Position numbers and translations under genes: made by a program | Notes under the pieces: model-generated | Databases searched by the model: none | Seen by the model: only the letters and a program-made list of their open reading frames with translations | What the model was told of the DNA's origin: nothing | Shown here: piece after piece, positions 1 to 61,465 of the stretch | Layout of the letters: every line of letters starts with the position of its first letter | Numbering within the stretch: position 1 is the stretch's first letter | NCBI GenBank assembly: GCA_021850545.1 | Contig: JAJZLU010000047.1 | Coordinates: 1-61,465 of the forward strand | DNA length: 61,465 bases | Reading direction: 5' to 3' | Source: Thermoplasmata archaeon | GTDB lineage: Archaea > Thermoplasmatota > Thermoplasmata > Thermoplasmatales > Thermoplasmataceae

Positions 1-199
1 CATCCCCTGGGTCTAGTGGTAAGTACGGTTCATCTATTGGCCCTCGGTTGTCCTCAGGCATGAAAGGATGTTTCCTTTCAGGTATGAATGGGCTTGATTC
101 GACAAGGTAAGGTGTAATTACACTACCCTTTGAGTTCATCCCTGAAAATTGAACTACAAAACCACTTTTTGAATTGAAATCATAAGAGAAGGGCATCAT
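1..199 (-). CDS. Hypothetical protein of the integrated element, 3' part outside the window
   Basis: An open frame starts at the ATG at 199 (a second ATG follows at 196) and runs off the left edge after 66 codons. The ATG overlaps the TGA of the upstream gene by four bases (ATGA), so it is the last visible gene of the element's minus-strand operon. The visible peptide starts MMPFSYDFNSKSG and continues with many Pro, Asp and Glu residues, with no recognisable domain. I do not recognise the family. Confidence 0.6.
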   Translation of the reverse strand, partial: MMPFSYDFNSKSGFVVQFSGMNSKGSVITPYLVESSPFIPERKHPFMPEDNRGPIDEPYLPLDPGD

Positions 200-711
200 T
201 TTAGATCGCCTTCCCTGTACCTGTTCAATGCTTCGATTCCTTTGGATGCCCTGAGCTTCATTTTTTCCCTCTGCTCTTTGGTGAGTTCAGGATGATCCGA
301 TAACCATGAAAGCTCCCTTTCCCTGTACAAAGAATCAACTGCCCTTTGCCCTCTCCTATCGACTGATTCAGGCATATCTGGATCAATGCCCTGGATTCCC
401 CTTCTTATGATTATATCACGATTGAGCATGTCAAAGATGAAATATCCCTGGGCATGCTTCTTTGAAAGTTTTTTCTGGTTGATAACTGAAAGTTCATCCC
501 TGTACTCTGGGTTAATGCATGGCCCTTCTTCAGTGTACCATATCCTCTGACCTTTAGATGGATCTAGAGGGCAAAGCTGAGATTCGCATCTATCATAGAA
601 CGGGCATGATTCGTAAGGTCTCTGTTCCTGTTCCTTCATGTTATCAATGAACTGCTTTACCTGTCTCTGCTGTTGCTCATTCAGTCCGGCGTATTCATCA
701 AGGGTTATCAT
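196..711 (-). CDS. Cys-motif hypothetical protein of the element (171 aa)
   Basis: I chose the ATG at 711 (MITLDEY) because it forms an ATGA overlap with the stop of the upstream gene; the frame stays open to 768 but that would overlap the neighbour by about 60 bases. The N-terminus is Gln/Glu-rich and probably helical. A cysteine cluster at residues 36-47 (CPFYDRCESQLCPLD) plus a fourth Cys near residue 65 looks like a small metal-binding module. The C-terminal half is charged and helical, with a conserved-looking YRERELSWL segment. Function unknown; its place after the replication genes suggests an element-specific accessory role. Confidence 0.65.
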   Translation of the reverse strand: MITLDEYAGLNEQQQRQVKQFIDNMKEQEQRPYESCPFYDRCESQLCPLDPSKGQRIWYTEEGPCINPEYRDELSVINQKKLSKKHAQGYFIFDMLNRDIIIRRGIQGIDPDMPESVDRRGQRAVDSLYRERELSWLSDHPELTKEQREKMKLRASKGIEALNRYREGDLK

Positions 712-950
712 GGCCTTACTCTCCTTACCTGGAAGATTAGGAGATTGGCACTGCCACACCTTACGCACTTTCGCTTAACCGTGTCACTGTGGTTTAGTCT
801 CTCCTTAAACACATACATCTCCAGATCGGCATCTGAATTTATGCCCATGTCTTCAAGGGTCATAACGTCAAAGGGATCGCATAACTCTAACTCATACCCA
901 CAATCCAGGCATCTTTCAATTTCGATTGGTTCGTAGTCATTCCACTGCAT
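708..950 (-). CDS. Small zinc-ribbon protein of the element (80 aa)
   Basis: Two CxxC pairs are visible, CLDCG near residue 14 and CVRCG near residue 62, which is the layout of a single zinc ribbon. Between them lies an acidic segment. The start at 950 is preceded by AGGAGAGTGAGATAA, which can serve as a Shine-Dalgarno region, and the stop overlaps the next gene. Such proteins in mobile elements often bind nucleic acid or partner proteins, but nothing here shows which. Confidence 0.65.
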   Translation of the reverse strand: MQWNDYEPIEIERCLDCGYELELCDPFDVMTLEDMGINSDADLEMYVFKERLNHSDTVKRKCVRCGSANLLIFQVRRVRP

Positions 951-1016
951 TTATCTCACTCTCCTTACTATCTTGTGCAGATACTTCTTCAAAAATTCTG
1001 GAAGTCTCCGTTCCAT
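951..1016 (-). CDS. Possible 21-aa basic peptide between element genes
   Basis: An ATG at 1016 opens a 21-codon frame (MERRLPEFLKKYLHKIVRRV) whose TAA directly abuts the ATG of the zinc-ribbon gene. It fills an otherwise empty gap in a compact operon. The peptide would be strongly basic and amphipathic. No Shine-Dalgarno sequence is clear, so it may be chance or a leader used for coupling. Confidence 0.25.
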   Translation of the reverse strand: MERRLPEFLKKYLHKIVRRVR

Positions 1017-1024
1017 TTCATTTT

Positions 1025-1222
1025 TCAATTCACTTGCTTTCGTGTTTTTTCACCTTCCACCAATTCAGAAATCAACTGTTTCGCTTCACCTATGGATAGC
1101 TCTTTCAAGTATGATTTACCGTGAAATTCCAGGAAGTCAACAACATCCCTTATATTCTTAGCTGAAAACATCAGGTTCTTGATTGCCTGATATTGCCTTT
1201 CAGTAAGCCTGGGTACTGTCAT
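1025..1222 (-). CDS. Small helical protein of the element (65 aa)
   Basis: The start overlaps the stop of the helicase gene (ATGA, 1219-1222), so it is translated with the replication operon. The sequence has the form 'TERQYQAIKNLM ... LSIGEAKQLISELVEG'. This resembles the short helical tail (ATEKQ...LTKKEASELI) found at the C-terminus of several phage recombination and single-strand-binding proteins. That resemblance is from memory and weak. A stand-alone copy beside a primase-helicase could bind another replication protein. Confidence 0.6.
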   Translation of the reverse strand: MTVPRLTERQYQAIKNLMFSAKNIRDVVDFLEFHGKSYLKELSIGEAKQLISELVEGEKTRKQVN

Positions 1223-3351
1223 GGTGCATCGCTCCCTTTGAGTTCCCTGGCAAAGAGGTAACCATAAGGTTCCTGGAAGTTCACATATTCAAAGCCAAAC
1301 TTGTGCAGCTTTGCCTTCAGATCATCGAAACGTTCACCAACTCCGGCCTTCAGGATGCGGATATGATAGGCTGTCCCAACCGTTGAAATACTGTGATCCG
1401 GCTGCACTTGATAACCATCCTTCAACAGTTCTGCAATCAAGCCATCAATCATGTCCTGTGAAAATTCGCTCTGGGTGTCGGATTTTAGGGGCGCCCGTTG
1501 CGATTTTGTGGTTTGAGGTAACGGATCGGTAACGATTTTTTTCAGATCACCCGTTACCTGTTTTTTCTCGCTATTGCCTAGGGGAAAGTCCGAGGAGGTA
1601 ACGGATGACCTCTGTTTCATGGAGGTAACGTTTTCCCTATCCCTCCTAATATTTCTCAAATTTTTAGAAATTTTTGGCGGAATAGGAAAACCGTTACCGT
1701 TACCTTGTGCACTCTGCCCCTCATGATCTGGAGGTGATCCGTTACCTAAATCGTCTGGGCTAATCTCTGACTGAACTTTTTCGGGTAACGGCTCACTTTC
1801 ATTTTTAGGCGTAAAACCGTTACCTGTCATAACCAGAATGTCGCGCCAAGCCTTTACAATGTTGCCTTTTCCTAGCTTTTTCGGGACTGTAAAGTTAGGA
1901 TAGCCGCATGACGTTAACGCCTTTCCTAGTGTTCCAGCGTGAATGTTCTTTGCTGGAAATCCCTTTTCAGTGGCCCATTTTACGGCTTCCGTGATAACGT
2001 CTTGCTTGACAGTTGTCAGGTATTCTTCCAGCCCGCTTTGCTCCCTAGTGATGCCCCTTTGTAATTTTCTTTCGTCTGCACCAGCTTCTATGAGCATGAC
2101 CTTGGCATCTTCAACGTCGGTGATTATCTGGCCAGCGGCCTCCTTTGATCTGATGTATGCACCAGCGGGATTGGATCGCTCCTCCCATGCCTGTTCTGCC
2201 TGGCTAATATTCATATGCCCGGTGAATTTCATCCGCTGTACAAGCGGGCCATAAAAATTATCGACCACGTATGAAAAGATCGCATCAAGTTCTTCAGGTG
2301 ATTTCAGTTTTACAATAGTGTCGCGGATCTGCTCAGGTGTCAATATATCTTCCAGCATGTTTGGAAAATCGATTATCGCAATAACACGCCTGTAAAATGC
2401 CCTCAGCTCATTCTCCTTTGTCGGCAGCTCATTGGTGTCAATTAACATCTTGGCATGGCTTGACATCCTGAAGGGATGTCCGTTCTTACGGTCAACTGTT
2501 ATCTGTGTGCCGTCGGTAAGCCGCTTAAACCACTCTGACGTTATGATCTCTGTGGTGCTTTCAGAAATCAGGTTAGCCCATGAGCCATACAGTTCAGCCC
2601 GCTTGAATTTGTCATTCTCCAGTTCATCAAGCGTAATCGACGAAGTGTGGACAAGGAGATCACCAATAGTCGAATGAATGATCGATTTTCCTTCTCCTCC
2701 TTGTCCATAGAGAATAACCGCTCCCTGGATGTCATAATTTCTCATGAGTGTCCATGCGATAATCTCAAAAATCTGCACCTTCTTTAGTTCCGCGTCTGGG
2801 TCTCCCTGGAATACTGCGTCAAGAAATTCAATAAACGCTTCAGGTTTGGCCCCTGGAATGTATTTTCTGGGCAAACACTCCGTATAATAATAGTCAGGCG
2901 AATGCTGCATTACGGTCTTTGTCTGTATATTGAAAAGTCCCGCTTCAATCGGGATTGTGTGAGGAGGGAGCGGCATGATCTGGTCAAGCGGCAAACCAAT
3001 CTTTCTGGGGTCAACCATCCTTGTGATATTTTCGATGCTTTCAACCGCTGATCTGATTTGTGGAGGCGTTATTTTTCCGGTTTTCTCAAGCGTGGTCTTT
3101 ATGATTCCCTCCGCATCCTTCAGCCAGTGGTCTCCCACAAACTGGCTAGGCGTTCCCTGGCCGCTGACGTATTCCGTGATGACATGCGGGTACATCCTTA
3201 GATAATCGGTCGCACACTTGTGCGGGTTGAATTTCGGGCCCTTCTTGGATGGAATAAACCATGAATCGGGATTCAGGTCATTATCTGGCGTTGGTTTTTT
3301 GATTGCCCCGTTAAAGTCATTTAGGTCTTGCTCTGGGTTAAGTTCTGACAT
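1219..3351 (-). CDS. SF3 helicase, D5/P4-like primase-helicase C-terminal part (710 aa)
   Basis: This is the replicative helicase of the element. Residues 1-200 match the D5 N-terminal region. The superfamily 3 AAA+ core has Walker A at 215-223 (GQGGEGKS), a Walker B-like strand around 258-266 (WANLISEST) and motif C near 301-310 (KMLIDTNELP). A winged-helix-like region follows to about residue 500. Residues about 510-613 are a low-complexity Pro/Gly/Asn/Ser linker whose DNA carries the repeat cluster at 1517-1824. A small folded domain ends the protein. It overlaps the PrimPol gene by 14 bases upstream; in many elements the two domains are fused, so here the pair looks split. ATP-dependent unwinding in ring form is expected from the family. 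Confidence 0.9.
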   Translation of the reverse strand: MSELNPEQDLNDFNGAIKKPTPDNDLNPDSWFIPSKKGPKFNPHKCATDYLRMYPHVITEYVSGQGTPSQFVGDHWLKDAEGIIKTTLEKTGKITPPQIRSAVESIENITRMVDPRKIGLPLDQIMPLPPHTIPIEAGLFNIQTKTVMQHSPDYYYTECLPRKYIPGAKPEAFIEFLDAVFQGDPDAELKKVQIFEIIAWTLMRNYDIQGAVILYGQGGEGKSIIHSTIGDLLVHTSSITLDELENDKFKRAELYGSWANLISESTTEIITSEWFKRLTDGTQITVDRKNGHPFRMSSHAKMLIDTNELPTKENELRAFYRRVIAIIDFPNMLEDILTPEQIRDTIVKLKSPEELDAIFSYVVDNFYGPLVQRMKFTGHMNISQAEQAWEERSNPAGAYIRSKEAAGQIITDVEDAKVMLIEAGADERKLQRGITREQSGLEEYLTTVKQDVITEAVKWATEKGFPAKNIHAGTLGKALTSCGYPNFTVPKKLGKGNIVKAWRDILVMTGNGFTPKNESEPLPEKVQSEISPDDLGNGSPPDHEGQSAQGNGNGFPIPPKISKNLRNIRRDRENVTSMKQRSSVTSSDFPLGNSEKKQVTGDLKKIVTDPLPQTTKSQRAPLKSDTQSEFSQDMIDGLIAELLKDGYQVQPDHSISTVGTAYHIRILKAGVGERFDDLKAKLHKFGFEYVNFQEPYGYLFARELKGSDAP
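1517..1824. repeat. Ten iteron-like GGTAACG(G) motifs inside the helicase gene; candidate origin
   Basis: GGTAACG(N) occurs on the + strand at 1517, 1528, 1597, 1624 and 1784, and as CCGTTACC at 1551, 1691, 1697, 1739 and 1817: ten copies in 308 bases. In the helicase reading frame the copies read as GNG, PLP, VTG or VTS/VTD, so all three phases and both orientations are used. The DNA word is therefore conserved, not a peptide repeat. The cluster lies in the low-complexity linker. Replication origin, partition site or regulator-binding array are the natural readings. Confidence 0.7.
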
Positions 3352-4261
3352 TTTTGATTTCCTCCATGAGTGCGTAAAGCGTTGGTTCGCCAGTCGCTAG
3401 ATTCCTGGCATCTCTCCCTTCCAATTTCGTGAGTGTGTAATCGACAACTCTTGAATGATCGGCATGCCCTGACAGTCGGCCAAGCTCCGAGATTATGTAT
3501 TTCACGTCATCGGTCTTGCATCCTTTTCTTAGCAAATGCCCAGATATTGCAGCGGCCATGCGGAAACGATAACTGCGGCCTGACGGGGCCTTGCTCCAAT
3601 AAGGCAGCATCTTTGCTATCGCCCTCTGTGTATCTATCTCGCCTGTCGGTTTGTAATTGAAAATTGCGGGATGCTCTCGCTTGGTCTCCTTATCTTTTTC
3701 TATCAGGTCAACCAACCAATGTGGAGCTTCCGCAATCGGCGAATAAAATAATCTGTATTTTCCATGCTCCCTGACACTTGGCGCGCGAATGCAATAATGA
3801 GCCTGTCCGATTATGTCGATGCCTGGGAGTATTCCGGTTTTAGTTCGAACTGCAAACGGGGCCAGAAAATCGAGGTGCAGCCCTTTCCGCTGTGTTAATT
3901 CCGCCGTTGTTCTTGGCACGGCGTTGCTTTTTGTCAGAGTCCGCCATGATTCCATGCCGTTTGTGTCGCCATGAAGGTCAACATCAACTGTAAAAAGGTT
4001 AGAGCCTGGCCGCGATACTGTCGCAATATTCACTTGCGGGGTTACTTGAATTGTTGAACGCGAAAAATATTTTTCAATGAACGCGACATGGCTTGACGCA
4101 TCCAGCAGCCCATGTTCCGTGATCGGAGTGTTGCCAAGTCGCCTTATCGGGATGACATTGAATCCTAGAGACACGTAGAACTTAGCTGCCTGATAAATCG
4201 ATTTAAAACGTACCTCTGAAGCGAATAACCTTATTTGTGTATTTGAATTACTAACTTGCAT
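3338..4261 (-). CDS. PrimPol-type DNA primase/polymerase (307 aa)
   Basis: This is a bifunctional primase-polymerase of the archaeo-eukaryotic primase superfamily, expected to make primers for the element's replication. Typical landmarks are 'FNVIPIRR' near residue 35, the metal-binding VDVD at 92-95, 'KGLHLDF' at 126-132 (the GG-H-F strand) and 'GIDIIGQAHYCIRAPS' near 147-162. The C-terminal 90 residues are helical. It is followed by the SF3 helicase in an overlapping frame, so the two probably act as a split primase-helicase. The start at 4261 lies inside a run of short overlapping element genes. Confidence 0.85.
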   Translation of the reverse strand: MQVSNSNTQIRLFASEVRFKSIYQAAKFYVSLGFNVIPIRRLGNTPITEHGLLDASSHVAFIEKYFSRSTIQVTPQVNIATVSRPGSNLFTVDVDLHGDTNGMESWRTLTKSNAVPRTTAELTQRKGLHLDFLAPFAVRTKTGILPGIDIIGQAHYCIRAPSVREHGKYRLFYSPIAEAPHWLVDLIEKDKETKREHPAIFNYKPTGEIDTQRAIAKMLPYWSKAPSGRSYRFRMAAAISGHLLRKGCKTDDVKYIISELGRLSGHADHSRVVDYTLTKLEGRDARNLATGEPTLYALMEEIKNVRT

Positions 4262-4295
4262 ACTACCATCCTGGGAATTATTGACAGTAATTCCC

Positions 4296-4415
4296 TCATT
4301 TTTTCAATCGCTCCTGTGCAGGTTTTTCAATATCCTTAAGCAAATCTTCGCCGCTGTACTCTTTCCACAATTTGAAAAGCCGGCGCGCATCGCTGAAATA
4401 TTGCTGGTCTGTCAT
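4296..4415 (-). CDS. Short helical protein of the element (39 aa)
   Basis: The frame MTDQQYFSDARRLFKLWKEY... starts at 4415 with an ATGA overlap with the RHH gene stop and ends at 4296. It is a single predicted amphipathic helix with many Lys and Glu. The tight coupling in an operon with regulator and PrimPol supports it being real. I do not recognise it; a small adaptor for the primase is one guess. Confidence 0.5.
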   Translation of the reverse strand: MTDQQYFSDARRLFKLWKEYSGEDLLKDIEKPAQERLKK

Positions 4416-4561
4416 TGCCTGCTTCTCCCTCGCTTGTAGTCCTTGTATCTTTCCCTAATTTTGGCCCTCACAAAAGCCGATAAATTTAGGCCGTCAAATT
4501 CGGTCATTTCTCTTATTTTTGCACGGTCATCTGGTTTCACGCTTATCGTTATAAATGCCAT
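4412..4561 (-). CDS. Ribbon-helix-helix (CopG/Arc-type) transcriptional regulator (49 aa)
   Basis: The protein begins MAFITISVKPDDRAKIREM, a beta strand followed by a helix, then a second helix 'NLSAFVRAKIRERY': the MetJ/Arc ribbon-helix-helix fold. RHH dimers insert the N-terminal strand pair into the DNA major groove. It is the first gene of the element operon, and a TTTAAATAA box A lies about 25 nt before the ATG, so it is probably leaderless. As in plasmid CopG systems, it may repress its own operon and limit replication. The inverted repeat at 4595-4618 is a candidate operator. Confidence 0.8.
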   Translation of the reverse strand: MAFITISVKPDDRAKIREMTEFDGLNLSAFVRAKIRERYKDYKRGRSRQ

Positions 4562-4582
4562 AATCAAAAAAAACACACAAAG

Positions 4583-4618
4583 TTATTTAAAGCTGGTTAT
4601 CATCAATTTAGTATAACC
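4583..4618. promoter_or_regulatory. Divergent promoter region with inverted repeat
   Basis: Between the RHH gene and the divergent zinc-ribbon gene lie a box A (CTTTAAATAA, read on the minus strand, 4592-4583) and an inverted repeat GGTTAT-12 nt-ATAACC at 4595-4618. The repeat sits at the start of the divergent gene and just upstream of the box A. This fits an operator for the RHH protein, by inference only. Confidence 0.45.
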
Positions 4619-4619
4619 T

Positions 4620-5594
4620 ATGCGTGTTAAATCCCCTGTATGTGCGTATTGCGAATCTAAAATGAATAGAATATACTGCCTGAAGCCTGGGGTAAAAACA
4701 TGGGTATCTGTGGGATGGTCATGCCCGATTCACAAACTACCAAATATGGATAAAATCGAATTTGCAGATATGGGGCTAGGTTATCCTGGCTCTCCCTCTT
4801 GCCCTGCATGCAATGAGCCAATGAAAGCACTTTATTCAAAGATAAATGGCAGAAATCAGTTAAAACGAATCAGGGGAATGTACGCTTGTTTCAATGGCCA
4901 TGTTCCTTCTACAATTCCGGCCAGTCCTATCCTTCAAGAAGAAATTACACTGCTGGCTGAAAGGTTCTCTCTGAATATCAATGATAATGCAAGTAAGAAA
5001 TTCTTTGAATCAGTCCTTGAAGATTTCGATAACCTATATGGCAAAGGCTCTTCTATGCCATTAAGAAGGCTCTGGGAGTCAAGGACATTAACAGAGTACA
5101 TTCTTAGTCTATCAGGAATGCATGGTGATAAGGTCAGTAAAGTAAAAATCCTTTATTCTGACGGTGATACAGGGGATTACGTTTTACCAGTTGATTTGAT
5201 TAGAGAAATAACCGGAACTGAAAGGCAGATAGAAAATAAGGGCATAAAAGCCCGATTAATGGGCTATGGCTTTACGGTCAGGGATACTGATAATGATCAG
5301 TATTGGGAATCCGCTCTTTTTTCCGATTATATCGCCTATGTGCTTATGGGGTCTCCCTTCTTATCCGGCCAGATAAAAATGAATATTCCAGAAAAATATC
5401 TTTCAGTGAAAAACATCATGTCTTCAATTGATACCTTGTATGGCTATAATCTCTTCCTGGGTTATTTTTATGAACTGGAAAGGGGAATAATCAAACTGCC
5501 TGATGAAAGGAAAGAAGCCTTGCGAAAGAATCTCCGAAAATTAATCGATAATGGTTTTAAGGCTAGCTCCCTTCATTTGTTAAAATGGATCTGA
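4620..5594 (+). CDS. Hypothetical protein with two N-terminal zinc ribbons (324 aa)
   Basis: The N-terminal 95 residues carry two similar metal sites: C8-C11 with C35-H38, and C61-C64 with C90-H94. The spacing CxxC...CxxH / CxxC...CxxxH suggests a duplicated zinc ribbon. The rest (residues 100-324) is helical and shows no known motif. The gene runs divergently from the replication operon and toward tRNA-Ser, and its DNA is A/T-rich compared with the chromosome to the right. A DNA- or RNA-binding role in the element is likely; the family is unknown to me. Confidence 0.65.
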   Translation: MRVKSPVCAYCESKMNRIYCLKPGVKTWVSVGWSCPIHKLPNMDKIEFADMGLGYPGSPSCPACNEPMKALYSKINGRNQLKRIRGMYACFNGHVPSTIPASPILQEEITLLAERFSLNINDNASKKFFESVLEDFDNLYGKGSSMPLRRLWESRTLTEYILSLSGMHGDKVSKVKILYSDGDTGDYVLPVDLIREITGTERQIENKGIKARLMGYGFTVRDTDNDQYWESALFSDYIAYVLMGSPFLSGQIKMNIPEKYLSVKNIMSSIDTLYGYNLFLGYFYELERGIIKLPDERKEALRKNLRKLIDNGFKASSLHLLKWI

Positions 5595-5717
5595 GTAAGG
5601 ATAAACTATTTTTTAAAATTCAGGTTAAAATATATTATAAAAACCCTTGAGTGAGTATATAAATGACTAACCAAAAAGTGCCAATTTGAAGTTGTGCGTA
5701 TCGAACTTTTAGGGGTA

Positions 5718-5799
5718 CGCGGGGAGAGGGACTCGAACCCTCGCTCTCATAAGAGAAACAGCTTAGCAGGCTGCCGCCGTACCGCTGGGCCATCCCCGC
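5718..5799 (-). tRNA. tRNA-Ser (anticodon GCU)
   Basis: Read on the minus strand, the acceptor arms GCGGGGA and TCCCCGC pair, the T arm is GAGGG-TTCGAGT-CCCTC, and the anticodon loop CTGCTAA gives GCT. The long variable arm and G discriminator fit Ser. No CCA is encoded. Its 3' end borders the integrated element, and its 5' base directly follows the stop codon of the 53-aa gene. There is no intron. Confidence 0.95.
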
Positions 5800-5961
5800 T
5801 CATGCGGTGAAGCGATCCTGGAGGTCGTTTGCAACTTGCTCAAGAACCTCTTCAAAATCCTCATTTTCTAGAGTAACAACTTCCCCAGAGGGAAGGACTA
5901 TCTTAGCGTAATACATTTCCCCATCCTTGGAAATTTCAACCTCTGCCAGTTTTTCACCCAT
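5800..5961 (-). CDS. Small acidic protein upstream of tRNA-Ser (53 aa)
   Basis: MGEKLAEVEISKDGEM... looks like a short beta-rich N-terminus followed by a helix (NEDFEEVLEQVANDLQD), about a quarter acidic residues. A TATAATATC box A on the minus strand (5993-5985) is about 28 nt before the ATG, so it is probably leaderless. The TGA ends at 5800 and the tRNA begins at 5799, which implies one transcript for both. I do not recognise the family. Confidence 0.65.
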   Translation of the reverse strand: MGEKLAEVEISKDGEMYYAKIVLPSGEVVTLENEDFEEVLEQVANDLQDRFTA

Positions 5962-5984
5962 GATATCTACCCTTAATTTGTTTG

Positions 5985-5993
5985 GATATTATA
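5985..5993 (-). promoter_or_regulatory. Box A for the 53-aa gene and probably tRNA-Ser
   Basis: TATAATATC on the minus strand lies about 28 nt upstream of the ATG at 5961. No TATA-like box is seen inside the 162-base gene, so the tRNA probably depends on this promoter. The rest of 5994-6260 is A/T-rich and shows no gene. Confidence 0.45.
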
Positions 5994-6262
5994 GTTATTT
6001 GCTATCCCTGCACCTTTGAAGCATCTGAACATTGAGTTTTCACCCATGTTTCGACTCTTATTTTTACCTTGCTTTTTTAGATTTGTTTAATATCAATTAG
6101 GAACCATTTAAATTTCCAAGTGGTGTTTCGTGCTTCGGTCACTCACATGATTTCATAGGAAAATTGTATTGGAAACCAAATCTAGATTTAAATAAATGTT
6201 GATGAAAATCAGCTTGAATAGCCAATTTATGACGTAACTGTGTAAGCATTGTACCAATAAAT

Positions 6263-6272
6263 CTCTATATAC
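6263..6272 (+). promoter_or_regulatory. Box A of the 594-aa surface protein gene
   Basis: CTCTATATAC is centred about 24 nt upstream of the ATG at 6292, the spacing expected of an archaeal leaderless promoter. Confidence 0.5.
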
Positions 6273-6291
6273 TAATTAAAATCCGAATGTT

Positions 6292-8076
6292 ATGCTAAAA
6301 CAATTAGCAATGGCGGCAGTTGCATTGGTAATAGTCCTCTCGGCTGTTTCCATAGCAACTGCAGATGGTATTTCCACAACCACATCCAATCATGTGAAAG
6401 TTGGGAATTACCTTCTGCAAAACGCAACAAAAAGCGGCTCTTACAATTTGAGCTACGTTAATGATAATGCCCATATTTTGGTGGCAAATTCAATAAATGC
6501 CACTGGGCAAACGATCTCCGGCACGGCAATAAGCAAGCTCAACGTGGACAATATGTTCCCCTTAGGGAACATGACTGTGTTCAACCTTGGAGGTGAAAGT
6601 ACCCTGATAGCTGAAACCCAAACACCCTTAACCGTGGGTGCAAATCCTTCCATAACCCTTAACCTATCTGCACCTGTCAGCCAGGTACATCTTAACTCAA
6701 AGCAGACCAGCTACCTCTCTGAGCACAGTGGCTCAATGGCTTCGTCCATCTATGCCAACAACATCTACAACCTCGAGATTGGCGGAATGTCATTCCTGAT
6801 TTTCTCCAATGTTAACGCCAAGCTTTCCAACTCTAATTCCACGTTAACATACAGCGGAAATGCACTTTCCGGCAGTGTTCTGGTAGGTATGACTCCTGCA
6901 GTTGCGCTGAAAGATATGTTCGAGAAGGAAATCGGAGACCGAAGCAATGCTTTCACTTACAACAATACAACCGGAGCAGCGTCAGGCAGGTTCGTGTCAT
7001 TCAACTTCAATGATTCAAGCGGAGTTTTCACAAACTACACTTCAAACATTAGCCACGCTACAGTATTCACCTCCATAGAAGCATCAGGAAACGGCACCAT
7101 CGGCCTCAACAGCCCCAATCCACTGTTTCCCACAGTGAGTCCTATACTTGCGGGAAGCCTGTTCTTCTATGGTAACAACACAGTCGTTTACCAGATGCAT
7201 GACAACCCTTCGCTGGTCAGCAACATTCTCCTGAGCAACGGAACCCTTGATCTAAAAGTTGCCAAGGGAATCAACATATCAGTTTACAGGCCATCTGTAT
7301 CCGATGTTATGCACCAGAACCTTTCAGGTAACCTGAACTACACCGGCGTTGGCCTGGGTGACCAGTTTGAAGTTGAAGCCTCATCCACAATTGTGCTTCT
7401 GCACAACAGTACTTTCAGGGCATCGATCTTTGCACACCATGCCACGGTCTCTGTCAACAACACCACCGGAATGATCTCCATTACCACTGAACAGAATGCA
7501 AAGATCAGCTTTGTAGCCCCCCCAGGCTTGCAACAGATCAGCCACCCTCTCGCCAGAGCAATCCAGTACGCGGTTGAACATGGAAAACTAGCTGCATTGG
7601 TAGTCCTTGGAGCCCCGGGAAGCAACAACACGAACATGTCAGTGAACTACAACAGTTCCATGGCAATCAACATACAGAATGTCAACACAAACAGCGTCAC
7701 CATAAAAGTTGCTTCAACCTCGTCACACGAGGGAACCAACTTTGGCGTCTTTGTGCCGAACGGAGTCATTGCAAACAACTCAAAGATCGTTGTGACTTTT
7801 GACTCCAAGGACACGGTCACTGTGAGCAACATCTCTTCTGTGATTAACGCAACCAGCAGCACCCAGGCTTCTGTTTATAAGGTAAACGTGAACGGGGGCA
7901 CACTGATCATAATACATGTGCCGCACTTCTCAAACCACACCATACAGATATCAACAGCTAGTTCACAGCCAGGACTTCCAAACCTGTCTGGTAATGGCAC
8001 AATGTATGTGATAGCCGGTGTGATTGTAGTGATTGCACTGATTGGCGTAGGCCTTGCAGTAAGAAAAAGGAAGTAA
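6292..8076 (+). CDS. Secreted, membrane-anchored surface protein (594 aa)
   Basis: Residues 1-25 are a signal peptide (hydrophobic LAMAAVALVIVLSAVSIAT, cleavage near ADG). The long middle part is rich in Asn, Ser, Thr and Val with many N-x-S/T glycosylation sequons and predicted beta structure. The C-terminus has one membrane helix (VIAGVIVVIALIGVGLAV) followed by RKRK, so the protein faces outside. No catalytic motif is visible. The layout is that of Thermoplasmatales cell-surface glycoproteins that cover a wall-less membrane. It is monocistronic with its own leaderless promoter. Confidence 0.8.
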   Translation: MLKQLAMAAVALVIVLSAVSIATADGISTTTSNHVKVGNYLLQNATKSGSYNLSYVNDNAHILVANSINATGQTISGTAISKLNVDNMFPLGNMTVFNLGGESTLIAETQTPLTVGANPSITLNLSAPVSQVHLNSKQTSYLSEHSGSMASSIYANNIYNLEIGGMSFLIFSNVNAKLSNSNSTLTYSGNALSGSVLVGMTPAVALKDMFEKEIGDRSNAFTYNNTTGAASGRFVSFNFNDSSGVFTNYTSNISHATVFTSIEASGNGTIGLNSPNPLFPTVSPILAGSLFFYGNNTVVYQMHDNPSLVSNILLSNGTLDLKVAKGINISVYRPSVSDVMHQNLSGNLNYTGVGLGDQFEVEASSTIVLLHNSTFRASIFAHHATVSVNNTTGMISITTEQNAKISFVAPPGLQQISHPLARAIQYAVEHGKLAALVVLGAPGSNNTNMSVNYNSSMAINIQNVNTNSVTIKVASTSSHEGTNFGVFVPNGVIANNSKIVVTFDSKDTVTVSNISSVINATSSTQASVYKVNVNGGTLIIIHVPHFSNHTIQISTASSQPGLPNLSGNGTMYVIAGVIVVIALIGVGLAVRKRK

Positions 8077-8090
8077 TCCAGATACTTCCC

Positions 8091-8120
8091 CTTATTTTTT
8101 AATAAAATTATTTCTTTTAT
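8091..8120 (+). terminator. T-rich archaeal terminator after the surface protein gene
   Basis: Pyrimidine-rich CTTCCCCTTATTTTTT is followed by another T-rich stretch (TTATTTCTTTTATTTT) within 45 bases of the stop codon. Archaeal RNA polymerase stops at such T runs without a hairpin. The placement is by pattern only. Confidence 0.4.
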
Positions 8121-8197
8121 TTTCCACGATGATGCATTATAAGATAGTGATATCTTTCTCCCTCCGATCTTTATGTATGTTGTAGAAAAATATTCGG

Positions 8198-8244
8198 TAT
8201 AAAAAGTATAAATAGTAGAAAAATCTTAACCATCCGTGGAGGTG
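8198..8244 (+). promoter_or_regulatory. Promoter and Shine-Dalgarno of the acidic micropeptide gene
   Basis: Two overlapping box A candidates, TATAAAAAG (8198) and TATAAATAG (8207), are followed at 8238-8244 by GGAGGTG, a strong Shine-Dalgarno sequence. It lies seven bases before the TTG at 8252. The strong ribosome site decides the unusual start codon. Confidence 0.55.
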
Positions 8245-8251
8245 CCCCACG

Positions 8252-8323
8252 TTGCTCAGCTTCATTAAAAGACGTGACTACGACGATGATGAAGACAATG
8301 AAGACGATGACGATGACTCTTAA
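8252..8323 (+). CDS. Acidic micropeptide (23 aa)
   Basis: TTG at 8252 opens a 23-codon frame: a short hydrophobic/basic head (MLSFIKRRDY) followed by an almost uninterrupted Asp/Glu tail ending in Ser. Promoter, perfect Shine-Dalgarno sequence and stop are all present in a 330-base gap between two genes, which argues it is expressed. The nearby GTG is in another frame and stops after eight codons. No family is recognised. Such a tail could bind metal or a basic partner, but this is a guess. Confidence 0.5.
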   Translation: MLSFIKRRDYDDDEDNEDDDDDS

Positions 8324-8407
8324 TTTCTAAATCAATTTTTTTATCACATCTTCAACCTCCCCCCAAACAAAGATTTAGTTTTTATCATAAAACACATTTA
8401 GGCTTAC

Positions 8408-11143
8408 TTGGAAAAAGCATCAGAAAGTTCAACTGTATTTGATCTGCTGCATCCGCAGATTTGCAGCCTGCTCAGGGAGAGGGGCATACTTGAGCCAACT
8501 GAGCCTCAGGCAAAGGTCATACCCACTATCCTTGAGGGAAAGGACGTTCTTCTGCTCTCCCCAACAGGCACGGGTAAAACTGAAGCGGCAATTTTCCCGA
8601 TATTCCACAAGATTCTCACCAACCATCCAGATCCCGTATCCACTTTATTTATAACTCCACTGAGGGCCCTGAACAGGGATATGCTTGACAGGCTCATCAG
8701 GTATGGCAAGGACTTGGGCATTAGGGTCCAGGTAAGGCACAGCGATATTTCTGAGTCGGCAAGGAGGGAAATTGTGAACCATCCCGGCGACATCCTAATC
8801 ACAACACCGGAATCGCTTCAGATAATGTTGAACGGGAAGAGGCTCCGGGAAATAATCAAGAATGTGAAGTATGTGGTTGTGGACGAACTGCATGAAGCAG
8901 CCCAGAATGAACGTGGTTCTCAGTTTGCCATAGCAATTGAAAGGCTGAAGGAACTGGCAGGGGACTTCCAGAGGATTGGACTGTCCGCAACTGTTGGAAA
9001 CGCCAAGGAACTTTCCCATTACCTGTCTCCTTCCAAGGACGTAACCATAGTAAGGTCCAGCCTAAGAAAAAAGATGGAGATTGCAGTTGGAATCCCACCA
9101 AAGGCACCTGAGGAAGTTGCAGAAGCCATGGGGTGTGACGAGGGATATGCAGGAGCAATCCTGTACATGTGGGACCTCATCCAGAAACACAAGGGAACTC
9201 TTGTTTTCGTTAACACAAGAAGTGCAGCTGAGGATATTGCCTTCAGGCTCAGGCTTTACATCGATGATCCATCGGTTCAGGTGCACCATGGTTCGCTCTC
9301 AAGAGAGACGAGGGAAACCGCTGAATCTGACTTCAAAACGGGCAAGATCAAGGCGCTCATATGCACTTCATCCCTGGAGCTTGGAATCGACATCGGTTCT
9401 GCAGACCTGGTATTGCAGCTGAATTCGCCCAGGCAGATCAACAAGCTCATCCAGAGGGTGGGCAGATCAGGGCACTGGATAGAGAAAATATCACTTGGTA
9501 AAATAGTTTGCAGCGACATAATTGAACTTGAGGAGGCCACGGCGATTGTTTCCCATATTCTTACAGGGCACCTGGAAGATATCCTCATAAGAAAGAATTC
9601 GCTGGCGACCCTTGCGAACCAGCTTTTGCTTCAGTCCAAATTCTTCCAGAGGATAGACCTTGACCAGTATTATAAAGTGGTCTCTGCCTCATATCCTTTC
9701 AGGGGCCTAAGCAGGGAGGAATATGACCAGGTAGTGGATTTTCTGGTTTCAACACGCAAGCTGTGGAAAGAAGATAATTTTGCCGGCAAAAGGAGGGGTG
9801 TCTTAAACTACTACATCGAAAACATTTCAATGATACCTAGCGAGAAGAACTTCAAGGTCATAGACATGGTGAACAAGAAGTTCATCGGGACCCTTGATGA
9901 GCGTTATGTTGTCAATGAACTTGAGGCTGGCAGCTACTTCGTCATAAAAGGGTCTACCTGGAGAATTATCAGGATTGAGGGTGAAAAGATCCTGGTTGAA
10001 CCGTTCCCGACAGCAGCTATTGCACCTAAATGGTCCGGGGAAGACATACCAGTCCTTATTGATGTGACTGGGAAAGTGTCTGAAAACAGGGAAAAGAAGA
10101 TAGTGCCCCCATTTGTCGAGGAACACTCAAAGGAGGAACTGCAGGAATGGTATAGAAAGGATACTGCCACTCTTGACAGGACAATCATTGAGAGTAAGGG
10201 AAGCGAAATCATAATACAGGTAATGCTGGGAACTAGGGGAAATTTCGCACTGGCAGAAATTTTCTCAAGCCTCCTCGCCGGCATTACAGGCGAAAGCGTA
10301 GAAATGGACTACTCCCCTTACCATATTTATGTCAGGGCTTCAAGAAGGATACCTGCCAGGGATGTCAGGCGAATTATCCTGAGCATTGAGCCCGACAAGA
10401 TACAGCAGTACATTGCAGGGTCCGCCAGGAGATCAAGGTTTTTCAACTCAGTTTTCCTCTATGAGGCAAGGAAATTTGGAGTCATCAGCAACAATGCCGA
10501 CATGGGGAGGATCAGGCTTGAGAAGATCATAGATTCATACAGGGATACCCCCCTCTATTCGGATTCCATAAGGAAGCTTATCTCAGACTACATGGACATT
10601 GAGAGCCTGAAGCATTATCTCAGAAAAGTGCAGGACCAAACGATGGCATTTGCCATGAATGATGACATTTCAGAGAGTTCAGATGTTTTTATATCCCATT
10701 ATTCCGAGAGGGTCGCCCCCCTCAAGCCCACTAAGACAATACTTGAAGCTGTGAAGAAGAGGCTCATAAACGAGGAAGTGACACTGTTCTGCACATCATG
10801 CCAGCATGTCAGAACCATAAAGATAAGGGACATCAATTCAGTACGATGCCCACAATGCGGCAGTTCTCTTGTGGCTTCACTTTCTCCATTCGAGAAGAAC
10901 CTCCTGAATGAGGCACGTGAAGACACCCCTGAGGGGATGAAGATCAGGAAGAGGCTGGTCAAGAATGCGCACCTGGTAAGGGAAAGGGGAATGCAGGCCA
11001 TCATGGCCCTTGCTGCAAGGGGAATTGGCCCTGAAACTGCCTCGAGGCTCCTTGTGGTGACATACCATAATGAGGACGACTTCATCAGGGCAATCCTTGC
11101 AGGAGAAATGGATTACGCTAAAAGTAAACGTTATTGGGATTAG
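8408..11143 (+). CDS. lhr: Lhr-family ATP-dependent helicase with C-terminal zinc ribbon (911 aa)
   Basis: This is a superfamily 2 large helicase-related protein. Landmarks are Walker A SPTGTGKT (51-58), the DELH box (159-162), SAT (193-195) and the Lhr-typical SSLELGIDIG...INKLIQRVGRSGHW (321-357). The Lhr winged helix and beta-rich domains follow. Near residues 797-825 a CxxC...CPxCG zinc ribbon is added, and the end looks like a helix-hairpin-helix (LAARGIGPETASRLL). Lhr proteins move 3'-5' on single-stranded DNA and are linked to repair and replication-coupled processes. The first usable start is TTG at 8408 with no Shine-Dalgarno sequence, so it is probably leaderless. Confidence 0.9.
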   Translation: MEKASESSTVFDLLHPQICSLLRERGILEPTEPQAKVIPTILEGKDVLLLSPTGTGKTEAAIFPIFHKILTNHPDPVSTLFITPLRALNRDMLDRLIRYGKDLGIRVQVRHSDISESARREIVNHPGDILITTPESLQIMLNGKRLREIIKNVKYVVVDELHEAAQNERGSQFAIAIERLKELAGDFQRIGLSATVGNAKELSHYLSPSKDVTIVRSSLRKKMEIAVGIPPKAPEEVAEAMGCDEGYAGAILYMWDLIQKHKGTLVFVNTRSAAEDIAFRLRLYIDDPSVQVHHGSLSRETRETAESDFKTGKIKALICTSSLELGIDIGSADLVLQLNSPRQINKLIQRVGRSGHWIEKISLGKIVCSDIIELEEATAIVSHILTGHLEDILIRKNSLATLANQLLLQSKFFQRIDLDQYYKVVSASYPFRGLSREEYDQVVDFLVSTRKLWKEDNFAGKRRGVLNYYIENISMIPSEKNFKVIDMVNKKFIGTLDERYVVNELEAGSYFVIKGSTWRIIRIEGEKILVEPFPTAAIAPKWSGEDIPVLIDVTGKVSENREKKIVPPFVEEHSKEELQEWYRKDTATLDRTIIESKGSEIIIQVMLGTRGNFALAEIFSSLLAGITGESVEMDYSPYHIYVRASRRIPARDVRRIILSIEPDKIQQYIAGSARRSRFFNSVFLYEARKFGVISNNADMGRIRLEKIIDSYRDTPLYSDSIRKLISDYMDIESLKHYLRKVQDQTMAFAMNDDISESSDVFISHYSERVAPLKPTKTILEAVKKRLINEEVTLFCTSCQHVRTIKIRDINSVRCPQCGSSLVASLSPFEKNLLNEAREDTPEGMKIRKRLVKNAHLVRERGMQAIMALAARGIGPETASRLLVVTYHNEDDFIRAILAGEMDYAKSKRYWD

Positions 11144-11150
11144 AACGATA

Positions 11151-11160
11151 TCTTTAAGTT
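11151..11160 (+). promoter_or_regulatory. Box A of the small TOPRIM gene
   Basis: CTTTAAGTT lies about 26 nt before the ATG at 11183, a leaderless-type promoter just after the lhr stop. Confidence 0.45.
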
Positions 11161-11182
11161 TCCAATTAGTTGTCAAATTGCC

Positions 11183-11605
11183 ATGCCTGAAAATCGTGTT
11201 CTTAAGACTCTTGAGAAATACAGGATCAAGAACCAGGACGTGCCCATAATAGTAGAGGGCAAGAATGATCTTGGATGCCTGAGGTCACTTGATTTTGAAG
11301 GCAATATTATAATACTCAACAGTGGAAACAGCCTTGTGAACTTCTCGGAAAACGTTGCTGAATCCAACGATGAAGTGATAATCCTCACTGATTTTGACCG
11401 GAAAGGGGTTGAAATCAAGGAAAATCTCCAGCGTTACATGATGGGGCTGGGCTGCCATGTTGACACTGACCTGTGGGATACATTGAGAAGATACGTTCCC
11501 ATCAGAACAGTTGAGGAACTCCCCTTCGCTGTCCAAAGGATCATTGCAGACATGGAACATAATGCCATTGACCGTGAGAACATCAAGAGAAAGTGGAATT
11601 TCTGA
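11183..11605 (+). CDS. Stand-alone TOPRIM protein, UPF0292/RNase M5-like (140 aa)
   Basis: This is a single TOPRIM domain: the metal-binding glutamate in IIVEGKND (E25, D29) and the DxD in ILTDFDRKG (D70, D72). The fold is shared with topoisomerases, primases and RNase M5. The length suits the archaeal UPF0292 family, whose exact substrate I do not know. The gene sits between lhr and tRNase Z with its own promoter, which hints at nucleic acid processing. It is not related in sequence to the island TOPRIM protein at 23799 beyond the core motifs. Confidence 0.8.
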   Translation: MPENRVLKTLEKYRIKNQDVPIIVEGKNDLGCLRSLDFEGNIIILNSGNSLVNFSENVAESNDEVIILTDFDRKGVEIKENLQRYMMGLGCHVDTDLWDTLRRYVPIRTVEELPFAVQRIIADMEHNAIDRENIKRKWNF

Positions 11606-11630
11606 GCAAAGCGCCACTTCCCAGTCCAAC

Positions 11631-11640
11631 TTTTTATAAC
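11631..11640 (+). promoter_or_regulatory. Box A of the tRNase Z gene
   Basis: TTTTTATAAC lies about 25 nt upstream of the ATG at 11660, giving a leaderless transcript. Confidence 0.5.
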
Positions 11641-11659
11641 AACTGCTGATTACTGGGAA

Positions 11660-12580
11660 ATGGCGTCCAACATCAAGATCACATTCATTGGCACAGGGGG
11701 CTCATGGCCTAGCCCTGGTCGAAGCCTCCCAGCTGTTGCTGTCCAGATTGATGAGATCATAAACCTCTTCGATTGTGGAGAGGGCTCGCAGAAGCAGCTT
11801 ATGAAAAGCGGCATTTCATTCATGGCCATCGACAACGTTTTCATCACCCACTTTCATGGAGACCATTTTCTGGGCCTTCTAGGGATGGTACAGAGCATGT
11901 CCTTCAACAACAGGGAAAAACCTCTTCACATATATGGCCCAAAGGGCGCAATCAGGATCCTGAGCTCAGCCCTTAATGTGGGATACTACAGGCCAAAGTT
12001 TGAGATTCGCGTAGGGGAGCTTGAAGCTGACAGGACTTATGACTTCGGAAAGTTCCGCATTTCTACATTGAAGAATGACCACACTGTTCCTGCCATGTCT
12101 TACAGGATCGAAGAGCCGGACATGGTTAAAATAGACAAGGAAAAGGCTGATGCACTTAAAATACCTTCAAGAAAGCTTGAGGAGCTCAGGAGCAATGGAG
12201 TCCTCCACTTTGATGGGAACACATACACCATTAACCAAGTAACTGCCGGCATCAGAAAGGGCAGAAGAATCGTTTATACGGGAGATACCCGGCCCCTCGA
12301 AGGCATGGCGGATTTTGCTAGGGGCGCCGATGTTCTCATACATGAGACATCTACTGATTCAACACTGGAACCGAAAGTGAACGAATTTGGCCATACCTCT
12401 GCGAGGCAGGCTGCTGAAATAGCAAAGAAGGCAGAGGTTGACAGGTTTTTCCTTTACCATTACAGCCCAAGGTATGACAGCATAGAAAGCCTGGTTAATG
12501 AAGCAACCGCGATCTTTCCAAATTCAGTAGCCAGCAAAGAACTTATGGAATATGAAATACCTGTGAGGCGTGAAAATTAG
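11660..12580 (+). CDS. rnz: Ribonuclease Z (tRNA 3' endonuclease, 306 aa)
   Basis: tRNase Z removes 3' trailers from tRNA precursors, needed here because neither tRNA gene in the window encodes CCA. It is a metallo-beta-lactamase fold enzyme: the zinc motif HFHGDH is at residues 64-69, FDCGEGSQ precedes it, and later ligands appear in VYTGDTRP and EFGHTSARQ. The length of 306 is normal for the short-form enzyme. The start is the leaderless ATG at 11660. Confidence 0.93.
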   Translation: MASNIKITFIGTGGSWPSPGRSLPAVAVQIDEIINLFDCGEGSQKQLMKSGISFMAIDNVFITHFHGDHFLGLLGMVQSMSFNNREKPLHIYGPKGAIRILSSALNVGYYRPKFEIRVGELEADRTYDFGKFRISTLKNDHTVPAMSYRIEEPDMVKIDKEKADALKIPSRKLEELRSNGVLHFDGNTYTINQVTAGIRKGRRIVYTGDTRPLEGMADFARGADVLIHETSTDSTLEPKVNEFGHTSARQAAEIAKKAEVDRFFLYHYSPRYDSIESLVNEATAIFPNSVASKELMEYEIPVRREN

Positions 12581-12583
12581 TGG

Positions 12584-13015
12584 CTACTGGGTGACCTTAA
12601 CCCTGGATTCAGCTTCACTGATTATTCTGGAAAGTGCGTTTTCAGTTCCCTGTTGAAAATGGCTTGTTATGAACCTTTTGAGGATAATCAGCTTCAGTGA
12701 CAGGTGCACATCCCATTTTACGGTGATGGTTGATCCATTGCCGTTTTCAGAAATCTCAATCCTCTTGAAGCCAGTAAAAGGGCCGCTGTGGTAATTCTCA
12801 GTGCAATACATGGACTCCTGGTCACAGAAATAAGACATCTTTCCTTCTCCGGGGAAGGCAAACCGAACTTTCAGCATGCCACCTCTGGAAGGTGAGATTT
12901 CCCTCATGCCATGCCAGTAATCCGGCAGGCTCTTCCACTGGGATATGACATCAATGACATCTTCTGAGGATGCGGTGGTTTCGGCAGAAACAGTAAATTT
13001 TACGGCCCCTATCAT
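12584..13015 (-). CDS. SRPBCC-fold protein (143 aa)
   Basis: The sequence has the pattern of the START/Bet v1-like (SRPBCC) superfamily: an N-terminal strand (GAVKFTVSAETTASSEDVIDVISQW), a tryptophan-containing loop (LPDYWHGM), a curved sheet and a long C-terminal helix. Members bind hydrophobic ligands or serve as cyclases or dehydrases. No catalytic residues point to one role. It converges on tRNase Z with only three bases between the stops. Confidence 0.65.
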   Translation of the reverse strand: MIGAVKFTVSAETTASSEDVIDVISQWKSLPDYWHGMREISPSRGGMLKVRFAFPGEGKMSYFCDQESMYCTENYHSGPFTGFKRIEISENGNGSTITVKWDVHLSLKLIILKRFITSHFQQGTENALSRIISEAESRVKVTQ

Positions 13016-13034
13016 GCCCTTACCTATATAGATA

Positions 13035-13508
13035 TCAGTTACTTCCCTTAACCGTTATCCCTCTTGACCCCTGATAGTTCCCAGACCTCTGGGAATATGT
13101 CTTTTCAGGCACTGATTCCATTCTGTGGAACACAATCTGCGCTATTCTGTCTCCTTTGTTAATCTGGAATTCCTCTGATCCGGAATGGAAGAATGAAAGA
13201 GTGAGAGTCCCATGGTAGCCGGCATCAACAGCACCGAATGACCCCAAAACTCCCCGCCTTGCATATGATGATCTTACCCATATCTGCCCCATTACGTCGT
13301 CAGGCAGTTTGAGGTACTCAAGAGTGCCCACAAGGAAATGCGTTTTGGGAGGCACCGTCCCACCCTCCAGATCCTGTCCGTCTATTCTGAGAATGGCAGC
13401 CCTGAGGTCATAGCCGTTGGGGGTCACAGATCCGTCCATGAATTCCTCTGCAACAAGCTCTCCCTTCCTTGAAAGCGCAATTATTTCCCTGTCACTTAAA
13501 GTCGCCAT
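13035..13508 (-). CDS. dut: dCTP deaminase/dUTPase family protein, probable dUTP diphosphatase (157 aa)
   Basis: This family removes dUTP or makes dUMP precursors. The start MATLSDREI at 13508 was chosen because the longer frame overlaps the permease gene. Family motifs are RSSYARRGVL, GAVDAGYHGTLTL, KGDRIAQIVF and the C-terminal SGNYQGSRG. In true dCTP deaminases the strand after the VD motif carries a catalytic Glu (TLE); here it reads TLS. That favours an archaeal dUTPase of this fold, from memory of the family. It follows an NCS1 permease seven bases upstream, so a pyrimidine-linked operon is likely. Confidence 0.8.
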   Translation of the reverse strand: MATLSDREIIALSRKGELVAEEFMDGSVTPNGYDLRAAILRIDGQDLEGGTVPPKTHFLVGTLEYLKLPDDVMGQIWVRSSYARRGVLGSFGAVDAGYHGTLTLSFFHSGSEEFQINKGDRIAQIVFHRMESVPEKTYSQRSGNYQGSRGITVKGSN

Positions 13509-13515
13509 CACTACC

Positions 13516-14874
13516 CTAAGGCACAGGAGATAATTGTTCTTTATGCCCCGTCTCTGAAATCCTATTGATTGCAGTATAGAATAACATCGCAAGCACAAAG
13601 GAGATGTAATAGCTTATATCGACCCCATTGAGCATTGCGCCGATAGGGCCCTGAAAATAGGCAGGGGGATACATGAAAGGAATTGATATGAGAATTGCTG
13701 CAGAATAGGCGATTGCGCCTGAGTATAACCTCGGCAGTCTTCCAGAACCATTTAACCTGGGGCCGACAATGAAATAATGGGCAACCAGTATGCCCAGCCA
13801 TGGGGTGATCCAATAATCCAGGATAAAGAGAAAATTCTCATAATACCCATAGAAATTGCCATAGCCAACTATTCCAAGGGAGACTGATATTGCGGTGCCT
13901 AGGAGGATGGGTAGCTTCCTTCCTTTTCTTTTCAGTGCCGTATTGAGCGAAAGGCCATTTGAGTAGAGGTTTATTGCATTTGCGGCAATGCCGCCAAGGA
14001 ACAGTGCAACCATTCCTGCTATGAAAAACTGGCCCATGTAATGTGCAAGTGCAGTGGCAGGATTTGAAATATAGTTAGGGGTAAATATCGCCACCATAAT
14101 TCCAAGGACCTCTATCCAGAAGGATGCAATTGCACCTCCCAAAAATGCAAAAGAAAAGGAACGTGGCTTTTCCCTCTTGCCTCCCACAAACCTGGAATAG
14201 TCAGAGGCATATGGCCCCCATGCCATGATATATGAGAATGATGCAGCCAGTGTTATTCCGAATCCAGCATATACCGGGATCTTATAAAACGGCACATAGG
14301 GGATGCCGTTGCGGATATCCAGCAATGACCTAACGGTGATTACCAGGAACAGTATTCCCAGAACAACTGACATGGCAAGTTCAAAGCGCCTTATGGCCTC
14401 ATGGCCGTAATAAGCAAGAAGAAGGACAATGGCGGCCACAATCAGCAACAGGAAGATGTAGTAAGTGCCCTTGATGATTATCTCAAGCGCAAATGACGCC
14501 AGCACAAGGTTAACTGTTAGCCAGCCAAGAGTGTTGCCCCACTGGAGCAGCGCCATGACTGATGAGCCGATTCGGCCAAATGGCCCATGGCTGAGTTCCA
14601 TTTGTGGTTTTCTCGCCACCACGCCGATGACGCTCATAACACCGAGAAGTGAACCGCCAGTAATGTTTCCGACGATTAGGGCTATAATTGTAAGGTTCAG
14701 GGGCTGGCCAAGGGAAATTGGGATGAAGCCTATTGCAAAATCGCCGATGGTCAGGTTGGCAGCAAACCATATATAAAAAAGGCTGAAGGGTTTCTGTAAT
14801 ATGGCAGAGCCCTTCTGGACCGTCCCAGCAGATGAATCGCCTGGATTATTACCGAACTGTTGTTCGCCAACCAT
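13516..14874 (-). CDS. NCS1-family purine/pyrimidine permease (452 aa)
   Basis: The protein has about twelve hydrophobic segments and the NCS1 opening 'FSLFYIWFAANLTIGDFAIG' near residue 30, followed by 'LSHGPFGRIGSS' near residue 94. NCS1 carriers take up cytosine, uracil, allantoin or related bases with protons or sodium. The partner gene for dUTPase/dCTP deaminase is seven bases downstream, which suggests a pyrimidine substrate. The substrate cannot be read from sequence alone. Confidence 0.85.
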   Translation of the reverse strand: MVGEQQFGNNPGDSSAGTVQKGSAILQKPFSLFYIWFAANLTIGDFAIGFIPISLGQPLNLTIIALIVGNITGGSLLGVMSVIGVVARKPQMELSHGPFGRIGSSVMALLQWGNTLGWLTVNLVLASFALEIIIKGTYYIFLLLIVAAIVLLLAYYGHEAIRRFELAMSVVLGILFLVITVRSLLDIRNGIPYVPFYKIPVYAGFGITLAASFSYIMAWGPYASDYSRFVGGKREKPRSFSFAFLGGAIASFWIEVLGIMVAIFTPNYISNPATALAHYMGQFFIAGMVALFLGGIAANAINLYSNGLSLNTALKRKGRKLPILLGTAISVSLGIVGYGNFYGYYENFLFILDYWITPWLGILVAHYFIVGPRLNGSGRLPRLYSGAIAYSAAILISIPFMYPPAYFQGPIGAMLNGVDISYYISFVLAMLFYTAINRISETGHKEQLSPVP

Positions 14875-14950
14875 CGGACTGTGATTTGTGCTCTATACTT
14901 TAATCTGTTCCATCAGCTCTCCGCAGTCGATTGACCTAAAAGACAGAACT

Positions 14951-14960
14951 TAACTTATAT
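14951..14960 (+). promoter_or_regulatory. Box A of scpB-purD
   Basis: TAACTTATAT is about 24 nt upstream of the scpB ATG at 14980, a leaderless-type promoter. Confidence 0.45.
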
Positions 14961-14979
14961 TGAATGCAGATCACATATC

Positions 14980-15480
14980 ATGAGCCTTGAGGAAAAGGTG
15001 GAAGCAATCCTCTATGCATCTGAAAACCCCCTTTCCATTGCAGACATCGCAACTGTCCTTAGTGAAAACAAGGATGAGGTGATGAAGGCGCTCAAGGCAC
15101 TTATAAAAGATTACAGGAAACGCCCTACCTCACTGGACATAGTGAGGAATGGAATCAGGTATAAAATGCAACTTAAGAACGAGTTTTCCGACCTTGTTAC
15201 TCCTGTTTCAAAGAGGGAGATATCAAACCTGGAGCTTAGGATACTTGGATTTGTCGCTGCAAATCCACAGTGCATGAGGGGAGATATTGTTCAGCATTTT
15301 GGTGACAGGGGCAGAGCGCCGCTTGAAGGGCTTGTGCACAGAAAATTCCTCTCTGCGAGGAAATACAGGAATACTGAACTCTACAGCGTTACCCGGGAAT
15401 TTTACAGGTATTTCAACATAAACAAGAGTGAATTGGAATCAAAGGTAAAAAATTCCGAAGAGGCTGAGAACGTTGAGTAG
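14980..15480 (+). CDS. scpB: Segregation and condensation protein ScpB (166 aa)
   Basis: ScpB dimers join ScpA and SMC to form the condensin that compacts and separates chromosomes. The sequence shows two winged helices: 'LEEKVEAILYASENPLSIADIATVL' at the N-terminus and 'ISNLELRILGFVAANPQCMRGDIVQHFG' after residue 75. Both are typical of the family; the length is slightly short. It overlaps purD by eight bases. ScpA and SMC are not in the window. Confidence 0.85.
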   Translation: MSLEEKVEAILYASENPLSIADIATVLSENKDEVMKALKALIKDYRKRPTSLDIVRNGIRYKMQLKNEFSDLVTPVSKREISNLELRILGFVAANPQCMRGDIVQHFGDRGRAPLEGLVHRKFLSARKYRNTELYSVTREFYRYFNINKSELESKVKNSEEAENVE

Positions 15481-16771
15481 AATCCTGCTTGTGGGAGGAG
15501 GTGGCAGGGAAGATGCCGTTGCCAGAAGGATCCTGGAGAGCGGCGGTGAACTCTTTTCTGCCCTCAAGAACCGGAACCCCTCTATTATCGGAATGAGCAA
15601 GTCCCACTTCATTGTTGATGAGTTGGACCATTCAAAAATTACCGATTTTGCTGTGAAAAACAAGGTAGACCTTGCATTCATAGGCCCGGATCCAGTGCTG
15701 GATACACCGCTTGCAGAAGAACTATCGTCCAAAGGCATCCTAGTGGCGTCCCCCTCCAGATCAGCTGCGAGGCTCGAGACCTCGAAGTCCTATATGAGGG
15801 ACCTCCTCACAAGGCACAGCATCCCGGGAAATATCTTCTCAAGGCTGTTCAGGGAAAAGGCAGAGCTTGAATCTTTTCTCTCAAAGGAAAATAGGGAATT
15901 TGCTGTCAAGCCAATCGGACTCACGGGAGGCAAGGGTGTCAAGGTAATGGGAGTACACCTCCAGAATGTTTCACAGGCACTGGATTACGGGAAAGAAATC
16001 CTTGAGAAAGATGGGGAGGTCCTTCTTGAGGAGAGGATCCAGGGAGAGGAGTTTTCACTCCAGGTTTTCACAGATGGAAACAGGATTGCTCCCACTCCGC
16101 TTGCCCAGGATTTCAAGAGAGCTTATGAGCATGATGAGGGCCCCAACACTGGGGGCATGGGGTCCATAACTGACAGCAATGGCCTACTCCCCTTCATCCC
16201 GCAGAAGAGTTTTGATTTCGCCCTCCTTGTTATGCAGAAGATTGCTGCTTCAATGAAAACAGACGGGAACCCTTTCAGGGGCATCATGTACGGTCAGTTC
16301 ATGGAAACCACTGATGGCCCGAAGGTTGTTGAGGTCAACGCAAGATTTGCCGATCCTGAGAGCCTGAATATACTGAGCCTTTTCAAGGGGGACTTTGTGG
16401 AACTCCTTTTCTCCATGGCAGAGGGGAACCTGAAAACCAATTTCGACTTTGAACAATCTGCAAGCGTGCTGAAATATGTTGTGCCGAAAGGATACGGCAC
16501 CAAGCCGGTTGCAGGCACTCTGGAGATCGACCTCAAGTCAATTGCACCGGATATCATGCTATATTATGCAGCGGTTTCCGGCACGAAGGAGAAAGTCGAG
16601 ATGTCTACCTCAAGGTCTTTGGCCCTTGTGGGAATTGCACCCACAATTGAGGAGGCATCTGAGAGGGTGGAACAGAACCTTAAGTTCATAAGAGGCGAAT
16701 ATTACTTGAGGCATGACATTGGCTCAAGGCAGATGATGGAAGAAAAGATGAGGAATTTCAGTAGAGCCTGA
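15473..16771 (+). CDS. purD: Phosphoribosylamine-glycine ligase (432 aa)
   Basis: PurD makes glycinamide ribonucleotide, the second step of purine synthesis. The N-terminal domain begins RILLVGGGGREDA, followed by the ATP-grasp fold with 'FAVKPIGLTGGKGVKV', 'EFSLQVFTDG' and the metal-binding 'VVEVNARFADPES'. Length is normal. The start is a TTG at 15473 that overlaps the scpB stop, so translation is coupled. The 3' end overlaps the convergent SelB-like gene by 14 bases. Confidence 0.92.
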   Translation: MSRILLVGGGGREDAVARRILESGGELFSALKNRNPSIIGMSKSHFIVDELDHSKITDFAVKNKVDLAFIGPDPVLDTPLAEELSSKGILVASPSRSAARLETSKSYMRDLLTRHSIPGNIFSRLFREKAELESFLSKENREFAVKPIGLTGGKGVKVMGVHLQNVSQALDYGKEILEKDGEVLLEERIQGEEFSLQVFTDGNRIAPTPLAQDFKRAYEHDEGPNTGGMGSITDSNGLLPFIPQKSFDFALLVMQKIAASMKTDGNPFRGIMYGQFMETTDGPKVVEVNARFADPESLNILSLFKGDFVELLFSMAEGNLKTNFDFEQSASVLKYVVPKGYGTKPVAGTLEIDLKSIAPDIMLYYAAVSGTKEKVEMSTSRSLALVGIAPTIEEASERVEQNLKFIRGEYYLRHDIGSRQMMEEKMRNFSRA

Positions 16772-17663
16772 TCTTCCCCTGTATTCTTGGAGACTTGTTT
16801 GGAGTTGCCACGACAAGTTCATTCTTGACCTTTACAATAGGCTTCTCCAGGGTGAATTTATCCTTGTCAGCCACTCCTCTTTGGTATCTCATCTGGTCTG
16901 ACACAAATATTTCAAAGCTGGAATCACTGAGACCCTTAACCGCAGGGTGGAACTCAAATTTGCCCTGGAATTCTGTGAGGTATTCAAATGGACCTTCTGA
17001 CATGAACATTCCCCTCTCGATCTCTTCTGCATCAATGTTCTTAAGTGCGAGCCCCACCCTTGTTCCGCTCTCCACTGAATCCTGGTCCTCATCCTGCACC
17101 TGGATAGACCTGATCTGGGCTTCCTTGTTGGCATATGAACACATGAGCTTCTGGTGCTTCTCCACCCTGCCCCCGAGGACAAAACCAAGGGCAACGGTTC
17201 CAACACTCTTTACCTTGAAGAAATGGTCAACCACTATTGTTGGTTTGCTGAATCTAGGCAGGTGCTTCTCCCTGGAAAGGATGTCAAGAAACTCCATGTG
17301 GTTTCCTGAGTAAAACTTGAAGTCTTTCAGTGAGGTTTTGGATATTATGGGCTTAAGCTGGTCGATCTTGCTCTCGTCATCTACAAGGAAGTAACCACGC
17401 TTCATGCCCATCAGGTCCAAGGCAATTATGGCTTCACCAAGCTCTTTTGTAAGGTTGTTGCCATTGACAAGTGCAATATCTGCAGGATAAATGCAGTCTG
17501 TCAGAGATGAGATCTTGTCGGGGAATCGTGTTGGAGTCAGGAAAGTGTAGATATTCTCCCCGTCTTTCCTGTTGTAAAGTGTAATATCACTCTCCGTGGC
17601 TTTCTTTGATACTGTTTTCAGGAAATCTCCGATATCATAAGCAAACGCATTCAGGCTATTCAT
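16758..17663 (-). CDS. SelB/EF-Tu-like protein lacking the GTPase motifs (301 aa)
   Basis: The central part, about residues 145-215, reads like domain II of EF-Tu/SelB (KSVGTVALGFVLGGRVEKHQ, then QVQDEDQDSVESGTRVGLAL), a beta-barrel that in active factors contacts aminoacyl-tRNA. The N-terminal 140 residues have no P-loop (GxxxxGK) and no NKxD, so nucleotide hydrolysis is unlikely. Related GTPase-less paralogues exist in archaea and are usually annotated as translation factors; their role is not known to me. It is the third gene of the hemE-hemH operon, overlapping hemH by eight bases. Confidence 0.7.
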   Translation of the reverse strand: MNSLNAFAYDIGDFLKTVSKKATESDITLYNRKDGENIYTFLTPTRFPDKISSLTDCIYPADIALVNGNNLTKELGEAIIALDLMGMKRGYFLVDDESKIDQLKPIISKTSLKDFKFYSGNHMEFLDILSREKHLPRFSKPTIVVDHFFKVKSVGTVALGFVLGGRVEKHQKLMCSYANKEAQIRSIQVQDEDQDSVESGTRVGLALKNIDAEEIERGMFMSEGPFEYLTEFQGKFEFHPAVKGLSDSSFEIFVSDQMRYQRGVADKDKFTLEKPIVKVKNELVVATPNKSPRIQGKIRLY

Positions 17664-18552
17664 TTAACACCCCTGCTTCTCTGAGTATATGTTGCTGCAA
17701 TAATGAAACCATCTGTTTGGAATCATTTGGCAGTTCCGATCTTACGTATATCATGCCATTTTCCCTGACTTTCCCGCCAAACTCGTGGTCAAGGTCGTAC
17801 AGAATCTCAAGATGCTCGTAGATGAAACCTATGGGAACTGCAAGCACATCCCTGTATCCCCTGGACTTTATTCTGTCTAGAATATCAAAGACTGATGGTT
17901 CCAGCCATGTCTTGCCATATTTTCCCCTGCTCTGGTAACCCACAAAATATTCCTTCAAGCCAAGTTTGCCCGCGATGAGTTCAGATGCTTTCCTGAAATC
18001 GCCATCATATTCCTTTTCCGGCCCCCTGAAAAGTGGCAGGCTGTGAGCGTCAAACAATACTGCGGTCTCCTCATCAATAGGATATTGTATCATAAGATCC
18101 GCCCACGCTTCAGATAGCATATTGAGGTCAAACCCATTCACAAAGCTGATCTCAGACTCAAAGGACATGTTTTTCATTGCCTCTATGGATGGTTCCAGGT
18201 ATGAATTCCTGACATTGGTGGACTGGAATGGGAAAAGCGGAATGGCGATTATCTTTTCCGAGCGGGATTCTTTTGCCTTTTCAAGCGCTTCTTTCAGAGT
18301 CGGCTTCCAGTGCTTGTTTCCAAGTATAACTTCAAACTCCCCAGACTTCGAAAGTTCCTTCTGGAGTTTTTCCACAATTCTTTCTATAATCGCATTTGAT
18401 GGGGAAACACCGTTTGCCATAGCATACTTTTCTGTGTTCTCTTTTAATGCGTAATCCGGGACCGGCTTTCCCTCATAGATGCCTTCCAGGTATGGAAGCA
18501 CGTCCTCCATTCTGGTAGGGCTGCCATAAGCCATCAGGATAACTGTGATCAT
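17656..18552 (-). CDS. hemH: Ferrochelatase (298 aa)
   Basis: Ferrochelatase inserts iron into a porphyrin in the last stage of haem synthesis. Visible landmarks are MAYGSPTRMEDVLPYLEGI at the start, 'GNKHWKPTLKEALE' (the active-site His-Trp region), 'PLFPFQSTNVRNSYLEP' and 'LFDAHSLPLF' with the catalytic His. Whether it uses protoporphyrin or coproporphyrin cannot be told here. It overlaps hemE by four bases (ATGA). Confidence 0.88.
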   Translation of the reverse strand: MITVILMAYGSPTRMEDVLPYLEGIYEGKPVPDYALKENTEKYAMANGVSPSNAIIERIVEKLQKELSKSGEFEVILGNKHWKPTLKEALEKAKESRSEKIIAIPLFPFQSTNVRNSYLEPSIEAMKNMSFESEISFVNGFDLNMLSEAWADLMIQYPIDEETAVLFDAHSLPLFRGPEKEYDGDFRKASELIAGKLGLKEYFVGYQSRGKYGKTWLEPSVFDILDRIKSRGYRDVLAVPIGFIYEHLEILYDLDHEFGGKVRENGMIYVRSELPNDSKQMVSLLQQHILREAGVLNE

Positions 18553-19571
18553 GTGACTACCCCTGATTGGTGCACAGTTCTTACAATTTCCCTTAGGGTA
18601 TCCGGATCCGTATCGGGCAGAACCCCGTGGCCAAGGTTGAAGATATAGTTACCTTTGAATTTCATTTCTGCCGCAAGTTTCTCGGATTCAGCTACGGCAC
18701 GATCCGGTGAACGGGAAACCATAAGTGGATCTATATTTCCCTGCATACCGGTCTCATCCTTAAGCTTCTTTGTTGCCTCAGGCAGGTTGACCCTCCAGTC
18801 CAGGCTGAGAAAGTCAAAGCCTGTTTTTTCCAGCTCTTCAAGCATGCCTCCTGTTTGGGTGCTGAAATATATGCCCTTAGTGAATGCAGAAATTTCGGCA
18901 GATATGGGGGAGAGGAAATTATCCCTGTACCACCTGAACATTGATGTTGGAAGGAAACCTGCCCAACTGTCAAAGATCTGGATTGCTCCAGCGCCTGACC
19001 TTACCTGCTCCCTGCAATTTGAAATAACCATTTCCCTGATCATTTCCAGCATTCTCCTCATAGCAGTGTCACCCTTGTACAAGAGGGTCTTTGTTGCGGC
19101 CAGGTCTTTGTCGGGGTGCCCTAGGGTCAGGTATGAGACAATGGTCAATGGCCCTCCGGAGAAGCCAATAACAGGAGTATCATGATATTTTTCCCTGAAT
19201 TTTGCAATGGCCCTGTATGTCCCATATTTCATTTCAGACGGTGAAAATTCCCATATCCCCTTAAGTTCTCTGTTAGCATTGAAAGGGTTGGCAATAACAG
19301 GGCCGACATTTTCCTTGAAATCCAGGGAAAAGCCCATTGCCTCAAGCGGGATTGTAATGTCAGAAAAAATGATGGCTGCGTCCACACCAAGAAGCCCTAC
19401 AGGTTCTTCAGTGACTTTGACGGTGAGATCGGGGTCCCGGCATATTTCTTTGATAGTATATTTGGTCCGCAATTCCCTGTAGCCTTTAAGGTACCGGCCA
19501 GCCTGCCTCATGAACCACACTGGCGTGGATTCATGTTGTTCCCCATTCAGGGCGGCCAGAAAATTGTTCAT
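18549..19571 (-). CDS. hemE: Uroporphyrinogen decarboxylase (340 aa)
   Basis: HemE removes four carboxyl groups from uroporphyrinogen III to give coproporphyrinogen III. The signature TPVWFMRQAGRYLKGYRELR is at residues 16-35, with AAIIFSDITIPLEAMG and the C-terminal NLGHGVLPDTDPD further on. The length is typical. As first gene of hemE-hemH it shows that the cell makes its own haem. Confidence 0.94.
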   Translation of the reverse strand: MNNFLAALNGEQHESTPVWFMRQAGRYLKGYRELRTKYTIKEICRDPDLTVKVTEEPVGLLGVDAAIIFSDITIPLEAMGFSLDFKENVGPVIANPFNANRELKGIWEFSPSEMKYGTYRAIAKFREKYHDTPVIGFSGGPLTIVSYLTLGHPDKDLAATKTLLYKGDTAMRRMLEMIREMVISNCREQVRSGAGAIQIFDSWAGFLPTSMFRWYRDNFLSPISAEISAFTKGIYFSTQTGGMLEELEKTGFDFLSLDWRVNLPEATKKLKDETGMQGNIDPLMVSRSPDRAVAESEKLAAEMKFKGNYIFNLGHGVLPDTDPDTLREIVRTVHQSGVVT

Positions 19572-19627
19572 CTTGCTATATCTTTGAAGAAATTATGAAT
19601 GTTTCCAGAATTCGAAGAGCCGGCAAA

Positions 19628-20074
19628 TCAGACAATCTCTATCTTTACGGCCCAGTCTGTTTTATTCTGGACAACATTGACACTTAGATCTAGTTCCCTA
19701 AGCTTGGAAATCATATCTTCCGCCTCCGATTCCTTTGAGAAATGTATGTAAAGGCTGTCAAATCCAATTTCAGGCATTGCAGATATTTTAGGCAGCACTG
19801 GTTCCATTCGGTTGATAATTTCCCTGAACTTCCCCATGTCTGCCCGCAGGCTTCCATTGTTTATTTTCTTCTGGGCAAGATCTATGAGGGCAGTTGACAT
19901 TCCCTTCTGTACCTTGTTTGTTATCTGCCTATCGCTGGGTATGAAAACTGCATATATTGCTAAGCCTGCACCAATTATAAATGCGATAATGCTGCTTGCG
20001 GCCTGGTGCAACAATACTGCTATAATGCCGAGGATGATAAATGCAACCCCAACCAGAAAAAATGACCGGTTCAA
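19628..20074 (-). CDS. Membrane protein with two N-terminal helices (148 aa)
   Basis: Two closely spaced hydrophobic helices (FFLVGVAFIILGIIAVLL and SSIIAFIIGAGLAIYAVF) form a hairpin in the first 45 residues. A soluble alpha/beta part follows and ends in VQNKTDWAVKIEIV. The middle of the soluble part (IHFSKESEAEDMISKL) could be a small ferredoxin-like fold. No family is recognised. It stands alone between asnS and hemE on the same strand. Confidence 0.6.
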   Translation of the reverse strand: MNRSFFLVGVAFIILGIIAVLLHQAASSIIAFIIGAGLAIYAVFIPSDRQITNKVQKGMSTALIDLAQKKINNGSLRADMGKFREIINRMEPVLPKISAMPEIGFDSLYIHFSKESEAEDMISKLRELDLSVNVVQNKTDWAVKIEIV

Positions 20075-20135
20075 CCACTAAACAATGCTTTCCCATTAAT
20101 AAAAATTATTAAAATGAGCATTTTCGCCCATTGTT

Positions 20136-21428
20136 TCATGGCCTAGTTCTTCTTACTGTCCTGGGATAGGGGATTGCTTCCTTTATATTTGACAGCTTCA
20201 TGATCCACATGCAAAGCCTGTCGAGCCCAAGACCGAAGCCACTGTGGGGGACACTTCCATATTTTCTCAGGTCCAGGTACCAGTAATAATCATCTTTTGG
20301 AAGATTGTATTCCTCCATTCTTTTCTCCAGGAGATTAAGGTCCCAGATCCTTTCCCCTCCCCCTATGATCTCACCGTAACCCTCGGGAGCGAGCAGGTCG
20401 TGGCACAGTATCTCTGAAGGGTTCTCAGGATCCGGGAGATGGTAGAAAGTCTTCAGTTCTGTGGGAAAGTGTGTCACAAATACCGGCTTGTCGAAGTGGA
20501 CAGTTATGGCCCTTTCCTCGTCTGCACCGAGGTCGTCTCCGTACTTGAGGTCGAGCCCCCACTCGTTCTTGGCCATCTCCATGAGTTTTGCATACCTTAT
20601 CCTTGGGAATGGCGCCTTGATATTTTTAAGAACTTCGATGTCTCTTCCAAGTATCTTGAGTTCTTCCTCATTGTTTTTCACAACCTTTCCAACGATGTAT
20701 TCGACCATCTGTTCCTCGATGTCCATCATTTCCTCGTTGTGGATCCAGGCTACTTCAGCCTCTGCGTGCCAGTATTCTGTCAGGTGCCTGAATGTCCTTG
20801 ACTTTTCCGCCCTGAAACTGGGAGATATGGTGTAGACCTTCTCTAGGCTGAAGATGAAAGTCTCAAGATAGAATTGTGAACTCTGTGAAAGTGAAACTTC
20901 TTCCCCAAAGAAAGGCACCTTAAACAGTGTCGAGCCGCCTTCTGTCGCCGTTGACACCATTATTGGGGGCTGTACCTGATAATATCCATTCATGTTGTAG
21001 AATTCAGCAAAGGCATTGAAAATCGTAGAGCGGATTTTCATCATAGCGGTGAATTCCCTGCTTCTAAGCCAGAGGTGCCGGTTGTCGAGCATGAATTCCT
21101 CTCCAAGGTCTTTCGATACGGGGAAGTTGTCGTTTCTCTGGTATATCCTGAAATTCTTGATCTCGATTTCGTACCCTGTTGCGGCCCTTTGGTCCTTGTG
21201 TAAAATGCCTGTTGCCTCAAGGCTGCTTTCAATTGTTAGGGATGAAAGCTCCTTGTGTTGCTCCTCACTCAGTGATCTGGTGCTGGAAAGCATCTGGATA
21301 ATGCCTGTGGAATCCCGCAGAACAATGAAAGTAAGTTTGCCACTGCTCCTGATCCTGTACACCCATCCTCGAACAGATACTTCTTTCCCATCCAAGGAAT
21401 CTGCGCTGACCTCTTTGATCTGGCTCAT
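20136..21428 (-). CDS. asnS: Asparaginyl-tRNA synthetase (430 aa)
   Basis: AsnRS charges tRNA-Asn. An OB-fold anticodon-binding domain (residues 1-105, '[23 protein letters not shown]') precedes a class II core. Motif 2 is represented by '[24 protein letters not shown]' (residues about 205-228), and motif 3 by '[15 protein letters not shown]'. The HAEAE and [10 protein letters not shown] signatures separate archaeal AsnRS from AspRS. The assignment is from family knowledge and is fairly firm. Confidence 0.88.
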
Positions 21429-21504
21429 TTAAGATTCATAGCACTTAGTTATAATAACCTTACATGGTGGACCGCATTCCGTGCACTGGAAACTTATAAG
21501 ATAA

Positions 21505-22065
21505 TCAATCTTCAAGGGAGGAGGAAATAACATCCAGGGAAATTTTGAGGGGATATCTGAATTCAGATGGAAGTTGCAGGGATAATGCTGGCACTGTGTG
21601 CACCTTCAAAGCTTTGTAGGAACGTTCATAAACTCTCTTCCCGACTTCCCACTGATCCATTTGCGCTTTGATCTGAGAGACTATTATCCCTATTAAGTCG
21701 TGGACCATCCCCTTCTTGTGCCCAGAATATCTTTTCCAGAGTTCTTCGAGATAATTATGGCATTCCCAGTATCTTTCTTCTTTGATGAGATCATTAGTTT
21801 TGAATAGAATTTCAGAGGAAGAAAGAGAAGAAAAATCGTCCTCAACCATTTGCACCTCACCATTTTCAATTATAGACAAGATTCCTGTTTTTCCCAAATC
21901 CTCCTTGTATCTGAAGTCAAGTTCAATGGATTCGGAATGTTTCCTTATTATTAGATTAAATAGACCTTTTGATTTCAGAGTTTCCAGTTTGATATCATCT
22001 ACAGAGTCAACAAAGCAGAGATATCTTGGACATTGAGCATCGTAATTCATTTTGGCTTTCTGCAT
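21505..22065 (-). CDS. DUF309-like protein (186 aa)
   Basis: The C-terminal half carries the DUF309 helical pattern: a short helix then 'ECHNYLEELWKRYSG' followed by 'HDLIGIIVSQIKAQMDQWEVGKRVYERSYKAL'. DUF309 proteins are small helical bundles with conserved His, Glu and Trp, of unknown role. The N-terminal 90 residues form a separate beta-rich part not usual for the family. It is transcribed away from tRNA-Cys. Confidence 0.65.
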   Translation of the reverse strand: MQKAKMNYDAQCPRYLCFVDSVDDIKLETLKSKGLFNLIIRKHSESIELDFRYKEDLGKTGILSIIENGEVQMVEDDFSSLSSSEILFKTNDLIKEERYWECHNYLEELWKRYSGHKKGMVHDLIGIIVSQIKAQMDQWEVGKRVYERSYKALKVHTVPALSLQLPSEFRYPLKISLDVISSSLED

Positions 22066-22157
22066 TATAATAACATGAAATAATAGAGTTGCTAAATTTC
22101 CCCCAAGTCAAAAAACCTGCAAAATTTAAAGTGCAGAAAATGACTACAGGGATGCTT

Positions 22158-22229
22158 GGATAGGTGGCAGAGCGGTTATGCGTGGGACTGCAGATCCCAT
22201 CTATTAGGGTTCGAATCCCTACCTATCCT
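22158..22229 (+). tRNA. tRNA-Cys (anticodon GCA)
   Basis: Acceptor arms GGATAGG and CCTATCC pair, the T arm is TAGGG-TTCGAAT-CCCTA, and the anticodon loop CTGCAGA gives GCA. The discriminator is U, as is usual for Cys. No CCA and no intron. The end of the gene (ATCCTTTATC, 22225-22234) recurs at 25215-25224, so this tRNA may be an integration site. Confidence 0.95.
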
Positions 22230-22480
22230 TTATCAAAGTTGGTGTAAAAAGATTCGAATATCCATTTCCCTTATATTTTTATGAATCATACCACTCGGCA
22301 CAAAAAACTCTTAGGCAACAAAAAGGTTGAAAGCAGCGTAACCATTAAATTTATAGAGATAGGATATATATATTTGTTACCACCGTATTGTACTATTAGT
22401 AACTAGCTTGCAGACACAACTAAAAAACTTTCAGATAGAAGAGTTAATGTCAATTTGTCAGACTAACTCATTAAGCATGA

Positions 22481-22490
22481 CTTTATAGAT
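22481..22490 (+). promoter_or_regulatory. Box A of the AAA-TOPRIM operon
   Basis: CTTTATAGAT is centred about 26 nt before the ATG at 22512. The upstream 22230-22480 is A/T-rich, includes another TATA-like run near 22365, and shows no gene. Confidence 0.4.
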
Positions 22491-22511
22491 GCAAGTCATT
22501 ATGAGCTATAG

Positions 22512-23798
22512 ATGAAGCTCGACGAAATTTCAATTGAGAATTTCAAAGCAATAGACTCACTTGAATTTCAGCCCAAGATGATAAACATACTAATTGGCAG
22601 GAATAACACTGGAAAAACTTCGTTATTAGAGGCAATTACACTTGCATTTAGTGATGAATTGATACGACAGAAATTCAATGGCCGACGCAGTAAACCGTCT
22701 TCTATAATAAATTACCACGGTACAACTGGATATGTCTCAATTAAAACGAGTTTTGGGGAGCAATCAGAGTATCTGGTGAATTTTGGAAGACCGAGTAAAG
22801 AAGATATAATTTCATCACTCATAGAAAATGTCAAAAAAGATCTGAAAGAATTAGAGAAACTTGCTGAAAGATATCACCGAAGTTCTGGAACACTGACTCG
22901 GGTCAAGAATAACAAAGGAAAGACAGCAGAAGCTACAACACCTTTGTTTACTGAGGATGTCTTTAAATCACTCCTAACCCCACAAAAACTTCAGCGAGTA
23001 ATAGAGGAGAGTCTTGAGCTAACTCGTAATAGTCTTACACGAAGATTTTACGGCGAACAATACAGAAGTCTCAAAAGAGAGTTGATCAATGAAGTCTTAT
23101 CTAAATTACCTAAAGGTAAAAGGGAGACTATGGAAGATTTATCACATTTCTTTCTTGAACGGGCAACTTTAGACTATTATGTCTCAGATTTCAATGAACA
23201 TTCTGAACGTGAACAGAAAAAGAAACCTAGCGCGAATCTACCCATATTAATATCAGATCCTCAATTACAAATACGCGAAATTCAAAACGACAAAGAAATC
23301 AATCAAACTATTGCATTCAGAATAGAACAGATCATTAAGGATGATAGATTGGTACCAGGTCTAGAGAGATTCAACTTTGACAGCCTTGTGTTTGCTGATA
23401 CTAAAACAGATGTTCAAATGGAGAGTATGGGTGATGGTTTCAAGGTTTTAATAGGGTTAATTGGAAGTTTAATGGTTCAACCCGATAGTAGCATTTTACT
23501 TTTGGAAGAACCCGAAGTACATATGCACCCTGGGTACATGAGAGAGCTTACAACTTATCTTGTCGATTTTTCAAGAACACACAAAATTCAATTATTCATC
23601 TCCACCCATAGCATAGACCTTATACAGAACTTTTTAGAAGTCGACTACCTCTCAAAAGAGAGTCAAAAGTTTTTGAAATCTGAATTGGCCGTATTTAGGC
23701 TCTCAAGAACTGAGGCTGGAACAATTATTGAAGAGGAAGGTTTCAAACAAGCGGTTGAGAATATTAATGAATTATCAATCGACTTGCGGGGAATCTGA
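22512..23798 (+). CDS. OLD-like AAA ATPase of a two-gene system (428 aa)
   Basis: This is an ABC-type (AAA15/OLD-family) ATPase. Walker A is GRNNTGKT (29-36), a coiled-coil-like insertion covers about residues 100-270, and a signature-like MGDGFK precedes Walker B ILLLEEPEVHMHP (about 328-340). The switch histidine is in ISTHS near 365. OLD-family nucleases have this ATPase joined to a TOPRIM domain; here the protein ends exactly where TOPRIM would start, and a separate TOPRIM gene follows with no gap. The closest described layouts are PARIS (AriA/AriB) and other AAA-TOPRIM defence pairs. Antiviral function is inferred from this architecture and the island setting. Confidence 0.85.
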   Translation: MKLDEISIENFKAIDSLEFQPKMINILIGRNNTGKTSLLEAITLAFSDELIRQKFNGRRSKPSSIINYHGTTGYVSIKTSFGEQSEYLVNFGRPSKEDIISSLIENVKKDLKELEKLAERYHRSSGTLTRVKNNKGKTAEATTPLFTEDVFKSLLTPQKLQRVIEESLELTRNSLTRRFYGEQYRSLKRELINEVLSKLPKGKRETMEDLSHFFLERATLDYYVSDFNEHSEREQKKKPSANLPILISDPQLQIREIQNDKEINQTIAFRIEQIIKDDRLVPGLERFNFDSLVFADTKTDVQMESMGDGFKVLIGLIGSLMVQPDSSILLLEEPEVHMHPGYMRELTTYLVDFSRTHKIQLFISTHSIDLIQNFLEVDYLSKESQKFLKSELAVFRLSRTEAGTIIEEEGFKQAVENINELSIDLRGI

Positions 23799-24398
23799 TT
23801 GAAGAACCTATATCTGGTCGAAGGGCTCCATGACAGCAAATTTCTATATAGGATTTTGACAAGAGACGCGGTGTTTAATCCAAACGAGATACGAATTTTC
23901 AATAACTCTGGATCAAGAACTTTGAAAAGAGATGGAGAAACTAGAGAAATTCGCAGTTTCTTGGAGTCATGGTCTCCATATTCTGCCCTAGTTAAAGAGG
24001 AAACAAGCAAGAAAACTGTCCTGCAACTTTTGAACAGTGTATGCATAAACGTAACAATGGCAAAGGAGATGCCTAAACTGGTTGTTCTGTTTGACCATGA
24101 TAGAAAGACACCTCATGCTGAATTTAGTGGTATTAGAAATACCATAAAATCCTCCAAAAAAGGGATAGACTTGGTTCAAGTCCTGACCACCAAGCATGGT
24201 GACATCGCACACAGCTCTACTTATGAATTACATAAAGTTGGTAGGCGTGGCACTGTTCCTATAACCCAAATTCACTTTTTCTGTTTCTACTTATCATTAG
24301 AAAAGGCAGCCAAAAGAGAATTTGGTTCTCTGCCAATTCCAAATTTGATAAACAAAATGGCGGAATTGTTTAACGCAAAAGACGTTTTTTCCCCATAA
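23799..24398 (+). CDS. TOPRIM nuclease-like partner of the AAA ATPase (199 aa)
   Basis: The opening LYLVEGLHDSKFLYRIL gives the TOPRIM glutamate (E8) and D12; VVLFDHDRKT at 96-104 gives the DxD metal site (D99, D101). The TTG start at 23799 directly follows the ATPase TGA, so production is coupled. The rest is not similar to anything I know and is shorter than AriB of PARIS. TOPRIM-like families such as DUF3226 and DUF4435 have comparable cores. A metal-dependent nuclease held by the ATPase is the likely role. Confidence 0.75.
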   Translation: MKNLYLVEGLHDSKFLYRILTRDAVFNPNEIRIFNNSGSRTLKRDGETREIRSFLESWSPYSALVKEETSKKTVLQLLNSVCINVTMAKEMPKLVVLFDHDRKTPHAEFSGIRNTIKSSKKGIDLVQVLTTKHGDIAHSSTYELHKVGRRGTVPITQIHFFCFYLSLEKAAKREFGSLPIPNLINKMAELFNAKDVFSP

Positions 24399-24623
24399 TT
24401 TTACTTGGTTTTCGAATTAGGCACGATCTTGTCTTTATTTGGCTGTAAATAACGTTTTATATTAATAATACTACCTCAATTTGTCATATTTTGTTAAATA
24501 ATCAAATATAATTGAATCATCTTTAATGCAGAATACATACCAATCCTTTTGTTGTTTTGCGGGAAAAAATTCTAAGAACTGTACCAAGATGTTGAAGCTA
24601 GTCTGAATGCGCACATTTTGGCT
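24399..24623. other. A/T-rich gap inside the tRNA-Cys island
   Basis: No convincing gene, RNA or repeat is seen. T-rich runs after 24398 could end the ATPase-TOPRIM transcript, and the region separates it from the convergent toxin gene. Confidence 0.4.
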
Positions 24624-24884
24624 TTACAGGTCGTCATAAACATTGTTTCTGTTTCCAATATCAACTACGAGGATCACAAGGTGTTCTCGTTCTATACCCA
24701 TGATTATCCTGTATTTTCCGGTTCTCAGGCTGTAAAGCGGAACTCCTTTGAGCCGCTTGACATAATGAAACGGATTTTTACTGACATCCCCTACTTTCTC
24801 CAGAATACTTTCAAAGTCGACTTTGGTTAATTCTTCCAGGGTTTTGACTGACGATGCAGTCCACTTAACCTCGTAATCAGGCAA
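24624..24884 (-). CDS. RelE/ParE-superfamily toxin (86 aa)
   Basis: The sequence MPDYEVKWTASSVKTLEEL, then PFHYVKRLKGVPLYSLRTGKYRIIMGIE and ILVVDIGNRNNVYDDL, follows the RelE/ParE fold: N-terminal strand, helical hairpin, then a sheet with the LRxGxYR motif. RelE members cut mRNA on the ribosome; ParE members act on gyrase. The Arg-rich YR strand and the final 'GNRNNVY' fit RelE. It overlaps the antitoxin gene by eight bases, toxin second as usual. Confidence 0.85.
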   Translation of the reverse strand: MPDYEVKWTASSVKTLEELTKVDFESILEKVGDVSKNPFHYVKRLKGVPLYSLRTGKYRIIMGIEREHLVILVVDIGNRNNVYDDL

Positions 24885-25107
24885 TCTTTAGCCTCTTTTT
24901 GACTTCATCGGTGGTATAGACTCTCCCTTCCTTGATATCCTTCAGAGAGGTTTCTATCCTTTGAATAGTCTCTTTGGAAAGAGGTTCTTCGTCTTCTGCC
25001 AGTTTGGATAGCCTTCTTATCACTGAGTCGTAGGACTCATTTGGGTACAATCGTAGTGCATTTAGCTTATCCTTTAGGTCCATTTTGATCTGAATTGTTG
25101 TTTCCAT
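24877..25107 (-). CDS. Antitoxin of the RelE-type pair (76 aa)
   Basis: The N-terminus METTIQIKMDLKDKLNALRL...ESYDSVIRRL has the strand-helix-helix pattern of a ribbon-helix-helix DNA-binding domain. The C-terminal part (ETIQRIETSLKDIKEGRVYTTDEVKKRL) is the flexible toxin-wrapping tail. I chose the ATG at 25107; a TTG at 25125 would add six residues. The protein should repress its own operon and neutralise the toxin. Confidence 0.75.
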   Translation of the reverse strand: METTIQIKMDLKDKLNALRLYPNESYDSVIRRLSKLAEDEEPLSKETIQRIETSLKDIKEGRVYTTDEVKKRLKIA

Positions 25108-25334
25108 ATTTGGATAATTATTCAAAAACAGTTAAAGCTTACCACAGTTCATTATAAGTATATATGGTGACTTATGGCACTTATCTACTTAATTAATTAA
25201 GAGACTCCCCATCCATCCTTTATCTTGTGCTACTTTAGAACTTGTAAAATGACCTTAACACTGTGTTCGAGTACTTTTTTTAATCGTAAAAAAAATAAAA
25301 ATTTAAAAAATTAAAATGGTGTTTAATAAATAAT
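25108..25334. other. Region upstream of the antitoxin: promoter, palindrome and island border
   Basis: It contains TATA-like sequence (CATATATACTTATAATG, read on the minus strand) near 25165-25149, a perfect palindrome CTTAATTAATTAAG at 25188-25201, and the ATCCTTTATC repeat at 25215-25224. No gene is visible. The palindrome could be an operator, but it is pure A/T and may be chance. Confidence 0.35.
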
Positions 25335-27122
25335 TTACCTGTCGTCCCGGTTAAATCCATTAAAATCAGTGTAGTGGTTGTAGGTGTTGGATGTTATGAC
25401 ATTCTGGTACATTGTGCTCTGTACATAGAACAGATTAGGGTCAGTTCCCAGTGCAGCCATTTTATGTGTCCAGACTGTGGTTGTAAAACCATGGTGTGAC
25501 AGTTCTGTGTTGACAGAAGTAAACACTTTCTTTGTGTCGTGGTATGTGTAGGTTACATTCAATATAACTGCATATCCTGGCCCAAACTCAAGCACACTGG
25601 AAAAGATCCCGTTGGTGTCGTAAATCATGTTGCTTGTTGAAGCGAAGTTCATTGAATGGTGCCCATTGACATTTGAGACGGCAAATGTGCTGACATTGTA
25701 GGCTTCCATGACATTCTCGAAGTAGCTTGTGTAGTTGTAGAATGAGAGTTGCCCACTGCTGTACATGTAGTTCAGTACTGCACCATAGTCAAAGGCAACC
25801 GGCATAACTGCCGAAGTTGTGCTCATAACAACACCATGTATCTCCTTTTCATTGTACACAGTCTGGGTGTGTGTTACTGTGGTCTCATCCTGGGATAAAT
25901 TCTGCCAAACAGAATTGGGCAAGGTCTGGAGGTTTGTGAAGTTCATGCTGGTGAAAGACGATACCCTGATTGAGCCCTGTTTTGTCTTAATGAGTGAAGC
26001 TCCGCCGTAGAATATGTTCCGGTATGTATTGTAAAGGCTGTAGTTGTTCCCGTTTTCATTTACAAGCCCGTTTGTAGTTTGGGTAACATTCACTAGTTTT
26101 CCTTCGTGAAAGCCGTAACCAAGCTGCTTAGCGCCAAGGACATTGTTCTGAGTGTAGAGGAAGAGGTTACCAACGAAAAGGCCAATACCAGGACCTTCTG
26201 AGGCACCGCTTACCTGTAAAGGCACATTGTTGCCTTCGATCATTCCAAGCGCATCAGTAAGATTTACTACATTCCACTGGTGGTTCAACATGTACGGAGG
26301 ATATACAGGCCTCCAAGAGAACAGATCTATGCCTCCTGAATTGATCCATGGAAATATGAACGAGTCTGCAAGCTTTGTGCCGTTTAATGACCAGGTGTAA
26401 GCTGCCCAGGCTGGATTCAGTGTGTACTGGAATTCATTGTCTATCACAATGGACTGCACATTGGCGGCCACTGTATCAGTGGGTATATTGACGTAATTAG
26501 TTCCCTTTCCCAACGAGATGACCTTTGATGGATATGTTGGTGGAGAGTGGCCTGCAGGGACCGGATAGAGCAACAATGTGTAATTATTGTACTGGATTCC
26601 CCGGAAATTCTGGTGAAGCCCCAAAGTTGTCCCAGATACCGAAATAGAATTCTTTCCGTCAAAGAAGCTCATAAAGAGGCTTATGTTCACATTCACAGCC
26701 CAGCTACCAGCCTCAGGATTAACCCCTAGCCATACTGTTGCTCCGTTGACATTGAAACTGTTGAAGTAGTCGTATGCGGTGCCTGCATCATATCCAGTAA
26801 CATTGAGTATGGCAGTTTCCCATGTTCCGTTTGGTATGGAGACGTTCCCGAATGCTGTGATCGGTATAACAACTGGTGTTGTATCCGGCACTGCAGGAGG
26901 CTGAGACCCTTGTGGATTGGTAAAATTCGCAGGAGGGAACCTGCTAGGTAGAGTCGGATCACTTAGGGCATTTATAACATGTGACTGGGTCGTGCTTCCA
27001 ATGGGAACCGCAGTCTGTGCATTGGCTCCAGTGCCTTGCGCAGAGCTGTTCAACAATAGCGTGCCTGATGTTGCCATAAAAATAACGGCCACGGCAATCA
27101 CAGAAATTTTCGATATTTTCAT
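25335..27122 (-). CDS. Secreted PNGase A-like peptide N-glycosidase (595 aa)
   Basis: A signal peptide (KISKISVIAVAVIFMATSGTLLL) is followed by a PNGase A-type core. Around residue 90, 'TWETAILNVTGYDAGTAYDYFNSFNVNGATVWLG' matches the first jelly-roll. Near residue 260, 'INSGGIDLFSWRPVYPP' and 'VVNLTDALGMIEGNN' match the family's (T)GG-WRP and (D)LTPFL signatures. Plant PNGase A and a Sulfolobus relative release N-glycans from glycoproteins. The match is by eye, but several motifs agree in order. I prefer the ATG at 27122; the frame opens at 27173. There is no membrane anchor, so it is secreted. Confidence 0.7.
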   Translation of the reverse strand: MKISKISVIAVAVIFMATSGTLLLNSSAQGTGANAQTAVPIGSTTQSHVINALSDPTLPSRFPPANFTNPQGSQPPAVPDTTPVVIPITAFGNVSIPNGTWETAILNVTGYDAGTAYDYFNSFNVNGATVWLGVNPEAGSWAVNVNISLFMSFFDGKNSISVSGTTLGLHQNFRGIQYNNYTLLLYPVPAGHSPPTYPSKVISLGKGTNYVNIPTDTVAANVQSIVIDNEFQYTLNPAWAAYTWSLNGTKLADSFIFPWINSGGIDLFSWRPVYPPYMLNHQWNVVNLTDALGMIEGNNVPLQVSGASEGPGIGLFVGNLFLYTQNNVLGAKQLGYGFHEGKLVNVTQTTNGLVNENGNNYSLYNTYRNIFYGGASLIKTKQGSIRVSSFTSMNFTNLQTLPNSVWQNLSQDETTVTHTQTVYNEKEIHGVVMSTTSAVMPVAFDYGAVLNYMYSSGQLSFYNYTSYFENVMEAYNVSTFAVSNVNGHHSMNFASTSNMIYDTNGIFSSVLEFGPGYAVILNVTYTYHDTKKVFTSVNTELSHHGFTTTVWTHKMAALGTDPNLFYVQSTMYQNVITSNTYNHYTDFNGFNRDDR

Positions 27123-27136
27123 TTTTTTGCTTCCTG

Positions 27137-27195
27137 TCACTATCAATAGATAGTGCGATACAATAACTCTCACGCATTTAAAATAGTAATGTTAA
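27137..27195. promoter_or_regulatory. Hairpin and half-site upstream of the PNGase-like gene
   Basis: CACTATC-AATA-GATAGTG is a perfect 7-bp inverted repeat at 27137-27154, just before the chosen start. Upstream, a box A-like TATTTTAAATG (minus strand, about 27185-27175) overlaps ATAGTAATGTTAA at 27183-27195. These 13 bases recur exactly at 29921-29933 in the argG/regulator palindrome. Confidence 0.45.
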
Positions 27196-27268
27196 AGAAT
27201 TGAAACATTGATACAATTTTTGTAATAAAATGGCACATTAAGGTACAATGGCCACTGGAGTACACATA

Positions 27269-28618
27269 TCAATTAATATTCAAGCTTTTCTTTTGCTTTA
27301 TAAATTCCCTTGTAGTTTTAATTAATTCAGACTCTATGTTCCTTTTTGTTTGAATTAAGGCATCTATTTTTTCCTGCAAATTGTGGAGTTCCTTTAGGTT
27401 TGTTCCAAAGTAAGAATCCGGGTAGTATTCTGACACTGGTTCCCTGGCCTTCAACTTGGTTCCGATGTAACGATAGGCATCTTTCCACTTTCCTTCCTCT
27501 CTGAACTTTTCATAAGCAGCCATTGTAGCGTATGTTGGATTTTTCATCAATGACTTCGCCTTGACACCATCTATCTTAATTCCTGCGAATAAGGGGAGAA
27601 GAGCTTTCAGGATCTTAATTGCCCTTAAGGTGAATGCCATAGTTTTATCCTTGGAAAGTTGAAATTCCCGATGGTAACCAGAACCTTTGTTAAATAGTAC
27701 TGAAAAAGTAGTAAACAATGTTCCAGATGCTTCAGCGGCATATCCCTGAAGCATCTCCAAGAAATCTGGGTTCCTTTTGTTTGGCATAAGGGAGCTGCCA
27801 GTCGTGTATCCCTTTGGCAACTCCAGAAAGTTAAATTCATCAGAACTGTACATAATGAGATCCTGGGAAATTCTAGAAATTGCAAGCATAATTTTTGATA
27901 TCAAAAAGGCAACTTCAACGTCATCGAGACCTCTGTAAAATGATCCATTCAATGGGTTTCCAAAGTTACCCTTGTATCCAAGAGACTTCCCAACCTGTGA
28001 CATGTCTACCGTTACCGGTGAACCATACCCTGAACCATAACCTAGAGGTGAAGATATCGAAAGTTTACCATATAAAAGAAGGCAGTCTTCTGCAAGATCC
28101 GCGAATATTCCAGAGAGATAGTCGAAATAAGTCTTGAAAGAAACAGGCATTGCCTGTCTGTAGTGTGTGTAGCCAGCCATAAATCCTTCTGCATTTTCAA
28201 ACCGTCTTTTGATTGTGCTGGAAATTTCTACCAGACTCTGGCCCAGAACGAGTAGCCTGTCAAGGTAGAAAGATCTGATGTCAAGGTGACTCTGGTCATT
28301 CCTTGACAGGAAAATTCTGAGGTCGCTGCCAAAGCTGGTTGCACTATTAATTTTAAAATCGACCAAGGAATGCACATCCTCAAAGCCCTTCACGCTTGTC
28401 GGAATGTTATCATATAGGTTAAGGAGTGCACTCAACAGTTCCTCAGATTCCTGTCTCGGGATGATGTTGTTTTTGGAGAGTTCTATATGATATGAGATGA
28501 GGCCAAGTATTTCATACCCGATCAGATATGAATCTGCCTTATTGTCCTCTGTTAGCATCAGGTCTTCCAGGTGCGGGTTATCGTCATCTGAAAGGCCTCC
28601 TCCCCAAATTCTCGCCAT
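27269..28618 (-). CDS. argH: Argininosuccinate lyase (449 aa)
   Basis: ArgH splits argininosuccinate into arginine and fumarate, the last step of arginine synthesis. The signature GSSLMPNKRNPDFLEMLQG (near residue 280) is the mobile catalytic loop, and 'SLVDFKI' and 'GYTHYRQAMPVSF' are the other two fumarase-superfamily motifs. Some usual positions vary (PNKRNPD for PQKKNPD). It starts two bases after argG ends, so the two form one operon. Confidence 0.9.
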   Translation of the reverse strand: MARIWGGGLSDDDNPHLEDLMLTEDNKADSYLIGYEILGLISYHIELSKNNIIPRQESEELLSALLNLYDNIPTSVKGFEDVHSLVDFKINSATSFGSDLRIFLSRNDQSHLDIRSFYLDRLLVLGQSLVEISSTIKRRFENAEGFMAGYTHYRQAMPVSFKTYFDYLSGIFADLAEDCLLLYGKLSISSPLGYGSGYGSPVTVDMSQVGKSLGYKGNFGNPLNGSFYRGLDDVEVAFLISKIMLAISRISQDLIMYSSDEFNFLELPKGYTTGSSLMPNKRNPDFLEMLQGYAAEASGTLFTTFSVLFNKGSGYHREFQLSKDKTMAFTLRAIKILKALLPLFAGIKIDGVKAKSLMKNPTYATMAAYEKFREEGKWKDAYRYIGTKLKAREPVSEYYPDSYFGTNLKELHNLQEKIDALIQTKRNIESELIKTTREFIKQKKSLNIN

Positions 28619-28620
28619 AA

Positions 28621-29841
28621 CTATTCAATCCGGATCTCTGGCTGTTCTTTTATGTTGGATCTGGCTTTCCTTGTGAGGATTGTCTCATTACCGAAGACAT
28701 AGATGTAGCCGGGAGATTTTGCCTGATCAAATGTCTGGCCTTTTCCATAGCTGGAGAGAGAAATGTCATACACTGCTGACTTGCTCTTTATACCCATTGG
28801 CGTTACACTCCCCTTGTACAGCTTGAGATTGACTGTTCCGCTGACGTATTCATTCAGGCTTTTCTCCATTGACAAGATATGGTCCATCACCGGATCAAAC
28901 CATAGGCCCGAGTAAATATACTCAGAGAGCTGGTTGTCAATATAGGATTTGAGGTTGAGTTCCTTCTTGTTTAGGACTGCAGATTCAATGTACTTGTGTC
29001 CCTTGAGTATAGTTATTGCCGCGGGGCATTCGTAGAATTCATGGCTCTTAATTCCAACCACCCTGTTCTCTATCACCTCAATGGCTCCTATGCCATTTGA
29101 GCCTGCAATGGTGTTCAGTGAAATGATTATGTCACGGAGGGACAGAGAGATACCATTGAGTGCGACAGGAAGCCCCTGTTCGAAATCTATCCTGACAATG
29201 TCCGGGGTTTCCTTTGCATTTTCCGGATATGTAACCCAAAGGTAGGCATCTTGGGGTACCGGCTCAGAGATGTGCTCTATGGTAGAACCTTCCACTGACC
29301 TGCCCCAGAGATTTTCGTCAACTGAATATTTCCCTCCAAATGGAACCTCAATCCCATGGGTCTTGGCGTATTCAATTTCCTCATCACGGTCCATATTCAT
29401 GTCCCTTACAGGTGCTATGACCCTCAGGGTCTCATCAAGTGCACGTATGGAAACTTCAAACCTTACCTGGTCATTTCCCTTGCCAGTGCTTCCATGAACT
29501 ATGGTGTCACAATCCAGCAAGTGGGCGACCTCAACAGCCTCCTTTGCCATCAGTGGTCTTGCCAGGCTCGTTGAAAGCGGGTAAGAGCCCTCATAAAGAG
29601 CATCCCCTAAGATTCCAAGTGAAACGTAATCTTCAGCAAAAGTGCTGGTAACATCTTTTGTGATTGTCTCGACTGCACCTAGGCGCCTGGCCTTGTCAGC
29701 AATCTGTTTAAGATTGTTTTTCTCCTGTCCAACATCCAGAGTCAGTGTTGAAACTTCATACCCAAGCCTTTCCTGTAGCCACTTAATCATAACCGAAGTG
29801 TCTAAGCCACCTGAGTAAAGCAGAAGTGCCTTTTTCTCCAT
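28621..29841 (-). CDS. argG: Argininosuccinate synthase (406 aa)
   Basis: ArgG joins citrulline and aspartate with ATP. The P-loop SGGLDTSVMIKWL is at residues 10-22, followed by 'EVSTLTLDVGQ' and 'VHGSTGKGNDQVRFE' with the ATP and citrulline contacts. Length is typical. It is the first gene of argG-argH, and its promoter lies in the divergent palindrome region with the ACT-domain regulator. Confidence 0.95.
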   Translation of the reverse strand: MEKKALLLYSGGLDTSVMIKWLQERLGYEVSTLTLDVGQEKNNLKQIADKARRLGAVETITKDVTSTFAEDYVSLGILGDALYEGSYPLSTSLARPLMAKEAVEVAHLLDCDTIVHGSTGKGNDQVRFEVSIRALDETLRVIAPVRDMNMDRDEEIEYAKTHGIEVPFGGKYSVDENLWGRSVEGSTIEHISEPVPQDAYLWVTYPENAKETPDIVRIDFEQGLPVALNGISLSLRDIIISLNTIAGSNGIGAIEVIENRVVGIKSHEFYECPAAITILKGHKYIESAVLNKKELNLKSYIDNQLSEYIYSGLWFDPVMDHILSMEKSLNEYVSGTVNLKLYKGSVTPMGIKSKSAVYDISLSSYGKGQTFDQAKSPGYIYVFGNETILTRKARSNIKEQPEIRIE

Positions 29842-29894
29842 GCTTCGCCTTCAGGGCGGATTAGATTTAAAGAAAAGCCTCAATTTTTATGTTT

Positions 29895-29955
29895 TTAACA
29901 TTAAATATGTTATTTTGAACATAGTAATGTTAATTTAACCATTAAGATTAACATT
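29895..29955. promoter_or_regulatory. Nested palindrome between argG and the ACT-domain regulator
   Basis: TTAACATTA (29895) and TAATGTTAA (29925) are perfect 9-bp arms. Inside them TATGTT and AACATA form a second pair, making a near-perfect 39-bp palindrome. A further half-site TTAACATT is at 29948, four bases before the regulator start. The site covers both promoters, so a dimeric or tetrameric regulator could control both directions. Confidence 0.6.
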
Positions 29956-29958
29956 TTT

Positions 29959-30555
29959 GTGGCAAAAATGGGAAAGACCCCAAAAGATGTGGAAAAAGCT
30001 GTTCAGATTTACCTTATGGAAAATCCCGAGATATTCATGGCATTGGAGCAGAACTTGCTGAACATAAGCAAGCTCTCCAAGAACATCACTGAAGAAAACA
30101 GGCAATTGAACCCCATTTCAGTCAGAGCTGCCCTTATTAGGATGAGGGAGCGGAAAATAGGAGTCAGAACAAAAAACAAGGCTGACGAACTCTTAAGGAG
30201 AAGCAAAATTTCATTGCAGGACAAGATCAGTGTGATAAATGCAAAGAAACCGTTTCACCTGAAATATATTTCTGCCACCTTTCTAGAGGGCAGCGTGGTT
30301 TACATAGTGGATGAGATGGAACAGAAACTCCCGCAGGAGAATGAAGAAGTCAACGTGGACAGCCATGTCAGCATGATTCATATATACTCACCAAGTGAAA
30401 TTGAATCCACGCCAGGCTTCATAATGAGAATAACACACAAACTTTATGCAAGGGGCATCAACATCCTACAGTTGATATCCTGCTCCAATGAGACTATATT
30501 GATACTCAAGAAGGAGTTCTGCCTCCCAGCTTACGAAATTCTCAGTGCAACTTAG
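29959..30555 (+). CDS. ACT-domain protein, probable arginine-linked transcription regulator (198 aa)
   Basis: The N-terminal 75 residues are helical, with a segment resembling a winged helix or HTH ('NPISVRAALIRMRERKIGV'). The C-terminal 80 residues read like an ACT domain: 'VSMIHIYSPSEIESTPGFIMRITHKLYARGINILQLISCSNETILILKKEF', a beta-alpha-beta-beta-alpha-beta unit that binds amino acids. Placement divergent from argG with a palindrome between them points to feedback control of arginine genes. The start is GTG at 29959; an ATG at 29968 is possible. Family name unknown to me. Confidence 0.65.
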   Translation: MAKMGKTPKDVEKAVQIYLMENPEIFMALEQNLLNISKLSKNITEENRQLNPISVRAALIRMRERKIGVRTKNKADELLRRSKISLQDKISVINAKKPFHLKYISATFLEGSVVYIVDEMEQKLPQENEEVNVDSHVSMIHIYSPSEIESTPGFIMRITHKLYARGINILQLISCSNETILILKKEFCLPAYEILSAT

Positions 30556-30703
30556 AGAGGGCAAGGGTAAATTCCTATTTTTTTCAATGTCAAGAATCTG
30601 AAGGCAATGCCACTTCATATATCCATTGGACATCTCAATGTTTTATCTTTGCGTTTTAATGGAAAGTAATATTTCTTCCCGCACGATTTAACAAACGTTC
30701 TAC

Positions 30704-31708
30704 ATGATTAAAGTGGCCATTAACGGATACGGAACCATTGGGAAAAGAGTGGCGGACGCTGTTTCAAAGCAGAAAGACATGCAGATTGTCGGTGTCGTGA
30801 AGAGAACACCGGATTACTTATCAAGAATAGCTGCACAGAAACACAAACTTTACGTTTCTGATGATAGTGGCGTCAAACCTTTCGAAGATAGCGGAATCAG
30901 GATCCATGGAACTGTTAAGGATTTGCTCAATGGCTGCGATATAGTTGTTGATGCCACCCCAGAAGGGATGGGGGACCAGAACAAGGAGCTTTACAGGAAG
31001 CATAATGTCAAGGCGGTTTTCCAGGGCGGAGAAAAGGATACTGTGGCTGAGGCAAGCTTCAACGCCTATGCAAATTATGACGAGGCGAGAGGGAAGAGCT
31101 TTGTTAGAGTTGTTTCCTGCAACACTACAGCCCTTATGAGGAGCCTCTTTCCCATATACAGCGAACTCGGCATCAAGAAAGTCAATGCAACTCTTGTGAG
31201 AAGAGGCACGGATCCAAATGACCACAAAAAAGGACCAATGAATGCTATAGAGCCAAGCTTTTCATTCCCATCACATCATGCAATTGACGCAAAGACCATA
31301 ATCAGGGACTTGAACATTGATTCCATGGCTTTGAAGGTTCCAACGACCTTAATGCACACGCATGTCGTTCTTGTGGACCTGGCAAAACAGGCAACTTCCA
31401 AAGAAGTTATTGAGCTATGGGAAAAATACAGGAGGATAAAGCTTTTCAATTCAAAAGATGGGTTCAAGTCCACCGCACAAATCATGGATTTTGCCAGAGA
31501 AATAGGCAGAGAAAGATCAGACCTGTTTGAGCTTGCCATTTGGAAAGACAGCGCACACGTCAATAATGGTACACTTTCCTACATTCAGGCGGTCCACCAG
31601 GAGAGCATTGTTGTACCTGAAAATGTGGATGCCATCAGGGCAATGACAGGCAATGTCCCTAAGGAAGATTCCATAAAAATAACCGATTCAACCCTTGGGA
31701 TCGCCTGA
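30704..31708 (+). CDS. gap: Glyceraldehyde-3-phosphate dehydrogenase, archaeal type II (334 aa)
   Basis: The N-terminal Rossmann fold opens with VAINGYGTIGKRVADAV, and the catalytic Cys139 is in VSCNTTAL. The sequence is of the archaeal class II type, which differs strongly from bacterial GAPDH. It oxidises glyceraldehyde-3-phosphate with phosphate and NAD(P); in many archaea it serves mainly gluconeogenesis. It is single-gene, with T-rich sequence before it. Confidence 0.93.
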   Translation: MIKVAINGYGTIGKRVADAVSKQKDMQIVGVVKRTPDYLSRIAAQKHKLYVSDDSGVKPFEDSGIRIHGTVKDLLNGCDIVVDATPEGMGDQNKELYRKHNVKAVFQGGEKDTVAEASFNAYANYDEARGKSFVRVVSCNTTALMRSLFPIYSELGIKKVNATLVRRGTDPNDHKKGPMNAIEPSFSFPSHHAIDAKTIIRDLNIDSMALKVPTTLMHTHVVLVDLAKQATSKEVIELWEKYRRIKLFNSKDGFKSTAQIMDFAREIGRERSDLFELAIWKDSAHVNNGTLSYIQAVHQESIVVPENVDAIRAMTGNVPKEDSIKITDSTLGIA

Positions 31709-31750
31709 ATTATTTATTTCTCCTATAAATTTTAATTTGGCCATTGGGGG

Positions 31751-32791
31751 CTATAACCCGCCAAATATCTTTTTCTGCATGGACTTAGGCATGAATTTTG
31801 CCATTGTCATAAGGCGCCCGATGGATTTGGCGCCATTCTTATTCATGCGCCTGTGCAGTTCATGATGCTTCAAGAGCCATGGCTTAATCTCACTGTCCCA
31901 AGTGTTCTGGTAAAGTGAAAGGTTATCCTTTACAATTGCCCTTCCGGCGGATATTCCGCTCCAGAATGCCCCTTGTAGCCCCCCAGCTGTTGTGTTGAGG
32001 ACTGCATTAACCATATCGCCGACATACAGGCGGTTCTCTTTCACCACTGTATCAAGCGGTGCACCAAGGGGTATCTGGTGGGCTATAGTGCTGACAAGTT
32101 TCCCATCAACTTCGGGGAATTGTTTGGTGAAGTCTGCAAGAACATCCTTGGGTTTTGCCGGTGATTTTGGGTAATAGCAGACGCCGATCTTCCTAGTATT
32201 GTCTGTATCTGCGAAATCCCAGAAATATCCTCCAGGCGCCTTGTCACTGAACCAGAGAATCATCTCATAATCGTCCCTCTTCGGAAGCTCCCTAACCTCC
32301 TCATAGGCCACAAGCACGTTGTCCCTTGACAATTTCTCCCCAAAGGTTGATTGCGGCCCTGCCGCCATGACGATCTGCTTCGCGGTAAGAGTTTCGCCGT
32401 CTGTGCTGACTTCATTGCCATCAACGGAGGTGACTCTGGTCTTCATCTGAATGTTAAGGTCGCCAGCGAAATCCCTTGAAAGATGCTTTTCGTATGTGGT
32501 GAAATCGTAAACCAGGCCAACAGGATGGCCATATTTCAGTGATATGCTCTTCCCTGTGTCGGTCCTGAACCAGATTGAGTTGATCATCGACCTTACGATG
32601 CTCGGATCGGTAGGCATGCCTATTCTCTTGACCCATTCCATGGAAACTGCCCCAGTTGAACGCACAGGCAAACCCACTTCTTCCTTCTTGTCCAGTATTA
32701 GGTATTTCTTTCCGCCCTGCTTGAGGGCGATACCGGCAGCGAGACCTCCGGTCCCAGCCCCTATAACTATTGCATCATAATCGTATGTCAT
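31751..32791 (-). CDS. Geranylgeranyl reductase-family flavoprotein (346 aa)
   Basis: The FAD-binding motif AIVIGAGTGGLAAGIAL is at residues 8-24, followed by LILDKKEEVGLPVRSTGAVS, the family's LPVRSTG-type loop. Later 'LYVGDMVNAVLNTTAGGLQGAFWSGISAGRAI' is the GD motif that closes the FAD site. Such enzymes saturate isoprenoid chains of archaeal lipids or quinones. The exact substrate cannot be stated; archaea carry several paralogues. Confidence 0.8.
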   Translation of the reverse strand: MTYDYDAIVIGAGTGGLAAGIALKQGGKKYLILDKKEEVGLPVRSTGAVSMEWVKRIGMPTDPSIVRSMINSIWFRTDTGKSISLKYGHPVGLVYDFTTYEKHLSRDFAGDLNIQMKTRVTSVDGNEVSTDGETLTAKQIVMAAGPQSTFGEKLSRDNVLVAYEEVRELPKRDDYEMILWFSDKAPGGYFWDFADTDNTRKIGVCYYPKSPAKPKDVLADFTKQFPEVDGKLVSTIAHQIPLGAPLDTVVKENRLYVGDMVNAVLNTTAGGLQGAFWSGISAGRAIVKDNLSLYQNTWDSEIKPWLLKHHELHRRMNKNGAKSIGRLMTMAKFMPKSMQKKIFGGL

Positions 32792-32882
32792 CAGTCTGAT
32801 CTGGGCTATGAATAATGCATTATTAAGGTTAGCCTGCCTGAATTGTTGTTTATATGCATTCTAAAAATGGATGTGGGGATGG

Positions 32883-34457
32883 TTAGCGAATAACCTCTAT
32901 GAGAGTCAGCTTCACATCCTTCAGAAAATCCTTGATTGCAACATCAAATTCTTCTTCAGTCCCGCACCTAACATGATGCAGTCCAAAACTCTTGGCGAGA
33001 AGTCCGAAATCAGGGTTTGTGAATGAAATGTGCGATGGTTTGAACCCATTGTCTATCTGTTCTTTTTCAATGAGGCTATACTTGCCGTCATTGAATACAA
33101 CGATTGCGAACTTGAGCCCCAGTCGCACTGCAGTTTCCAGTTCCTGGACATTCATCAGGAAGCCTCCATCGCCGCATACCGATACTACAGTATCTTCAGG
33201 GCATGCAATTTTTGCCGCAATGGCCCCAGGAAGTGAGCCACCCATGGAAGCAAAACCGTTGAATACAATTGTCTTGCCGGCCTTAGCAGGATGGTACCAC
33301 CTTGAGACCCATACCTTATGCAGTCCCACGTCGGATATCAGAACCGTATTCTCCGGCAGCTCTTTTGTCAGTACCCTCATAACAGCCTTCGGCATCTTTT
33401 CAGCCTGGTCCTTAACCTCCGTCATTTCAGCAAGCCTTCTTTCCCTGATTTCGTCGTGGAGTGAAGTGTCAGATCTCCTTTTGACATGTTCTGCAAGCTC
33501 CTTGACAGAATGTATTATGGATCCCGTCAGATCGAGGGTTACTGGAAAGTGCTCGTCAAGTTCTGCCTTGCAACTGTGGATGTTTATGATATTTCTTGCC
33601 CTATCCCTGTTCCAGGTTATTGGGTCGTATTCAACTAGATCGAACCCGACTGCAATCACAAGATCTGAAGAGTGGAGCGGCCGCATTCCCGGCGGATAAG
33701 GCTTTCCACCCACGATGAAAAGATTCCTCGGGTGATCGAATGGGACTATCCCCTTGGCCATGAATGTGCTCACAATAGGGATGTTAGTTTTGTCAACAAA
33801 TGCCTTAAGCTCATCCCACGCCCTTGACCTTATCACCCCATTGCCTGCCAGTATTATGGGGTTCTTTGCCTTGTTTATAGCCACTGCAGCCTCCTCTATG
33901 AGGGGCTTTAAAACCAGTGGCTCAGACTCTTCTGGAATTGCCATCATTTGGAGAGCTTCAACTTCTGATGCGGCAACATCTTGAGGAAGCTGGATGTGTG
34001 ATGCCCCGGGAGTTTCCCTCATGGATGTTGCAAAGGATTTCCTGATAATCTCAGGGATAGTCTCCGGCAGGATCACTGGCTGGTTGTATTTCGTGATTCC
34101 TGAGAAAAGTTTCAGTGTGTCAACGTTCTGGTGTGATTCCTTGTGGAGCTTATTTCTTGCAGTCTGGCCGGTAAGGGCGACTATGGGGACCTTGTCCAGG
34201 TGAGCGTTTGCCACCCCAGTAATAAGGTTAGATGCACCAGGCCCAAGAGTGGAAAGGCAGACACCGGGTTTCCCAGTAAGGCGCCCATATACGTCAGCCA
34301 TAAATGCGGCACCTTGCTCGTGCCTTGTGGTTATAAATTCAATCCTTGATCGTGTCAGTGAATCCAGGAGGTCGATATTTTCCTCTCCGGGAAGCCCAAA
34401 AATATATTTCACACCCTCATTTTCAAGGGCTTTTACAAAAAGGTCGCTTGCTTTCAA
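32883..34457 (-). CDS. Thiamine-diphosphate enzyme, acetolactate synthase-like (524 aa)
   Basis: The N-terminal domain carries the catalytic Glu in TTRHEQGAAFMA (about residue 47) with GPGASNLITGVANAH. The C-terminal domain has the ThDP site VSVCGDGGFLMNVQELETAVR near residue 430. The overall form matches the catabolic AlsS/IlvB group, which condenses two pyruvates. No IlvN-type regulatory subunit lies next to it, so the role may be catabolic or another carboligase. Confidence 0.82.
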   Translation of the reverse strand: MKASDLFVKALENEGVKYIFGLPGEENIDLLDSLTRSRIEFITTRHEQGAAFMADVYGRLTGKPGVCLSTLGPGASNLITGVANAHLDKVPIVALTGQTARNKLHKESHQNVDTLKLFSGITKYNQPVILPETIPEIIRKSFATSMRETPGASHIQLPQDVAASEVEALQMMAIPEESEPLVLKPLIEEAAVAINKAKNPIILAGNGVIRSRAWDELKAFVDKTNIPIVSTFMAKGIVPFDHPRNLFIVGGKPYPPGMRPLHSSDLVIAVGFDLVEYDPITWNRDRARNIINIHSCKAELDEHFPVTLDLTGSIIHSVKELAEHVKRRSDTSLHDEIRERRLAEMTEVKDQAEKMPKAVMRVLTKELPENTVLISDVGLHKVWVSRWYHPAKAGKTIVFNGFASMGGSLPGAIAAKIACPEDTVVSVCGDGGFLMNVQELETAVRLGLKFAIVVFNDGKYSLIEKEQIDNGFKPSHISFTNPDFGLLAKSFGLHHVRCGTEEEFDVAIKDFLKDVKLTLIEVIR

Positions 34458-34522
34458 CTAAATCTTTTTAATATTAAAGCAAACCATATTAGCATAATGG
34501 TTTGGGAAACAAGTGGGAGGAT

Positions 34523-35104
34523 TTAGATTTCCTTTCTCATGAGGTAGGAGCTCCTGCCCAGTTGTGCCACCGTGACAAAACCTCTGTTTCTGTACATGGA
34601 AACTAAGCCGAACCAAGTGTTTAGTGCCCGGAAATCCCGCACTGGAAAAGCCTCAACGATACCGCCTCCGGAAGCCTCGATCCTCTTGAGGATCTCGTCA
34701 AGCGCAAACTTGGATATTCCCTTTCTCCGGTACTCCTTGTCCACAAAGAAACAGGTGATCCTCCAGAGTTTCTTCCTTGCCCCATGGAGATTCAGAGCCT
34801 TGTAGTTCCTGCCATTGCCGGGTCGGGGCAGCTCATCGCTTGTGCCGTACTGTGCCGATGCAATTGCCTTTCCATTGTGGTAAATAAGCACGCTTCTGTT
34901 CCTTCCGGACAATACCAGGCCATGTATGTCAGTATGGTTCCTACCGATTCTCTCTTCCTGTGTCTTTCCTGGAGTACCACCTGTCCTGTGGTAGTACATG
35001 CACCAGCATCCACCCTGCACTCCGCCATACTTCAGAAACAGTTCTTCAAAATCATTCCAGGTGTTGATGTCGAGGTCCTTTGCTTCCAGTTCCAACCTAT
35101 CCAC
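34523..35104 (-). CDS. GNAT-family N-acetyltransferase (193 aa)
   Basis: The acetyl-CoA motif is present as 'ITCFFVDKEYRRKGISKFALDEIL' (about residues 105-130), followed by a helix and 'IVEAFPV'. The N-terminus has an unusual Cys-Gly-rich 'GGVQGGCWCMYYHR'. The substrate is unknown. It stands alone between an acetolactate synthase-like gene and the SPFH cluster. Confidence 0.75.
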   Translation of the reverse strand: MDRLELEAKDLDINTWNDFEELFLKYGGVQGGCWCMYYHRTGGTPGKTQEERIGRNHTDIHGLVLSGRNRSVLIYHNGKAIASAQYGTSDELPRPGNGRNYKALNLHGARKKLWRITCFFVDKEYRRKGISKFALDEILKRIEASGGGIVEAFPVRDFRALNTWFGLVSMYRNRGFVTVAQLGRSSYLMRKEI

Positions 35105-35145
35105 TCCTTATTACCGTTTAAAAGGAATATATTGGGTTGCTGCTT

Positions 35146-36168
35146 TTAATCTATCCCAATGCTGTTGATGACTCCACCCGAACTGGCATCAAGGACAAGC
35201 ACAATGTTCTTCCCTTTGTGCTGGTACCTGGCAAACCATATTGGGGCATGAAGAAGTTCAGGTTCCCCTGTGTCAGCCTCGGTATTCATGCTCCTTATCA
35301 TGTGGTGCTGGGCATGGGCCTTTGCTGACTGGATCTGGCTTACATTTGTCTTTGCCTCATACTCTGATGAGTCTTCCCCAACATCTCCATTCAGGATCTT
35401 GATGCCTTTTGGAATCTTGGACGTGTCAAAATCCACCCTCTTTGAAAGGTCAAATGCATAATCCCTCGGCTGGTACTGTGTTAATGCCTTGACTCCCACC
35501 ACGGGATAATTGTAGTTATCGTTAAGCTGGTATGCCCTGATGGTACCGCCTCCGCCCATTCCTCCCATCATCATGCCGCCCATCATGGTCCCTTCAACGA
35601 GGCCAATGCCCATTCCTCCACGGCCCATGCCTCTACCGCCCATTGCGCCACCAGCAAGTCCCATTATTGCAGCAGTTGCTGCAATAGTTCCAACTTCTGC
35701 TGCAGCGTCCACCGCGGTATAGTTGGTTCTTGCAGATACTGGAACAACCCAGTATGGAATGTAACTTATGTTAAGCTCCTCCAAAGTCGACTGTTCCTGC
35801 AGATGCCTGTGCAGAAGCCCACGATCCATTTTGTCCTTTAGGTCTGCAACTGCCTGGTCTTTGGTGGCCAGTGCAATTGGCAACATTGTATGCTTGGATA
35901 TACTCTTCCATCCTGCATTTTCAAGTGAAATGCTTGAGCCGCAGTATTCGCAGGTTATAACCATTTCCCCGAACTGGGGCTTGATTGGTGCGCCACAGCC
36001 AGGGCATTTCAGCTCTGTTACACCGGATCCCGCCAGAACTTTGCCAGAGTCAGCCTGAGGCTGCTTCTGGTTAGGCTGGCTTGTTGCATTGACTTCCTGT
36101 TTAGCACCGCATTTTGGACAGAATATTGCATCGTCCGGTATGTTTGAACCACATTTTTCACAGAACAT
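35146..36168 (-). CDS. YdjG-like zinc-ribbon membrane-stress protein (340 aa)
   Basis: Two zinc ribbons occupy the N-terminal part: CEKCG/CPKCG (residues 3-20) and CPGCG/CEYCG (about 55-78). A mixed domain follows, then a Gly/Met-rich stretch (about 165-205) and a C-terminal beta domain. It resembles Bacillus YdjG, which with YdjH anchors the PspA-like protein YdjF, from memory of that system. It is third in a cluster with an SPFH protein and a coiled coil. Confidence 0.6.
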   Translation of the reverse strand: MFCEKCGSNIPDDAIFCPKCGAKQEVNATSQPNQKQPQADSGKVLAGSGVTELKCPGCGAPIKPQFGEMVITCEYCGSSISLENAGWKSISKHTMLPIALATKDQAVADLKDKMDRGLLHRHLQEQSTLEELNISYIPYWVVPVSARTNYTAVDAAAEVGTIAATAAIMGLAGGAMGGRGMGRGGMGIGLVEGTMMGGMMMGGMGGGGTIRAYQLNDNYNYPVVGVKALTQYQPRDYAFDLSKRVDFDTSKIPKGIKILNGDVGEDSSEYEAKTNVSQIQSAKAHAQHHMIRSMNTEADTGEPELLHAPIWFARYQHKGKNIVLVLDASSGGVINSIGID

Positions 36169-36172
36169 CTTA

Positions 36173-37330
36173 TCACATCTTGTTTCCGCAGTTTGGGCAG
36201 AATTTTACTCCTTGTTCAACGTCATTTCCGCATTTCGAGCACTTGGTTGTCTGGGGCTGCTTGGTCACCATGGAATTGCCGCAGTTTGGGCAGAATTTTG
36301 TGCCTGAAGGAACTTCTGTTCCGCAATTGGGGCACTTTGCCATGCTGGTCTGCTGTTGCTGCATGTTGAAGCCGCAATTTGGGCAGAAATTACTGTTCTG
36401 TGGCACAAGAGTGCCACATTTGGGGCAGTTTCGGCCCTGCTGTTGCTGCATGCCAGTAAGCTGGTTTGAGAAAGCGTATCCCATGCCTGCCCCCGCGCCT
36501 AGGCCAACGCCTAATCCAGCACCTACGCCTGCTACGCCTGATGGATTCTTGGATGCATCCACCATGGCCTGTCCTGCCTGGTACTGGATATAATTTACAC
36601 CCAGAACAGACATCTCAGAACGAGTATCCACAGCTTTCTGGACCTCTTCTGGAAGAGAAATGTTGAGCTGCTGTATCTTGTTGATCTCTACACCGAACTG
36701 CCTGAAATGGTCCTGAGATGTTGTGATGACTACCTGCTCGATAGTCGTCAGGTTTGCAGGGAGGTCAGTTACTTTCAGCCCCTGTTCCTTCATCTTGCCA
36801 AGGGCGTTGTAAACCAGTATTACAATCTGTTCCCTGAGCCTCTGCTCGACATCATCTGAAGTTTCTGCACTGAAGGTCCCGATAAACTGGCTCACGAACA
36901 CATTGACATCTGAAATTTTCCATCTATATTCCCCAAAGACCCTGAGATTCACAACACCAAATGTGGGATCGGTGAACTGGTATGGCTCCTGGCTCCCGAA
37001 CTTTCCATCAAGGTACCTTCTCTGCAGGTAGTAAACCTCTGCCTGCTGCTGCACTCCAGACAGGGCTTTGACCAGTGGCCCTACAATTGGCGCATTGATA
37101 TCTGTAAGGGCATACCTGCCAGGCTGTTCAAAGGCCGCAAGTATTTTTCCATCCCTCATGAATATGGCAGACTCGTCTTCCCTCACGACTATGTTGTCGT
37201 TGAGGCGGATGAGCCTGGGCACTTTCCACATGGAGTTTCCTTCCTTATATTGGGTTTCCCATGTTACTGTTGTAGAGCCAAACAAGCTACCTCCTGAAGC
37301 CGGTATTCCTGATGATTTCTTCCCAAACAT
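36173..37330 (-). CDS. SPFH/band 7 protein with C-terminal zinc ribbons, YdjI-like (385 aa)
   Basis: The start is taken at the ATG at 37330, which overlaps the previous gene's stop (TAATG). Residues 1-260 follow the SPFH/band 7 pattern of the 'virion core protein' group: 'FMRDGKILAAFEQPGRYAL', 'GEYRWKISDVNVFVSQFIG' and a helical tail. A Gly-rich linker leads to three CPxCG...CPNCG zinc ribbons. Bacillus YdjI has the same SPFH-plus-zinc-ribbon form. SPFH proteins make membrane scaffolds. It is between the coiled-coil protein and the YdjG-like protein. Confidence 0.75.
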   Translation of the reverse strand: MFGKKSSGIPASGGSLFGSTTVTWETQYKEGNSMWKVPRLIRLNDNIVVREDESAIFMRDGKILAAFEQPGRYALTDINAPIVGPLVKALSGVQQQAEVYYLQRRYLDGKFGSQEPYQFTDPTFGVVNLRVFGEYRWKISDVNVFVSQFIGTFSAETSDDVEQRLREQIVILVYNALGKMKEQGLKVTDLPANLTTIEQVVITTSQDHFRQFGVEINKIQQLNISLPEEVQKAVDTRSEMSVLGVNYIQYQAGQAMVDASKNPSGVAGVGAGLGVGLGAGAGMGYAFSNQLTGMQQQQGRNCPKCGTLVPQNSNFCPNCGFNMQQQQTSMAKCPNCGTEVPSGTKFCPNCGNSMVTKQPQTTKCSKCGNDVEQGVKFCPNCGNKM

Positions 37331-37869
37331 TAATTGCCGCCCCCATTCTGCAGAAGAATATTCTGCACTTTTTCCAGCCTTTCCTGCCACGAAGCCTTTG
37401 CAAGGTCAATTTCTGAATTGAGTTTTGCAAGGCTTGACGCAATTTGCGCATGATCACTTGAAAAGCTTGAATTCTTTATATTCTGGCAGATCTCGAGGAA
37501 TTTCAGATCACTTTCATATAGTGCGTTGAGGGTCCCCTCATCAACACTTATGGCAGGCGATATCCCGGAATAGCCCTGAGCCGCATGCAGGATATCTCCT
37601 TGAAGTTCCTGTGCCTTCGATATAACCGCTGCAATTTGGGTTAGCTGGTCAAAAACACCACTATTTACCAGGTTAACCCTCTGGTCCTGCAGGTTTTTGA
37701 GTGTTTGCTGGAGAATGTCCGACAGTTGCCTTCTCAGCAGTTCGTCTGCTTCCCTCAGGTCCTCCAGTTTCCTGTAACCCTTAAACAGGGGTACCATAAG
37801 CTGAATCTTCTTCAACAGCCCCCTGCTTCGCTCCACTTCCTGACGAATGTCAGGGTTACCTGGTTCCAT
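37330..37869 (-). CDS. Coiled-coil protein, first gene of the SPFH cluster (179 aa)
   Basis: The whole chain is predicted helical with long heptad-like runs (LLKKIQLMVPLFKGYRKLEDLREADELLRRQL). It has no membrane segment. In Bacillus the analogous locus starts with a PspA-family coiled coil; this one is shorter and no clear PspA signature is visible, so the parallel is by position only. The stop overlaps the SPFH start. Confidence 0.6.
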   Translation of the reverse strand: MEPGNPDIRQEVERSRGLLKKIQLMVPLFKGYRKLEDLREADELLRRQLSDILQQTLKNLQDQRVNLVNSGVFDQLTQIAAVISKAQELQGDILHAAQGYSGISPAISVDEGTLNALYESDLKFLEICQNIKNSSFSSDHAQIASSLAKLNSEIDLAKASWQERLEKVQNILLQNGGGN

Positions 37870-38159
37870 ATGACTTCATGCATTCCTCTATTAATGAATA
37901 TTTTCTTGAATCCCGGACCCATTAAGTGGGTGAATGAAGCATAATTTCCGGGAATGCAAAAGGTCAGCAATAGACGAGATTGCGAATTTCAACCTTAATC
38001 TTTTGACGTATGACCCAAAAAATCATTAATCTGGTCTTCTCAGTCTGCTTTGACAGCCAATATCTGCACATAAAATTTTAATAATTTTCCCACAAGATGT
38101 TGTTTTTTAGCTTAACAATAAGGTACAGTTTTATTATAATTTCAGTGACTGATTAAAGC
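37870..38159. other. Divergent intergenic region between the SPFH cluster and the SDR gene
   Basis: No gene is seen. On the plus strand, TTTTATTATAATTT at about 38131-38144 is a box A about 25 nt before the SDR ATG. The promoter for the minus-strand cluster is not clear. Confidence 0.4.
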
Positions 38160-38924
38160 ATGTCAAAGGTACTGGATCATAAAGTCGCAATCATTACTGG
38201 TGCTGGATCCGGCATTGGAGAGGAAATGGCCAAGCTTTTCAGTTCAGAAGGTGCAACAATTGTTGTTGTTGATATGGTCCCGGAAAGGGTTGACAAGACA
38301 GTTTCGGCAATAAGGTCAAAGCATGGCACTGTCTACGGAATGGCCCTTGATCTGACGAAAAAAGAGGATATCAAGAAGCTTGTGGACGACTCTGTCAAGA
38401 TATTCGACCACATAGACATTCTCTGCAACAATGCAGGCATAATGGATGGATTCTATTCCCTGGAAGAAACAGAGGAAGACTGGTGGGACAGAGTGATGAA
38501 CATCAATCTGAAAGCCCCATATCTCACCACCAAGATGGCAATACCACACATGATGCATAATGGAGGCGGAACCATACTCAACACAGCTTCAATCGCAGGG
38601 ATTCATGGCGGCAGGGCTGGCCTTGCATATACGGTATCGAAGCATGGGCTCATTGGATTCACCAAGCATGTTGCTGCATACTACGGGGAAAAGGGGATAC
38701 GCTGCAACGCTATGGCGCTCGGGGCTGTAAACACACAGATTGGTTACGGATCAAGCAAGCCCAGCACACTGGGCCTGAAAGTCCTTGAGAAGACTGCAGC
38801 CAGCATGGGAAGGCCTGCTGAACCGCTTGAAATAGCCAAGGCTGCACTCTTCCTTGTATCCAGGGATTCAAGCTACGTGAACGGTGCAGTGCTGGTCGCG
38901 GACAATGGCTGGACAGTTTACTGA
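38160..38924 (+). CDS. Short-chain dehydrogenase/reductase (254 aa)
   Basis: Classical SDR: TGAGSGIG cofactor loop at about 15-22, NNAGIMD near 90, catalytic Ser in NTASIAG, and YTVSK with Tyr and Lys near 157-161. The acidic residue after the second strand (VVVDM) favours NAD(H). The substrate is unknown. It has its own promoter and no partners. Confidence 0.88.
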   Translation: MSKVLDHKVAIITGAGSGIGEEMAKLFSSEGATIVVVDMVPERVDKTVSAIRSKHGTVYGMALDLTKKEDIKKLVDDSVKIFDHIDILCNNAGIMDGFYSLEETEEDWWDRVMNINLKAPYLTTKMAIPHMMHNGGGTILNTASIAGIHGGRAGLAYTVSKHGLIGFTKHVAAYYGEKGIRCNAMALGAVNTQIGYGSSKPSTLGLKVLEKTAASMGRPAEPLEIAKAALFLVSRDSSYVNGAVLVADNGWTVY

Positions 38925-39099
38925 TAAAAGTTCGGCTATTGCTTTCAATGTGCAGGCACCCCGTAGAGCGTGATTTGCAGCATAACCAGCTTTATATGTA
39001 TTATGCAAAAGCCCGAAAACGCTTAATTTGCAGTATACTCGTTAATTGCCGAAGTCGACTTAAGCAAATTATAAATATCACAGTTGGCTCTTTGATTTG

Positions 39100-39279
39100 A
39101 TGCCAGAAGTGCACATAAAGAAGGATGTATTTGAACAGCTCAGGGGAGAGGGAATAACCACTGCAGACCAGGTTAACGAGATCCTGATGAATTACATCAG
39201 CTCTAGAAACATGCCACACAGGTTTGCTGGAGACGAAGTCCACCTGAACCAGTACCATGAGCATGGGAACGCAGACTGA
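39100..39279 (+). CDS. Small VapB/RHH-like protein (59 aa)
   Basis: ATAAATAT at about 39071 lies close to 28 nt before the ATG at 39100, so a leaderless transcript is likely. MPEVHIKKDVFEQLRGEGITTADQVNEILMNYI has a strand followed by two helices, as in ribbon-helix-helix or VapB-type antitoxins. The tail is His/Asn/Asp-rich. No toxin gene is beside it, so it may be a lone regulator. Confidence 0.5.
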   Translation: MPEVHIKKDVFEQLRGEGITTADQVNEILMNYISSRNMPHRFAGDEVHLNQYHEHGNAD

Positions 39280-39389
39280 ACTGTCCACCTATATTTTAAG
39301 ATGAGTGGGGCTTCCCATGTTTTTGCATTTTTATCCAAGGCGGCAAAATGTTTGCAGTAGCCTTTAAACCCTTGATCATCTAACCAGTC

Positions 39390-40064
39390 TTGTTAACATT
39401 GAACCGGGCTTCCCTGAGCAGGATCATAGCAATTCTAAGCACATACGTTCCCTCTGGGATTGCCTACGGTACTCTCGCCACTGCAGTGCATATCCCCTGG
39501 TATTATACTATTGCACTTTCCGTGGCAGTATATTCAGGCGCTGTCCAGTCTGCATTTGTTGGCCTTTGGACCATAGGATTCGAGCCAGTTACGTTGATAG
39601 TAACCGCCTTCCTGCTAAACCTCAGACATACATTCTATGGCCCCCATCTTGATGAGAACTACCCTGGTATGTCTTCCACTGACATGTACTCTATTGCGCC
39701 GTTCCTCACCGACGAACTCTATGCGCTATCGGTGAGCGACCCTCCCATGGAAGTCCCGGAAGTGAAAAAATTAGGGTATTTCGCTTATGCCTGCTGGTTC
39801 ATGAGTTCAACATTTGGTGTTGCTTTTGCCGGAGGTTTGCCATCCTTCCTATATCCAATATTATTTCTTGCCCTCCCCGCGCTATTCCTCGGGCTTATGG
39901 TCCCCAGGGTGAAGGGCAGAAGCACAATGGCATCTGCAACTGTTTCCATTGCAATTGCCATTTTCCTTAAAGCATACAGCTTTCCAGAATATTCCATACT
40001 CATTTCCATTGTGGGCGGGATACTTGCAGGCATGCTCACCCTTAAAGCAGGAGGTGGCAAATGA
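39390..40064 (+). CDS. azlC: AzlC-family amino acid exporter subunit (224 aa)
   Basis: The sequence has the AzlC pattern 'YVPSGIAYGTLATAVHIPWYYTIALSVAVYSGAVQSAFVGLW', then 'LLNLRHTFYGPHL' and five to six membrane helices. AzlC with AzlD exports branched-chain amino acids. The start is TTG at 39390; TTG at 39399 is an alternative. The stop overlaps azlD by four bases. Confidence 0.85.
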   Translation: MLTLNRASLSRIIAILSTYVPSGIAYGTLATAVHIPWYYTIALSVAVYSGAVQSAFVGLWTIGFEPVTLIVTAFLLNLRHTFYGPHLDENYPGMSSTDMYSIAPFLTDELYALSVSDPPMEVPEVKKLGYFAYACWFMSSTFGVAFAGGLPSFLYPILFLALPALFLGLMVPRVKGRSTMASATVSIAIAIFLKAYSFPEYSILISIVGGILAGMLTLKAGGGK

Positions 40065-40360
40065 GTTACATCCTAATCCTCACAGTGGCATTACTCAGTG
40101 CCCTGAGCCTCCTTCAGAGGCTGGTTCCGTGGGCAGTTTACAAGAACCACAGGGGAGAGGCCCTTCTCACGCACCTGTTTGACTATGTTGCAATATCCGC
40201 CTTTGGATCCCTGATGATAGAAAACATACAGTCGCTCACAGCAGTTTCTATTATCCCTCTAGCCCCAGCCCTTCTGGTAGCATACAAAAGCAGAAATGCG
40301 GGGGCAACTGTACTGGTTGCCATGCTTGCTGCATTTGTCCTCAGTGTGATAGGTTTTTAG
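40061..40360 (+). CDS. azlD: AzlD-family small subunit (99 aa)
   Basis: Three or four hydrophobic helices with the AzlD signature 'LQRLVPWAVYKN' (family RxLPxxL position) and 'FDYVAISAFGSLM'. It pairs with AzlC, overlapping by ATGA. Length is typical. Confidence 0.8.
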   Translation: MSYILILTVALLSALSLLQRLVPWAVYKNHRGEALLTHLFDYVAISAFGSLMIENIQSLTAVSIIPLAPALLVAYKSRNAGATVLVAMLAAFVLSVIGF

Positions 40361-40383
40361 CCAACGGGTTTATAACTTTGCAA

Positions 40384-41034
40384 TCAGAACTCATTGAAAA
40401 GCCCATCCATCTCATCCCTAAGGTTCTTTAGTGCCTCTTTTGAGTAAGGGTTGTGCCTGATAGTGTCAAGAAGTACTTCCCTGGATTCAGCCATTGAAAT
40501 GGACGACAAGTCTAGTAGTTTCCTGTGTGAAGTACATGTGACATTGCGTGTTGTTCCAGAAGAAGTCCTGCTCGAGAGAATTGACAGGATATAAGGCCTC
40601 ACGAGTAATTCCACCATGAGCCTGTCATGCTCGTCTGCAGTAAGTGACGTGATGGCAAAACCTGGAAAGAGAAATTCGATGGATTTCAGTGATTGTGGTT
40701 GGCTAATGTCATTGATGAATAAGATGTTCCGGAACTCGGGGTTGCCTATGCTGCTTGGTCCGAACAAGGGATGAATGCTCACCACCCTGTTTGAGTATTT
40801 CTTCATGGGAGTCTTGACAGAACTTATCTCCACCAGCATTGGGTGCTCATTCCTGGAAATATATTCCATTATGCCATTGAGTGGAATTGCAAGAAAGCAG
40901 GCTTCATAATCCTTCAGAAGCCCTGGAATTTCATCATCCCTGTCGATTCCCGTAACTTCATGGCCATTCCCTCTCAGGAAGGCAACCAGTGTCGACCCAA
41001 AATTTCCGGAGCTCCCGATAACAAGTATTCTCAA
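40384..41034 (-). CDS. tyrA: Short TyrA-type prephenate dehydrogenase (216 aa)
   Basis: A Rossmann start 'RILVIGSSGNFGSTLVAFLRGNGHEVTGIDRDDE' is followed by TyrA landmarks 'VEISSVKTPM' and 'SIHPLFGPSS' (His of the active site). At 216 residues it is shorter than usual prephenate dehydrogenases (about 280); the C-terminal helical dimer domain is reduced. It overlaps the chorismate mutase gene by four bases, so tyrosine synthesis from chorismate is encoded by this pair. Confidence 0.8.
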   Translation of the reverse strand: MRILVIGSSGNFGSTLVAFLRGNGHEVTGIDRDDEIPGLLKDYEACFLAIPLNGIMEYISRNEHPMLVEISSVKTPMKKYSNRVVSIHPLFGPSSIGNPEFRNILFINDISQPQSLKSIEFLFPGFAITSLTADEHDRLMVELLVRPYILSILSSRTSSGTTRNVTCTSHRKLLDLSSISMAESREVLLDTIRHNPYSKEALKNLRDEMDGLFNEF

Positions 41035-41627
41035 GCCTGCTTCACCAGTATTCTCAACGCCCTGGGAGATTTGAGGCAGGCCATATTAATCCTAATGTTT
41101 CCTTTTGAGCTGACCAGTATGCCACAAGGTTCATCTATATCGAGCCCGACAACCATATCTGGCTCAGGAAGCTCCTCACGAACTACATGGCCACCATTTG
41201 CCTGTATTCCCAGCTCCAGCGGGCCGGGCAAGGGGAGTTTTGAATATACTTCAACGCCTGGAGCTGAAATCAGCAACCCCGACAGGAGTTGCAACTGTTC
41301 ATGTTCACCGGAAAGGGTCAGATTCTCCTGAACTAACCCGGGCTTTTTGCCAGTCTGAACTTGCTCGTTAGTTATTGTAAATTCAAAAAGGGATGAAATT
41401 ATGGCCTTCGATAGACTATCTATATCTGGAAGCGAATCCAGGATTTCTCTCTCCCTTTCCCTTATTCTTATTGGAATTGAGTTGGCTTCCTTGATCTGGC
41501 CTATTTCCCTTGCAAGTTCCGCCCTTTCCCTGAATAAGGCGATGAGGTTCCTAGTGTTCCTCTCAAGGCGTTTTCTCAATTTATCCAACTGAGGTGCTGT
41601 TTCAAAGGATAAAAAGTAGATCACCAT
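41031..41627 (-). CDS. Chorismate mutase (AroQ) with an extra C-terminal domain (198 aa)
   Basis: The AroQ helix signature is 'LDKLRKRLERNTRNLIALFRERAELAREIGQIKEAN' (about residues 15-50) and 'IREREREILDSLPDIDSL'. Chorismate mutase turns chorismate into prephenate for the neighbouring TyrA. About 100 further residues follow with a beta-rich pattern (PGVEVYSKLPLPGPLELGI, then PEPDMVVGLDIDEPCGILV) that I do not recognise. The start is placed at the ATG at 41627; a GTG at 41645 is possible. Confidence 0.75.
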   Translation of the reverse strand: MVIYFLSFETAPQLDKLRKRLERNTRNLIALFRERAELAREIGQIKEANSIPIRIREREREILDSLPDIDSLSKAIISSLFEFTITNEQVQTGKKPGLVQENLTLSGEHEQLQLLSGLLISAPGVEVYSKLPLPGPLELGIQANGGHVVREELPEPDMVVGLDIDEPCGILVSSKGNIRINMACLKSPRALRILVKQA

Positions 41628-41816
41628 CCTCTTTTGGCATGACACTCATTAGCACTCTCTACATAATAATACTTTTCATTGGCTCGCTCTTCACGGGAGT
41701 CAAAATTCCGGCTTCAAAGATTCAGGGAAAATACAGTAAAGTAGCGGCTTAAAATTGGATTCTGCCCCTTATCCAGTTAGCATTAATGTTTATTAAGCTT
41801 TTTAAAATATTAAGAT

Positions 41817-42689
41817 ATGAAGCCCCTGTTTAAAGGTTTAATTATCACTCTCATCACTGTCGCAGTTGTTATTCCGGCGGGTTACTATGCGGTTGAAAGT
41901 TTTCAACAGGTTAATGTTGCAATGTCTCAGCTAGTACCTGGAAATTCTACCCTTGTTGTTGCCGGCACCTATAATACCACGCCTGGATACATTTACAACT
42001 CATCAAGTGCAAACGGTGTTGTGCTTGGTGTAAGTCTTTCAGCCTTCAGCCAGCAGATAGCTATTGCATCAAACACGAGCGGAGGGGTTCATCCCACCAT
42101 TGAGCCCTCGCTTTACGTCGCCTATAGAGGATATAATGTCTATCAGGTCAGAAACGTGTCATTGGATGGGCTGATTCCACAGAACATAACAGGTCTGATC
42201 GCCAAATACAACCTGACGCTGGATGTCACCAAGTATGTCCAGAACAACACAATCTACGTTGCAGATTTTTCCAACGTTGTTACTCTTGGATCATATAATT
42301 CAGTAATCACTTCCATCAACGCATTCCTAGACAAGGACTGGTTCACACAACTCTCATCCACATATTTCAACAGCACGGCCAATATTTCAATTTACTATAA
42401 TTCAGCCAGCTTGCCTATCAGACAGGCGATTGTAAACGTTTTTGACGAGAGGACCACATTCAGCCTTGAATTCAACAGCACGGAGCTCACAACAAATGTA
42501 ACTCGTGGCATAAGTGCACTTAATGCACTTTCCACGAACTATACCTATTTCTACCTCAACCCAACCCAGGGAAATTGGGTTAACGGTACCATGGAAGTCG
42601 GAATAGAAAACTACTATCTGCTCCAATACCTTATAGATGATTTGGCATCTTACAATCTGACCCAGATAATCTCGGGGCAGTTATCATGA
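41817..42689 (+). CDS. Membrane-anchored extracytoplasmic protein of an ABC system (290 aa)
   Basis: One N-terminal helix (GLIITLITVAVVIPAGYYAV) anchors a large external part rich in Asn, Ser and Thr with many N-x-S/T sequons. No solute-binding signature is visible. It overlaps the permease gene by four bases and is followed by an ABC ATPase, so it probably works with the transporter. Confidence 0.65.
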   Translation: MKPLFKGLIITLITVAVVIPAGYYAVESFQQVNVAMSQLVPGNSTLVVAGTYNTTPGYIYNSSSANGVVLGVSLSAFSQQIAIASNTSGGVHPTIEPSLYVAYRGYNVYQVRNVSLDGLIPQNITGLIAKYNLTLDVTKYVQNNTIYVADFSNVVTLGSYNSVITSINAFLDKDWFTQLSSTYFNSTANISIYYNSASLPIRQAIVNVFDERTTFSLEFNSTELTTNVTRGISALNALSTNYTYFYLNPTQGNWVNGTMEVGIENYYLLQYLIDDLASYNLTQIISGQLS

Positions 42690-43525
42690 ATGCGGGAATG
42701 ACAAAATTTGCGGCTTCGACATCATATTATTTCAGGAATTACTACAGGTCACGCAGCTTTTACCTCATGCTGGCAATGTCCCTGTTAGTCTCGGGCCTCA
42801 TGATGTTCTTTACCCTCAGGTATGTTAACAGCCTAACCGGATTCCTGCCTAATCTGAACCTTACATCACTCAGTATGCCAACAAAGGAATCGGTCTTCGG
42901 GTTTCTGTGGTCGTATGTTCTACTTTACCTCCCGGTGTTTTCCTCAGTATTCTTTGGTTCGTCAGCAATATCCAGCGAGATAGAGAACAGAACTGCATTC
43001 CATATTTTCGCTCTGCCAATCAGCAGGAGTAGCCTTCTGATTTCAAAGTATCTTGCTGCTGTTATGGTTACAGTTGTAATCAGCATGATATATATCTTAA
43101 TGCAGGCGGCGACTTTCATCTATGTGTTCCAGATTCCTCTGATTTCAGGATTTTTCTACTCAGTCGCACTTCTCATAATCTTTATCTTTTCAATGACAGC
43201 CTTCACTTTTATGCTAAGCAGCATTTTCAATAAAAACACTTACGCCTACATTTCCGTGTTCCTCATCTATTTCCTCATATTCACCGCTTACCAGTTCATA
43301 GCAGAACTTCTTTACAAAACCACGCCATTTTACCTCCTTGACAATGCGGCAGGTATTATTGAGAAAGTTTACGTAAATATTTCACTGTCCCCCTTCAATT
43401 TCAATTTTTCACTTAATCCTGTTGGCTTTGGCGAGATCGCCCAGTCTGTTCTTGTGATGGCCATATATGCCATTGTGTCCATGGCAGTATCACTAATCAT
43501 ATTTGAAAGAAAAGAGGTGAGGTAA
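42686..43525 (+). CDS. ABC-2-type permease (279 aa)
   Basis: Six hydrophobic segments with the ABC-2 pattern: 'SSAISSEIENRTAFHIFALPISRSSLLISKYLAAV' (the coupling region) after the second helix. Such permeases export drugs, lipids or peptides. The next gene is its ATPase, starting directly after the stop. Confidence 0.82.
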   Translation: MNAGMTKFAASTSYYFRNYYRSRSFYLMLAMSLLVSGLMMFFTLRYVNSLTGFLPNLNLTSLSMPTKESVFGFLWSYVLLYLPVFSSVFFGSSAISSEIENRTAFHIFALPISRSSLLISKYLAAVMVTVVISMIYILMQAATFIYVFQIPLISGFFYSVALLIIFIFSMTAFTFMLSSIFNKNTYAYISVFLIYFLIFTAYQFIAELLYKTTPFYLLDNAAGIIEKVYVNISLSPFNFNFSLNPVGFGEIAQSVLVMAIYAIVSMAVSLIIFERKEVR

Positions 43526-44407
43526 ATGCCTTCAATCTGCTTGAACGGCATAACAAAAAGGTTTGGCAGTGTGACTGCCCTGGATGCAGTTTCGTTCACC
43601 ATTGACGGGCCAGGATGCGTAGGCATCCTTGGGCCAAACGGGGCAGGGAAAACAACCATGCTCAAGATCCTGACCAATATTGTGAAACCGTCCAAGGGCA
43701 TAGCCACACTGGATGGAATATCAGTATCCGAATATCCTGAGAGGGCTCTTGCAAGGGTCGGGGCCCTGGTTGAACAGCCTGAGTTCTACCCATACCTCAC
43801 AGCCCGGGAAATCCTCAGCTTTGTGGTTAAGATCAAGATGGTGAAGGACGAGAAGGAAGAGATAAGGCGGGTGAGCGAGCTTACCTCCATTGGTGGATAT
43901 CTGGACAGGAAAGCTGGAGAGCTTTCCCGGGGGATGAAACAGAGACTTGGGCTGGCGGTTGCGCTGGTAGGCGACCCCGACATTATCATACTTGATGAGC
44001 CCACATTTGGGCTTGATCCAAGCGGAATGAAGAGAATTAGAGACATCATAAAGGAGATAAATGCCCGCAAAAACAAGATAATCATACTTAGCACGCACCT
44101 CATCTATGAAGCACAGGAGGTATGCGACAGGATTATAATCGTAAATAAGGGTAAAATTGGATATGACCTGAATAACCACACCTCTGACCATGTCAAGATA
44201 GAACTTGAGTCAACTGGAGGTGCAGTGGATTTCCCCAAGCAAATAGCAAACCAGTGGAAGGCAGACGGCAATGTAATTTACCTTCAGAAGGCCGAAGGGG
44301 CGAAGAACTCAGAGATCATAGATTACTGCAGGAAGAATGGCCTGGAAGTGAAATGGGTCACTCCGTACAACGACATTGAAAGCATTTATGTTTCACTAAC
44401 AAAATAA
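43526..44407 (+). CDS. ABC transporter ATP-binding protein (293 aa)
   Basis: Walker A GPNGAGKTTML (about 38-48), Q-loop in LVEQPEFYPYLT, signature LSRGMKQRLGLAVAL, Walker B IIILDEPTFGLDP and the switch His in LSTHL. A C-terminal extension of about 80 residues follows, as in CcmA/NodI-type exporters. It energises the upstream permease. Confidence 0.9.
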   Translation: MPSICLNGITKRFGSVTALDAVSFTIDGPGCVGILGPNGAGKTTMLKILTNIVKPSKGIATLDGISVSEYPERALARVGALVEQPEFYPYLTAREILSFVVKIKMVKDEKEEIRRVSELTSIGGYLDRKAGELSRGMKQRLGLAVALVGDPDIIILDEPTFGLDPSGMKRIRDIIKEINARKNKIIILSTHLIYEAQEVCDRIIIVNKGKIGYDLNNHTSDHVKIELESTGGAVDFPKQIANQWKADGNVIYLQKAEGAKNSEIIDYCRKNGLEVKWVTPYNDIESIYVSLTK

Positions 44408-44526
44408 TTCACCAAACTGTTATTTTTCAGCACAAATCCTAAGGTTTTTATCATATACAACTGCAACAATTTTAACTATGATTACCGGCTATGCCATAGA
44501 AACCGAAAAATTTGCAGGACATTTCT

Positions 44527-46284
44527 ATGGTTGATCTATCAGATGAAACAAAAGGTTTGGGGAAAATCTTCGCGGTGTTTGGGCCCCTGGCTTTTGGCCT
44601 CCGGTACCTCAGGGAGCGGAAATGGGTTCTGGCCATAGTCATAGTTTCTTCTGTAATCGCCACCTTATTCAGGCTTCTAGTCCCAATCTTCATTGGAGAT
44701 GCAGTCACATCGGTGGAGAAAGTCCAGTTTTCCAATGTAGAATATTACTCAATCCTCATATTTGTTGTTTCAAGCGTATCCGGCGGTGTGCAGTTCATAG
44801 TGAACTATGGCTCCCAATACATAAGCCAGACATATGCCTACAATCTCAGGAAGGATGTATTTTCACACCTCGTGAGGAAACAGTTCGGTTTTTTTGAAGA
44901 GCAGACTTCCGGGGATCTTCTCTCGAGGTCGACCATGGATATTGAGGCCTCCCGGAACTTCATTCTCAACACCGCTTCACAGCTCATACCAACCCTTTTC
45001 CTCATAATTTTCGCATTCGTTTTCCTCTTTACTATTAACCCCTACTTTGCGGGCATATTCACAATTGCAGTGCCTATCCTCATATTTATAGGCATAATTT
45101 TCCAGAGGAAGCAGAGAACACACTGGAGAAGGATAAGAACCTATTATGGCCAGATGAACGAGCAGCTCCAGGAAAATATCGTTGGAAACCGTGTTGTCAG
45201 GGGCTTCTCAGCAGAGGAACAGGAGAGGAAGAAATTCTCTGGAACAACCGGCAGCTATTACGACGAATACATAATAGTCGCAAAACTAAGGGGAAAATAC
45301 AACAACCTCATGCCTCTGGTTGTCAGTGCAGCGGCAACAGGCATTCTGCTCTACGGAGGCTATACTGACGTAATAAGTGCAAGCGTTGTTGGCCCACTTG
45401 TGTCTGCAGTGAATATCTTCAACCTTATCAGTTTCCCGGTGAGCTTTCTTGGGAGGCTTATCGTCTTCTCAGAAAATGCCAGGGCAGGCATATCGAGAAT
45501 ACAGACAGTGCTTGATCCTGTACAGGATGAGAACCTGGAATCAGGCGACCAGCAGAGATTGCGTGGCAACTTGAAGTTCCATGATGTGGACTTCAAGAGA
45601 GGGGACACAGAAATACTGAAGAATATCTCCTTTGAGGTAAAGGCTGGTGAATTTGTGGGCCTTACAGGCAGGACAGCAGCTGGAAAAAGCACTTTGGTGA
45701 ACCTGATTCCCAGATTTTATGATGCAGACTCTGGAACCATCACAATAGGGGCTACTGACATCAGAAAGGTTTCACTCGCAATGCTTAGGAGGAGCGTGGC
45801 GTTTGTCCCCCAGGAAATAAACCTGATTTCAGGAACCATAAAGGAGAATATCTCCTTCGGGTCTTCCAACGACGGTTTGGAAACCATAAGATGGGCAGCT
45901 GGAATTGCAAGAATCTCAGATTTTATCGAATCACTCCCGAACTCGTATGAAACCATGGTTGGAGAAAGGGGAATTACACTTTCCGGCGGCCAGAGGCAGA
46001 GAGTGGCCATTGCCAGGGCCCTGCTCACCAGACCCGAAATACTGATACTTGATGATGCAACTTCCAGCGTTGACCCTGAAACTGAACTTGAGATACTCCG
46101 GGAGATAAGGAAGGACCTCTCTGGCACAACGGTGATAACTGTGACCCATCGGGAATCGGCATTAAGATTCTCTGACAGGGTTTTCAGCCTCAATGACGGA
46201 GTGTTAACCGAAGGAGAGTTCAGGGAAAAGGAACCGGTTGCATCTGGAGACTTTCTTAAAGGAGAGAACATGGAGGAGCCTTAA
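44527..46284 (+). CDS. Heterodimeric ABC exporter, degenerate-site subunit (585 aa)
   Basis: Six membrane helices (residues 1-320) are fused to an ABC domain: Walker A GRTAAGKST, signature LSGGQRQRVAIARALL and Walker B LILDDATSSVD. The Walker B carries Asp where catalytic Glu is normal, as in TM287. The partner gene has the normal Glu. I prefer the ATG at 44527; a TTG at 44512 is also open. The stop overlaps the partner start (TAATG), so equal expression is expected. The substrate is unknown. Confidence 0.88.
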   Translation: MVDLSDETKGLGKIFAVFGPLAFGLRYLRERKWVLAIVIVSSVIATLFRLLVPIFIGDAVTSVEKVQFSNVEYYSILIFVVSSVSGGVQFIVNYGSQYISQTYAYNLRKDVFSHLVRKQFGFFEEQTSGDLLSRSTMDIEASRNFILNTASQLIPTLFLIIFAFVFLFTINPYFAGIFTIAVPILIFIGIIFQRKQRTHWRRIRTYYGQMNEQLQENIVGNRVVRGFSAEEQERKKFSGTTGSYYDEYIIVAKLRGKYNNLMPLVVSAAATGILLYGGYTDVISASVVGPLVSAVNIFNLISFPVSFLGRLIVFSENARAGISRIQTVLDPVQDENLESGDQQRLRGNLKFHDVDFKRGDTEILKNISFEVKAGEFVGLTGRTAAGKSTLVNLIPRFYDADSGTITIGATDIRKVSLAMLRRSVAFVPQEINLISGTIKENISFGSSNDGLETIRWAAGIARISDFIESLPNSYETMVGERGITLSGGQRQRVAIARALLTRPEILILDDATSSVDPETELEILREIRKDLSGTTVITVTHRESALRFSDRVFSLNDGVLTEGEFREKEPVASGDFLKGENMEEP

Positions 46285-48062
46285 TGGCATATGAGTACGA
46301 GGAACAGGAAGAGAAATTCATCCCCATGCAGAAGGGTTCCAAAGCCTTCAGAAGGCTTGTGAAAGATATTTTTTCCATGAAGCGGGATTCCACAATCCTA
46401 GTCATAGCAGTCCTCACCACTGCGATTGCGGCCACCCTTTATCCCCTGGCACTGGCATTTGCCATAAACAGCGTAATCGCGGGCAATCTGGCAAATCTGT
46501 ATTTTTATGCGGCCATTTTCTTCATGCTCTACATCGTGCAGTTCTTTTCTAACAGGGAAAGGACCATAAGCTCAACCATACTAGCCCAATCAGTAATTAA
46601 AAGCCTCAGGGAAAGGGCTTTTGAAAACCTGCAGTACGTACCAGTTACGTTCTTCGGCAGGGTCAAGACCGGCTACCTCATAAGCAGAATAACAAATGAT
46701 GGGGAGACACTCAGTGAATTCCTCACTTTCCAGTTACCTCAGGTTATATCCGGAATAGCAACCGTGATTGTTTCCATTTCAATAATGTTCCATTATGATT
46801 TCAACCTCACCCTGTACGCACTCATTGTGATTCCCGTACTGATGGGTTTTACCATTTCCCTTCAGAGCAAGGTAAGGAGGAACTACCTCCGGACAAGAAG
46901 GGCAATTGCAGCTATCACGGGCAATCTAAGCGAGAATATAAACGCCATCAGGACCATCAAATCCTTCAATGTGGAAGAGAAGATGGAACAGCGTTTTGAC
47001 GGCCTCAATACAACAAATTTCAAGGCAAATATGAAAGCCACACTTCTTGCTTCCTTCTATGGTTCCATAATCAGGATCATCGAGGCAGTTGGAATTGCCA
47101 TTGTACTGATTGCGGGTGCATTCCAACTCAAGGCCGGAGTCACAAGCGTTGGCATTCTGGTTGCATTTGTATTTTATGTTCAGGAATTCTTTGAGCCCGT
47201 AGTCCAGCTTTCCCAGCTTTACAATTCGTACCAGTCATCCATGGTCGGCGTTGCAAGGATTTATGGCATCATAGATTTCCCAAAGCAATCTGCAACCGAG
47301 AACGCGGAGTCCTCCGCAAAATTCCACGACCGCATAGAGTTTCGTGACGTCTCTTTCTCATACGGAGAAGATGATGCCCTAAGCGGAATAAACATCACAA
47401 TCAGGAAAGGTGAGAAAATTGGGATTGTTGGCCACACTGGTGCAGGCAAAACAACTCTTTCCAACCTCATAATGAAATTCTATTCACCTACTGATGGAGA
47501 GATACTTCTTGACGGAAAGAGCCTTAGCCAGGTGAATACCGGAGAATATAGGAAACTCATAGCTCCAGTGCTGCAGGAACCTTTCATGTTCAAGGGAAGC
47601 GTTTACGACAATGTTCTTTTTTCCAACCCGGGCGCCACCAGGGAACAGATAGATGCACTTGTGGGAAGGTTCTCCCTTGGAGAAATTTTCCGCAACCTTC
47701 CGGAGGGGCTCAGGACAAACATCGGCGAAATGGGAAGGAACCTGTCTGAAGGCCAGAGGCAGGCCATTTCAATATTGAGGGCATTCATAAGGGATCCGGA
47801 AATCCTCATACTGGACGAACCAACTTCCCAGATCGACCCATATTCTGAAAAACTCATCATAGAATCCCTTTCTGATTTCCTCAAGGACAAGACACTCGTC
47901 CTAATCACGCACAGATTCTCTATGGCCGCCCTTGTGGATAAGATAATTGTGCTCAACGAGGGTACTGTTGTTGAGGAAGGTGAATTCCAGGATCTCCTTA
48001 ATTCTGATGGGGTGTTCCACCACCTTTACACAATCCAGTACGGGAACTCTGGGGATAGTTGA
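46284..48062 (+). CDS. Heterodimeric ABC exporter, catalytic-site subunit (592 aa)
   Basis: Layout as in its partner: six membrane helices then an ABC domain with Walker A GHTGAGKTT, signature LSEGQRQAISILRAF (Glu for the usual Gly) and Walker B LILDEPTSQID with the catalytic Glu. Together the two give one consensus and one degenerate ATP site, the TM287/TM288 pattern. The N-terminal 'YEEQEEKFIPM' is acidic. Confidence 0.9.
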   Translation: MAYEYEEQEEKFIPMQKGSKAFRRLVKDIFSMKRDSTILVIAVLTTAIAATLYPLALAFAINSVIAGNLANLYFYAAIFFMLYIVQFFSNRERTISSTILAQSVIKSLRERAFENLQYVPVTFFGRVKTGYLISRITNDGETLSEFLTFQLPQVISGIATVIVSISIMFHYDFNLTLYALIVIPVLMGFTISLQSKVRRNYLRTRRAIAAITGNLSENINAIRTIKSFNVEEKMEQRFDGLNTTNFKANMKATLLASFYGSIIRIIEAVGIAIVLIAGAFQLKAGVTSVGILVAFVFYVQEFFEPVVQLSQLYNSYQSSMVGVARIYGIIDFPKQSATENAESSAKFHDRIEFRDVSFSYGEDDALSGINITIRKGEKIGIVGHTGAGKTTLSNLIMKFYSPTDGEILLDGKSLSQVNTGEYRKLIAPVLQEPFMFKGSVYDNVLFSNPGATREQIDALVGRFSLGEIFRNLPEGLRTNIGEMGRNLSEGQRQAISILRAFIRDPEILILDEPTSQIDPYSEKLIIESLSDFLKDKTLVLITHRFSMAALVDKIIVLNEGTVVEEGEFQDLLNSDGVFHHLYTIQYGNSGDS

Positions 48063-48104
48063 GTTTAGTCGTTGGGCTTATATCCCGCACATTTATGGAT
48101 AAAC

Positions 48105-49055
48105 ATGGACCTGCTTTCTGCAAAACTGAGGATTGCTTCATTGCTTGGGGGAATAGCAATAGCACTGGTTGCTGCGGCAATCATTATTTCTGTGGTCCAG
48201 TACTCCTTCGGAACGGGATTCTCCCTCTATATGCTTTCACTGATCCTGCTGTTCATTCTTGCCATAGACATATTGCAATGGCTTTTCTCTCCATACCTGA
48301 TAGGAATCGCTTACAGGCTTACGCCGATTCCTGAAAACGATCCGAATTACTCTTGGCTCATAGACATGGTCAGGGGAATTGCACAGCAGAGTGGAATAAG
48401 GGCACCAAAGGCCTACATAGCAGAGGTTGGTTTCCCCAACGCCTTTGCATACTCTTCGCCAGTTGCTGGAAAAAGGGTCGCTATTACTAGGCCGATGTTC
48501 AGCATTTTAAACAGGGCAGAACTTGAGGCAGTGCTTGCACATGAACTTGGCCACCTGAAGCACCGGGATGTGGAGCTGCTCTTCGCAATAGGCCTGATAC
48601 CGTCGCTCATATTCTACGTTGCCTATGGGCTTATCTTCTCCAGCAACAACAGGCAGCAGTCAGGTTATGCTTTCATCATCGCCCTGGCCCTCATGGTCAT
48701 CAGCTTTGTTTTCAACCTCGTAATACTTGGAATTAACAGGATGAGGGAAACCTATGCGGATATAAACGCAACAAAGTATGCCAGCGGAGGGGCAGCCAAC
48801 CTGCAAACTGCACTTGCCAAAATCGTCTCCTACAGCGGGACAAGGTTTCGGAGGAAAAAGACAGAGGCAACAAACAACATTACAAGCATGCTCCTTTTTT
48901 CCGACCTGAACAGCGAAGCGGACGGAGGAGTCAACGCATTGCTCGAAAAATGGAGAGGAATGAAGGTTTCATTTCTGCACTCAATTTTCAGCTCACACCC
49001 TCACCCTGCCAAGAGAATCCAGTTGCTTGAAAATATTAGGAAAGGCTTAAATTGA
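48105..49055 (+). CDS. htpX: HtpX-like membrane metalloprotease, M48 family (316 aa)
   Basis: Two N-terminal membrane helices, then the zinc motif HELGH at residues 146-150 and two further helices; the third ligand is likely the Glu of 'RETYADINATKYA'. HtpX degrades damaged membrane proteins. The ATG at 48105 was chosen because GCTTATATCCC at about 48075 lies 25 nt upstream (leaderless); a TTG at 48072 would be upstream of that transcription start. The 3' end overlaps the convergent regulator by nine bases. Confidence 0.87.
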   Translation: MDLLSAKLRIASLLGGIAIALVAAAIIISVVQYSFGTGFSLYMLSLILLFILAIDILQWLFSPYLIGIAYRLTPIPENDPNYSWLIDMVRGIAQQSGIRAPKAYIAEVGFPNAFAYSSPVAGKRVAITRPMFSILNRAELEAVLAHELGHLKHRDVELLFAIGLIPSLIFYVAYGLIFSSNNRQQSGYAFIIALALMVISFVFNLVILGINRMRETYADINATKYASGGAANLQTALAKIVSYSGTRFRRKKTEATNNITSMLLFSDLNSEADGGVNALLEKWRGMKVSFLHSIFSSHPHPAKRIQLLENIRKGLN

Positions 49056-49673
49056 CCGTTGCCTGATAAGAAACCTGCAGACATCGCTGCCGTTTACCTG
49101 CCTGTGGGTGGTGTTTACATCCATCTGCAGCACAGATGAGAAAAGCTGGGATTCAAGGGAACAAGCAATGCCGAACTTCCTGGACACCTGAAAGATTGGG
49201 CAGTTGTACTCAAGCAATTCATAACTGCCTTTGCCTGTTTCCTTGATCTCAGGGTAATAATCCTCCTCCTCCCTGATTTTTGCCAGTTCCTTTACCTTCT
49301 CCTCCCTTGGATAACGGGAAAGCCTTTTCTCATACTCCAGCCGAACTGCACCATACCTTTCATTGAGGAATCTTGCAACAAGATCCCTGTTTCCACTCTT
49401 CTCGAGAAATTCGAGAAGCCCCTCTAACAATTCCCCGGTGGAGTTGGCTATCCCCTCCCTTGAAGTTTCAGTTGCCGCGAACACGAAGTACGGCCTTCCA
49501 ACGTCAGATTTAACTAGAAATCGTTCAACCAGGCCCTTGCCCTCAAGCTTCTGTATATGGTTTAGGATAGCCATCTTGGAAATGCCTATTTCTTCAGAAA
49601 GTTCCTTGAGGCTCAATTTTCCATTCTTCTTCAGTGCAAGCATGATGCGTGTTTCTGATGGGTAACGGTCCAT
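49047..49673 (-). CDS. SufR-like winged-helix regulator with Cys cluster (208 aa)
   Basis: The N-terminal winged helix reads 'ETRIMLALKKNGKLSLKELSEEIGISKMAILNHIQKLEGKGLVER', and the C-terminus has Cys residues in the SufR-like order: NCPIF, GIACSLE and then DVCRF. SufR-type repressors sense Fe-S clusters. The start MDRYPSE at 49673 fits the box A ACTTATATTC about 26 nt upstream; a TTG at 49709 would precede it. It is divergent from the 38-aa protein and MFS permease, its likely target. Confidence 0.75.
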   Translation of the reverse strand: MDRYPSETRIMLALKKNGKLSLKELSEEIGISKMAILNHIQKLEGKGLVERFLVKSDVGRPYFVFAATETSREGIANSTGELLEGLLEFLEKSGNRDLVARFLNERYGAVRLEYEKRLSRYPREEKVKELAKIREEEDYYPEIKETGKGSYELLEYNCPIFQVSRKFGIACSLESQLFSSVLQMDVNTTHRQVNGSDVCRFLIRQRSI

Positions 49674-49692
49674 GAATGGCCAATATTTCAAA

Positions 49693-49735
49693 GAATATAA
49701 GTTTTGCAATATTCACGTTTACAAAGTTTATAAAT
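49693..49735. promoter_or_regulatory. Divergent promoters with inverted repeat
   Basis: GAATAT-10 nt-ATATTC forms an inverted repeat at 49693-49714 and overlaps the minus-strand box A of the SufR-like gene. On the plus strand TTTATAAAT at 49727-49735 is a box A about 20-24 nt before the ATG at 49751. The repeat is a candidate operator for the regulator. Confidence 0.45.
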
Positions 49736-49750
49736 TATTTTCTTTATAAA

Positions 49751-49867
49751 ATGGGACAGGCTAAGCAAATGTTAGAATTGACATACAGAGTTAAACGTTT
49801 GAAGGCACAGTTTGATCTTGACCCCATTTTCGATGGAAGGGCCGTTGGCAGAAGGAGCGAACCTTAA
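49751..49867 (+). CDS. Small basic protein coupled to the MFS permease (38 aa)
   Basis: MGQAKQMLELTYRVKRLKAQ... is helical and basic with RAVGRRSEP at the end. It has its own leaderless-type promoter and its TAA overlaps the permease ATG (TAATG), so ribosomes would pass directly to the permease. The family is unknown. It could be a leader peptide or a partner of the permease. Confidence 0.5.
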   Translation: MGQAKQMLELTYRVKRLKAQFDLDPIFDGRAVGRRSEP

Positions 49868-51087
49868 TGGAACAGTACGCAAGGCTCAACTTGGCACGGT
49901 TTCTCAGTCTGGTTTCGCTTGTCCCAATCGAAATATATGTATCGTTCCAGATGGCAGACAACAGGAATTTCTATGGATACCTCGGGCTGTCGCTTGTTTT
50001 GCCACTCTTTGTGGAACTCTTGATGCAGTCAAAAATTTCACATCTGATTGATTCGAATTCCAGGAGGAAGGTCCTGATGATCAACGAGGCATGCAATTCT
50101 GCCTTCCTGTTCGCCGTACTTGCAACAACATATATTTGGGGAGCCAGCAATGTATTCCTTGATTTCTCTGCCCTTATCTCTGTTGAGTTGTTCCTGTTTG
50201 TGGCTTACCAAGCTTACATGGCGCTGGCAGCAGAGATAGTCAAAGATAGCGCCATCGCCCGCTACAACGGATTGTCTGAAATTCTCGGGCAACTCCCGGT
50301 TCTCCTAGGCTCTTTTGCTTCTTCGATTATTTTCCTTGCCATAGGTTTCAGGGGTCTGATAGTTATTGGAATTGTATTGCATCTTTCCGCACTCTACGAA
50401 CTCAGAAGGATTGAAGAAAGGTTTAGCCTTAAGGCCACTAATGAAACCAAGAATTCCCTGAAGGAATCCATATCCTACCTGAAAGGGAACCTCAGGAGCG
50501 TTTTCTTCATATTCCTGCTGAATGTCCCCTACATGGCCATTGTGGCCGGAAATCTGCTCAAGCCAATTTTCCTGGCATCCTTCCTCAACGGAAATGCCCC
50601 TCTCCTTGCTGAATCTGAAGGGATCTATGCAACCCTTGCAATTGTTACAGGGTTTGTGGCCCCAATGCTCATGAGAAAAATAGGGGAAATGAGAAGTGTT
50701 TACGTTTTCACGGCGATCTTCTTCTCAGGGAGCATCCTGATCCCTGCAGTGCCCATTCTGCAGCTTTTCCTGGTTTTTCAGATGCTCCATGGTTTTGGCA
50801 ACCCTGGCGTGAGGATTGCGAGGAACTCAATGACCATGAGATCCATCCCTCTAGGTGAGATGGGTAGGTTCAACGGTTCCGTAAGCCTGCTTACAATCGT
50901 GGGAAGGCTTCTCATAATGGGATTCTGCATCCTGGCTATAGATTACATAGGGGTTAAGATCCTTCTTTTCCTTATGGGACTCATGGTGCTCTTATCAGTA
51001 TCCATTGCTGGAATTATGTGGAAAGGGAGCCCTGAGCTGCATGAAAGGTTCAATAGGTGTGTTAAAGCAATGGGTGTTACGGAATAG
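49867..51087 (+). CDS. MFS permease (406 aa)
   Basis: Twelve hydrophobic segments, with the centre loop 'RRIEERFSLKATNETKNSLKES' dividing two halves of six helices. The MFS A-type motif is weak (LIDSNSRRKVLM after helix 2). It is probably an exporter, controlled by the divergent SufR-like protein; the substrate cannot be read from sequence. Confidence 0.8.
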   Translation: MEQYARLNLARFLSLVSLVPIEIYVSFQMADNRNFYGYLGLSLVLPLFVELLMQSKISHLIDSNSRRKVLMINEACNSAFLFAVLATTYIWGASNVFLDFSALISVELFLFVAYQAYMALAAEIVKDSAIARYNGLSEILGQLPVLLGSFASSIIFLAIGFRGLIVIGIVLHLSALYELRRIEERFSLKATNETKNSLKESISYLKGNLRSVFFIFLLNVPYMAIVAGNLLKPIFLASFLNGNAPLLAESEGIYATLAIVTGFVAPMLMRKIGEMRSVYVFTAIFFSGSILIPAVPILQLFLVFQMLHGFGNPGVRIARNSMTMRSIPLGEMGRFNGSVSLLTIVGRLLIMGFCILAIDYIGVKILLFLMGLMVLLSVSIAGIMWKGSPELHERFNRCVKAMGVTE

Positions 51088-51091
51088 GGTG

Positions 51092-53782
51092 TCAGACTGC
51101 TCTTTCAAGGGAGTCGCGTATCCTCATGTCCATTTCAGTGGCAGGACTCTTTGAAAGCAGTTTTTCGATGAACCTTTCAGGGTCATCAGTGTACGTCAGG
51201 ATTTCAAAAAGGCGCCTTTCCACAACATCTGTCCTGATCTTCTGGAATTCCCTCACATCCAGTTCTAATCCCAATCCTCCAGTATCAACCGGTTCCCTGA
51301 GGCTCACATACATGATGGCCCCTGAGATTTTTTCCGGCTCCACACTGAACTTTTTCTGGAACATCCTTGTATAAAGCCAAAGTTGGTGCCAGTACTCAGA
51401 ACCTGTTGACTTGGAAGTCTTATAGTCTGCGACCAGGAATTTACCTGTTTTTCCTTCATACACTGCGTCCAGCCGGCCCTCCAGCATGATCTCCTCAGGC
51501 ACTCCGGAACCCTCGAAAACTGTGTTCAGCGGTAGGGCTATCTTATACTCGCTGTATTTTGGCGGGATCCGGTATTCTGGCCTGATCTGGTCCAGAAGCC
51601 GATCAAAGTTCTTAAAATGCACCTTAAGTTCTTCTGGAATAGCGTCTGCTGGCAGGGTTCCATTGGCATAAGACTGGGCCAAAATGTGGAAGTTGCTTCC
51701 CGAAGAGGCAGCGGGAGAGAAATCTTTTATTCCAAGGATATTGTTCTTCAGGAAGCTGTATGGATCATTAATGGAGGTTATTGTGGAATATGACAGATGG
51801 CCTATGGACCTGAAATAGTCCCTGATCTTTTGCGGGAGCCATATTTTGGACCTGTTGATGAGTGCCATGGCATCCTCTTTTCTCCCCGCGATGAAGAGAT
51901 TGTATGATTCATCGTATCGCCTGCCGGTAAAGGCGGATTTCTCAAATTCTGACTCCTTGTAATCATAATTGTCTCCACCAACCTGGTACCTAGAAACCAG
52001 CCTGTCAGAAGCCATTACAATGAGTTTTTCCCTTGCCCTTGTCAGTGCAACAAAATCTATCCTGACTGGTTCTTCCTCCAAGTCCTTGATAACATCAATC
52101 CCGGTGGTTGCCGAGATGATTGAAGTGGTCAGGTTGTCCATGAATTCGAGATTCTTCCTTGGCTCAGTTGGGACATAAATGACCGTATGGAATTCAAGTC
52201 CCTTTGCCTTGTGGACTGTCAGGACATTCGCCCTTGATTTTTTCAGGTCCTCCTCAGCTGAATCGCTTGCCAGTGACATGAAATCAGTGAATCCCTCCAT
52301 TGTGAATTCTGTGAAATTGGACAGGTATTCCCTGGAAGAATTGAGGACCGATAGGGCAGAGGCAACATATTCCTGCGACATTGATGAACATATTGGAAGA
52401 ATCACAGTTTCAAATGCCTCTTCCATCAAATTTGTTCCAAATTTCAGATTTCTTAATGAACTGAATTTCTCTGGTAGAAACTCGCTTTTCAATCCTTCCT
52501 TTGCCAGCAGAGATCCGGTTTTTACCGCTTCCTGAAGTGTCAGGCCGGAAAATGGGGTGAGCAGTGCTTTCGAAACTACCAGTTGATCTATGGAAACAAG
52601 GCCCCTTATGTAATCTAGGATCTCATTGATCTGCTTCTGGTTGATCCTGTTCTTGATTGTAGAGGAAAATTCAATTCCGGATGACTGAAGCTGGGCAGAT
52701 ATCTTTTCAACCTGGCTGTTGGTCCTTGCTATCACTGCAATGTCATTGCATTGGTCCTTGTTTTCTGCCAGGAACTTGCTTACAAGGGCTACAGCGTTCG
52801 ATTCCGGATCCGGGGATGCAATAAGGCTCACTTTATCCCCTTCCCCCTTATCAGGGTTGTTCAGGTTCTCAACCTCTTTCCTTGAGCCTTCATCCATGGA
52901 GTATGTCATGTAATATTTCTTTGCAAAGTCCAGTATGTTATTGGTGCTCCTGTGGTTCATGTTCCGTCCGTCTACAGCGAATCCGGAGTCGTTGAGGAAC
53001 CTGTGGAATGAAATGAGGCTCCCTCCCTGGAAGCCGAATATAGACTGTTTTCTGTCGCCAACGAAGAACCTGTTATCGGCCATCCTGCTCACAATGTCGG
53101 TTTGCAGCCTGTTGAGGTCCTGGAACTCGTCCACGAGGACATGCGACCTTTTTGGGAAATTCTCCAGGTTGTTGAAGTCCCGGAGCAGGTCATTGAAATC
53201 CACCACATTATGCTCATCCTTGTATTTTTCATAGGTGGCAAAGACGTCCACAAAGTCTTTCACTAACCTTTCCGTGGCTTCTTTTGAAAGGGAGAGGTTC
53301 CTCGAAGAAGACATCTTCTCTTGAGTTAACTTAGTGACCTGGGCTATATCGATTCTGCCGGGAAGTATTCCAAAGCTCTTCAGGTACCGTATTGAGTTCT
53401 CGAACTTCGGGACCAGGTTTTCCATAAGGTAGTCCCTCCCATAATTGAAAGTGTTAAGCTCGAGTAGCCTCCGATATATAACAAACCTGAGTGTCGTGTT
53501 TGAGGTGATTTCGGAAGTTTTGCCAACAGCCTGAAGGTGGGCCAAGGCATATCCGTGTATAGTGGAGACTTCTATCTGGAAAGCTTCATTGATAAGGCTG
53601 GGAAGGTCTTTCCGAATCTTCTGGAATACCCTCTTTTTCATCTCGTCAGCAGCCTTGTTGGTGAATGTGACACATGCAATGTCCTCACCCTTGATGCCTG
53701 ATTTCAGGAGCCTGGCAACCTCTTCCACAATTTCGGTGGTCTTCCCTGTGCCGGGGTTTGCTACGATTATCCTGTCAGTCAC
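51092..53782 (-). CDS. UvrD/Rep-family helicase fused to a RecB-type nuclease (896 aa)
   Basis: Superfamily 1 helicase: Walker A ANPGTGKTTE at the N-terminus, CVTFTNKAADEM (motif Ia), VLVDEFQDLN (motif II), FVGDRKQSIFGFQGG (motif III), TVHKAKGLEF (motif V) and FVALTRAREKL (motif VI). The C-terminal PD-(D/E)xK nuclease shows GRLDAVYEG and VADYKTSKSTG followed by HQLWLYTRMF. This is the AddA layout, but no AddB partner is in the window. It should resect or repair broken DNA ends. Confidence 0.9.
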   Translation of the reverse strand: MTDRIIVANPGTGKTTEIVEEVARLLKSGIKGEDIACVTFTNKAADEMKKRVFQKIRKDLPSLINEAFQIEVSTIHGYALAHLQAVGKTSEITSNTTLRFVIYRRLLELNTFNYGRDYLMENLVPKFENSIRYLKSFGILPGRIDIAQVTKLTQEKMSSSRNLSLSKEATERLVKDFVDVFATYEKYKDEHNVVDFNDLLRDFNNLENFPKRSHVLVDEFQDLNRLQTDIVSRMADNRFFVGDRKQSIFGFQGGSLISFHRFLNDSGFAVDGRNMNHRSTNNILDFAKKYYMTYSMDEGSRKEVENLNNPDKGEGDKVSLIASPDPESNAVALVSKFLAENKDQCNDIAVIARTNSQVEKISAQLQSSGIEFSSTIKNRINQKQINEILDYIRGLVSIDQLVVSKALLTPFSGLTLQEAVKTGSLLAKEGLKSEFLPEKFSSLRNLKFGTNLMEEAFETVILPICSSMSQEYVASALSVLNSSREYLSNFTEFTMEGFTDFMSLASDSAEEDLKKSRANVLTVHKAKGLEFHTVIYVPTEPRKNLEFMDNLTTSIISATTGIDVIKDLEEEPVRIDFVALTRAREKLIVMASDRLVSRYQVGGDNYDYKESEFEKSAFTGRRYDESYNLFIAGRKEDAMALINRSKIWLPQKIRDYFRSIGHLSYSTITSINDPYSFLKNNILGIKDFSPAASSGSNFHILAQSYANGTLPADAIPEELKVHFKNFDRLLDQIRPEYRIPPKYSEYKIALPLNTVFEGSGVPEEIMLEGRLDAVYEGKTGKFLVADYKTSKSTGSEYWHQLWLYTRMFQKKFSVEPEKISGAIMYVSLREPVDTGGLGLELDVREFQKIRTDVVERRLFEILTYTDDPERFIEKLLSKSPATEMDMRIRDSLERAV

Positions 53783-53829
53783 TGTATAAATAAAGAGGGA
53801 GGATGTTTTTATTATTTTGCTGCCATTGA

Positions 53830-54420
53830 TTAGAAATCCACGCCACGCCTGGCTGGCATTCCTTCTGAGTACGGATGCCTGATTTCCTTCATCTCAGTGA
53901 TGAGGCCCGCCCTCTGAAGGATTTCTTCTGGCATTTTTCGCCCCGTAAGTACAACCTCAACCTTGTCCCCCCTGCTATCCAGGAAGCTGGTGAGTTCTTC
54001 CAACTCCAGGAGATTGTAATAGATTGCAACGTTGACCTCATCCAGAATTATGATATCCCAGTTTCCGGATTTCACTTCCCCTTTCATTTGCTGGAAGGCA
54101 TTCTTGACCTTTTCCCTGTATTCTTCGGGGGGTTTTCCCCTTGGGCACATGACAACGTTTGCCACCTTCTTCCTGTCCTCCACTGGTATGTCCTCTTCCC
54201 ATGCGATAAAATATGGCATACCTGCATACTCAACCCTGAGCCTGTCAGGAAACTGCGATGAGGAACGATTCTCACCGTATGTCCCCAGCTTCATGAACTG
54301 GATGATATATACCCTAAGCCCCCAGCCAAGTGCCCTGAAAGCAAGCCCGAACGCTGCTGTAGTTTTGCCCTTGCCATTTCCCGTATATACCTCTACCAGC
54401 CCTTGTCTTAACCTGAACAT
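53830..54420 (-). CDS. cobO: Cob(I)alamin adenosyltransferase (196 aa)
   Basis: CobO/BtuR-type enzyme: VYTGNGKGKTTAAFG (P-loop, residues 12-26), 'ALGWGLRVYIIQFMKLG' and 'IIILDEVNVAIYY'. It adds the adenosyl group to cobalamin. The start MFRLRQG at 54420 was chosen over the frame opening at 54537, which overlaps the divergent Nep1 gene. Confidence 0.9.
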   Translation of the reverse strand: MFRLRQGLVEVYTGNGKGKTTAAFGLAFRALGWGLRVYIIQFMKLGTYGENRSSSQFPDRLRVEYAGMPYFIAWEEDIPVEDRKKVANVVMCPRGKPPEEYREKVKNAFQQMKGEVKSGNWDIIILDEVNVAIYYNLLELEELTSFLDSRGDKVEVVLTGRKMPEEILQRAGLITEMKEIRHPYSEGMPARRGVDF

Positions 54421-54490
54421 TGTAATCCCCAGTAACTTTTGGTTTGTGATGCCGGAGACAGTTTTAATTGTTGCACTCAATACAGGGACA

Positions 54491-55165
54491 ATGCTGAAGA
54501 TACTTATCGCCGACGCTGAATTGGAACTGATCCCCAAAGAGATGATCGACGATTATTCAATCAGGCTCCATGCCAAGAAAAGGAAGAAGCCTGCACAGAA
54601 AATCCTCCTGGACTCCAATTACATGCACACTGCAATTGACAGGCATTACCCTGGAGAATCCAACCGGCGTGGCAGGCCCGACATAATTTACCATCTGCTG
54701 GCAGTAGCCATGGAAAGCATCCTGAACAAGAAGGGTGGATTAAGGGTATGGATTCATACAAGGAACAATCTTGTAATTGAAGTGTCCCCTGAAACCAGGC
54801 TACCCAAATCCTACAACCGCTTTGTTGGCGTCTTTGAAGACCTCTTTGAAAAGGGCGAGATAAAGTATGAGGACAGGACACTCCTGAAAGTCCAGGAAGG
54901 CGACGTCAAGAAGATGATTGCCCTTTCTGGTTCAGAAAATATCAGGATACTTTCCCCTGATGGAGAAAGAGCCTCAATAGCTGAAATGGTGGGTGCCGGG
55001 ACAGAAGATGCAACATTCATCATCGGAGGCTTTTCCGAGGGGGATTTCATATCTGATGTCTACGGAATTGCAAAGTCATTCTCAATTTTTGAGGAGGAAT
55101 TGACAATCTGGTCGGTGGCCATGGAAGCCATAGCCCAATATGAGAGAGTCTTTGGATTTATCTGA
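54491..55165 (+). CDS. nep1: Ribosome biogenesis protein Nep1 (224 aa)
   Basis: SPOUT-fold rRNA pseudouridine N1-methyltransferase that acts on 16S rRNA. 'ILLDSNYMHTAID' near residue 36, 'RRGRPDIIYHLLAVAMES' near 58 and 'FIIGGFSEGDF' near 177 are family signatures; the last is in the knotted SAM site. The ATG at 54491 gives a normal archaeal length. Confidence 0.9.
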   Translation: MLKILIADAELELIPKEMIDDYSIRLHAKKRKKPAQKILLDSNYMHTAIDRHYPGESNRRGRPDIIYHLLAVAMESILNKKGGLRVWIHTRNNLVIEVSPETRLPKSYNRFVGVFEDLFEKGEIKYEDRTLLKVQEGDVKKMIALSGSENIRILSPDGERASIAEMVGAGTEDATFIIGGFSEGDFISDVYGIAKSFSIFEEELTIWSVAMEAIAQYERVFGFI

Positions 55166-55241
55166 TGATTACAGACTTGGACTGATAAAAAAGTAAATTA
55201 ATACTTTATAGATTAAGGACAACTCAAGGGTAAAGATCAAA

Positions 55242-55679
55242 ATGGCGCGAATGCACACGAGAAAGAGAGGAAAATCAAAATCAAGAAGAATTTACAGCCA
55301 GGAAAAACCTGACTGGATACAGTTTTCCAATGAAGAAGTAGAGAAGATGATCGTTGACCTGAAGAAAGCAGGATCCAGCAACTCAGTCATTGGAGTCAAG
55401 CTCAGGGACCAGTATGGAATTCCAGGCACAAAGGCAGTCCTGGGAAAGAAACTGGGGAAGGTGCTGCAATCAGCAGGCATCAAGGATGATGTCCCGGAAG
55501 ACCTCATGAATCTCATTAAGAAATACAGGAACGCATCCAAGCATATGGATGCAAACCGGAATGACATGAGCAACAAGAGAGGGCAGGCACTCTTGATGGC
55601 AAAGATACTCAGGCTTGTAAAATATTACAAGAGGTCCGGGTCGCTTACGCCTGAATGGAATCTTTCCAAAGTCCTCTAA
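55242..55679 (+). CDS. rps15: 30S ribosomal protein S15 (145 aa)
   Basis: Archaeal/eukaryotic S15 with the N-terminal extension MARMHTRKRGKSKSRR and the core 'YGIPGTKAVLGKKL', 'ANRNDMSNKRGQALLMAKILRLVKYYKR'. Length is normal for archaea. It is followed after two bases by the RecJ/GAN gene, a pair seen often in archaea. A box A ACTTTATAG lies near 55203, giving a short leader. Confidence 0.96.
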   Translation: MARMHTRKRGKSKSRRIYSQEKPDWIQFSNEEVEKMIVDLKKAGSSNSVIGVKLRDQYGIPGTKAVLGKKLGKVLQSAGIKDDVPEDLMNLIKKYRNASKHMDANRNDMSNKRGQALLMAKILRLVKYYKRSGSLTPEWNLSKVL

Positions 55680-55681
55680 AG

Positions 55682-57025
55682 ATGTTAAAGGACATTATTG
55701 ATCCAGACTTTTACAAACTGCTTAAGGAGGGTGCTGAACGCATCCTTAAAAATAATTACATCAGGGTTCTTGCACACTTTGACGGAGATGGGGGCAGCGC
55801 CGCAATTATTCTTACTGCCGCCCTGAGGAGAGTGGGTATAAAGTTCCACCTTGGATTCATCAAGAGCCTTGACGGAGACAGCTTCAGGCAGAGAATCACG
55901 GAATTTCCTGACGTTTTCACAGTTGTTGTGGATGCTGGCTCTGACCAGGCAAGATTCATTGAGGAATTTGAGAATGTCTGCATACTGGACCACCATTTTT
56001 CTCAGGAGAATTCTTTCAAGGGCCTTAACATCAATGCAAGGAATTTTGGGATAGATGGCACAAGAGGAGCATGCGGGGCGACAATGGCTTTTGTCATGGC
56101 CCTTGCAATGGATGAGAAGAACTCAGACCTTTTGCCATTTCTGGTCTCAGGAGTGATAGCCGACAAGCAGGATATAGGCGGATACACAGGTCTAAACCAG
56201 ACTTTGATGGAACATTACGGCAAAGATCTTAAGACGGTGAGGACACTTAATTTTGAAGGGCAGAACCTTATTGATAGCATCACATATTCCACAGACCCTT
56301 TCTTCCTGGACCTGAGCGGGAAGCCTGACAACGTGCGCAAGGTACTTGAGGGCCTTGGGATTAATTCAGAGAAAAGCATTTTCGACCTTACCGAGGATGA
56401 AAAACGCACCCTTACGGAGTTTCTGGCATCAAGGCTTCTTGAACAGAATGGTGGTTCAGAGGCGATAAAGTACCTTGAAAATGATATGATACTGTTTGAC
56501 CACCTTGGTTTTACCTCGAAAGAGATCAGCACTCTTGTTGACGGGAACGCCAAGGTCGGAATGAATTCCGTTCCCATTATCTACTTTTTGGGCGGCCAGG
56601 CAGAAAAGGAAGAAATGGTCAACAACTGGAGAATCTTCAAGACTAAGCTGATAGAGTATACTTACAGGGCTTTCAAGGAAGTTTATGAGGAGCCGAATGT
56701 AAGATACTTTTATGCCCCTGAGTCCGAAATGGCAGGTGCCATAAGCGGAATAATGATGCTATATCTCCTGAAGCAGGACAGACCCCTTATAGGCTTCAAC
56801 GTAGGGAACAATGATACAAAGGTTTCATCCCGAGGAACCCGCAGGCAGGTTCAGAAAGGCCTGAACCTTTCACTTGTCATGCGGGAGAGCGCCAGGGAAG
56901 TTGGAGGGTCCGGAGGTGGACATGATATTGCAGCTGGCGCAGTCATTCCGAGGGGAAAGGAGAAACAGTTTGTTGAAACCGCAAACAGGCTGATTGGGCA
57001 ACAACTTGGGAAGACGTTGCTTTAA
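55682..57025 (+). CDS. RecJ-like DHH phosphoesterase / GAN nuclease (447 aa)
   Basis: The start MLKDIIDPD at 55682 follows S15 by two bases. Motifs of the DHH family: 'AHFDGDGGSAA' (about 32-42), 'VVVDAGSD', 'CILDHHFSQ' (DHH, about 103-106) and 'SGGGHDIAAGA' near 428 (the DHHA1 GGGH). Archaeal members (GAN) bind GINS and resemble Cdc45. It degrades single-stranded DNA or RNA ends. Confidence 0.88.
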   Translation: MLKDIIDPDFYKLLKEGAERILKNNYIRVLAHFDGDGGSAAIILTAALRRVGIKFHLGFIKSLDGDSFRQRITEFPDVFTVVVDAGSDQARFIEEFENVCILDHHFSQENSFKGLNINARNFGIDGTRGACGATMAFVMALAMDEKNSDLLPFLVSGVIADKQDIGGYTGLNQTLMEHYGKDLKTVRTLNFEGQNLIDSITYSTDPFFLDLSGKPDNVRKVLEGLGINSEKSIFDLTEDEKRTLTEFLASRLLEQNGGSEAIKYLENDMILFDHLGFTSKEISTLVDGNAKVGMNSVPIIYFLGGQAEKEEMVNNWRIFKTKLIEYTYRAFKEVYEEPNVRYFYAPESEMAGAISGIMMLYLLKQDRPLIGFNVGNNDTKVSSRGTRRQVQKGLNLSLVMRESAREVGGSGGGHDIAAGAVIPRGKEKQFVETANRLIGQQLGKTLL

Positions 57026-57064
57026 TTAGGAAAAGCTTTAAGTCTATTGCGAATTATGAATTGA

Positions 57065-57718
57065 ATGGCTCGGATAGGAGTCTTCACATCTGATTTCAAA
57101 TTTTACAGGGATGTAATACAGTTACTCAAAGAGTGGAACCTGCCATTTCTGAGCATTGAGTCCACTGAATCCATTCCAGAAGATGTTTCAGTGGTTTTGA
57201 GTTCATCCCGGGACGAGTTCAGCCTTGCAAACCAGGTTAAGTCTGAAAATCCCCTCCAGGGGCTCAGGACATCTCTGGCAAAGCTCTTGATGAGAGAGAA
57301 ATTTGATTCTGTTGTTATCGGAATTGATCCCGGCCCATATCCAGGAATTGCTGTGTTTGGGGATAATGTGCTCATGGAAGCCTATGAATGCCCCTCACTG
57401 CACCAGATTGGTGGAGAAGTTGCTGCAATAGTGGATTCCTATGTTTATGCTGACTTGCAGGTAAAATTGGGAAATGGAGATGCTCCCAACAGAGATTATA
57501 TCCTAAACACACTCAAGGCGATGGAATTGCGGATAAGGGTAGTTGATGAACAGAATACAAGCTTTCCCCACAAGATTCACGATAATGCCTTGTCTGCTGC
57601 AAGAATCGCACAGGTTGAGCACAAATACACAATAGCCCCAGAGCTTCAGTCACAGAATATCAAGAGAAAAGAAGCTTACGAAAAAGAATTTGTAACTTTA
57701 AAAAGTTTAATTGGTTAA
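57065..57718 (+). CDS. Predicted RuvC/RNase H-fold protein (217 aa)
   Basis: The middle of the protein has 'SVVIGIDPGPYPGIAVFGDNVLMEAYE' (about residues 80-107), the GIDPG first strand of RuvC-like nucleases, and later 'HDNALSAARIAQ' (near 180), the place of the last acidic residue. The first 75 residues form a separate alpha/beta part. A box A GCTTTAAGT near 57035 gives a leaderless start. Not assigned to a named family; it sits behind the RecJ/GAN gene. Confidence 0.6.
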   Translation: MARIGVFTSDFKFYRDVIQLLKEWNLPFLSIESTESIPEDVSVVLSSSRDEFSLANQVKSENPLQGLRTSLAKLLMREKFDSVVIGIDPGPYPGIAVFGDNVLMEAYECPSLHQIGGEVAAIVDSYVYADLQVKLGNGDAPNRDYILNTLKAMELRIRVVDEQNTSFPHKIHDNALSAARIAQVEHKYTIAPELQSQNIKRKEAYEKEFVTLKSLIG

Positions 57719-57727
57719 ATGGGCCCT

Positions 57728-58531
57728 TTATTTCTGTCTTCTCCACTTCGGTGCCCTCATTCCGGGAACTGGTTTTCTCCCAGCTGAAAGTGACAGGAAT
57801 ACCATGAATATGACAACTATGGCAGCCACATAATAGATCCAATTGTAATTCGGGGGCGTACCGTAATAGAAAGTTGTGATGGATGCGCCAGACTTTCCGT
57901 TTATGCTAATAAGTGAACTGCTTGTGGAAACCTTCAGAGTGTGTTCACCTGTTCCGAGGTACTTTACAGGGTCAAGTGGGTATGTGAAATTCACACTTAC
58001 TGCCTGGTTAGGTGCAATTGATCCCACTGTGACATTTCCAATGGGGTTCGCAGAATTGTCAAGGTAAAAGTCCACTGTGAGGTTTTTCACCGTCGTTACA
58101 CCGGTATTAAGGACAACCGCATGGAATACTATGGGATCTACCACAGTAACCTGGTATGTATTGGATGTCTTGACTGAAACAGAGCCATATTGTGCAGCAG
58201 ATATGATTGTTATGTATATTGCCTGTGAAGTCAGGGGGCTCTTGACGTTGAACTTGAAATCAGGGCTATTTGCCTGGAAAGTATGCACTGATGAGGAGGG
58301 AGAGAGGCCCGTCAGGTTATTGCCGGCAATGTACGCAGTAACAGTATAATTTGTGAACCCATAGGAGTCGTTGACGTAAACAGTAAAGTTCTGTCCCACA
58401 AAACTAAATGTGGGCACAGCCACTGACTGGTTGAAAGGCTGGACATAGCTGTACGCAGAAGCAGTCCCTACAGTTGCAAAAGACGAGAGGACGAAAAGGG
58501 CCAAGATGCCAACTAATATTGACCTCCTCAT
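57728..58531 (-). CDS. Secreted, membrane-anchored beta-domain protein (267 aa)
   Basis: A signal peptide (RRSILVGILALFVLSSFATVGTASA) is followed by beta-rich domains with 'VVLNTGVTTVKNLTVDFYLDNSANPIGNVTVGSIAPNQAVSVNFTY', the pattern of a CARDB-like domain. A C-terminal membrane helix (IYYVAAIVVIFMVFLSLSAG) and basic tail anchor it. Its start codon overlaps the stop of the large surface protein by one base, so the two are probably co-transcribed. Confidence 0.7.
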   Translation of the reverse strand: MRRSILVGILALFVLSSFATVGTASAYSYVQPFNQSVAVPTFSFVGQNFTVYVNDSYGFTNYTVTAYIAGNNLTGLSPSSSVHTFQANSPDFKFNVKSPLTSQAIYITIISAAQYGSVSVKTSNTYQVTVVDPIVFHAVVLNTGVTTVKNLTVDFYLDNSANPIGNVTVGSIAPNQAVSVNFTYPLDPVKYLGTGEHTLKVSTSSSLISINGKSGASITTFYYGTPPNYNWIYYVAAIVVIFMVFLSLSAGRKPVPGMRAPKWRRQK

Positions 58532-61465
58532 TACCTTCTCCCCCTGTATGCAGATACCCCAAGGCCCGCAACAACTGCTACGATTATTATCACTATTCCG
58601 ATTATGAGGCTTTCAGTTGGTGTCCCCGTGTAGTTGGATGTAACCAGAGGGCCGCTCGGATATGGTGTTATACTAGCGGTCTGTGAAGATTCCAGGGTAA
58701 GTGCGGCTGTTTTGTTTTGCAGCCCCGGTGATGTTGTGCTAACCGCAAATGCCACAGGATAAGGCGGAGTAGCAACCCTGGGGCTCAAACTCACGTACAC
58801 AGTCAGGGTGGAATTGTAAGGCAGAACCACACTGTAATTTGTGGAACTGGTTCCATTGAATACGCCGGTCCACCCATTCTCTTTCAGAACGGATTCATTA
58901 AATGAAAGGTTAACTGAGACCTGGCCATTTCCAGTATTATTCAACAATATAGGTATCAATATATTGCCTCCAAAGTATATTGGAGTACCCACCTGTTTCA
59001 CCGTGTAATTCAGGTTCTTCGTGATTTTGACTGGCAATGAAAGCCTGGTGGAACCGCCTGAATACTTGACATTGAATGGTATTGATCCGGACCCGTACTG
59101 AGGATTTCCTGAAAGCGTGGCATTCATTGTGAAAGTGGCATTTCCACCAATCGGAATTGTAGCTGTGACGTTGCCGGGGAAATTCTCAATCCAAATATCG
59201 TTTGTATATCCCAGTGTAACTGTCTCGTTGCTGTTGCCATTGTTGAAAAGCTCGAATACATAGCTGAGGTTTCCACCTTTGCCTACCGTTGCAACGCTCG
59301 AAAGAAGTTTAACCTGGAATGAGTGTACCACTACCTTCGACAAGGTCAGAGGCACCACCTCGCTTGAAGTTAACTCCTGGTTAACTGTGCTGGAATAGGA
59401 AACAGAAAGATAACTTCCATCCGTTGACTGTTCTGTTGATGATATTGAGGATGTAAATTCATATCCACCGGTTGGCAAAATGATTGGGCCCGCTCCGGAT
59501 TGTATGCTCAGCTGTGCATTGCCAGAAGTTATGTTAACGAGGTTGTTGATTGACTGTGCAGCAATATTCACACTGAATGTAATCGAGTATGCAACTTTCA
59601 GAGTGATATTCTGCTGTTCTGAAGAAGCAAAAGCAGGGATATTGATGACCCCTAGATAGGCAAGCCTGCTTCCGTTGTTAACAGCGTAAACAGTGTAAGA
59701 GCCCGTAGGTGAAGTAATCTTGTAACCACCGCTGGAATTGGTCAATCCAGTGGCCGCAACATTTCCGTTTGTATTGACATATTCAATGTAAGTGTTCTGA
59801 ACGTTCAAGTTTCCATCTGAAACAGTACCAGTCACGGTGGCGTAACTCTGGCTTTCAGAAACTGGTATGTTCACAGCGCTGTTGGAATCTAGGGTGAGGC
59901 TGTATGAGCCAGAATATATGAACGAACCAGTCTGGTTTGACTGCTTATTAAAGTAATGTATTGAATAGGTGCCACCTTGCGGGAGCCTTATGTTTCCACT
60001 AGTTATGTTAATAATGTTGCTCCCAGAAGATATTGAATAGGTGCCAGAAGTCAGGCCATAACTGTTTGTGAGGTTAAGTTCGTAATATGGTCCGTAATTT
60101 GGGGATATGGTTTCTCCTGACGCTATGTATACCCCACCAAGGCTTACGCCATTTGTATTGTTGAATGCATACAGGGTATATGGGCCTGTCTGGATATTGC
60201 CCAGGCCTTTAACTGGTGTTCCATTCAAATAGAGCAACTGTGCCAGATTTGCATCCTTTACACTGACATTAACGTACTGGGTTAGGTTTAAAGCCACAGA
60301 TGAGGGCATCGAAGTACCAACTGTGGTGTACCCGGGAGTAACTGCAGAAATTATTCCGGACTGGTTAACAGTAGTACTGTACAAGCCTATTGGAACCTCG
60401 GCTGAACCATTTCCTTTCAATAGTGTAAAGTTGTATGTTCCCGTAGAAGAAGCAAGTGTCAATGTTTGTCTGGATGTACTGAGTGGAGTGGAATTCAATG
60501 AAACCTGGAAAGCTTTCTGAACTGGCGACACGGGAATAGTAACCTGCTGGGCATTGACTGAAACTGTTGAACCTGCGTAATAAGATCCAGCAAATGTCAT
60601 TGAAAGCATGCTTGTGGAGCCTGATGTATAGTATACCCTAGCAACTCCAGAAGAGCTTACAGTGCCATAGTAGACAGGATAACCGCCATACTTAAGTATT
60701 ACAATGCCCGTGGAAAGGGCACTGTTTGCATTATAGCCAGTTGCGCTGTTCTTGTTGTAGAGCAAAGCTGAAAGCGTGTAATTGGACCTCAAGCTAAGGT
60801 TCAGGCTCTGGTTGCCAAATAGAGCCAGGCTCTCATACGCAGAAGATGTCCCTCCTGTGAAAGTTCCTATCCCGGCGATTGAATAAGATCCTTCAGGTAT
60901 CTCCATGTTGAATTTGTGGTTAGAAGTAAAATCGTATGAGACCATAGCAGTGCTGTTAAGGATCTCATATGTTCCGGAATATGTTGATGTCCCAGGCAGA
61001 TTCGATGTAATCGTTATGTTGGATGATGGCTCCAGTGAAATGTTTGAGGCATAGGTTCCGTTTAGCACTACAGTCTTCAGGTATGACATCTGCCCATTGG
61101 TTGCATAGATCGTGTATACACCATATGGTACCGATCCGGTGAATCTTCCATTGTTCAGGTTCAATCCAATGCCATTGGTCGTCAACCCATTTGTTAAGAG
61201 CGTCACACTGGTACCAGAAGTATAACCTTTGACACCTATGGAAACCTGTGAAGCAAGCAAAGGATCGACTTGTATGGTTGTGTTAGAATTCCAGTTTGGC
61301 AAGAAAACCTCCTGGCTGTAAGAGCTAACACCATTTCCTGATGCCGTGATATTGTAAATCCCAGGGGTAACCCATATCATGGCTGTGCCAGTGCCATTGG
61401 TAAGTGTTGTGCCCGCCACATATCCGCCAGGCCCGGATGCCCGCACGTTGACTCCAGATATTGGT
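58531..61465 (-). CDS. Large surface protein with carboxypeptidase-regulatory-like repeats, 5' end outside the window
   Basis: The frame stays open to the right edge; more than 970 residues are visible. Repeated beta units such as 'GTTLTNGTGTAMIWVTPGIYNITA' and 'ATGLTNSSGGYKITSPTGSYTVYA' match the carboxypeptidase regulatory (CarboxypepD_reg) type, followed near the C-terminus by NPCBM/CARDB-like beta domains (LFNNGNSNETVTLGY). A final membrane helix (LIIGIVIIIVAVVAGLGV) and RGRR anchor it outside the cell. Many N-x-S/T sequons suggest heavy glycosylation. Probably an adhesin or S-layer-like protein. Confidence 0.75.
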   Translation of the reverse strand, partial: PISGVNVRASGPGGYVAGTTLTNGTGTAMIWVTPGIYNITASGNGVSSYSQEVFLPNWNSNTTIQVDPLLASQVSIGVKGYTSGTSVTLLTNGLTTNGIGLNLNNGRFTGSVPYGVYTIYATNGQMSYLKTVVLNGTYASNISLEPSSNITITSNLPGTSTYSGTYEILNSTAMVSYDFTSNHKFNMEIPEGSYSIAGIGTFTGGTSSAYESLALFGNQSLNLSLRSNYTLSALLYNKNSATGYNANSALSTGIVILKYGGYPVYYGTVSSSGVARVYYTSGSTSMLSMTFAGSYYAGSTVSVNAQQVTIPVSPVQKAFQVSLNSTPLSTSRQTLTLASSTGTYNFTLLKGNGSAEVPIGLYSTTVNQSGIISAVTPGYTTVGTSMPSSVALNLTQYVNVSVKDANLAQLLYLNGTPVKGLGNIQTGPYTLYAFNNTNGVSLGGVYIASGETISPNYGPYYELNLTNSYGLTSGTYSISSGSNIINITSGNIRLPQGGTYSIHYFNKQSNQTGSFIYSGSYSLTLDSNSAVNIPVSESQSYATVTGTVSDGNLNVQNTYIEYVNTNGNVAATGLTNSSGGYKITSPTGSYTVYAVNNGSRLAYLGVINIPAFASSEQQNITLKVAYSITFSVNIAAQSINNLVNITSGNAQLSIQSGAGPIILPTGGYEFTSSISSTEQSTDGSYLSVSYSSTVNQELTSSEVVPLTLSKVVVHSFQVKLLSSVATVGKGGNLSYVFELFNNGNSNETVTLGYTNDIWIENFPGNVTATIPIGGNATFTMNATLSGNPQYGSGSIPFNVKYSGGSTRLSLPVKITKNLNYTVKQVGTPIYFGGNILIPILLNNTGNGQVSVNLSFNESVLKENGWTGVFNGTSSTNYSVVLPYNSTLTVYVSLSPRVATPPYPVAFAVSTTSPGLQNKTAALTLESSQTASITPYPSGPLVTSNYTGTPTESLIIGIVIIIVAVVAGLGVSAYRGRR

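Follow-up and report, generated by a model that had tools for sequence, protein, structure and literature searches.

A probable replication origin inside the gene of a D5-type helicase in an element of a Thermoplasmata archaeon

A stretch of 61,465 nt of DNA from a Thermoplasmata archaeon (hereafter the window) contains an element whose D5-type SF3 helicase gene carries ten copies of the word GGTAACG. We consider it likely, at a probability of roughly 0.8, that this array is the replication origin of the element, located inside the gene of its own initiator, a reading in which the origin activity, the binding by the helicase and the loading of its rings are what we infer. According to the proposed mechanism, the helicase would bind the GGTAACG(G) iterons, probably via a winged helix whose end immediately precedes the array, and two opposed sets of iterons would load a pair of helicase rings that face one another over an AT-rich, hairpin-prone centre. 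The rings would then melt this centre, and the adjacent Prim-Pol would make primers for bidirectional replication.

The array and the gene that carries it

The element is cut at the start of the contig (base 1 of the window is base 1 of the contig), and its visible side is the one that ends near a tRNA-Ser (5718-5799), where its putative attachment site is likely to lie. Prim-Pol and the helicase are encoded by separate, adjoining genes, and an RHH-like ORF of 54 aa is found at 4412-4576. The features discussed below are collected in Table 1.

Table 1. Features of the element and its iteron array; the last four rows list sites by position on the coding strand, counted from the end of the winged helix, with a slash at the centre where one is marked
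Feature	Position	Strand	Basis or remark
Prim-Pol primase/polymerase, putative source of primers once the origin is open	3338-4261	-	PF09250, E 1e-18
D5-type SF3 helicase, 710 aa, proposed initiator	1219-3351	-	DUF5906, E 1.6e-17; D5_N; SaPI5 Rep match
Winged-helix-like domain, residues 443-512, proposed iteron binder	1816-2025	-	AlphaFold helix-helix-strand-strand, good confidence
Disordered linker, residues 514-629, encodes nearly all of the array	1465-1812	-	pLDDT about 30
C-terminal tail domain, residues 630-710	1222-1464	-	close relatives lack it or have another domain there
Iteron array, proposed replication origin, 10x GGTAACG	1517-1824		word counts, synonymous null, layout, template
Iteron 1, mirror pair A, partner 1517-1523	1818-1824	-	mirror sum 327
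Iteron 2, mirror pair B, partner 1552-1558	1784-1790	+	mirror sum 326
Iteron 3, mirror pair C, partner 1597-1603	1740-1746	-	mirror sum 325
Iteron 4, extra copy, overlaps iteron 5	1698-1704	-	
Iteron 5, extra copy adjoining the AT-rich centre, base of central hairpin	1692-1698	-	
AT-rich centre, proposed melting site	1631-1691		69% AT vs 52-54% around
Iteron 6, extra copy on the opposite side of the centre, base of central hairpin	1624-1630	+	
Iteron 7, mirror pair C	1597-1603	+	
Iteron 8, mirror pair B	1552-1558	-	
Iteron 9, 11 bp from iteron 10	1528-1534	+	
Iteron 10, mirror pair A	1517-1523	+	
Window sites	+13 -47 +91 ... -234 +279 -303 -314		
L030 sites	+24 -48 +91 / -163 +207 -231		
L031 sites	+22 -55 +101 / -170 +217 -239 -250		one mismatch allowed
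L032 sites	+163 -184 +230 / -305 +352 -373 -385		

An exact word count over the whole window confirmed the ten copies, five on each strand, that the original prediction had placed in the helicase linker; all of them lie within the helicase frame, and three further copies of GGTAACG occur elsewhere in the window. Eight of the ten can be extended to GGTAACGG, a word present 29 times in the 1.73-Mb genome of the organism, these eight included. The copies had also been said to fall in all reading phases and to encode different peptides. Three phases are indeed used (4, 2 and 4 copies in phases 0, 1 and 2 of the coding-strand coordinates) and the encoded peptides are GNG, PLP and xVT, but the argument is weaker than it was made to appear, as a single phase accounts for four of the five copies on the coding strand, with GGT AAC G yielding GN. 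Resampling of synonymous codons in the linker, with the protein fixed, gave a mean of 0.35 GGTAACG and never more than 4 in 20,000 draws, compared with the 10 observed, which supports the claim that selection acts on the DNA and not on the protein. Permutation of the linker's own codons produced at most 7 copies (10,000 permutations), and dinucleotide-shuffled versions of the 61-kb window averaged 2.1 copies and never exceeded 7. No other 342-nt stretch of the window (those overlapping the array excluded) holds any 7-mer in more than 4 copies.

The families assigned to the helicase by Pfam and PHROGs are DUF5906, D5_N and DNA primase/helicase, and neither collection gave a lambda O-type family for this putative initiator. 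The closest solved protein is SaPI5 Rep, found by sequence profile (7ola, E 1.8e-51, profile positions 58-538), and the top Foldseek matches of the predicted structure, in which the helicase part is confident, were all 7ola or 7om0 (E 2.6e-18). The winged-helix-like domain is kept in the relatives; the array occupies the positions 13-314 nt beyond it and is followed by about 100 more codons of the helicase. The linker codons would be free to carry an origin because the protein needs the linker only as a disordered tether.

The tail domain was considered as a binder of the iterons and dropped: close relatives that bear the array lack it, the domain after the linker being replaced or missing in them, and a fold search with its model gave nothing significant. 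The same domain of about 80 aa recurs after a different P-loop protein in three other loci (L036, 6638-6913; L037; L081, 4179-6419), and in L035 (6776-7105) it belongs to a solitary 202-codon frame that holds five TGGTAAC copies on both strands, so that it seems to move between replication proteins. The GGACGAAC repeats of L036, L037 and L081 may be repeats at the protein level (TNR/DEQ) and were excluded from the counts.

Relatives: words change together while the layout persists

Relatives were sought in 117 genomes of the order, the close ones being L029-L032; the matched helicase region is 61-68% identical to that of the window in L029-L031 and 43% identical in L032, which is more distant. 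Searches of IMG/VR, with the single protein and with A1, returned no relative, and among genome contigs a first search found none and a second found two, G074 and G072, which were already in the set. A facing pair of GGTAACG words in G089 and G090 was taken as chance, since the short gene that holds it, present in both, is unrelated.

The original prediction proposed a scan of the relatives for the same word in the same linker, and reckoned that its reading would be refuted by related elements in which that linker lacked conserved words. The relatives do have conserved sites, and the reading survives; it is the word itself that differs from element to element. On both strands of the linker it is GTAGCGG in L029, GGTAACG in L030, GTCGCGG in L031 and GGTAGCAC in L032. 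When the DNA of the window is aligned with that of L029-L031, the words fall at homologous places: the sites are retained while their letters change in unison, and the encoded amino acids shift along with the DNA word. L029 (6838-8904), in which two in-frame stops break the helicase frame, has a partly decayed array with one GGTAACGG copy among the GTAGCGG words, and L033 (1512-4421), from the same helicase clade, has no detectable array and a linker rich in N, E and K. In L031, two adjacent ORFs (4098-6079) next to the helicase gene look by eye like an IS21-type transposase pair.

In the window, five copies lie on each side of the AT-rich centre and three pairs are mirrored to within 1 bp. 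The relatives share this layout: the order + - + / - + - is conserved, and its halves are mirror images within 1 bp in four of the five elements, with mirror sums of 325-327 in the window, 254-255 in L030, 271-273 in L031 and 535-536 in L032. The 11-bp spacing of iterons 9 and 10 is also found in L029 and L031, with 12 bp in L032. Permutation P values for symmetry are 0.0003-0.0007 in L030, below 1 in 3000 in L031 and 0.002-0.003 in L032, compared with about 0.02-0.03 in the window, because just six of its ten sites pair; L029 has no significant symmetry (P 0.97). Over 15 loci the Fisher P is 3e-7; it is 1e-6 with the window left out and 3e-5 when two loci of palindromic design are omitted as well. 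A six-site mirror template, with up to 4 mismatches, matched only the linkers of these four mirrored elements when run over 0.41 Mb of loci, and had no match in a 1.23-Mb Markov-resampled control (a mirror pattern survives reversal without complementing); its spacings were set after the first loci had been seen, which makes this a test of specificity and not an independent discovery. Compared with its relatives, the window has a centre longer by about 70 bp, extra copies at the edges of the centre and an AT-rich hairpin, imperfect and spanning about 1624-1704 (121-nt fold, z = -5.2).

Other D5 replicons and known origins

Similar clusters accompany more distant D5 helicases. Of 25 D5-helicase loci surveyed in the class, 13 have the strongest short-word cluster of the entire locus in the helicase 3' interval, against about 2.6 expected from interval lengths (12 of 24 with the near-duplicates L045 and L047 counted once), the interval, comprising the last 700 nt of the gene and the next 400 nt, having been picked after the first loci were seen. 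The array starts only past the stop codon in L043, L074, L071 and L076, and exact mirror sums are also found in L076, L039 and L034, and L041, L072 and L077 have either an asymmetric cluster or none linked to the helicase. On the tree, the label for arrays within the ORF changes 5 times, compared with a shuffled mean of 6.2, which does not settle whether read-through had a single origin. L039 is a second, distant D5 helicase in the genome of L030, where five TGCCATAG copies (7564-7776) form two exact mirror pairs around a perfect central stem of 15 bp; that genome thus has two putative origins with different words.

Free D5-helicase plasmids, which were inspected after the idea of the mirror had been formed, have clusters mostly beside the helicase gene, some of them mirrored. 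A Halomarina plasmid carries eleven TGAGTCAA copies 521-767 nt past the gene, ten of which make up five mirror pairs, spaced by about 10, 23, 43 and 9 bp, then 65, then 9, 43, 23 and 10, and in Haloterrigena pHTUR06 six GGTCAGGG copies immediately upstream of the gene form three exact pairs. Arrays directly after the stop codon comprise four mirror pairs in a Deinococcus plasmid and two in Salinibacter, and post-stop clusters with weak or no symmetry are found in Alicyclobacillus, Lacticaseibacillus and Lentilactobacillus plasmids. Rippkaea, whose words lie inside the gene and all point one way, and Paracoccus depart from the pattern. In Gloeothece (L099, 5726-5816), the stop codon of the D5 primase gene lies within a series of thirteen AACAGT words spaced by exactly 7 bp, a tandem repeat of a different sort from the iteron arrays.

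Two-sided iteron origins (SaPI/PICI) and origins inside an initiator gene (phage lambda, PMC4488673) are already known, and no archaeal origin with a D5 helicase that is in-gene or two-sided was found in the open-access literature, which does not prove absence. In PICI, two iteron sets flank an AT-rich presumed melting site (PMC6092414), the SaPI/PICI initiator helicase works on iterons beside its gene (PMC6092414, PMC7581432), and Cch2, a D5 relative, binds direct repeats through its C-terminal domain (PMC7581432). With the SaPI/PICI pri-rep-ori replicons and the putative origin of SCCmec Cch2 (PMC6092414, PMC7581432) the window shares a SaPI5-Rep-like D5 helicase, short iterons in two sets around an AT-rich region, and a known or putative origin associated with the helicase gene on its 3' side. 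Those origins, however, are described downstream of the gene, whereas the window array is inside the reading frame, and the host of the window is a Thermoplasmata archaeon with no helper phage known.

The crenarchaeal pRN1 family (PMC4234260) has likewise an archaeal system of primase, SF3 helicase and winged helix, a symmetric site and a putative origin just 3' of the helicase-encoding gene. The 100-nt stem-loop that pRN1 needs, 54 bp downstream of the replication gene (PMC4234260), is however noncoding, is not described as an iteron origin and has no array of 6-10 sites, and the three kinds of domain are fused in one protein, whereas the window has separate Prim-Pol and helicase genes. The hairpin of the window, which is significant, lies in the centre of the array, inside the gene, and is absent in some relatives. 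By eye, each arm of the pRN1 stem-loop (L089, about 50-160 nt after the replication gene) contains two TGTCCA words 9 bp apart, in the manner of an iteron array, and pHEN7 looks similar. Phage lambda is an analogy only: its origin, with four 19-bp iterons on one side of an AT-rich part, lies inside the gene of the binding protein O (PMC4488673), but O helps to recruit a helicase and is not a D5 helicase, and the lambda iterons have no mirror layout.

Alternative readings and implications

Among the helicase, Prim-Pol and the RHH protein, the helicase is the favoured candidate for the binder. An origin whose specific binder is instead Prim-Pol or another protein of the element, with the helicase recruited second, we regard as unlikely: the Prim-Pol gene adjoins that of the helicase, and a Prim-Pol-family gene is found upstream of the helicase in L029 too, but tblastn detected no homologue of the window Prim-Pol in the loci of L030, L031 and L032, which keep the array, and published relatives bind iterons by the C-terminal domain of the helicase (PMC7581432). 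The RHH protein is disfavoured as a binder because no homologue of it was detected in the loci of L029-L034, a weak test with a query of 54 aa.

The RHH protein is also central to a reading of the array as a partition (centromere-like) site, bound for segregation or copy control, to which we give a very low probability. RHH proteins bind short repeats, and besides the RHH-like ORF of the window, an ORF with a sub-threshold match to a VapB antitoxin lies beside the helicase of L030, but the window protein lacks detectable homologues, as noted, and a partition site would be expected neither just after the helicase winged helix in so many distant D5 replicons nor in mirrored form about an AT-rich centre. 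An origin is favoured over a partition site because of this mirror symmetry, because the array directly follows the winged helix of a SaPI5-Rep-like helicase, and because similar clusters lie beside D5 helicase genes in free plasmids.

A marginally smaller chance is left to a stem-loop or rolling-circle origin, in which the hairpin and not the iterons would be the functional signal. The stem-loop requirement of pRN1, for which one group has proposed rolling-circle replication (PMC4234260), points in this direction, as do the centres of the window, L039 and L043, which fold with z below -5. Against it, the mirrored iterons of L030 (z -1.4), L031 (-0.2) and L076 (-0.1) have no significant central hairpin, and a scan of proteins from the portion of the element that the contig contains detected no rolling-circle nuclease family, the rest of the element being off the contig.

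Iteron plasmids often autoregulate, and a bound array within the gene would hinder its transcription, so the iterons might act mainly as a roadblock operator that autoregulates the replication operon. We find this more improbable again, since it is unusual for an operator to consist of 6-10 sites that spread over 200-300 bp, have an AT-rich centre and lie close to the 3' end of the gene, and other D5 replicons have the cluster after the stop codon, where the gene cannot be blocked. A protein-level or chance repeat in a low-complexity linker, suggested by the four copies that share one phase and the GN dipeptide, is refuted for practical purposes by copies on both strands and in three phases, by synonymous nulls that never reach ten, and by the concerted change of words at homologous places.

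We tentatively suggest, at slightly less than even odds, that archaeal and bacterial D5-type replicons share one origin grammar. Short words that point the same way would be spaced by 9-12 bp and words that point opposite ways by 21-24 and about 43-47 bp, the whole forming a mirror image around a centre that can melt and that adjoins the helicase gene, and the word would be free to change provided that all copies change together. The pRN1 stem-loop would be a reduced form of this arrangement, and in Thermoplasmata the helicase frame would have grown across the origin, making origin and initiator a single inseparable unit in evolution.

Many archaeal mobile elements have no known origin, and even for pRN1 the mode of replication is disputed between two groups (PMC4234260); a recognisable mirror-symmetric layout would allow origins of D5-type elements to be found from sequence. 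The array within the gene permits a clean experiment, as the linker can be recoded synonymously, and the relatives provide a natural record in which the origin word changes at all copies together while the geometry is fixed. A disordered protein linker here carries DNA information, and, if the origin reading is true, the same DNA codes for the initiating protein and serves as the site where it starts.
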